DNA from: Imbricaverruca yamaguchii
Taxonomy: Eukaryota > Arthropoda > Thecostraca > Neoverrucidae
Length of the DNA: 64,000 nucleotides
Direction: 5' to 3'
Assembly (NCBI GenBank): GCA_034440575.1
Contig: JAOTOL010001570.1
Coordinates: forward strand, 326,001 to 390,000
The notes below the pieces were generated by a model. It made no database searches. It was not told where the DNA came from and worked only from the letters and a program-made list of their open reading frames with translations. Within the stretch, counting starts at the first letter, position 1. Each line of letters opens with the position of its first letter. Positions 1 to 64,000 of the stretch are shown here, one piece after another. Position numbers and translations under genes: made by a program.

Positions 1-600
1 TTTAATGCTATTCAGGCCATTAAAACTCGAAATATACTGAGAACGGGATGTCGAAATAGGCTTTGCTCACTTCATTTTGACCAGGAATCAGGTCTCTCGG
101 CGGTGGTTAATCAAACTGGAAACGTCACTTCTCTTCATATGGCTGCGTGTATGCCGAAGGGAACAATTCAATTTGAACATGCATATTACGAAAACAAAAG
201 TCCAAAATTGGTCGTTACCCCAGGTCACTGACCTCAAACAAATATCCCAATTATGCGTTTTGTTCACACCGCCTAGTTGTACCCACGCGCGAACTTTCAT
301 TTTAATATATTTTCATTTAGATGAGTTGTCGATCCTGAAGCATCTTTGGAGGTGATTCACTTTGATGTGAGCTAGGTCAATGACTTTACATGACCAGAGG
401 TTCAAACTTCCACATCGGCCGCGAAAAAAGAAGTGAAGAACGTATTGAAAATTTCGCTGCGCTCTGCGCGCCGTTATTTTATCGTGGAACAACGCTAGGG
501 AGAATGAAAAGACCTCCCCCGAGACGGGGCGGATCAATCAGCACAAAATGGGGTAAGATTCACTGCACGTGTTAATCAGACGTGCTGAAGAGCGTCCCAC
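1..600. repeat. Dispersed repeat fragment (also near 58.6-59.9 kb)
   Basis: Bases about 190-560 are recognisably similar, in the same order, to about 58,780-59,060 and 59,800-59,920. Shared pieces include a GGTCACTGAC block, a GAGCTAGGTCAATG block, a TTGCTGCGCT block and a C-rich stretch. This looks like two diverged copies of one interspersed element. No transposase or reverse transcriptase is visible in either copy. Short open frames here have no recognisable content. Confidence 0.5.
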
Positions 601-2689
601 CTCCCCGCAAGAGACTGCTCCCTCAACTCCGACCTCCAACCGCCAGCAAACTCGAAGTTACACAACACATTTGTTCGACTAATCGCCTCCAGGTCCAGAG
701 CAAGCCAGCAGCGGTCAGCGATCGCCGTTTGTCGATTACTGCACCACTGGAGGGGTGAGAGGGAACGTTTTTGTTCGCCCTGTACCCTGGAAGCTGGTCA
801 GAACGGAACGGCACCGGCCAGAGAACAAAAACACGGCGGCGGCCTCTGCTCGGTAATCCCGAGCGGACCCACATGGGGATGCGCTCGTGCTCGGAACAAA
901 AACCATGCTCACTGCTAATCCCATTAGAGGCAGATGGCTAGCGGGTGAGATACGGACTGGGTTTTGGAATTCATGACCAGGTCCGTACGATATGGATGCG
1001 CCGTCATCATTTACGATCTCTTGGTAAAACGAAACGACAAGTGTAACGGGCAGTGAATACAGCCTAATTGGGAAATGTGGGCATTCATTCAGCACGTCGT
1101 CATTGAGACATCCTCTTCGAGACATTGTTTGCTTCTGGCTACTGGCAGCTAGATTGTCGGGTTGGGATTGTTTTTGTGTGGCGCCAACAAGCATACGAAC
1201 ACTCAGATTGAGGTATAATAGTCACTTAGAACAGCTTTACGAATGCAAGATAGCAAGTGACAAGACGTAGAAGGTGCAAGATGAGGTCCCGATACTTTTT
1301 GCGTGCAAGTCACGACATCACAGCAGGTAGTCAACTCCATACCATGTCATTCGCAACTCCCTGCAAAAGAAAGAAAGGAGCACACGAAAGAGAGATAGGA
1401 GAGATCGAATAAGGGAGGAGAAGGGAGAGGGAAAAGGTTAAGCTCTCGAAACATCACTGCATGCCTCCCCTGAAATTTTCGACACACTTATCTATTCCCA
1501 GCTCACAACTGTCTCATCCTGACTTGGTAAGCTTTCGCAGTGCCGAATAACTTCCTGAACTCAGAGTGTAAGGGGATGAGGCCAACTAGCCCACCACTTA
1601 TGCCCCTTCGAGGGTGGATTCAGCGCTTGGAAGGGGGAAATTTTGATAGGCGAGAAAGCTCATCCAAGCATGAGAAAGCTCACCCCATCAAAATGAGGTC
1701 TCCGAAGCTAGGTCGATATGCTTCGATATTCTATGAAATAGACAAAGGCTATCGATTTGTATCTTTTTGTGAAAAACAAAACAAAACAAATTAGCGTCCA
1801 TCCAGGAGGCATGACATGGCTACGGAACCTTCGCTTTAAGTGCACACCCGTACCTGTATTGGATGCGTGAAGAAGTGTACTCTCCGCAAACTATTGAAAT
1901 AAGGTGAACAACTCCATTGAATCAAGGTGCTTTGGAGAGGTGCGGCTTCTCTTTGCGATCAACTTTGACGGAGGCATTCGGCCTATGGTGGTCGGCTGGT
2001 TCGTGACACGCGCCGCGGGCGCTACCAGCTGACCCGTGGTGAGCGCCGAGGTCAGGTCGGGTCTGGTGGAGCACGGTAGGCCAGTCTTGGTCACGACCGA
2101 TTGATTATCCTAAATTAGCCTTTTTTGGGACGTTGTGACGTTTTCTGGACGTTGCGATGTCATGCTTCGGTGCTTCTCCTGCTATTGACTTGAAACCTGA
2201 CACACTTTTCAGGTCACATGATATACTATTGCATACATTCCGATTAAATAAATGCATAACAGAACATTGTTCATGGTAAAACGTTCGCATTAATTTCAGG
2301 TTCCGTTACACCTTGAAACCTGCCCTGAAATCAATGAGTTGCATTTTTGCTACATGTTGTATTGTAGTTGTGTTACTATTCCAAAACTAGCATTGAGACG
2401 ATGTCTTGACCTGACTTTGGCCTGCCGTAGATACGGGAACATGATAAACTGGACCGCTAATTTCAATACAGTAAGCGCTTATCAAAAGGTATGCCAAATT
2501 TGAATTCTGTATTGTGAAAGGCTCGAAGCTGTCCGAAAATCTGAAGACGTGGAATTACTTTTTACGTGTTGCCAGACGCGTATTTGGATTGGCATCGGCA
2601 TTCAGCGGCTGGTTTATGATCGTTCGAATTAATTAACACTGAACACGCTGGAAGGAACTGCATAGGTTTCGCATTACCACTTTAACGGT
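601..2689. other. No gene recognised
   Basis: I see no coding region, RNA gene or clear repeat here. Bases about 1,370-1,440 are purine-rich (GGAGAGA-like runs). Open frames are short and look random. Confidence 0.5.
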
Positions 2690-4180
2690 CCAGGTTCAAC
2701 GTAGGCCAGTTCCTTCGGTCCCCTCCCATTTTTTTCCGTTTTCACCCAAACCTGCTAAAATCTAGTATCAAGCAATAGCATGTGGTGAACCATCTTACAA
2801 CATTTAAAATCGGTACATGTCAATGGCAAGCTTCTAGGTCAGAGGTCAGCTTCATTTCTCAGATAGCGATATTGAAGCAATATCGACCGAAAGCTAGGTT
2901 CGGTTGCTATTGCTTCAATTACCATCAAATGAGCGTCATTCGACGTGACTTGCTAAGCAGTATCAAAAAGCCAAGCAACCGAATTTTTGTCAAGAACAAA
3001 GGTCAAGCTTCGGTCGCCAATTTTTTATCAAACTTATCGAAATTTAGTATCAAGCAAAAACCTGTGGTGAATAGTCGAGCAGCATCTAAAACCGGAACAA
3101 ATCAAGGTCAAAGGTTTGATGGAATTCTTCCATGTCATCGCGTTGCGTTACTATGGCTTCAAATTGAAAAAAATGGATGTCCATCGTGTTGTGTCATTCG
3201 TGTTGTGTTGTGCAGTATCATGAAGTTGATATTTCGAAGTAATCTGGACGGGTCAAGGTTCGAGCTGATTTCTTCAGTCGTCTCACATATTTTTTTTTGT
3301 TCTCGCTCAAACCTACCCATCTCCATTTAAAACCGGGACATGTCAAGGTCAGATGTTTGATTGAGTTATTCGATTTCATCGCGTTTCGTCGCTATGGCTT
3401 CAATTTGCAAAAAAAAGTATGTTATTTGTGACAACGAATGGACAATCGTGACAATGGATGTAACATGACAGCTCATGGTGAGTCCTCGAACATTTTCGAA
3501 CGTTTTTAATCTGGGATATTTCAAGGTTAAATCTCATGGTCGAAGGCTAGTTTGAAATTTTCTAAGTACTTGCGATTCGTCGCTATGGTGTCAATTTACA
3601 CCAAGTGGGTGTCATTCGACGTGACTTGTGCTGTATTATAATATTACCAAATATAGCATTTCTAAGGTCAAAGGTCACACCGACTTCTTTGGTCGATTCG
3701 CATTTTTTTCTTCGCCATAACCTACCCACATCTGGTATCAAGCAATAGCCCGTGGTGCTCCTCGAATAGTATTTCAAACCGGGACATGTCAATGTCAAAC
3801 CACAAGACCGAAGGCTGGCTTCAATTGTTCGAAGTCCTCCCGCCGCATCGCTACATCTTCAATTTTCATCACGTGGTTATTCGATGTGCCGTGTGGTACT
3901 CTTTAGCAAATTGTTCAGAAATCCCATTAATTTTCAAAGTCAAAGATCGAACTCATTTCTTCGATCGTCCCGTGTTTCTTCGTTTCCTCCCAAAGCTACT
4001 CATGCTTGACATCAGGGGAAAGCTGGTCCGCAACCCTTGAGTAACATTTCAGCCCATTGCATATCAGATGAATCCTCAAGGTCAAAAGTTCGTTTAATTT
4101 TCAGAGTCCTCGCGTTTCGCAGTTGTGGCTTCTATTTGCATTATGTGGGTGTCGTTCGACGTGGCTTGCCGTACAGTATC
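2690..4180. repeat. Degenerate tandem array, unit roughly 280-350 bp
   Basis: About five diverged units repeat the same series of landmarks: a GTATCAAGCAATAGC-like word (near 2,766, 3,047 and 3,735), a GGACATGTCAAGGTC-like word, a CGTTTCGTCGCTATGG-like word, and a CATTCGACGTGACTTG-like word (near 2,937, 3,614 and 4,150). Another unit recurs at about 10,660-10,870. Period and order indicate an old satellite or an element that multiplied in tandem. Open frames in it do not resemble genes. Confidence 0.65.
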
Positions 4181-4998
4181 AGGATGCTTGGATGTCGAAA
4201 TAATTTCAAAGATGTCGAGGTCCGGCGTGTTTGCAATGATTGAGTGTAATAGGAATAGGAGGGTCATATCTATGTTTGTTTGCAGCCTTTGTATAAGCAA
4301 GCACTCGTATCCTATATGCCTAGGGGCCCCTCAAGAAATCCGTCATAACCTGTTCGGACGGTGCTCGCATCGCTGGTTTTAAGTTACGCTGCAACATTGC
4401 TGTTCCGGACATACAAAATATGTAACCTATTTCCAGTTTATCCGCTATCCGCTTACCGGTTCAATGGAAGTTGTCTAATGTGCAAGAGAAGCCAAACGTG
4501 AATGCGCAAAACTTTATAACTAGCCCGAGTTCATAACCGCGATAGAGCAATGTTGCAATCAGGTGCACAACCCAGGAAATGTCATGTAGGAACATGTCTG
4601 GAGGGGCGCCATTTCTTTCGAGCAGCCCCACTGTGAAAGCGCCTGATGTGGCGCCTCTGGCTGCAAAATTCGAGGGGGCGGGATGCACTCGGCCTTTCCT
4701 TCCAAGGGGTGCTTTTTTGTTTCATAGAGGCGCCGCAAGGTGACAAATTCGGGCGGTTGCACTGGAACCTTTTCAGAGGGACGCAATTTTCCCGCCCTGA
4801 AGGACGCCACCTTCCACGTGGGGGTGTGTACCCTCAGTTACAGACCCTTTATCCTCCCTGGCTGTCATTGCATCGAAATGTGTCCCCGTAAAACAGGAAA
4901 GCATGGGAAAGGAAATTGCATATTTGCTACCATGAAGCCATCGTTCGATATTTTATGTTTTTCCTGCTACAAGAGGGCTACGTTTAACATACTTTTAG
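3960..4998 (+). repeat. Dispersed ~1 kb repeat, copy 1
   Basis: This block aligns along its length with 10,660-11,712 at high but imperfect similarity. Shared words include ATCGAAATAATTTCAAAGAT-like, CACCTTCCACGTGGGGGT, TTGCATCGAAATGTGTCC and GGAAAGGAAATTGCATAT. It contains the last unit of the neighbouring tandem array at its 5' side, so the array and this element belong together. No coding capacity is recognised. Confidence 0.75.
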
Positions 4999-5064
4999 CC
5001 CTATATTAGCCCTAAAAGTATGTTATAGGGGGCTAGGTCGGCTAGGTCCCCCTATAACATACTT
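4986..5064. repeat. Cluster of overlapping perfect palindromes
   Basis: Word AACATACTTTTAG at 4,986 pairs with its complement at 5,012-5,024. The 17-mer at 5,016-5,032 pairs perfectly with 5,048-5,064. The middle arm can therefore pair with either neighbour, giving two mutually exclusive hairpins. It lies at the 3' end of repeat copy 1 and is absent from copy 2. Confidence 0.85.
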
Positions 5065-5080
5065 TTAGGCCGTATACTCC

Positions 5081-6229
5081 TAGCATACGGCGTTATCCTG
5101 TTCAAACTTACCGCGTCCCGGGTTTGTCCCCCAATTTCAAATCCGTGGTTACACCCATGCGCACAAGTTATGCTGATAAATAAAGACAGGCGGATCTTCC
5201 TCCCTTGATCGCAATTCTGAACATTGAAGATCACAATCCTCAGGAAATGAGGGGATTCAAAGCGCCACTAAAATGAAAAATCGTCGAAATTTAAACTGAT
5301 TGTCCTATATGCTAAGTCATGGTATTATGAAGTTACAACTGCAATGACGATGTAACATTATTTCATCCAGATTAAGCCATGGCAATTTTCATCACGCTAT
5401 GGCCCGTGATACATCAAAGATCAGCCCAAACGAGCTTGTTATCGATACCTCCGGCGGCACGGTGATGGCACGACAAGGACCTTGCTGTTGATCAAAGAAC
5501 ACAACACACAGACATTTCAAACCGTTGCCGGTCGATATAAAACGTGCGTCGCTCAACATCGTCCGTAATCGAATCTCGTGAAAAATGTCCGAGAATCATT
5601 TGCCGTTTGCCTCATGATGTTCACCCAGCATCCGCTGAAACAAAGTCGGTTGCAGATAATCATCATCTACCATGTATTGCTTGCATAAATCGGTTGGCGC
5701 CTTCATCATTACAACTTTCGGCCAGTGCAAAATAATAGAAGGACCATAAGATATCGAGGATGTGATTATTTAGTACATTTCCACCCACATCCATGATTGT
5801 ATCAAACAGTTTGAGAAGCATGCTGCCGCAACACTCCGACACATATTTATTTCCGTCCTGGAAGCACCTTTACATGGCATGATAATCCGAAGTGGTGACA
5901 TAACCGTTATCAATCCACATCGTTTGATGCCAATATTATGTTCAACCCTATTTCAATGTTCACACAAGAACAATACTTGCACAATCAATTGAGTAGATGT
6001 TGGCCAACGCGTATCTTCAATGCAAAAATTAAAAACAAATTTTCACTGAAGACGAGTGGGTAAAGTATACTTATTTCCCATTACATAGTTATTCTTATGA
6101 ACGCATTCGAATAACGTAGAGCCCAAGCTTCGTATTGGAACTGGACCGATAGATTAGCCTACTTTTCACTCATTACATGGCTGAGTGTGCTCAGCTAGAG
6201 GCTACCATGCCAAGGCACAGCTCAAGTCG
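5081..6229. other. No gene recognised
   Basis: AT-rich sequence without a recognisable gene or strong repeat. Confidence 0.45.
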
Positions 6230-6660
6230 ACCCGCTGCCGAACTTCACCTCACCTGACAGAATCTCCCCACCTGGTCCACGATCGCCGCTCTCCTTCTCG
6301 GACCGGGCGCGCGCCACGACAGCCCCGTCAGCTCCTCAGCTGGCCCACCTCAGCGGTCGGCAGGTGCACACCTGACCGGGGACGTTCGCCAGCGCCGCCA
6401 CACACCTGCTCGCGCGCCGGCCAGCCGGTGACTGCGGCCGCGCCGGCTGGCGGGCCGCGACCCCGACCGGAGCGGCCGGCCGCCGCCCAGCGCCGGGCAT
6501 CATCACTTCGGGAGGTCATGAATTATGTCCCCTGCTCGACGGTGCGCACAGACAAAGGGCTCGTCCCATGCAGCACCGAGCGCCGGCGCCTTCGCGCGCT
6601 CCCGGTGGAGAGGCGCCGACCGACCAGTGGGTTTGAGGAGCTGGGCCGGAGGTGAAAGAG
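6230..6660. other. CpG-rich island, no recognised exon
   Basis: A sharply bounded GC- and CpG-rich stretch in AT-rich surroundings. A 156-codon open frame crosses it but has Pro/Arg/Ala-rich content typical of random GC-rich DNA and resembles no family I know. It could be a promoter or an unannotated first exon. Confidence 0.4.
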
Positions 6661-7890
6661 CGTCGGCACGAAAATCAAACAACAATTCATATTAGCAAGA
6701 CACTATTATATAAGTCAGCTTATCTGAACATCCACACCCTGAGTGATTTCCTCGAACAATTGCAGCACACAATTCCGACTTGCTAATTGATATCTCTTTC
6801 GAAATGAGGGTTTTGCTCCATGCACTCATGTTGCATAATGGTACCGTAGCTTGAACTGTTCTGAAGGTACACACTCATTGTGATTCCTTGTGAGTAGGAT
6901 AATAGTGCGAGGTGAGTAGAATAATGTGATTCCTTGTGAGTAGAATAAAAGTTTGAACCACCTTACGTCGAGTTGGCGCCACGATGTACTTCTGATCAGA
7001 TTTGTTGCCTTGTTCACAGAAAATTACATTTTCTTCTTTTCATTTTCCTATAGTTTCCATGCCAATGTTGTATATTATTGCATCTTCGTCTGTTTTCGAT
7101 CTGAATTTTTGCAACATTCATTATTATTGTCTTTGGTTCGCGTAAGCAATGGTGAGTTTTGGTGTCTGCAATTGTTGCAAAACGAAATGAACATTTCTTA
7201 GCGAACCAAGTGCGTTATCTGATAATTTAGTAGTATTTGCCAAAACGCTGGGGCAAGCTTTGCAGTAGCTTTTCTTCTTAGCTAGATATAGAGATGCCGG
7301 GAAGGACAAGACGTAACTTCATCCTGGTTCCTTGCTGAACCATCAACCCTTGCCAGTTATTAAATTATTAAATTTTGGTGGAATTTGACACCTGGCCGAA
7401 ACTTTCTTACATCTCTGCTCATTAGATATCTGCATCCTTCAATGAAAACACCTTGTGCCGTTCGCTCATTCACCAAGCACACCTTGCAATGATAGGTATC
7501 GAATTTCGGAAACGTAAACCCAGGAACTTTGCTTCAGGTCAAGTCAGCCACCTGATGTCACGGCCAAATGCACGAAATTTTGGGCCAATCTTCTTATTGT
7601 TTGACATGCTTGATCTACCAACATCAGCACGCATACCTTAGTATGCGCGCAGAACAATCAGGAAAAGTTCCTCGTTGAATTTGCTTGAACTCCGTCAAAT
7701 GACCTCAGGTCCGGTCACGATAAAGTGCACAATGTGGGCTAAGCCAATGCAGATACGGTTATTTATGGTATATTTCGAGTTGTCTTAGTCTAACTAGGGT
7801 CAAAGTTGCATTGTATGACCTAAGTTACCGTAATATGAGAGCATAAAATGCTACGGAAAAAGAAAGGAAAAAAATCTGAACTTGTTCAGG
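6661..7890. other. No gene recognised
   Basis: AT-rich intergenic sequence. A short GATTCCTTGTGAGTAG word is repeated at about 6,880 and 6,928. Nothing else is supported. Confidence 0.45.
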
Positions 7891-8240
7891 CCTTTTCCGA
7901 TGGCACCCCGTTCGTTTTCGTGGAACACTTAGTTTAAAATGGCAATTCTGGACGACCAGCACGTCCCGGTCGTCCGCACCAGAACGCGTTCGTCAGAGTT
8001 CAGCTGCCGGCGTTTGACGAGGCCGACGTTGACACGTGGACTGCCACGCGTGGCAACCCGACGCTGGACGCGGCCATTACGGTTCACATCGCCATGGTTC
8101 GCAGAGCACTGCTTCCACCGTACCAATTCCGCACGTTGGCCGCGGCGTCGCCGCTGGCAGCCGTATCTGTGTCCAGCCAAAGAGTTGCTTGCGGAGGAGA
8201 CGAGACGGCAGCTAAATGTTGCCGCTAGGCCGCAGTAAAT
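7891..8240 (+). pseudogene. Possible retroelement gag remnant
   Basis: From about 7,969 the + strand frame containing VQLPAFDEADVDTW resembles the start of Gypsy-type gag proteins, which often open with a short 'xLPPFxxxDxxxWF' motif. GC and CpG content rise abruptly at about 7,930 and fall at about 8,240. The next ~70 residues remain open but are not recognisable. The preceding 40 bases (7,893-7,935) match 59,726-59,765. No protease or polymerase follows. Identification is tentative. Confidence 0.3.
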
Positions 8241-10640
8241 CCTGTCTCCACTGACAATTAGGATCCGCGAGTGTCACGGCGAAGGCCTTGACGAACTCCA
8301 TTGTATGATAGTGGACCTCTTAGGAAGTCACACTAACTACGCGTGGATGGACGACGTGGCTTGGATGTTGTGACATCATCACATAGTGTACACAGCTAAA
8401 CTTCCGGCAGGAGCCCCCGAATGCAGGGTTCGCTAAGCCAACTGCTCCCCTCCAAGTTGCTGAAGGCCCTGAATTCCTCGTCCTTTCCCGTCGTCTTTTG
8501 ACCAAAATATGACTGGAGTCGTTATGTCCTCGATAGCAGTTGAATACCTTACGCTTTGTGCGTGCATGGTTGTAGTATTAATGTGGGCTACCGTGGTGAT
8601 CCCTTCACGGGCCACCGTACCTCCCATGTGACTTCCCGTTCAGAATCTCCTTGTGCTGCCGAAATGGCACCAGTGCGAGCTGCTCACGTTCAGCCCTGTC
8701 ATGGGCTCGTTGTGGGCTGCCCCCGATGGCCCCGCACTACGTAGCCACCAAGCTTCCGATGCGACTTACGGCGCAGGATGTGCGTGGGCCGCCTGGACCG
8801 GGTCCTCGTTTTAACCCACATAGCGCCATCGCTGGCCTATCGCATAGTCGTTTGCTGGGTCAGCACCGTGAGTCGATTTCAGCACCGCTGAGTGTAGAAG
8901 CATTGTAGGGTAAGAAACGTTGTATGCTATTTAACAAATATATATTAATATTTGTGCACTCGTCCACGACACATTTTCAATTCTGAACCGTCTTGTGCGT
9001 TGTATTTAACTTTATGCGATACATGTTCAGCACCAAGCTTATAGATTACGCAGAATTTAAACTGCTAAAATAGCGGCAAGAATATGTTGCAAATCCATTT
9101 GACAATGACACTGTTCTGTGTTTGTTTCTGCTTGTTGATTTTCACGGTGTTGATTTTTGTTTTGTGAAATATTCATCCGATGATGAAAATTCCAAATTAT
9201 TGCATCAACTCTATATGAGAGCTGTGCACCAGAACTCATTACTCTGGAATATTTTACATCACAAGCCCTCAGAGGCGGTTCCGATAATTGTGAAATCTGC
9301 CCCGGAAGAGGCGCGGCTGATTCATCGAATGTCAGGAGAGGGATGGATGGCTCCCTCGTCTAACCAATTTTTAACGAAAGGCGCTTCTCAGAGGCCGATC
9401 CAGGAGTTGTCATGAGGGGCACTTATCTGGAGTAGCACCATACTCTTCAAGACACTCCGCTACGAATATCCCAGGAAGGTCGCCATCCGCTGAAAATTCG
9501 TTGAGTGGAAGTGGAAGAGGGTACACTCGCGAGCATACTAAAGAGGGCCTTTTCCCGTGACGGGGAAGGGGACTTTCCAGATAAAAAGACGCCACAATTC
9601 GATTGTGAGCGGCACATTCGTCAACGCACTCATCTTGTTGCATCCCCTGGTCGCTCTGAGAGAAAAGGGCGTCCTGCGGAAGGGGAAAGACACTCAAGCA
9701 TGCCCGAGTGCATCTGCCGCTCCTCCTAACGACTTCTTTTAAAGCCCAAGATACTCCCTCCAGGGACTCTTGCAATGGCGCCCCTCCGAGAAAACGCCAC
9801 TTCTGCGAACAAGTGCCTCATGGCAATTGCCGGATCTGTCCCTGGCGAAATGATACCTTTGAGGGAATAATCATATCTCGTAGTTGGTTTGGTTGTTCGG
9901 TTGTAGATAATACGAATGTAAGTTTGTATGCCTATCCATAAGCTGTCTCCAATCTGAGGGTTGCCATCATCGTTTAGTGCTTAAATTACGTGAACACAAA
10001 TGCTGCTCGTCGTGATCGGTGTCAGTGGGGATCACGCATCTGGAGAACCAGAATAGGGTTCCCCTGAATTTGAGTGCCCCTACCACGGTTTCCTCTTGTA
10101 CATCGTGGATATGGTGGTGGGGGCGTGGAAATGTTCTGACTGCAATGCAAGTAGCATCGTCCCATATAGGTGGCGTTAGTCTTCGCGAATTTCGTGGCGT
10201 CCGACGGCTTTTCACGAGGGCTTCAGCAAGCAGAGGGCCCTGAGCCAACGGAGAGCGCTCCTGATTAGTCAACAGATCCAAATCACTTAAAAAGAGTCAG
10301 TCTGCCAAGAGCTCTTAAACATGTGTGCAGCTCTTATGAAAATCCCGTGTGCGCCTTGCCACCAAAAACCCTTCATATTGGCTTGGGACTCTCCGTCAGT
10401 TCGCTAAATCTCTCATTCGGCTCCGGAGCCATCTTTTGTGGGTTAGATACTATTGCTGGTCGGGTCCGCTTCATCAGCCCGGGGACTCCTAAAAAAAAAT
10501 TGGGAGCCTCCGCCGGCCTAGAGGCCCTTCACGTTTGCTCGGATTGCAGCCCTCAGCATCTGCCCGCGAAAATCCTTCGTCGACCCAATGGCTCTTTTCA
10601 TCGGCTCGACAACCTTCCCGAACGACCGAAGAAATGAGTT
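8241..10640. other. No gene recognised
   Basis: Mixed-composition sequence, somewhat GC-richer at 8,580-8,900. Open frames of up to 121 codons (for example on the - strand at 9,410-9,775) carry no motif I recognise. Confidence 0.4.
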
Positions 10641-10659
10641 CGGCGAAAAGGCCGAACTC

Positions 10660-11712
10660 ATTTTTTTGGTCGCCCCACGTTTCTTCGTTGTTTCCCAAAG
10701 CTACCCATTGATTGGTATCAAGAGATAGCCCGTGGGAAACTCTGAAGTAACATTTCAACCCGAGACATGTCAGATCAAGGTGAAAGGTTAGTTTAATTGT
10801 CAGAGTTCTTGCGTTTCGTGGCTATGGTTTCAATTTGCATTAAGTGGGCGTCATTCAACGTGGCTTGTCGCAACGTATCAGAATGTTCAGATATCGAAAT
10901 AATTTCAAAGATGTCGAAGGTCCGGCGTGTTTGCAATGGTTGAGCGTAGTAGGAATAGGAGGGTCAGATCTATGTTTGCTTTGTGATAGCAAGCACTCGT
11001 ATCCTATATGACTAGGGGCTCCAGAAGAAAGCCGTGATAACCTGCTCAGACGGTGCTTTCATCGCTGGTTTTTAACTTCCGCTGTCACATTGCTGTTCCG
11101 GACACATCAAATATATAACTTTTTTCAGTTTGTCCGCTTTCCGCTTAATGGTTGAACGGAAGTTGTCAAATTTACGAGAGAAGCTACACGTGAATGCGCA
11201 CAATTTTATAATTAGCCCGAGTTCATAACCGTGAGAGAGGAATGTTGTTATCAGGTGTAAAACCCAGGAATTGTCCTATGGGCACCTGTCTTGAGAGGCG
11301 CCATTTCAGTTATTTGTAGCGGCGCCACTGTTAAATCGCCTGAAGGTGCGCCTCTGGCTGCAAAATTCGAGGGGATGGGTTGCGCTCGGCCCTTCCCCAG
11401 AGGGTGTCTTTTCTTCCAAGGGGGTGCCTTTTTATTTCATAGAGGCACCTCAGGCTGAAAAATTCGAGCGGGTACACTGGAACATTTTCAAAGGGACGCA
11501 TTTTCCCGACCTGGGGGACACCACCTTCCACGTGGGGGTTGCCATTCCTCAGTTCCAAACCCTTTATCCTTCCTAGTTTTCATTGCATCGAAATGTGTCC
11601 TCCTAAAACAGAAAAGCATGGGAAAGGAAATTGCATATTCATATTTGCTACCATAAAGCCATCGTCTGATATTTTATGTTTGTCCTGTTACAAGAGGGCG
11701 ACGTTCAACATA
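10660..11712 (+). repeat. Dispersed ~1 kb repeat, copy 2
   Basis: Same orientation as the copy at 3,960-4,998 and colinear with it, with small insertions and deletions. Its 5' part contains one unit of the 280-350 bp array described at 2.7-4.2 kb. Confidence 0.75.
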
Positions 11713-12289
11713 CTTACATCATTGCTCTATGGTGATCGTGAAATCGGGTGCAGCATGTACGACATACAACTAGACGTTCATAGGTAGCGAGAAGTAGTGA
11801 AGCTTGTTAATTTTCTTCGAGCATTTAGTCTCCAAAATATTATTTTCAACAATGGGAAATCAACAACTGAAACACACTCAACATCGAATTGAAGTGTCTG
11901 AAAATGCCATTCAAAAGAAGTGGCTGAATTCCAGATTTGTTTTCGCTGGAGGGGAATGGAGGGGAGGGGAGGCGAACGATGCGGGGCTAAGTCCGTCTAT
12001 CTTGTTCAAACTTACCGCGTACTGGGATGGTTCCCCCAATTTCGGATCCGTGGTTACACCCATGGGTATATGTTTGTATGGATGTCTGCTTGTCTCACCT
12101 GCGTATGTATGTATCAACCATTTTCGCCACGCTCCTTGTTTGCCTGCGTGTCATCTTTCGTCTCTTCCTTCTTGATATAACCGGATGCCACATAAGCCGG
12201 ATTAACGTGGCCCTTTCTTTAACATAAGAAATTTACGTCTGTCAAACTAGCAACAGGTTCACATGGATATCGAGATTGATATTAGCTGT

Positions 12290-13210
12290 GACGACGGACT
12301 CTCCCGATCTCCTTAAAAAAAAATTGCGCACAGGTAGAAATTGACGCACTGATCATCATGAGCGTAAAAGCTAAGAGAGGCGTCCATCAACAGCTGAGAT
12401 ATTCAACGTCAAATGTCAGGGTCCATGAGGTCGGACTCTTCAGATTCTCTTCAAAATTGGCACACGGGTAGAACTCGACCCACTAAACATCTTGAGCATA
12501 AAAGCTAAGAGGGGCGTTCATAAACATCTGGATTGCTTTGGTCAAAATGTGTCCCGGTGCAAAGTTTCAGCAATTATATAATTGCTGGATTATTGCACCG
12601 TGAGACGGTCTGACCAGAATAATCCAGCTGTTTATGAACGCCCCTCTTAGCTTCTATGCTCAAGATGATCAGTGCATCGGGTACTACATGTGGACACATT
12701 TTTAAGGAAATCAGAGCAGTCCGATCTCAATGACCGGTGACCTTTGACAACAAACATCTCCATAGTGTTTTGTAATACGGCTTCTTGATTGTGATCCTGA
12801 TAATCGGGGTACCAAGCTCTATCAGTATGCTTGTGTTCACGATGTTCCACTGTTAGATATCGAATATCGATCTAGCTTGACGTGCGGATTGATAGTCGTT
12901 TCGTGCGTATATATAATTTCTGAATATTTGCACTGGGAGAAGTTTTGACCGGAATAATCCAGCTGTTTATGAACGCCTCCCTTAGCATTTATGCTCGTGA
13001 TGATAAGTACATCGATTACTATCCGTGAGTCAATTTTGAAGTGGATCTGAAGAGTCCGACCACAATGACCACGACCTTTAACTTTGAATATCTATGCTGT
13101 TTATCAACACACCTCTTAGCTTTTACACTCACGCTGATCAGTGCCTCGAGTTCTACCTTTGTGCAAATTTTGAAGGAGATTGAAAGAGTCCGCTCTCCCG
13201 GCCAATATCA
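12290..13210. repeat. Inverted repeat cluster of a ~150 bp unit
   Basis: The unit, marked by the words AGCATAAAAGCTAAGAGGGG and GCGTTCATAAACA, occurs about twice in + orientation (12,330-12,530). It occurs about three times in - orientation (12,620-12,720, 12,955-13,060 and 13,085-13,200), around an axis near 12,570. This is an imperfect palindrome several hundred bases long per arm. No open frame is associated. Confidence 0.7.
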
Positions 13211-13286
13211 ATTTAAATATCAATGTGAACGTGTTGCTAGTTTCACGTACGTAACAAATCCTCAGAAGACACTTTTCCTCGACAGC

Positions 13287-13590
13287 GTATCATAACCTCC
13301 ACAGTTCATAACCTCCACAGGTTACAACCTCTATAAATTCAACACATCGCAGCGGTCGTAACCTCCACAGGTTATAACCTCCACAAGTCACAACCCCCAC
13401 AAGTCCACAGCGGTCATAACCTCCACAGGTCGTAACCTCCACAACTCCGAAGCGGTCATAACCTCAAAGGTCATAACCTCCACAGGTCGTTATCCACACA
13501 GGTTGCAACCTCCACAAGTACGAAGCGGTCCTAACCTCCACAACTCAGCAGCGGTCATAACCTCCATAGGTTGCAACCTCCACAGATTCA
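13287..13590 (+). repeat. Minisatellite, AACCTCCACAGGT family (left arm)
   Basis: Short units of the type CATAACCTCCACAGGT alternate with spacers such as AAGTCCGAAGCGGT. The higher-order order of variants matches the reverse complement of 23,000-23,351. Confidence 0.85.
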
Positions 13591-13799
13591 ATAACATTTT
13601 TATTTATTAATTTTCTAGTAGCATCATTTCAGATAGCTATCGCTAGGTAGCAGTACGGTCGACATATTACACTAATGAGATTGAATGCTGAATCATAGGT
13701 AACAATATTTATCGCCAGATGGTAGGATGATACAATTCAGTACGTGCTCTTTGCGTGCAGCTTTCCCATTGTTCGAGAGCTCAGTAGCCCGCGCGTCGA

Positions 13800-13950
13800 C
13801 GCGTGGGAAAGTAATGCGTTGCGCAGTGGCGGATGATCGTATAACATTCACACGATTTTCGCCTGTAATGCATTGACGCGTGGGAAAATAATGCGACACG
13901 TAGTGGCGGATGATGGCAAGACATTCGCATGCTATCCGTCTGCAATATGC
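13800..13950. repeat. Two tandem copies of a ~77 bp unit
   Basis: The words ACGCGTGGGAAAGTAATGCG and GTGGCGGATGAT recur about 77 bases apart. The first copy marks the inner end of the foldback-like left arm. Confidence 0.6.
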
Positions 13951-15399
13951 CAGGCAATGGCCAGGCCATGAAATGCAATGATGCGTTTTCATGGCCTGGT
14001 CAGGCGTAGGAATGTCCCCAAAAGTGAGTGGGCCAGGGTGAACAGCAGGGACGCATCAAGAAATTTCGCAAAGTACCATGGTTGAACACTTTTGGGTTGA
14101 TAACCCGATAATTTTAATTGAAAACACACAACTTTTGCCACTAAGATGGGGACCACTAAAGGGATGGGGCAGGCCCCAGGGCGCACTTATGGCTAACAAC
14201 AAGATGCGATACTGAAAAGGACTACCATCACAGTATAAGTACGTTCCAATTCACAATTCTCGCTGGACTTTGAACTATTTTCACGACTAATGGATGCGTT
14301 TGTAATACTCGGTATTCCTTCTTGATGCGAGTGAAACCATTAGCATATTACTGTTCAAACAAAATTTCTTCAATTTCCGCTGTGCGTATGTGTGGGGTGA
14401 ATGCAAGCTCATTACAGCGTCACTAATGGCTACGTCGTGTGCCCTAGTTTCCAAGATATAGTACCAAATGTCCGTGAGACGTCATCCGTTGTTCACCGAT
14501 GTTGATGGGGAGAAAGAATAGAACGCCAGTGCAAATTATCCCGTAAACAAACATTTTGAAATGGCCAAAACCTGCCGGGAGTCATTATGAGTTCACCGAT
14601 CTATGCTTTTGCACAATTCAGATTGTTGTTCATTGGGTTGAGCTGTTCCCCTTAGACATTCTCCACACATTCATATTTTCATGGCTAGTTACTTGAAAGT
14701 GAAGGTGAGAAAGGGTTTGATTTTATTAAGATTGCCAGCTATAGCCATACTTAGTAGTTACTGGCCCACAGGCGTTTCTAAGGCAGTATTCACCTTACAC
14801 GTTTGCACTGGCTGCTAGTAAGAACGAAGCCTACTGGCCGATGAAAAAATAATTATCATGATTATTGTTGGAGAGGATGAGAAAAGGAAAGACGGGTGAT
14901 CGCTGGTTGAAGATGCTTTGATCCGGTTTGTGGGAGGCCATGATTGGCAAGCTGACAGAATGGGGAAAAGAAAAACGCTATAAATAATAACACATGGTAT
15001 TGTGTTCATCCTCAGGGCCTCAATAGTCACCTCAAACATTTGTGTAGTGCACTTCGTGCATTTTATAATATTTGCCATTTGGAAGGAAATGCTACAACTG
15101 CATCACGTGACACCCGGCTGAAACGGAATGAAAGCGCATATACTGAGGACCAACAAAGCAGTGCAAAATAGCTGATAGGTGACAACACACGACACGTCAT
15201 AAAGTCATAACGTGATCAGACTTAGGGCCGCAAGGGCTCATCCTGAATTCACTTCGGTGACAAACTCTCTCCTTCCCACGTTTTCTAATGGATAAGAAAT
15301 CCGGATAACCGCTTAGCTTTGACGCACCTCATTTCTGATTAAATAACAACGCTTCCAGATTGGGTACCAAACTGAGACTCCAGTTAGGTGTTTTTTTTT
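13951..15399. other. No gene recognised
   Basis: AT-rich sequence inside the candidate foldback element. No recognisable coding or repeat structure. Confidence 0.45.
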
Positions 15400-16910
15400 A
15401 CCTTTCCGATTTACTTTGTCTTCGGAAGTGTTTTAAGACATCATGATTTTTTTTTGCTTGGGGCTCGGCACGTTTTTGCGATACCGGCTTTTTAAACAAA
15501 AGTAAAGTTTTGTTACTTATTTTTGTGCACCGACGATAATTTGTAAGCATCGGCGGGTTTTCGCAGACCCGGCAGTGTTCATTTAGTGCACTGTCTTTTC
15601 GTTCCTTTTCTAGGACCATGTCGATTCTTTTGGGACCTAGCCTGCTTTTGAGGCCCCATGCTGTATCAAACCCCGCTGCGCTTTGAGGGACCGTTTAGAG
15701 AGAAGAGAATGAGCAGCAGAATGTCTTAAGGCAATGCCGCTTTTTTCCAGACTCGGAAAGCTTTGAAGCACTCGGTGCATTTCCGTCCTCCAGTTATGCT
15801 CTTTGAGTCCCGCTGTGTTTTTCTCATATTTGTGGAACTTCAGCACGATATTAGGGGCCCGGTATAATTTCTTTGGATCCGGTCTCGACGTTCCTGGCCC
15901 AGTCGCGTGGTTCCGGGAGAATCCGACGCCAGTTTTCTGGGCTTGACAGTTTTTGGTGACTTATTCTGAATTATGCAAAGTCACAGCCAAGGCCTTATTT
16001 TTCGGGCCCTCGGCGATATTTCTGTATTTTATGTCCCGCCAGGATTTCTCTAGCTCCGGAATGTTTTTCGGTGCCGTATGCGATTTGTTGAGGCATCTCG
16101 TAGTATGTTTGGACTAAGGGGTTATTCTTCTGGCCGGAACATTTATTTTTTTCGGAATCTCCCTTTATTTTTTATGGTTATGGCTTGATTATTGTCGGGT
16201 TGCGTTGCGACTTTGGGACCACGCTGTGCTTATTTGGGGACATCAACGCCAATTTTTGCAAGCCCCGAGGGAATTATTTATGCCTCGACCAGAACTTACG
16301 CGACTACCGACGGGAATTTTGGGTCCCATGCGCGACATTTGGGGGTGGGGGTGTTGGCCCCAGTTCACAGGTCGCGTTGTGCTAATCTGACCCCAGGCCC
16401 AGACTAATTTTAGCGTTCCCGGCGCAAATTTTAGAGCCCGAAGCAAGTTTTTTGGTGTCCGCTGTATTTATTTAAAACCCCTAATTATGGGAGCCCCGAC
16501 GCGAATGTATCTTGCCCTAGAACCTTGTTTGTGGACCCCGGCGTGATTCTTGGGTTCTTCGGAGCCCGCCTTGCTAGGACGGAGGGAGATTTTCCCCTTT
16601 AGCATGCCACTGCGGCTGCTCAACGAGTTTTTTTTTCAGCGGATGACACCATTCAGAGTAGAAAGGCCCTCAAGATAATTTTCTTTCGTGACCGCTTCTG
16701 AATTGTCCGGTGCTCGGGTGAACTCGATAGACTCCCTTTGCGATTTATTGGGGTCGACTTCTATTTTTGTAAGCCTCCTGCGCGATATTTGTGAGCCCCG
16801 GTGCGATTCTTCGGGCTGCTGGCGCATCTTTTTCCATGGTCCAACGCACTTCCTTCCGGGGCCCGACACCTGTTTGGGGTCTTTGACGCAATTTGTGTGG
16901 CATTCGCGCA
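15400..16910. repeat. Highly degenerate short-unit array
   Basis: The stretch is a monotonous alternation of T-rich runs (TTTTTGGG, ATTTTT) with GC-rich cores such as CCCCGGCGCGATT, GCCCCGACGCGAAT and GGCCCCATGCTG, spaced about 35-60 bases apart. It reads as an old, strongly diverged tandem repeat. Several 60-90 codon open frames across it have no recognisable content. Confidence 0.5.
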
Positions 16911-17407
16911 ATTGAAGTTGATGTAGTAAGGTGTAGACTTCATTATTGTATCTATGCTACTATAATACATTATGGAAATCAGTATTTTATGGACTACACC
17001 CAAGGTTAGTCATACTTAGTAGCGTGCTGTCTATTGGCTTCGGGGTGATATAACGAGGAGACGTGTTGAGGTTCGCATGATGTTTCATAGTTCGTTCCAT
17101 GGTACCTCTGGGTGACCGTGTTCAAATGAATTCGGCTCATTTACGTTAGATGGCATCGCTAGGTCGTCACTCTGACCTTAGATGATCCCTCTATAACCTA
17201 CCACTTCTTCGACTTCAGATGCCCGCTCTTCTACTTTAGACAGTCCCTAGTCACGATGCTGCCCCGAATAGCAAGATTGAATCACTGAATGAAATAGTGC
17301 ATAGTATGAAATTAATTTTTGTTCTAATTGCATTCTATTTTAGACAGGTGCACACCTAGAAATTGTCACACGCCGGCCATGTCCGAAGGACACCACTTCG
17401 AAAATGC

Positions 17408-17411
<4 letters not shown>

Positions 17412-17483
<72 letters not shown>
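17412..17483. repeat. (GA)n microsatellite
   Basis: About 36 uninterrupted dinucleotide units. Open frames through it (Glu-Arg on +, Leu-Ser on -) are artefacts. Confidence 0.95.
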
Positions 17484-17486
<3 letters not shown>

Positions 17487-17662
17487 CAGAGATGCAGAAA
17501 TACAGAGATCAAGAGATACAGGGATCAAGAGATACAGAGATCAAGAGATATAGAGATCAAAAGATACAAAAATCAAGAGATGAAAAGAGTGAGGGAGAAG
17601 TGAGAGAGGAGAGGAATATATGGATATATATATATATATCAATGTATGTATGCATATATATT

Positions 17663-17702
<40 letters not shown>

Positions 17703-17705
17703 CAG
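17484..17705. repeat. 16-bp minisatellite followed by AT/AC microsatellites
   Basis: Units of the form AGATACAGAGATCAAG repeat about seven times. They are followed by (AT)n, (AC)n and (AT)n runs at about 17,622-17,705. Confidence 0.85.
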
Positions 17706-17969
17706 TAAATGAAGACATGGACCTGTATTTAGATATATATATATCGGTTAGGTATATGCCGCGCCTTCAGTTGTTCTTGTGCCTTGTGTTCGCCGACGTT
17801 AAATTCACAATAGTTTTGCAGGATTCGCAAGCGTTTGTTTCAGCGCTGGACGCCCGGCAGCCATCCCAAAGACTTGTGTTTCGCGACGTCACCCCTCGCC
17901 GAAGAGCGGATAGCTAGTGATCATAGTGACTTCTAGTGATGAAGCCACCTCATGCCACAAACACACAAA

Positions 17970-18035
17970 TGCGCATACATACAAATACACACACACACAC
18001 ATACATACACACACATACACACACATTCACACTCA
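17970..18035. repeat. (AC)n-rich microsatellite
   Basis: Imperfect ACACAC/ATACAC run. Confidence 0.85.
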
Positions 18036-19144
18036 CGCTGCATATTACTAGGTGCCGAGCTCGGCTGTGGCTCAGTCACCTATTGGTTTGTTAACAGCAG
18101 AGCTGGGGCACGGCTATCATCTAGTCTGTTGCGACGGCACAAAATATGGCTGCTTATCCACTGGTTCTCTAGATCTACCAGGAGACATAAATAAGTCAGA
18201 GCGTCCCTCCTCGATCCTCCACAATATTCATGACCACCTAGCGTTTTGTTCTTTCTTCAGTAATACCTTCACAAATGACACATCTCTATGACTGTTGATT
18301 GTGGAAGAGAATACCAGAGGTAGTTGTGAGCTGATATGGAGTACTCTCATTTACTTTGCACCGATTCAGTGCTCCAATAGAAAGTGCAAGATCGCCATTA
18401 GTTAGCCGTTTCTAGATCAGCTCTGCTTTAGACGCAGGCTGGCTGTTCAGATCGCGGCCAGCTCGCCTATTCGGGGAAAGCCGAACCGGGCTGCGACGTC
18501 GAGCGCCAGGCCACGCAGGCTGGGAATTTGACGACTGCAGTGGCGGACACAGTTGTTGAACTATTCATCATTTTGTCAACATGTACAGTATCTTCAGATT
18601 TGTATGCTGTTACGCTGTTGGTGCATCATCTTTTCCCTGTCAGTCATGTGGAGGTATCCTTGGAGATCAAGCTGAAGGCGCCACTGGCAACGTGCACATG
18701 TCACTGGATACGGCGAAGGTGAGGCACTATATCGTGCGGTCTTCGGGGGGGGGGGGGAGGGGTAGTCGATGCGTGGCCTTTCCACGCAGGCTTGGAACTG
18801 GGCTGATGGGAACTGATACCAGGGACGGTCTGGCTTATTCAATGGCCGACGTGGTTGACTGGTTTAAGGTCGATACACATATGCATAGTACAAGGTGTTG
18901 AACGATATGTCAAATGTATGGCTTTTTAACCTTGAAATCATACTGCTTGCATGCAGCATGCAGCTAGGAGAACATGTAAGCCAATTAATAAAATAAGTTA
19001 CTCAGTTTGCGTGGTCCGTGGTAATTCGAATTTCTACCTTAAACAGCGCAGCGTCGCATTTGTTGTTCCATGAATACGTTTGTCGTACGTTAGTAACTTC
19101 AAATTCAGCGCGGGCTGAAATCCTGCCCTCCCCCAGAATGATTT
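18036..19144. other. No gene recognised
   Basis: No supported gene. A nine- or ten-base G run lies at about 18,748. The sequence is moderately GC-rich around 18,440-18,530 without a recognisable exon. Confidence 0.4.
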
Positions 19145-19155
19145 TAACAATGGGA

Positions 19156-19323
19156 CCACGGGGATGAGTAGCTTAGGGGTAAGTTGCTCGTCTCACAATC
19201 TAAAGGTTGTGGGTTCAAGTCTCACCTGTCGCTACTCTTCGCCCGCGACCAATCGGCGTGAGAGATTGGCGACGCTACATGAGTCAACGGTCGATGTGTC
19301 GTAAAAACCAATGACCAACCGAA
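19156..19323 (+). mobile_element. tRNA-derived SINE with 11-bp target-site duplication
   Basis: The head has pol III box A (TAGCTTAGGGG at 19,169) and box B (GGTTCAAGTCT at 19,212) with tRNA-like spacing, followed by a tRNA-unrelated body and an AACCAATGACCAACC-type tail. The element is bracketed by perfect repeats of TAACAATGGGA at 19,145-19,155 and 19,324-19,334. The 5' end cannot pair with a matching acceptor arm, so it is not a functional tRNA gene. It is distinct in sequence from the SINE in the UTP25 gene, although both are tRNA-headed. Confidence 0.85.
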
Positions 19324-19334
19324 TAACAATGGGA

Positions 19335-22300
19335 ACGGATGTAGTTTATATTTACGGTGAAAACAGAAACGTGACTCATATCCGTGTCGCATCAGAAAAA
19401 AAGGTATTTTAATCTACTTCCCTGTGGGCAATTAAAATTATTCGAGGGAAGGTGAAGTTCAAGTGATGCTGGGGATGGTGCGATATCACCAATTATTTCG
19501 TGCTACCGTCAGCAACAGGCATAGCGATGCACATGTTAGTTCGTATTGAGAGCGTAATTCGAAGTTGTTCGAGCATGACAATTTGAATGGTTCCCCCATA
19601 GTCAGAAAAACTAGAACAATTAGGTACATTTAAACATTGAATTCCATCTTATTAACCACAAATATAGCAAGAATGAACGTATTCAAGCTGTAGTGATCGC
19701 TTAGGATGTAATATGGTATCAGCACTACTTATTGTATTTTTAAGTTTAATGAGGTGAAAGACATAATCATTGTAGATACTGTGATGCCGGTATGGGAAAC
19801 TGCCTCTCCAATATGAAAGTTGGGATGGCAGGGGTCCATCAACTTCCAAGTACATGCTTTATTTTTACAGTTGGTAAAAATGTTTCAAACATACCCGATG
19901 TCTACAACACAGCGGCCGAAGTCTGGCTATTTTTTTGGATTTGTGGGCGTACTTTGGTATAGCATCTACTGTGCTTATCTGGGACTTCGTGTGATAAGCT
20001 CATGTTCCTCTGTCTCGCTACAGTTTTCATAGCAATGGATGGGCCTGAGGTGAAGCAAACCTTAATGACGTCATTGCTGCAATTATTGGATAGGGGAAAC
20101 CTGGTCAAGTTGATACAATTTTGACGAAACTCAATATAACTCATCACTTGGGGGGGGGGTTAGCGAGGAGATTGCTGCACCTAGGCCAAGCCTAAACCTG
20201 GTTTTATCACGATATTTTGTTTTCGTGGGGTCCTCTGGGCTTTCCACCACAGAGAAAATAATTGCGCAACTATCAGTTCATCAACTTACCCCCGCAATAG
20301 GGTTAAATTGTTGCTGATGATGGGTTAAGGTGATATAATGTAGGTTAAGTAAGCTATGTCATGAATATAGATGGTACTAGTTTGCTCCTTTTGAAAGGTT
20401 CATATTTCACGCTTACAGTAACAATATTGGTGTGAGTCTTGACTGACCATAGCTAATGGTTTATGCCATTTATGGACTGCTCAAACGTTCATTCCGTAGA
20501 TATCTTGATACAGTTTTAGCAGACGCCTTAATAAAAGTAGGCAATTGTATGGTTATTTTGTTCCATTTCCAATCTATAAAACGTTTAAACAGGCTGTATG
20601 TTAACCACGAATTTAAACACATTTCACAGTCACAAAGTTGAGAGAACATGGTAATGAGCTGACACTTAAAAAGTTAGCAAGTGGGCGACAGATTAGAAAT
20701 TAAGGGCAAAGCAAAGGCACTTTCGGTCCAAAAATGTGTCCCATGTTTACCATTCTGTAGTCTCGGGTCAAAAGTACTTGGGCTTGATTTTCCGTGAGAA
20801 GAGGGTGTCAGTAGCAACATGTGCAACAGTGGCCATGACAACCGGCTTCATGCTTTTGGAGAAAATGCTGTTGTATCAACCATCCCGTGTACCAACTAGA
20901 CCCGGTCTCCATACTCCCATTTTTCATGGATATTTAATGTGTTTGCATGGCAACCTCGCAAGCTGTCACCTGGACTGTGCCATTTGGATCCACTGACATC
21001 AGTGCTTACATAATCATAGGTATCATATTTGCTCACAAAACGCTGCAGAAAGAACATTGCAAAATATTGTGATAAAAGATAAATCCGGCTGGGTTTAGGG
21101 CTGGGTGTTACGGAGACTGGGACGGTATCTTGTAGTTAGATTGAGTGAGCCATTCATCTCAAAACAAAGCCGCTGGGTATAACTCTAAAAATATCGCCAG
21201 ACACCACAACGGCGACAGTGCTCAAACAAACCTTGCTGGGCTCCATACCAATCGCGCTGCGGCCTAAGAAAATCGTATGAGAGTCCACAAAATCATTGGA
21301 TTCCATCCTGCCGAGAAATAAAAATCGCGATGGATCTTGAAAAAGTGCACCGTGGCCTCAAAGCTTCCACATGGTTCCGGAATGGTTCAGTTGATATAAA
21401 AACAAGGGACCCTCAAATTATCGAGTAGGGTTTAAAACAAATTGCATTGAGGCTTACAAATCGATGAACCTGACCAAGGATCGCGCCGACTGAGGGCTTA
21501 AGGCTCAGAGCCCTCCAATGTCGGTTTCATTGCTGAACGTGTGGCATAGCATCTGCTCGTGTGCGTCTACCAACGCAAACATGACCCGTGTTCAACTGGG
21601 GAACTAGGAGTCATTGAAGTAAAGTTTAGGGCAGATCACTTTAGGTTTCATAGACGTTAGTAAGCTACGTTCTTGTCGATTAGCAGTCGTGTGGTGCATA
21701 TTTTAGGAAATGGATGACACTTATTATCACCCCGCAAGGTACTACGTCCCTCTCGACCTGAATCGTGTGGGACAGTACATTCAAAAGTTACATTGTTTCA
21801 CTACATTACCGACGCTTTGTGTTTCAGACTTGATCACCATATATCAGCAGTTGAGTATTAAATCCGAAACGTTGTTAATTTCTTGAAATAATAGTAATTC
21901 ATTTTAAGAACCTTTTCATGGCTATGAAGATATTGCAAGTTGTATTTTCCACCCATATATGCTTAGATTGTACTCCGCTACGAATGCAAGTGCTTACACA
22001 CTTTTGGTGCCTCACAATTTGATTCCTTATCTATGATGACATTTCGCTTGTACTTGCCCCCCCCCCTTCGGAATCAGGGATTAACTATTGGTGTGCTGCA
22101 TGGGTGTAACGATTGAGGGGGTTTGAGATAGGACATGCCCCCCAATTTCTGAGAAGTGACGATTTGTCCCCCTCAATTTTGTCGTGTCCCCCAGCCTCAG
22201 CTACCTGAGCATCATCTCTGCAAAATTCTACTTAGTCATTTATGAAGTGAAAATATGTATGTCAGAGAATCACCAACAATACTAAAAGTCGATCTAGGCA

Positions 22301-22747
22301 ATCAACGAGCTACACAGGCTATCTGTAGTAACGAAATATCCGAATGATAAATCAGCAAAGGTTTTTTTTTGCTTCCAGCCAATTCTTGAAGAACATGAAC
22401 CTTGACCATCTTCTGTTTTCACTTTGGTGCAAAATTGTGCTCTGCTAGGCAACAAATTTGCATTATCGCAGGGCTTTATACGTCTAATCACCCACTTAGG
22501 CTTCCCTAACTTTTCATCAGCGACACCGTGACTGGTTCGCGATGCGAACCGTCCGCTTTCGCGTCACAGACGCTGCGCTTTCTCCGTTCCTTCCACAGAC
22601 AGCTGATCAATGACGTCGCCAGGTATGACTAGTCGGCATATTCAGGGCGGACAAAGCAAATATTGCGCGAGAATCACAATGTATTCAACATTCTAGGTAG
22701 CTATGAAATCTGATACAAACAGGTCTGAGCAGGGTGTACGTACTCTG
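19335..22747. other. No gene recognised
   Basis: AT-rich sequence inside the candidate foldback element. G or C homopolymer runs occur at about 20,150 and 22,067. Open frames stay under 90 codons and look random. Confidence 0.45.
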
Positions 22748-22989
22748 CATCCGCCACTGCGCCGCATATCAGCTTCCTACGGGGCGACGGCCTGTTCCCG
22801 ACGTCTGAAAAGTTAACAATGCGCGCACACAAAAAAAGCGTTTTCAACGATGTATCCTGCCATCTAGTGAGAAATATTGTTATCTATACTTAAACGTTGA
22901 ATCGCATGACATTAATTCAATATCTGTTGCTATAATACCTAGACCGTGCTGCTACCTAGCGATAACTATCTGAAATGATGCTTCTATAA

Positions 22990-23351
22990 AATTATGTAGT
23001 TCTTGAATCTGTGGAGGTTATGACCGCTTCGGAGTTGTGGAGGTTAAGACCTGTGGAGGTTACGACCGCTCCGTACTTGTAGAGGTTGCAATCTGTGGGG
23101 ATTACGACCTGTGAAGGTTATGACCTGTGGAGGCTATGACCGCTTCGGAGTTGTGGAGGTTACGACCTGTGAAGGTTTTGACCGCTGCGGACTTGTGGAG
23201 GTTACGACCTGTGGAGGTTATGACCGCTGCGGACTTGTGGAGGTTGTGACCTGTGGAGGTTATGACCTGTGGAGGTTACGACCGCTGCGATGTGTTGAGT
23301 TTGTGGAGGTTGTGACCTGTGGAGGTTACGACCTGTGAAGGTTATGATACC
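22990..23351 (-). repeat. Minisatellite, AACCTCCACAGGT family (right arm)
   Basis: The reverse complement of the left-arm array, including the same variant order near the outer end. See the foldback candidate. Confidence 0.85.
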
Positions 23352-24081
23352 TCTCCTTTTCCTAAGCTAAAGAGGAAAAAAATAACAAAAAGTTGCGCCT
23401 CAAATTGACGCAGATGATACGACCAGTCGAGACACCAAACCTGACGGCATGGACTCGATAGGTTTTTGGGCCAACCCAAGGCGATATATACGGGCCAACC
23501 TTATAAAGTAGCCTTGAGCCTTGGCCGAAACCCTCGGTGGAAACTGAACACGTTAACAGGACAGGAAACCGAACAGGTAAATGAGTGTAAAAGACAGGCG
23601 AGTAAATAGAAGACTACAAAAAGTTGATTGTATTCATATGGCTGGGTTTGGAATTGATAGGTGTGAACATGTACTTTCTAATATCTTCTAGACAGGCTTG
23701 ACCCAGATGGGCCCTTGTGGCCCTTATTAAGCCTTAACACTTTATGACTTATGACTTTATGGCGGCTAAAAGGAAATAAGACGTCGGAAGGAAGCAGTTC
23801 TTCATTTTTGAGGGCTTCCTTTTTGGTATTCATGGGAGGGCTGATCTGATCAACAGATTTGGAGGGCAATTGGTTCAGTGTCCGGAGTGCATCCAAGAAG
23901 GTCCCTTATGGCTCAAATAGGTTTTACATCGGAACTTTGCTCCCAGGACATGTGGTCTAAGGAACAAGATAGAGTGAGAAGACTCAGCATAATGATCTGT
24001 ATAAATGCAAGGCAACCACAGAATATAATTATTACATCAGTTTTAATAACTCAATTGGTTTTACTATTGACACAGCTGAAC

Positions 24082-24862
24082 AGGCTGGAGAGTACAAACA
24101 TGGTTTTTGTATGTTTGAGTGCTCTATTCACAATAGGTGTTTAGCAGCACGGTCTGGCAGTCAACAAATGACTGCCAGATGACAAATTGGCACTGTGGTT
24201 AGATTGGTGAAGGATGAGGTTATAAGCCAATTTTCTGAGCAATGGTAGAGAAAATAATAACAAAAGTATGTTGATCTATGTGAACAAAGTTTATGAATCC
24301 ATACCTGACACACCTGACATGCTGATGCCACACAACTAATAAAAATTCCAACGCACCCCACAAGTAGGATGTTTGTGCACTGACTGATATATTACTTGCT
24401 GACTATTGGGATATAGGTTTCAAATAAAAAATGGTTTAAGGACAATTATAATAAAGCAAGCCATCTAAAATGTTTATTCTCACCATGAAGAACAATTTCT
24501 TTCCAATGAACAAAGCTTAGAGAATTGATTGAAAACTATTTCTTATTAATATTACAAGGTCTTTGATGTATGTTTTAAATTCATATCTGGAATGTTTTGT
24601 TGAAGGGAGGAATGACTTGGAGGGCTCAGAAGCTAATACACAGTAGAGCAAATTGCCATTGTGAAACTGAATATAGTTGCACTGATCTTTTTATATCTGT
24701 CTCTATTTTACAATGGAGTTATGTTAGTGGCAGTGGACCTGACATCTGGAATTTGCATGAGTGTTTAGGTTCAGTAGAGATGTGTGGTATTCGTTTAATA
24801 GGCTGGAGAGTACAAGCATGGTTTTTGTATGTTTGAGTGCTCTATTCACAATAGGTGTTTAA
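24082..24862. repeat. Pair of 62-bp direct repeats, ~718 bp apart
   Basis: Bases 24,082-24,143 and 24,800-24,862 differ at about one position. Both contain GGCTGGAGAGTACAA and GAGTGCTCTATTCACAATAG. They lie in the CpG-poor block. Confidence 0.85.
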
Positions 24863-26940
24863 AGCACAATATGCTGAAGCAGCTGGAACTGTCAGAAATC
24901 CCAAAAACACAATGTACATATTTCAATGTTTGCCTTTAGCTGTCTTCCCTGCCAATGTAGTATTGACAGCATGCTTCATGATGAGCAGGGTGGAATTCAG
25001 ACTTCTTCAGATATTTTATCTCTGAAAACACTTTTGCACTGGGTTCATACTGGATATGATGGGCTTCACATGTTTGCACCTTGATGGTGTCAGACTGACT
25101 AGCATGACTCTCAGAGTTCAACTTATAAAGCTTTGATGCTTTGAGAAGGAACATATGAATATTGTGGCAATACAATTTCTTTAAAAACATACTGGCAGAC
25201 CTTGGAACAATTTGAGAAAATAACCTCACTGGTGATGACACTGTAATGTTGGAAACATTCTAAACTTGCATGATTGTCCTCAAAAGAAAGCTCAATAACT
25301 CTGGAACACAACCCTGGAACACAACCTGTATGGAGCAAAGCTAAACATTCACTGCTATGTGTGGCTGTTTGTAGTTTGTCTGCTGACTACTGCTCAATCA
25401 AGAATTGAAAAGTTACATTTGAATATATAGATTGTGGAAAAATATAATAACATAAAATAGCCTAGACTGAGATAACATAGCATGATATAGAAAATATTAT
25501 AGCATATCATCTAACTTAATCTGACCTAATCTAACTAGACAACCAGAATTGTCCCAAACAAACTTTTCCACCATGATGCCATCAAATCTTTATGAACATT
25601 GTTAGCTCTGCAGTTGATATTAGCATCATAGCAAGGAACTTCCAGCCTTGATTTAAGGCTATGGATGTGTGGTTTCCAATATTATGTGTCTTGAATTAAT
25701 ATGGAATTAAGTCAGAAACAATGTTTTTGGTGTCAGGGTATTGAATTGAGTGCACAAAGTGTTCAACTTCCTATCATGTCTGTGATACACCAGGTATGGA
25801 TAGTTATTCATTGTTGGTTACATTTGTAGAGTTAAAATTATGATAGTGTATTACTTTGCTGACTAAAAATAATCATTTGCAGAGAAAATGAGTGGCCCAT
25901 TGTCTATCATGTTAACAAGCATTGTGGTCAAGAAAAATCAAAAGAATCAAAAGTTGCTTTGATCTGCAATGATGTCTAAAATAGTTGCCCCTTAATAAGG
26001 TATCACAAAACAAAGGGAAAAGGTATGTTATGTGCTAAGGGTATGCTCATATGACAAACATGAATATGCTGTTGAATGTATTTTAGTGTAATACCACAGT
26101 GAGCAGGTGAGGTCATATGGTGTCACCTGGCTCTCATCCTGGCAGGAAGTCAGGCATCTCTAAGAATCAAGACCTGTACCTTTGGCATGCCAGACTCAGG
26201 GATCAAAGTTTTGTTTGAAGAACTTTGAACATTCCATCATATTCCAAACTGATCTATTGTTTGTGGAAGTGGCTCAGTGATGATGTTGATAAATCAAGAA
26301 CTTTTCCGAAACTTGGTGAAAGCAAACATGCACTTGAACTTCAAAAAGTAACTTGTTTGCCCTAAGTGGTCTTAGTTAAGCTTCATCAGTGGGCATTAGG
26401 AAAACAATTCCCAATTTGTTTTCTTGCAAACAATTATAGTTCTACCTGCAGGAAACTTGTGAATTTCCATCAGTAGCTAGTGAAGACAATGGTCTTTTAC
26501 CATGAAGCTATATGCTTGTGAAAAATGGATATTGTTAGGGATCACAAGGGGTGAGCACCTGAGTACCTACAGTGCATGACTATGCATATTACAGTCATAT
26601 TGCTCTGATGTTTAGTAACTGTCAACCAGCTCAGAGCTTCACTTTCCATAATCCTTCTACATCATCCAGATCTCTAAGATGTTAGTGTTTGGTGCAGTCA
26701 CAATTTCCATATTCTGGATCTCATAGCTGCAGTATACCCCTTTGTGATCGAAAACCTCAGCAGGTTAGCCCAAATTCTGTGGCTGAATTTAATGTGTGTG
26801 TGGGGGTGGGAAATGGGTTGTCTCAGTCCCACTCAGGTCAGCTGTGCTGTGCATGTATGAGTATTTAACATTTTGTTTCCATGCTTGAATGAATTGATAT
26901 CCATGTTTCCATGATTTTCATGTTTGATTTATTTCCGATG
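24190..26940. other. CpG-depleted block upstream of UTP25
   Basis: Across about 2.7 kb CpG dinucleotides are nearly absent, while TG and CA are abundant. Sequence on both sides, including UTP25 exon 1, has normal or high CpG. This is what long-term germline cytosine methylation leaves behind. No exon is recognised in it. Confidence 0.65.
26109..26200 (-). mobile_element. Decayed tRNA-derived SINE fragment
   Basis: This fragment is colinear with the SINE at 33,913-34,072 in the same orientation. It shares a GAGGTCATATGG-like word, CCTGGCAGGAAG, a GGCATC word and CCTGTACCT followed by GCCAGAC. The CpGs of the intact copy are changed here, mostly to TG or CA. The outer ends are not clear. Confidence 0.65.
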
Positions 26941-27039
26941 ATGGACATATTGCGGACATTGGAATATACAGTCGATTTGACAACATAAACCTATATGTTG
27001 ATATACAACCAGCATAAGTATGGTAAAGTGGGCTATGCT

Positions 27040-27087
27040 TTCTGTCTACACAATATCTAATTGTGTCCTTCCGTTCGGCTAGACAAC
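27040..27087 (+). promoter_or_regulatory. Candidate UTP25 5' UTR/initiator with pyrimidine tract
   Basis: A TGTCCTTCCGTT pyrimidine tract lies about 20-25 bases before the start codon, with no obvious TATA box in a normal position. Ribosome-biogenesis and translation genes of animals often use pyrimidine (TCT/TOP-type) initiators. Calling this one is inference. Confidence 0.3.
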
Positions 27088-27711
27088 ATGGGAAAATTCA
27101 ACAACAAACGGAAACACTTCCCGTCGCGTGGTGGCGGCAGGGGCGGCCGCGGCGGACCCAATCGAAAGCGGGCACGCGGTGCGTCCCGGGACAGCTCCAG
27201 GGGCCGCAGTTCTCTACCGACGTGGAAGCCGGCGTCGGACCGTGAACAGCCCGCTCCGACGTCGGCTGCGGCGCCCGCCGCCGCTCCGGCGTGGCCGTCG
27301 GAGAGCGAGAGCGAGGAGGAGCCGTCGGCGCTGGAGCAGGTGCTGCGGCTGGTGGGCGCCGGCACGCGGCGGGCTGTCGCCGTGGAGAGCGACGAGGACT
27401 CCGACGAGGAGGCTCGTGATGGGCGGGAGCGAGACTCCGCAGCGTCTGGCATCGGGAAGGATGCGTTGGTGGCTGGTGAGAGTGACGAGGGTGTGGAGGA
27501 TGTCGAGGAGGATAGTGATGATGACGTGGATGATCATAGAAAAGATGGTGGAGGTGGCAAAGGTGAAGTTGAAGTTAAAGATGCAGGAAATGATGAGGAT
27601 TTTGTTGATAGTGAAGCTGAGGAACAGGAACAAAGTGATGCTGATGATGAGGATGAAGAAGATGGTGGGATGCAGGACGATACCCATGTCACAGATGCAC
27701 AGGATTCCGAG
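27088..27711 (+). CDS. UTP25: UTP25 exon 1
   Basis: It encodes the ATG start, a [13 protein letters not shown] basic patch and the acidic low-complexity region. It is CpG-rich at the 5' end and ends GAG|GTATGC in phase 0. Confidence 0.9.
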
Positions 27712-30700
27712 GTATGCATTTACTATAATAAGTACGAAACTGGTCAGTATGTATTGTTCACATTTTGGATAGAAATGATCAAAAGTACGATGGAAAGCTT
27801 TTGGCTGCTAGCCATCTTCAGTTCAAGCATGCATTTATGTTGACAACCTCTGTCTTAGTTCGCTTTGCTTACTGGATGGTGTCTTAATTTAGTGGTATCC
27901 TTTGCAGGAATTCTAAAGAAACGTTACCATTGTCCAATCAGCACATTCCGGACATTCACTTATTTCTCTGGTGCATCTGGGTCATGACTGATTCCAAATT
28001 CAATGTAATAAATATATTATAATGGAGTTATATATACTTTGTATCCAATGGTACTATAATGTATCAGTTTCGTTAACCTGTCCTGCGAACTTTGTTATCA
28101 GGACGCACCCACCACCTCATTCGCACATCACTTCGAGGTGAACCTGCCAGAGTCGGTGGGCGAGGTTCTGCAGAAGTCCGTCAGATGGCAGACGGAGCGC
28201 GAGCAGTGGCCCCAGCTTGGCGCGATGGCCGTGCAGCACCGGCCGGTGGAGGCGGCCGCTGCGCCGCCGTCGGCCGTCTCGCAGGTGGACGAGGTACAGC
28301 TGTTCAGCCGGCCTGTGCTTTCCAGACGGGACCAGCTGGAGGCGTACGGTGTTCGGCACCAGATCGGTGAGTGGCTGGACGGGGCGGCGGCCTGAATAGT
28401 CGGGCGGGGCTCCAGACGGTGCCAGCCCGAGGCGTACGGTGTTCGGCACCAGATCAGTGAGTGACGGGACTGTGGACTGTGAATAGTCTGGTGGGGCTCC
28501 CGACGGGACCAGCCGGAGGCGTACGGTGTCAGCTTGGAGATCGATTAGTAGTGGGACAAAGTGTCTGGTGCACAGCACACTATCACCGGGTGTCGTAACC
28601 AGACATCCTAGTGCATTTTTTACCTCTGATGCGGCAATCAGCTGCGGTATGGTCCTCTTGTGGATTGTTTCAGTTTAACACTGTCCTATTGTCCTGTTCC
28701 CTCCAGCGCCGGAAGCCTTTATCGGCTTTAATCCACGGAAGATGTTATGCTCTTTAATCTGTAGCTGGTGGTAGTTCATTGATGCCTGTAATGGACAACT
28801 CCTAAATACGGTTGTATCTGTCCTACCACATGACTCGAAGTTGGCCCAGCGAATCTGAGCAGAATACCAGCTCAACGCTCAGACTCAAAGCTGAAGACGC
28901 AGAAGGAGCTCAAAGCTGAAGACACGTGTCATTACCATACCGCATACAGTGTGGTTTGATTTGATCTTGAAATACTGCAATACATGATGTTTTCAGTAGC
29001 CATGAGCAGGCTATGGATGCGTGAGAGGCAGAGGCAGAAAAACGGAAACAGAAACAAACAGAATCAGAGACAGAAACAGAGGCAGATATTGAAACAGACA
29101 GATGTAGGCAGCACTAAGTCACGAACTTTTTGTGATGTGCACCATTTTCGATTTCCAGTGTTATGTAATCAAAGCTCTGCCTGTATTGAGACAATGTCTG
29201 TACAATTGAATATGGCTTGAATGTAAAGGAAACGTGCTCGCGACTGTGCTTTCGATGTGTGCATGTGTGCTTGCTTTCTGAGACCTTTCTGCATGCAGCG
29301 CACACTTGGCTTATTGCACGGCCATGTCACGACGGCTTAGTTCGTGCCGACTCACGCGCGGCCGTTTTCCAGCCGCAAACGTGTCGGCGCTAAACGAGGA
29401 GCTGTTCTCACGTCCCGTGACAGAGCTACAGCAGGAGGTGCTGTCCGTGGTCGGCGAGTACCGCGACCTCTACTTCCCGCACAGGAGTGCGCACAACGGG
29501 GACGAGCTGCGCGTGGTGAGTGCCGGCCGCAGAGGTCGACACCGGGTCCTCGACAACTCTGGCGGAGGCGTTCACGAGGCTGAGATGCGGCCGTCCGGTG
29601 AACTGGTGACTGTGGTGGCGCGGCGCGCTGATGTCTGTTCAGATGGCATGTACGTGGAATGTGAACACAACCTGTCCTATTGTGATGGCTACAAAACCAA
29701 TGATCGGTTCGTAGCCATTGCACTGAATGTTTGTGCATGGTGCTGACTGCCACGTTGTATCTTTATATCTTGCATGCACTTAGCCTAGCTTATGTTGCAT
29801 GGTGTTCGTGGCAAAACGGTTCTGAACTCTTGTGTCTCGATTTTGGCCCGTGTTTTAATCGTGCGTCATTCTTCATTACAATGCATTGTCCAGATTAGTA
29901 TGTATATATACCATGTATAGCGTTACCTTGTTTACCGTGGGGTAGCCGAAGTGCACTACCCCATCAGCAAGATAACGTTGTCTACAGTTTGGTCAGTCGG
30001 AGGTTCGGAGTGAACAGACGTTGTGAACGTGTGTTCCGCAGGCGTACTGTGCTCACGCTCTCAGCCACGTGCTGCGGACTCGAGCGCGCATCATCCACCA
30101 CAACTCGAAGCTGTCCAAGAAGGAGGAAGTGCCGGACAGCTATCGTGATCAGGGGCTGACGCGACCCAAGGTCCTCATCGTGGTGCCGTTCAAGCACTCT
30201 GCCTTCAGGTGGGCTCTGCGCAACACGGAAAGGGCCGCCCGATCAGTCGCATTCAATTGGATGCTTACGACTGGCTAGGCCATCGGGCCTTAGCCGAAAG
30301 AGGGGAAACTCTGAGTTTCTGGAGAAGTGAGATCATATGGAGATATTGCGAACTGGTGTAAAGTGTATTATGTGCTTTGTCTTCGAAATGGTATTGTGTT
30401 TTACGAACATTAAGGAACAATTTATTTGATGACCAAAATGAGCAATATTGCATCAGCTAATTCGAAGATATATTTTTTATCATGGGCTAGGAATGTGACC
30501 TCCAATGACATGAAAAAAAACAACTCGTTATATATTCTAGCTGACGTTATTTAGGCCAAATTTGATTGAAATTTGGTCTGGAGAAAGGACAACCCGAATA
30601 CATGCCAATAGTTTTGACGTCGTTGAAGGTGTTTTCCTAGTCGATGAGCAACTGTCTTGACAAAACCACGCAGTTGACGCGCGTTTCTGACGTTGCACGC

Positions 30701-33700
30701 GTTTCTAGATCCAAACACCTGTTGTGAAGTAATGACGGCGCCGTGACTCCAGCCGCCCCACACCACCTACCTGATGCCGCCGCTGTCGCAGGATCATCAA
30801 CACGCTGGTGTCGCTGCTACAGCCGACCGGCCACAGCAGCGTCATGCGCTACAAACGGTTCGTGGCCGACTTCGGCGACGGCGGCCAGCCGCCACCGGCT
30901 TCGGTGCGCGCGCAGCGGCCCGCCGACTTCCTGGCCACGTTCGCGGGCAACACTGACGACGCGTTCCGGATAGGGCTGCAGGTGAGCGGACTCCGCACCC
31001 GGCGTAGTTGGTGGCTGACTGAGGCTGCAGGTGAGAAGGCAGGGCATCTGCCGTAGTCGGGAGTTGACTGGGGCTGCGGGTGAGAAGGCAGGGCACCTGT
31101 TGTAGTTGGTGGCTGACTGGGGCCGCAGGTGAGCTGCAGCTGCTGACGCGCTGCTACTGCAGGACCGAGGAGCTCGGGTCTAACAGTCGGGTGACTTGAT
31201 GGGTGACTTATCCACCGTGCAAGATGGTGCTGGAGTATGCACATGGCTCGCGGCTTCATCGGTCGCCGCTCAACCAGTGCACCGAATACACGTTGGAGTT
31301 GTTTCGACTCGAAATTCAGAAGCTACAGCACTTCACGCGCTATCTCGAGTTGTTTGGCATCACTGGTACTAGCCACCACACACTCTAGGAACACTCGTGT
31401 TCTCGGCAGCTAAACACCAACTGTCTTGCGACATTCTGGAGGCGTTTGGTCGCAGCCGCCCTGCAGAGCCGTGACGTCACCCTCCTCGTCTGTCGTCAGA
31501 TCACCAAGAAGAGCATGCGTCTGTACAGCGACTTTTACCACTCGGACGTGATAGTGACGTCCCCGCTGGGCCTGCGGACCGTGCTGGGGGCCGAGGGGGA
31601 GGCGGACCGCGACGTGGACTTCCTCAACTCCATCGAGCTGCTCATCCTCGACCAGACCGACGTGTTTCTGGTGAGCATGCAGATGTGATGAGTGGAGGGG
31701 AACGTTAGGTGCGGAATGTTCGTGAGCGCCGGATTGCAGTGGCAGTGAACAAACGATTCTCAGACGGACAGTTCTCGTCCGCTGTCAGATAAAGGGGTCT
31801 AGCCGTCAGCTCAGCCTTGCCTGTGTGTGGTTGCCTCATGAGCAATGCATTCTCTTCCTTTTTCATCAGGATTTTATATGGGATGGTCAATGATCGTGAA
31901 TCAAAAGTTAGGCCAAATTTATTTGTTGAACGTCTGGATTTGCCCAGACCATTAACAAAAAACTCGATTGCCGCGACAAGCACTGAATTTTACAGCATTT
32001 TTATTTCCTTTTTGTCGATTTGGAAGCGCATTTATCTGGATATTTCCAGTGTTCTCGTTTGACATGTAATGTGGGTGTGAGTGGTTTATGGATCGGTAGC
32101 CTACCTCCGATAAGAAAACAGCCATTTGAGATTGGTAAGGAGGAACTTATGGTCTGGTCAAGAGTAGTAAGGAGCTTAGGATTTGGTCATTCTCAAGATG
32201 TGCACTCACATCCCATTGTAACCACAATAAATGAAGATATATTGTTTGGCTTTTATAAGTACCCCACCAACCACCCTGCCTCACTGACTAGTACCCATCA
32301 CGTCCGCAGATGCAGAACTGGGAGCATGTACTGCACCTGATGGAACACCTCCACCTGCAACCTCGCGACTCACATGGGGTTGACTTCTCGCGGGTGCGCT
32401 TCTGGTCGCTAAACGGATGGCAGCGCCTCTACCGGCAAACGCTGGTATTATCGGCCGTGCCCACACCTGAGATAAATGCACTGGTCAGCAAGAACTGCCT
32501 GAACTACGCCGGCCGTGTGATTGTGGAGAACCCCGAGGAGGTCGGCACGATCCAGCAGGTCGTGGTGCAAGTGCCACAGGTCAGTGATTCGCCATAGGTG
32601 TCAAGTCAGTGATCCGCCGCCGATGTCGCAGGTCAGTGGTCCGTTATAGGTGTCTCGAACAGGTCAGTGATCCGCCATAGGTGTCGCGGACAGGTTAGTG
32701 GTCCGCCGCCGGTGTCTCCGACGGGTCAGTGACCCCTTTCATGTGTATTGGACAGGTCATTGCTCCGCCACAGTTATCACAGGTCAATGATCCGCTACAG
32801 GTGTTTTGGGACGGGTCAGTGATCCGCCATAGGTGTCACGGAGTAATGCCGTGCAGCCGTTGCTCGGGTACAGGTACCACATGGAGGCAGCATTGGGTGT
32901 TGTCACCAGACACACTCCACGGGCAGCTCTGCTGTCTTCAGTCCCCCTCCCCTTACAGTGAAGACGTCGTCAGCAGACACACCATACGGGTAGCTCTGCT
33001 GTCTTCAGTCCCCTCCCCTTACAGTGAAGACGCATTTTTCTACGTGAAGCATCAGGCTCTATTGATAGGCATTCACCTGCGACATATAGGGACCTTTCCT
33101 TTCACTATTCCTGGGCCGCCAATGTCTGGTGACGTGATAAGCGGCTTAGTCTGTTGGTGAGTTACTCTGAGATGTCTTGAATCGTGCTATGTATGTCATC
33201 AGAAGAATGGTGTTTTTTTACTTGCTTTGTTGCTGACGTAGTTTAAGCAGTGGCATTTCCGCTGACGCCGACAGCGCCACCCAGGAAGCCCAGTCTATGT
33301 GTCCGGCTAATGTCATGGAATTTCATGCTACGTGTCCGGCTAATGTCAGGGAATCTCATGCTACGTGTCCGGCTAATGTCATGGAATCTCATGCTACGTG
33401 TCCGGCTAATGTCAGGGAAACTCATGCTACGTGTCGGGCTAATGTCGTCAGGGAAACGCAGGCTACGTGCCCAGCTAATGTCAGGGAAACTCAGGCTACG
33501 TGTCCGGCTAACGTCGTCAGGGAATCTCATGCTACGTGTGAGGCTAATGTCAGGGAATCTCATGCTACTTGTCCGGCTAATGTCGTCGGGGAAACTCAGG
33601 CTACGTGTCCGGCTAATTTCGTCAGGAAAACTCATGCTACGTGCCTGGCTAATGTTGTCAGGGAAACTCTGACTATGTCTCCGTTTAATGTCGTCAGGGA

Positions 33701-36700
33701 GACTCAGGCTACGTGTCCGGATAATGTCGTCAGGGAATATCATGCTACGTGTCCGGCTAATGTCGTCAGGGAATATCATGCTACGTGTCCGGCTAATGTC
33801 GTCAGGGAATCTCATGCTACGTGTCCGGCTAATGTCGTCAGGGAAACTCAGGCTATGCGTCCGGCTAATGTCATCAGGGAATTTCATGCTACTTGTCCGG
33901 CTTATGTCATTAGGATTGGATTGGATTGTGGCTTTACGACGCCCTCAGCAGCTGAGGCCATACAGCGTCGCCTGCTTCTCACCCTGGCAGGAAGGGCGGG
34001 CATCGCGGGGGATCGAACCCGTACCTCTGGTTTGCCAGACGCTCAGCTTAACCACTGAACTAACGACGCCCCGCTTATGTCATTATGGAATCTCATGCTA
34101 CGTGTCCGGCTAATGTTGTCAGGGCAACTCAGACTACGTGTCCGGCTAATGTCGTCAGGGAATCTCATGCTACATGTCCGACTAAGGTCGTCAGTCCCCA
34201 TAAAATGGGTGCGGGATGACGAGTAGATGACGAGCAGGCCATCACCTAAGTTCTGGGGTGTTTCCTTCCACCCGGCACTGTACTGGCACCGTTTTGCTAA
34301 CGCCACCAACACAGCCCCACTGCCCAGCGCAATCGCCCCTCCGCTCAAGCTGGTCTGCTCACTTCTGCTGAAACACTGCTGCAGCGATATGGAGTCATCA
34401 CAGGTGACCCGCTGCCTGCGGACGACGCGTGATCGGTTCTCAGCGCAGCGCGTTTGCCCCCTGTACTGACCCCTCTGCCCGCTGTAGGCGTTCCACCGGT
34501 TCTCGGCGGACAGTGTGGTGTCGGAGCCGGACGAACGGTTCCGCTTTTTCGTGGAGAAGGTGTTGCCGCAGTACCGGGACGTCCAGATGAGCCATACCCT
34601 GCTGCTGGTGCCGTCCTATTTCGACTACGTGCGGATCAGGAACCACTTCATCAAGGAGACGGTCAACTTCGTGCAGGTCTGCGAGTACACCAAGGTCAGT
34701 GGCGCGGGGCTGGGTGGCCGGTTGTGAGAGTGTTGAACTCTGGGTACGAGAGTCTCTTGTTCGGCACTCGCACCATTCGAGACACTTGTCAATTCCGCGG
34801 CATTCCGTCGAAAACTATCGTGGTTGTCATCATTTGGCGTGGCAGGCGGCAGCACATGAAGCGCGTCATTAAGAAACAAAAATTAGTTCGATGCGCTGCT
34901 GCACACGTAGAACACTCGCGAAGTAATATCGTATCTGTTTTGCATGTTGGGACGGCACTGAGGTTGTTTATGCAGAGGCTCAGACTGTTAATGCTAGTAA
35001 TCACATGATGTTAGCCAGCGACAACGTGGCTAGCCTCCATAGTGGGTGAATGAGCTTAATCTCGATGCTTGTCACGTGTGTGTGAGACATGCAAAAAATA
35101 CATGATGCGGTAACACAGTTTCCGCATCATGAAACCGACAACATAAGTGGTCGATGCTTGACGAGTAGATCCGGAGCATTATGCTTTGATGCATGGCACG
35201 TACTGCCCGTACATGCTACCTTTTGACTTAATTCGATGAGCTTGCTTCATCTTGCTACACCGAGGGTTGTGGTTTAGACCGGAACACCCCCACCACCATT
35301 ACCACTGCCATGTCCAGAGCTCGACTGGGACTCGCTGAACACGCCGTTCTCTGTCAAGGTTATGGTGGGCACTGGACGTGACGACCTCGAGGATTTTGCA
35401 GGATACCCGCGTGAGTCGTGCCCGGGACATGTTTTACCACGGGAAGCGGCACTTTCTGCTGTATACGGAGCGCTTCCACTTCTTCCGCCGCTACCGCATC
35501 AAAGGCATTCGCCACGTGGTGTTCTACGGCCTACCAATGTACCCGCACCTCTATTCGGAGATCTGCAACCTCATGCAGGTGCGTGCAGGCAGTCCTCAGG
35601 CGTCGAAATGCAAACATTTGTGCCATGGGGTTTGCTGGTCGTTTGCATGTTGAGAATGTACTTGCTTTTATCTCGTAACTATGTCGGCTCCAAAATAGGT
35701 TTGTGTGTTCAGGCATGTGGGGCATTCCACGACAAATCGACATGTGACCTGCACCCTCACATCTCAGATTTTGATGAAAATGGTTCTATAGGGTTATCAG
35801 CATCGCTGAACACGCCTGTGCCATTTTGAAGTCTCTTAGGTTTACCGTTTTCTAGTTATGAACTATATAATTTTTACATTTTGCACTGACATGACTATCT
35901 TTGGTGCTAATTTTCTCTGAGTCATTTTTCAGTAACTGAACAAATTTATACGTCAAAATGAAGACAAAACATTGAAGAATATGACTATGCCACCATTTAA
36001 ACTTTCATTACGTAATTTTTGCCGACTCTAGCCAAATAAAAAATTGAAAAGAAATAAAAACATTTTTCCCCTCCGTTATCGTAATTTTTCTCCCTTTCAT
36101 ATGAAAGAGTGTAGTTTTTTACCCTAGAAACATAAATAAAAAAGTGGTTATCGACTTGGAAAGACGAATCAAATGCGGTGAATGCGGGCGCTGCGCTCAC
36201 CGGACCGGCGCGCGCGCTGCCGCTGCCTCGCGATACGCCTGCCGGGGGAGGGGGAGGGGAAGGGGGAGCCGAGCGTGGGATGTCAAGAATATGTCCTGGA
36301 AAAAAAGACTATGTGACGGTAAGAGATGAGAATGGGGTTAAAGTAAAGAAGCAGAAACGTTTGATTTTAGGTAATTTGCAGGAAATTTACCAACTTTATA
36401 AAGAGAACGGTAGCAACCCGCGCATTGGGTTTTCTAAGTTCGCCAGCCTCCGCCCCAAACACTGTGTCCTGTTGGGAAGCAACGGCACTCATACGGTTTG
36501 TGTATGTTGCTATCACCAGAACGTTAAGCTAATGTTAGCGTCTCTGGGCTTAAAAGACATTACCTACAAGGACCTGTTGAAGCACGCGGTTTGTGATGTC
36601 GGGAGGGAAGCCTGTATGCTGCAAAAGTGTGAAAACTGTCCAGGTCAGGACGGTGTCAGGTCATATTTGATCGACACTTTAAATGCGCAGGCAGGGGAAA

Positions 36701-39043
36701 TCTCAGACTTGGTGGACGAAGTCAGATTTAGTCAGTGGCTAAGCACGGATCGTTGCACTTTGACCGAAATTGTTCTTCCTATGGACGAGTTTCTTGACAA
36801 ACTGTCTGACGCCATTGTGACACTTACTCGGCATCATTTCACGAGTCAGCATCAAAGCAAATATTTCGACGATCTAAAAAAGCAGCTACCTGAGCATGAA
36901 GCACTGATCATATTAGATTTTTCAGAAAACTACACTTTTGTAGTTCAAGACGAAATTCAGTCATATCACTGGAACGCACCACAGTGTACCGTTCATCCGT
37001 TTGTTGTTTATTGGCGAGAGGCTGGAAAGATTGAATGCCACAGTTTTGCGTGTTATCAAACGAACTGAAGCATGACACCGTCGCTGTGCACACATTCTTG
37101 CAGCACATTGTACCGAAAGTGAAAGGCATAGTCCCGAACTTGAAAAAGATTCATTATTTTTCGGATGGGTCAGCTGCCCAGTACAAGAATAAGTTTAATT
37201 TCGTGAATGTGAGTTTTCATGATGAGGATTTCGGAGTCCAGTGCGATTGGAATTTTTTGAAACGTTGCATGGGAAAAAAATCGTGCAACGGTGTTGGGGG
37301 GTACACTGAAAAGGGTTGCAGCTAGCGCCAGTCTTTCGCGGACACACTCGGACCACATTCTTACTGCGGAAAAGCTATGTAAAGTGCTACAGGACAAGGG
37401 TAATTTGCATACCGAGTGCTACTTTGTAGCGAAAGAAGAGGTTAGTCGTACACGGCATGAGCTTGGCGATAGACTGTCAATGGCAAAAACTGTCAAAGGG
37501 ACTCTAAAAATACACAGGGTAACTCCAGTGAAGGCAAACATTGTCGTTGTGCGAGAACTTGCCATAAGTGAAGGAAGAGAAGTGATGGTGGCCTGATTTG
37601 CTACAGGATTTAGGTTGAATGGTTAGCGTGACCTACATCGGCAGCTGATTTCCGTTTGTTTATGTGCGAATTACAATGTGAAGTGAGCTAATGTTAAGTT
37701 ATGCATTTTGTACCTCTGATAAGGCTCATTGTACCATCTCGTTAGCATTCGCAAATGTACATGTACTTTCCGGCTTGTTATTTGTGTGAATAACAAATGA
37801 AGTGCTAAAACGTCCTGCCTGGTGTTTATAAATAATCTGCAGTGTCCTCTCAATCCCACGGGGCCGCGGACGACAGCCGCCAGCACCCATATCCCCCGTT
37901 GGCAGCAGCTGGCCGCGGCCGTTGCTGAACGACGCCGTATTGGGTAAAATGAGGCCGGGCGGTTGGTGTTTGAAATTATGTTTAAAATATTTATAAGCCG
38001 ATAACCACTTTTTTTATTGATGAAATATAGGTAATAATCAACGCTCTTTCATTAAAAAATATCAAAAATCACAATATCGAAGGGGAAAATTGCTCAAGAG
38101 AAATTGGCATTTTTTTAAGTGTTATATTTGACATATATTTAATTGCTATGGTTTCGATAGTGATAAACGTTCATTCTGCATGGGATTGCAATCATTTTGA
38201 TGTACAAACTCACCTACTTATCATTCAATGTAGCAGGGATAAATCCTGCCAAACAAAGCCATGTATGCATCGAATGTAAAAATGTCGCAGGCTGTAGCTC
38301 GAAAACCGGAAGTCGGAGGGGCCTGAAAATGTCACAGGCGTGTTTAGGGCTGCTGATAACCCTATAGACTCATTTTCATCAAAATCTGAGATGTGGGGGT
38401 GCAAAATCGAAATTTTATTTGTCGATCTGTCGTGGAACGCCCCATGTGCGTCTCAATCCTCGATTTGAAATGGCTTTCTTTTCTCGCTGTCTCACTGGCC
38501 TGGGCCGTATTGGTACATCGACGCCACATGAGGTAAACGGCGCACTGTTGAACTGTGAGTTTGCGGTTGAACGCTTGGGCACAGTTCTACGCGAACGTGT
38601 ATCTTGAATTGGCTAGGTCATGCAGCTCACAGCATACTCCTGACTTGCGCAGAGGACCCGCTACAATATACGTCACAGATGCTACTTCAGCCATGTGGTG
38701 TACCGCAAATAACGCCCCACTGACTGCAAAGCCCAGGACAACTGTGAAACGCCATTCATGTTCTGGTTCGAAACGACTGTCATGCGCCATTCGTGTACCC
38801 GGCTTGAATCTCCATCCATCTGCACAAACACCTCCAAAAGCGTGACGTGCTGTCCATTCCTCGCTGCAGGATGTGTACCAGAACCCTCGTGCCGACCAGA
38901 CCGGAAACTCGAGCACCACCGTCACTGTGCTCTTCTCCAAGTTCGATCGGCTCAAGTTGGCGCGCGTGGTCGGCGTGCAACGGGCGACATCTATGATCGC
39001 CGCCGATAAGCAGGTGCACATGTTCGTCACCGGCGAGTCGTGA
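27088..39043 (+). CDS. UTP25: UTP25 small-subunit processome component (ten exons)
   Basis: UTP25 (DEF, digestive organ expansion factor) is a nucleolar protein of the U3 snoRNP/SSU processome needed for early 18S rRNA processing. Joining ten exons with GT-AG junctions and consistent phases gives about 795 codons; the human protein has about 756. The N-terminus (about 1-208) is an RGG/RS-basic segment followed by a long Asp/Glu-rich tract. The rest is the conserved helicase-like core without a Walker A motif: [38 protein letters not shown] (the degenerate DEAD-like position), then [50 protein letters not shown] and a C-terminal VLFSKFD...VVGV block. All conserved blocks are present in order with no frame breaks, so the gene looks functional. 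The start is chosen at the first in-frame ATG after a stop-free leader. The gene is convergent with the Robo-like gene. Confidence 0.93.
28102..28366 (+). CDS. UTP25: UTP25 exon 2
   Basis: The acceptor is TTGTTATCAG. It encodes the [11 protein letters not shown]...[12 protein letters not shown]...QLFSRPV region, which aligns with the segment after the acidic tract in animal UTP25. It ends ATCG|GTGAGT in phase 1. The last ~46 bases and the donor are copied downstream in the intron. Confidence 0.9.
28411..28543 (+). repeat. Two intronic copies of the UTP25 exon 2 end and donor
   Basis: The exon-end sequence from TCCAGACGGG to the donor recurs at 28,411 and 28,498 (spacing about 90 and 87 bases). 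The first copy keeps GGTGTTCGGCACCAGATC and GTGAGT. The second loses the donor. Confidence 0.85.
29373..29515 (+). CDS. UTP25: UTP25 exon 3
   Basis: Acceptor CGTTTTCCAG, entry phase 1. It encodes [20 protein letters not shown] and the conserved YRDLYFPHR motif. The donor is GTG|GTGAGT, phase 0. Confidence 0.9.
30042..30208 (+). CDS. UTP25: UTP25 exon 4
   Basis: It encodes [18 protein letters not shown] through the strongly conserved [16 protein letters not shown] motif. Acceptor GTTCCGCAG, donor TTCAG|GTGGGC, phase 2. Confidence 0.92.
30792..30981 (+). CDS. UTP25: UTP25 exon 5
   Basis: Entry phase 2. It encodes IINTLVSLL, a KRFVADFG segment and [20 protein letters not shown], matching the conserved 'F-GN-DD-FRIG' block. 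Donor CTGCAG|GTGAGC, phase 0. This donor is repeated downstream. Confidence 0.92.
30969..31135 (+). repeat. ~50-bp array carrying the exon 5 donor
   Basis: Three copies follow the true donor. GGCTGCAGGTGAG or a close variant recurs at about 31,022, 31,072 and 31,121, with GTAGTTGGTGGCTGACTG between copies. Each keeps GTGAG. Confidence 0.88.
31500..31670 (+). CDS. UTP25: UTP25 exon 6
   Basis: It encodes [27 protein letters not shown] and [14 protein letters not shown]. The last is the degenerate DEAD-box position of the family. Phase 0 at both ends, donor CTG|GTGAGC. Confidence 0.93.
32310..32579 (+). CDS. UTP25: UTP25 exon 7
   Basis: It encodes [43 protein letters not shown] and a QVVVQVPQ end. 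Phase 0 at both ends. The donor CACAG|GTCAGTGAT seeds the array that follows. Confidence 0.93.
32572..32841 (+). repeat. ~27-33 bp array carrying the exon 7 donor
   Basis: Nine units of the type GTCAGTGATCCGCCATAGG follow directly from the true donor. At least six of the nine junctions keep AG|GT. Unit length varies with small indels. Confidence 0.88.
32881..33020 (+). repeat. Two tandem ~66-bp units
   Basis: The word GCTCTGCTGTCTTCAGTCCC followed by CCTTACAGTGAAGACG occurs twice, nearly identical, in intron 7. Confidence 0.85.
33290..34200 (+). repeat. 33/36-bp minisatellite in UTP25 intron 7
   Basis: More than twenty units built on GGCTAATGTCGTCAGGGAA plus TCTCATGCTACGTGTCC. Unit lengths are multiples of three, so long open frames exist on both strands without being genes. 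The array is split by a SINE at 33,913-34,072. Confidence 0.92.
33913..34072 (-). mobile_element. tRNA-derived SINE with 13-bp target-site duplication
   Basis: On the - strand it begins GGGGCGTCG, has box A TTAGTTCAGTGG and box B GGTTCGATCCC, then a non-tRNA body and an (ATTGG/CCAAT)n tail at its 3' end. Perfect duplicates of GCTTATGTCATTA at 33,900-33,912 and 34,073-34,085 flank it. The duplicated word is part of the minisatellite unit, so the insertion is younger than the array. Confidence 0.92.
34488..34694 (+). CDS. UTP25: UTP25 exon 8
   Basis: It encodes [49 protein letters not shown] and VCEYTK. Acceptor CCGCTGTAG, donor AAG|GTCAGT, phase 0 both ends. Confidence 0.93.
35402..35578 (+). 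CDS. UTP25: UTP25 exon 9
   Basis: It encodes [40 protein letters not shown] and [15 protein letters not shown]. Acceptor GATTTTGCAG, donor CAG|GTGCGT, phase 0 both ends. The 3.3 kb intron that follows contains a DNA transposon. Confidence 0.93.
35719..38443 (+). mobile_element. TIR DNA transposon in UTP25 intron 9
   Basis: Both ends read GGGGC(A/G)TTCCACGACA in inverted orientation. The arms stay colinear inward for about 435 bp (35,719-36,153 and about 38,009-38,443), ending near AAAAAGTGGTTATCG. The four bases ATGT lie immediately outside each end and are a likely 4-bp target-site duplication. The arms are clearly diverged from each other (indels, many substitutions), so the insertion is not recent. 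The element carries one broken transposase-like gene in the same direction as UTP25. Confidence 0.85.
36280..37596 (+). pseudogene. Frameshifted DDE-like transposase gene of the TIR element
   Basis: The frame opens at ATG 36,280 and runs to a stop at 37,066-37,068. Similarity continues in another frame over about 37,059-37,290 and returns to the first frame from about 37,291 to 37,596, so two compensating single-base-type shifts are needed. Landmarks are a Cys-rich middle ([26 protein letters not shown]), [10 protein letters not shown]...IQSYHWN, and [17 protein letters not shown] recall these from an unnamed transposase-like family common in aphids, Hydra and other invertebrates. The two Asp positions fit an RNase H-fold (DDE-type) enzyme. 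A GKxxCxGxGG motif near the end has Asn where family members I remember have Asp. Superfamily not assigned. Confidence 0.7.
38597..38684 (+). repeat. Dispersed ~88-bp repeat (copy at 45,239)
   Basis: GTATCTTGAATTGGCTAGG followed by CATGCAGCTCACAGCATACT and CCTGACTTGCGCAGAGGACC is nearly identical at 45,239-45,326. One copy lies in a UTP25 intron, the other in a Robo intron. Confidence 0.85.
38870..39043 (+). CDS. UTP25: UTP25 exon 10 (terminal)
   Basis: Acceptor CTCGCTGCAG, phase 0. It encodes [32 protein letters not shown], and ends HMFVTGES followed by TGA. The ending matches the 'VHLFISE' type C-terminus of the family. Confidence 0.92.
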   Translation, partial: DVYQNPRADQTGNSSTTVTVLFSKFDRLKLARVVGVQRATSMIAADKQVHMFVTGES

Positions 39044-40721
39044 CGTCAGCGAAAGTGTGGCTCGGCAGACTGTGTGTGACGCTGAGGACGAGAGTTGGCA
39101 TGTCGCCGGTGAGTTGTGACGTCACAGATGACTGCGCTGTCTGCAAGGTGTGGTCGTGGAGGAGGTGTGCACTGGAGGCTCAGTTATGTGTATGGCGATG
39201 AGAGACGGAGGTACTGACAGACGCTGGGGCATGCATTTGGGCGTTGACTTCTTGAGCCAGGATGTGTGGTATGGTTGGAGTGGTGAGAGGTTTTGCTCGA
39301 ACTATGCAGGCTGCATGCATTTGTGATTCATCATTGTTACCGTTGTAATGCAAGACCATTGCCAACATAAATGTGAAGTGCCTAACGTGTATCTAATGAA
39401 TAAGTTTGCATTGGCATCACTTCCGTGTCGGTTTGGTGTAATGGCAAAAGGCGCAATAGCTTTCGTGGAGTCCAGTGTGGATACCGAACGTCCAGTATGG
39501 TTGGCGGTCTTTACTGCCCGAATGACACACCAGCATTGAGCATGTACAGTAAGACAAAGCCATGTACAGTTTTCTACATTTGCCTTCCTTTGTATTACAA
39601 AATGTCCTGGCATTACCACTTGAATGCGCTGGGCAACCATTGTCAACTGAACACCCTGGTTAACGCGTCTGATTCTCTCGTATATCACAACAGTATTGCA
39701 AACGTAGAGACGACACCCGCGACACACCGGGAACTGATGACCGATCTGGCCGCCAGGGGCGCTAGCTTCCCGGTGGCGGGTTGTCCCAGCGTTGATAAAC
39801 GGACAACACTAACATGCAGCCGACTGGGAGCACTAAGTATGCTTAGGTGCATCTGATGATTCCATTAAATGTACATATATTGCATTACTTACTTCTGATC
39901 GATATGTGCAAGCGATATTTGGCAGTAATACCAGTGAAAATCACGAAAGGTTTCCCTCGGCGGGCTGACTGATATGATGCATGATACCGTAGTATAAAGT
40001 TGTGGCTAGAGATCACGAGAGGGGTCGGGGTCCGGAATCCCCCGGTCTGGTACCCTGCTGATGTTAATCTTCCCCAGGCAATCCGAAAATGTCTTGAAAA
40101 TATTGACTCGAGCCCACACCTGACTTCGTGACATTTCCAGCTCTGTATAGAGTACAACCATTTTAACCGTTCCCGATCACGCAAAATCAAAGGGGGAATT
40201 CAGTCATCTACGCGCATAATCGACGGATTGCTGACATGCTCTCAATCGCATTATTGTCCAGTCCACACTTTTCTCGCTGAAGTGCCTCATCTCAGCGCTT
40301 ACATTGCTTGATAGGAAGTCATTTCTGTGCTGTCGCTGCTGCGGCGTTGTTGCGGAGGCTTCAGAGCGCCGCTTCTGCCATCTGTCGGTGTGCCGACCAA
40401 GTTTCGGTTGCAGACGTCGCTAGTGATGAAGCTGTGGCGGCTGGGGCCGGGGGTGCAGTAGGCGGAGTCGGCGCTACACAGGGACTGGGTGCGGCTGGCT
40501 GGAGTCCGGCCCGTACCAGATATGACGAGCTGCAGATGAAAGCGACAGCGATTGTGCGAGCACTGTAGACGGACTGAAGGGAAGAGGGTGGAGGCTAGCC
40601 GGAATTGTTAGTGCTGCAAAAGTGATCTAAGATTGCTATTTCTATGCAACGCCATAGCTAGAGCCCTAATGCTAAGCATTCACAACTCTTGTACTAGGCG
40701 TTCCACGTCAAAAAGGTGAAC
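39044..40721. other. Convergent intergenic region between UTP25 and the Robo-like gene
   Basis: It should hold the UTP25 3' UTR (an ATTAAA hexamer lies at about 39,863) and the Robo-like 3' UTR. Bases 40,020-40,140 are similar to 49,930-50,045 (a dispersed repeat). A GC-rich patch at 40,310-40,570 has a short open frame without recognisable content. Confidence 0.5.
39098..39125 (+). repeat. Diverged copy of the UTP25 stop-codon region
   Basis: GTCGCCGGTGAGTTGTGACG at 39,098 repeats GTCACCGGCGAGTCGTGACG of the coding end (39,026-39,045), about 72 bases downstream, in the 3' UTR. Confidence 0.65.
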
Positions 40722-61353
<20,632 letters not shown>

Positions 61354-61399
61354 CTGTGGACACAGACGAACGCTGACTGTCTGTCCCAGCGGCGCGGTG

Positions 61400-62604
61400 T
61401 ACCGCGCAGGCTAAGGTGTCCTGAGGTGCGGACGGGAGATGCCCCATGGCATGCGTACGCCTAGCTTCACCAACTAAATCCATTCACTGTTTTGCACTGC
61501 AGCCGGTTGAGGTCACTTGACCTGTGACCCCGTCCAGGTTGTCGCGAAACTGCGCCCGAGCCACCGCGGTTGGTGAGATGGTGATGTGGTGTCCAAAATG
61601 ATCGCAAGGATAAGCAGTGATGTTTCAAAGTTTGTATAACTATTGTAGTACAACTATACAAATGGAAACAATGGCGGTAAATGCTAATTATTCGGCTTTT
61701 GATCACTTCATTGAAATCAGTGCAGGACATCCATTGCGACGTATTTCACAGACCAAGAGTTAAAATGAGTAAACCAGTTTGCGGATAAATGCGCGCGTCT
61801 TGTCCTGCCAGTTCACGACCAAAACTGGCGGTCTGAATTCTACAAAACACGTCCTGCCAGTATGAATTATACCATGTTATCATTTCTGAGGTATCACGCA
61901 GCCAACTAATATCAACTCGCATTGCATTATGAAAACTCTTCTAGCCTTGTGTGACCTGAATGACTTGAAGTATATTGCATCCAATAATGCATATGGATAA
62001 CCGAAACGCTATAAAAGATCGTACTTCGATCATTATTCGGCAGTCGAAAATGCACTCAAAACTGAGCTTTTCCGACAAATCACCATAGCGCCGTTGTGAC
62101 CTTCCACTGCAACACTTGGTGAAGCTTGACCCGAGACGACCTGAACTAAAGTGACCATGGTGGTCTATGTCGCTCAGGCCGCACCATTACACCGTTGCCA
62201 CAAAAGTCTGAGAAATTCGTAAATCACAGGCAATTTATTGATGATCATCACTATAACCCGACTTGACCTGATATGACCTCATGTAACCTTATGCCCTGTA
62301 GTGAGATTGCACATGAGGTGTCACTGGTACTAGCCCCAGGATGCCGGCAGATGAGTCATCCAGTGCTGCGACCTCGTGACCTGGACGGGCCGGCCGAATA
62401 CATGATGTGGTGGGGCGTGTGCGGAATGGACCAATCAGCGATCGGGAGTGTCGGAAACACGGGAGCGGTGTCGGGTGGACCTGGGAGGATGTGGGCTGTG
62501 CGGGGGCCAGTCTGATTCCGCCAAGCGCTGAGGAATACACGGTCCTGACATCAAAGTTTATTTTTCGTGAACTATAAGCTATTTCGGCCATTTCCTGTGT
62601 TGCG
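61400..62604. other. Robo-like intron, no exon recognised; possible retroelement leader
   Basis: AT-rich to about 62,330, then GC-richer up to the gag ATG. The latter part may be a long terminal repeat or leader, but I could not define LTR ends or a primer-binding site. Confidence 0.4.
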
Positions 62605-63354
62605 ATGCCGGGGCCCGGGAGGGAGGACTCTGTTACGGCAGCGCGAGTGGCGGACGAGTCGCCGGCCGGTCAGAAGTTTGACCCGCGCCTGATCGACACC
62701 TTCGACGGAACCGGCGACGCCGTGGGCTGGTACACGCAAGCGGTCCTGCTGTGCGAATGCCGGGGTGCGTCGCCTGCGGATGTGCTGCCGATGCGCCTGA
62801 GAGACGGCGCGTTCGTCATCTGGCAGCAGCTACCGCCGGAGGACCGCCGGTCGCTCGACCGGGTCCGGGACGCGCTGTTCGTGGCGTTCGGGATGGACGC
62901 CTGCGAGGCGCACGCGGCGTTCACGACTCTCCGACTCCAGGACAACGAGGGCGTCAATGTGTTCCTGACGAGCCTGCAGAAGTACGCCGCCCTGTTCGGC
63001 GGCGTGTCGGACCAGCAGATGGCGGCCGCGCTCGTGAACGGGTTACCCGCGGCCGTTAGTGCTGTCGTGCTGGTGGGAGCCCGGCCAAGAGAAGCGGATC
63101 TGCTCAGCACGCTGTCACGCGCACGCACGGCGTTGAAGGCGGAGAGGTGTCGCGCAACCGAGGAGGCCGCGATCGTCGCTGCTACCGCTGCTTCAGCCGC
63201 GGTCGGTGCCACCGCTGCACGACGTCTGACCTCGGCCCTGCGGCGGCGCTGTTGGACTTGCGGCGTCGTCGGTCATTTCGCGGTCGCCTGCCCGCAACGA
63301 GTGGGAAACTCCGCCGGGGGTGCGCCAGCGCAAGCGCCGTCTCCGGAGGTGTGA
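62605..63354 (+). CDS. Retrotransposon gag-like protein
   Basis: A 249-codon frame. It contains FDGTGDAVGWYTQAVLL, WQQLPPEDRRSLDRVRDAL and FLTSLQKYAALFGG, typical of Gypsy-type gag, and one CCHC zinc knuckle near the end (CWTCGVVGHFAVAC). The structural protein would assemble the particle and bind RNA. The frame is intact. Confidence 0.75.
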   Translation: MPGPGREDSVTAARVADESPAGQKFDPRLIDTFDGTGDAVGWYTQAVLLCECRGASPADVLPMRLRDGAFVIWQQLPPEDRRSLDRVRDALFVAFGMDACEAHAAFTTLRLQDNEGVNVFLTSLQKYAALFGGVSDQQMAAALVNGLPAAVSAVVLVGARPREADLLSTLSRARTALKAERCRATEEAAIVAATAASAAVGATAARRLTSALRRRCWTCGVVGHFAVACPQRVGNSAGGAPAQAPSPEV

Positions 63355-63692
63355 GCGCGCTCCCGGTGGTGGAAATGTCTGTGGACGGCGTGGCACGTCT
63401 GGTACTGATAGACACGGGACGTACCGATGTGCTCAGCTACGTCGGGTGTTGCTCGACGTGGTATCCGAGGTCGATGGTGCTACGCGCCGTTAATGAGGGG
63501 ACGCTGAGGTGCGTCGGCGTCACGCGTGTGGTGGTGGCCTACCAGGGCAAGCGGGTTACGCTCGCGGGCCTGGTGGTGCCGGAAAGACCGCTGGGCGTGG
63601 ACATGATTATGGGCATGACCGGGGTGACGGCGCTGGGAGGCGTCGTTGATTTGCGCAAGGCGTACTTGCAGCTCCGGCTGGACAGACGGCTG
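63355..63692 (+). pseudogene. Protease and RT start of the Gypsy-like element (internal deletion)
   Basis: In the -1 frame relative to gag. The protease active-site motif is LIDTGRTDVL (DTG), followed by GVDMIMGMTGVTALGG, the usual C-terminal 'ILG' region. Six bases later the frame reads DLRKAYLQLRL, an RT palm motif. The normally long linker and RT N-terminus are missing. The frame starts upstream inside gag and ends at a TGA. Confidence 0.7.
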
Positions 63693-63695
63693 TGA

Positions 63696-64000
63696 CCGTA
63701 TCAGACGGTCGAGGTTCCCCGACAGCGGTACTGTCTAACACGGATCGGATTCGGGCTCAACATCACCCTGCTCGTGATGAAGGCCGTCGTGAAAGCTGTG
63801 CTGCTCCGCGACCGGGACGTGTCCCGCGGCGTGTTGCCCTACGTAGATGATCTGCTGGTGGACGAGAGCGTCGTCAGTGCAGACTACGTGGTGGCGCATT
63901 TCGCGAGGTACGGCCTGGCGTGCAAGCCACCGGAGCGTGCGGCTGCCGGGACGCGTCTTCTCGGGCTCCGCGTGAGCCCGAATCAAGAGGGCGCGCTCCA
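63696..64000 (+). pseudogene. Reverse transcriptase palm fragment
   Basis: In the same frame after the stop. It contains the RT block around YCLTRIGFGLN, the catalytic YVDDLLVDE (YXDD) and a CKPPERAAAGTRLLGLRV thumb-proximal segment. It continues past the window. No further stop is seen. Confidence 0.75.

Follow-up and report, generated by a model that had tools for sequence, protein, structure and literature searches.

Mirage-like tandem arrays at exon-intron boundaries in the barnacle Imbricaverruca yamaguchii

Mirages and related repeats

Tandem repeats located at exon-intron boundaries have been named mirages in amphioxus (PMC3087553, PMC3902484), where the genes concerned include Adh3, the globin genes BflGb6 and BflGb9 and, as cited in PMC3902484, TnC. 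According to PMC3087553, mirages seemingly leave regular splicing undisturbed; that paper also mentions their length and somatic instability and proposes that introns are gained from them. Repeats spanning splice sites in the lancelet PGBD5 gene have likewise been compared to mirages, in an account that also cites troponin C (PMC3902484). Several other systems share part of this pattern. Intron gain at AGGT proto-splice sites (the Rogers model, with potato RdRp and Drosophila as cases) also involves tandem duplication with splice signals, and intron gain by tandem duplication is the subject of PMC2891723 and PMC4974935. Genes in human segmental duplications contain minisatellites with a mean unit length of about 30 bp, some of which lie at exon-intron boundaries; in recent paralogues these give rise to new introns or to alternative transcripts (PMC2812944). 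Ordinary intronic minisatellites or VNTRs consist of tandem intronic units of similar length but do not require an exon edge; those of C. elegans are linked to alternative splicing, without exon-edge copies in that account (PMC4039745).

The window analysed here, meaning the whole stretch of 64,000 nucleotides from I. yamaguchii, contains tandem arrays closely resembling the amphioxus mirages, which corrects the statement of the first-pass annotation that no named system of this kind was known. In both animals, the units include an exon edge with its splice site and measure 10-160 bp, the copies are intronic, the reading frame is intact, and 5' and 3' boundaries are both hit (five donors and one acceptor in the barnacle window, four of each in a sample of kinase exons). 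The exon-proximal splice site of the barnacle genes is probably used despite the arrays, in agreement with protein homology, and amphioxus mirages are reported to be harmless to splicing. The two cases differ in that the barnacle is an arthropod, whereas the name has so far been applied to cephalochordates, and in that some barnacle arrays are long (about 47 units). Unlike proto-splice-site intron gain, the barnacle duplications lengthen existing introns; and unlike the human paralogues, the proteins of the two barnacle genes, which have barnacle orthologues, are apparently unchanged. Among the matches listed for the open-licence literature, we recognised no report of mirages in a barnacle or another arthropod, which is weak evidence of absence. 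As far as these searches show, the barnacle arrays are of the mirage kind in a new phylum: mirages were known from amphioxus, in genes studied one at a time, and their occurrence in an arthropod is new.

Exon-edge duplications in UTP25 and a Robo-like gene

The arrays lie in two genes on opposite strands. The features of the first, UTP25, are as follows.

27088..39043, + strand: UTP25 (digestive organ expansion factor homologue), 10 coding exons
27088-27711, 28102-28366, 29373-29515, 30042-30208, 30792-30981, + strand: UTP25 exons 1-5
31500-31670, 32310-32579, 34488-34694, 35402-35578, 38870-39043, + strand: UTP25 exons 6-10
28321..28529, + strand: mirage-type array at the exon 2 donor, 90-bp unit, 2.4 copies, 46 nt exon overlap (TRF)
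30973..31133, + strand: mirage-type array at the exon 5 donor, 49-bp unit, 3.3 copies, 9 nt exon overlap (TRF)
32576..32842, + strand: mirage-type array at the exon 7 donor, 31-bp unit, 9 copies, 4 nt exon overlap (TRF)
33295..34194, + strand: free 36-bp array in intron 7, two blocks, without exon edge (TRF)
39026..39124, + strand: single duplication of the stop region, 39026-39048 against 39102-39124, 20/23 bases identical

The UTP25 frame is intact over 795 aa, with GT-AG introns, and Pfam Utp25_C matches in three of its exons. In a search with residues 280-795, identity reaches 84% with Pollicipes pollicipes and 81% with Amphibalanus amphitrite; all nine junctions align with the proteins of these two barnacles, with a two-residue gap at junction 6 in the Pollicipes isoform. 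These matches place the source of the window among thoracican barnacles other than these two species, and they argue against amphioxus, which had been considered in view of its mirages. The 36-bp array of intron 7 is divided into its two blocks by an insert (33909-34072) resembling a tRNA-derived SINE. Intron 9 contains transposon-like reading frames, seen by eye, at 36178-37600, the main one without a Pfam match.

The second gene is Robo-like and extends past the exons modelled here.

41232..61353, - strand: Robo-like gene, exons A-G
61353-61211, 60725-60474, 57962-57728, 47411-46923, - strand: Robo-like exons A-D
44246-43879, 42670-42478, 41641-41232, - strand: Robo-like exons E-G
55933..57746, - strand: mirage-type array at the exon C donor, 35/46-bp units, about 47 units of 35 bp, 19 nt exon overlap (TRF)
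47479..47543, - strand: free intronic 16-bp array, 68 nt upstream of the exon D acceptor (TRF)
45340..45469, - strand: free intronic 12-bp array, without exon edge (TRF)
44225..44372, - strand: exon E acceptor (44269-44225) and one upstream duplicate of acceptor and exon start (44372-44328)
43269..43910, - strand: mirage-type array at the exon E donor, 71-bp unit, 9 units, 32 nt exon overlap (TRF)
42628..42893, - strand: mirage-type array at the exon F acceptor, 77-bp unit, 3.5 copies, exon start included (TRF)
42213..42478, - strand: array at the exon F donor, 34-bp unit, 7.3 copies, TRF start at the last exon base

Exons A-G join in frame across all seven. A search with the encoded protein returned two matches in all: Amphibalanus LOC122370648 (38% identity, 98% query coverage) and a Pollicipes roundabout homolog 3-like protein (67% identity, 33% query coverage). 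Junctions A/B, B/C, C/D and D/E align well with the barnacle proteins, and E/F and F/G weakly. In a Pfam scan of exons A-D, exon A matches I-set above the cut-off and exon D matches fn3 just below it, with no match in exons B and C. Exon G contains a long glycine run within its coding sequence (41257-41378), from a CCGCCA-type repeat.

All eight exon-edge duplications named by the first-pass annotation in UTP25 and the Robo-like gene are real and lie where it had placed them. Against 500 dinucleotide shuffles of the adjoining sequence, a test that covered six of the eight, the score was reached by no shuffle for five of them (the donors of exons 2 and 7, the stop region of UTP25 and the acceptors of Robo E and Robo F) and by 1/500 for the exon 5 donor; at the Robo C and E donors, which lay outside this set, TRF counts about 47 and 9 units. 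The stop region and the exon E acceptor, which had been listed with the minisatellites, are single duplications. Eight extra donor copies were recognised by threshold at Robo E and three at exon 5, the same numbers as claimed; at exon 7, for which 8 copies had been claimed, five were recognised by threshold (TRF gives 9 units). Similarly, one extra copy was recognised by threshold at exon 2, against two copies claimed, and 44 extra copies, 43 of them with GT, at Robo C, against about 45-50 claimed. Three arrays had been set apart as lacking exon edges, and those at 33,290 and 45,338 are indeed free intronic arrays by TRF, but the one at 42,240 begins at the exon F donor, where five extra donor copies were recognised by threshold.

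The number of crossings was compared with uniform placement of the arrays, one unit of overhang into exons being permitted. TRF arrays of period at least 9 and score at least 50 merged into 15, touching 15 introns. Of these 15, six cross an exon edge, at five donors and one acceptor, whereas uniform placement predicts 0.83 (P=1.5e-5), a P-value that is not a fair test because the window is the discovery set that prompted the question. Expected values, here and in the kinase sample, are calculated with the shortest TRF period found in a merged array, up to a maximum of 60 (for Robo C it is 11); this choice makes the expectation somewhat lower. At higher score cut-offs the crossings are 6/11 and 6/10 arrays; a seventh array, at the exon F donor, adjoins its edge and stands outside the six.

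Array-edge association in a sample of kinase exons

An independent sample was drawn from a protein-kinase profile search of the 767,457,503-base assembly (1430 contigs), which gave 136 matches, 72 of which were used. These comprise 16 of the 30 loci cut by the search (the other 14 being near-full-length) and 56 taken roughly by score; some rows were skipped, several of them with a stop within the match, and the selection was made blind to, or regardless of, arrays. Exon edges were called from the profile ends together with splice-site scores, using a generic matrix of animal donors and hand-set acceptor scores. This procedure gave 125 edges, 92 of them above the cut-offs (35 donors and 57 acceptors), near which 76 arrays were counted.

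Arrays cross eight of the 92 edges, where uniform placement predicts 2.87 (P=0.003); over nine settings, the crossings range from 5 to 9 and P from 0.0025 to 0.023. They fall on 4/35 donors (in loci L019, L043, which has two, and L068) and on 4/57 acceptors (L040, L050, L051 and L076), and from a reading of the edge sequences we judge all eight to be genuine. In L043, 33-bp units repeat the coding end and donor of the exon whose end encodes the kinase HRDLK motif, while at the L076 acceptor a 110-bp array extends 72 nt into the exon. A rate test compared the density of array ends on the 75 nt of the exon side with that found 121-960 nt into the intron: in six settings the ratio is 2.0-3.3 (P 0.014-0.044), and in a seventh, with a far zone of 61-700, it is 2.06 (P=0.060). 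The count of arrays against junctions that the first-pass annotation had proposed thus yields an excess when run on this sample (8/92 against 2.9), but a modest one, with P=0.06 in one of the seven rate settings. We regard it as moderately supported that the edge excess extends past the window, at this modest size.

The two kinds of edges differ in their profiles. At donors, array coverage is 0.03 at -150, 0.00 at -100, 0.06 at -60 and 0.14, the intron level, at -10, +1 and +150, and exon-proximal array ends occur at 2.0/kb from -60 to -3, 0.46/kb from -2 to 60, 0 from 61 to 240 and 0.5-0.6/kb thereafter. At acceptors, coverage is 0.00 at -150 and -100, 0.02 at -60, 0.07 at -10 and +1, about 0.2 from 40 nt in and 0.21 at +150, and the corresponding ends occur at 0.92/kb over the edge, 2.26/kb from -2 to +60 and 0.5-0.7/kb beyond 120. 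These profiles therefore point to an edge effect at donors and, at acceptors, mainly to closeness to the exon; part of the signal may reflect nearness to exons rather than the edge itself.

Some arrays near kinase exons carry, by eye, donor-like and coding-like units on the opposite strand (L024:1-907 and L026:1-795, the latter with a 35-bp unit, for example), and these are perhaps mirages of opposite-strand genes. At L031:66-1532, a 46-bp array of about 30 units reaches the start of the kinase match, and no acceptor was found there.

Tolerance, mutation and decoy sites

Many tandem arrays lie in the introns of this genome, and some of them start within an exon, so their units carry the copied exon end with its splice site. 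We consider it likely that they are mirage-type minisatellites, in which duplications straddling a splice site are tolerated as the exon-proximal site stays in use and the copies are spliced out. A short tandem duplication in this position would be nearly harmless because the exon-proximal copy would be spliced as before and the extra copies would lie inside the intron; within the exon, the same event would alter the protein and be lost. From two copies on, slippage or unequal exchange could extend the array. The exon-proximal donor is probably the site in use, given that the exon-proximal junction is backed by related barnacle proteins at UTP25 exons 2, 5 and 7 and at Robo C. Tolerance alone predicts no excess at edges, whereas an excess over uniform placement is observed (about 2-3-fold in the kinase sample and higher in the window), which weakly suggests an added local cause; this might be a mutational bias at splice sites or GC-rich exon flanks.

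Mutation linked to splice sites, for example breakage through R-loops, U1 or polymerase pausing, could itself preferentially make tandem duplications at exon-intron boundaries, an alternative that we hold to be unlikely. The excess in both the window and the kinase sample speaks for it, as does the rise of donor array ends to 2.0/kb at -60 to -3 against 0-0.6/kb deeper in, but acceptors are affected as well, the counts are small, and free arrays are not enriched in sense-strand donor motifs. For R-loops in particular, the sense strand is G-rich in each of the six window donor arrays, counting that of exon F, but there is no clear support in the comparison of sense-strand G-skew between ten donor arrays from the window and kinase sample and free intronic arrays (Mann-Whitney P=0.28), and two of the four kinase donor arrays have positive G-skew. 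The first-pass annotation had inferred a process favouring boundaries; the association that it noticed holds elsewhere, at about 2-3 times the intron background in the kinase sample, but a mutational bias toward splice sites is possible and unproven. A broader proposal, which we find doubtful, is that in some animal genomes, those of barnacle and amphioxus independently, tandem duplications arise preferentially at splice sites, where a process coupled to transcription or splicing would seed minisatellites and feed intron growth and new intron positions.

Chance combined with ascertainment would account for the pattern if, in a minisatellite-rich genome, some arrays touch edges and a rich window was noticed. 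Arrays are indeed very common, as the 76 near 92 kinase edges illustrate, the window is richer than the sample, and one of the seven rate settings gives P=0.06; the kinase edges were not picked for arrays, however, and still show eight crossings against 2.9 (P=0.003) and a 2.0-3.3-fold ratio in the rate tests, which makes this explanation quite improbable. An assembly artefact is extremely unlikely: tandem arrays are error-prone in assemblies, and one amphioxus mirage was apparently misassembled in a draft, according to PMC3087553, but the barnacle copies vary in substitutions and unit length (a 35/46-bp mix at Robo C), the flanking frames are intact and the pattern recurs on several contigs.

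Selection to maintain decoy splice sites had also been suggested by the first-pass annotation. Such sites might act as U1 sinks or serve alternative isoforms, for example, but this explanation appears very unlikely. At Robo C (41/44), Robo E (8/8) and L019 (26/26), as this reading favours, most or all copies equal or exceed the score of the real donor, but the fraction of such copies falls through L043a (8/10), L065 (14/24, with doubtful donor placement), exon 7 (2/5) and exon 5 (1/3) to none at exon 2 (0/1), Robo F (0/5), L043b (0/25) and L068 (0/17), giving no uniform sign over the 11 arrays; high identity of the whole unit accounts for the retained donors with no need for selection. Translation continued beyond the real donor at UTP25 exons 2, 5 and 7 and at Robo C and E meets an in-frame stop within about 30 residues, which precedes the first decoy in exons 2 and 7 and follows it in exon 5, Robo C and Robo E, whose unit lengths (49, 35 and 71) are not divisible by three. 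In these five cases examined, use of a decoy would therefore spoil the protein. Decoy sites need no function under any mechanism test made. Donor core columns have fewer mismatches than other columns in 8/11 arrays, a figure that carries no inference because the other columns of exons 5 and 7 lie partly outside the array and the L065 donor is placed about 21 nt too far.

Two further origins were considered. Seeding of arrays by any donor-like motif is unsupported on the sense strand, where such sites in arrays off exon edges are not denser than outside (0.78/kb inside against 0.85/kb outside). Antisense donor-like sites in these arrays reach 2.53 against 0.64 per kb outside, the sites being repeated and non-independent; our guess is that this excess comes from a few arrays of opposite-strand genes, such as those in L024 and L026. 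An origin from mobile, introner-like units seems less likely, as the units of edge arrays repeat their own exon end.

With 8/92 sampled kinase edges bearing an array, the cases are numerous enough for a test of whether tandem duplication is drawn to splice sites. The barnacle arrays also allow one to ask how strong decoy donors, present by the dozen, are disregarded in splicing, and whether such arrays contribute to the lengthening or the gain of introns. Amphioxus is highly polymorphic. Extreme nucleotide diversity is reported for Balanus improvisus (PMC8270832), and polymorphism, common to both, is a trait worth testing.

Repeats of other kinds were seen by eye in the window. The same 16/42-bp satellite (CCTCCACAGGTCATAA type) occurs at 13277-13566 and again, in the reverse orientation and at a distance of about 10 kb, at 23009-23347, as though the two bracketed a single element. 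A near-identical repeat of about 85 bp is present at both 38598-38683 and 45239-45325. Finally, 62605-64000 contains a gag-like ORF with a zinc knuckle (PF00098), followed by sequence resembling a reverse-transcriptase region.
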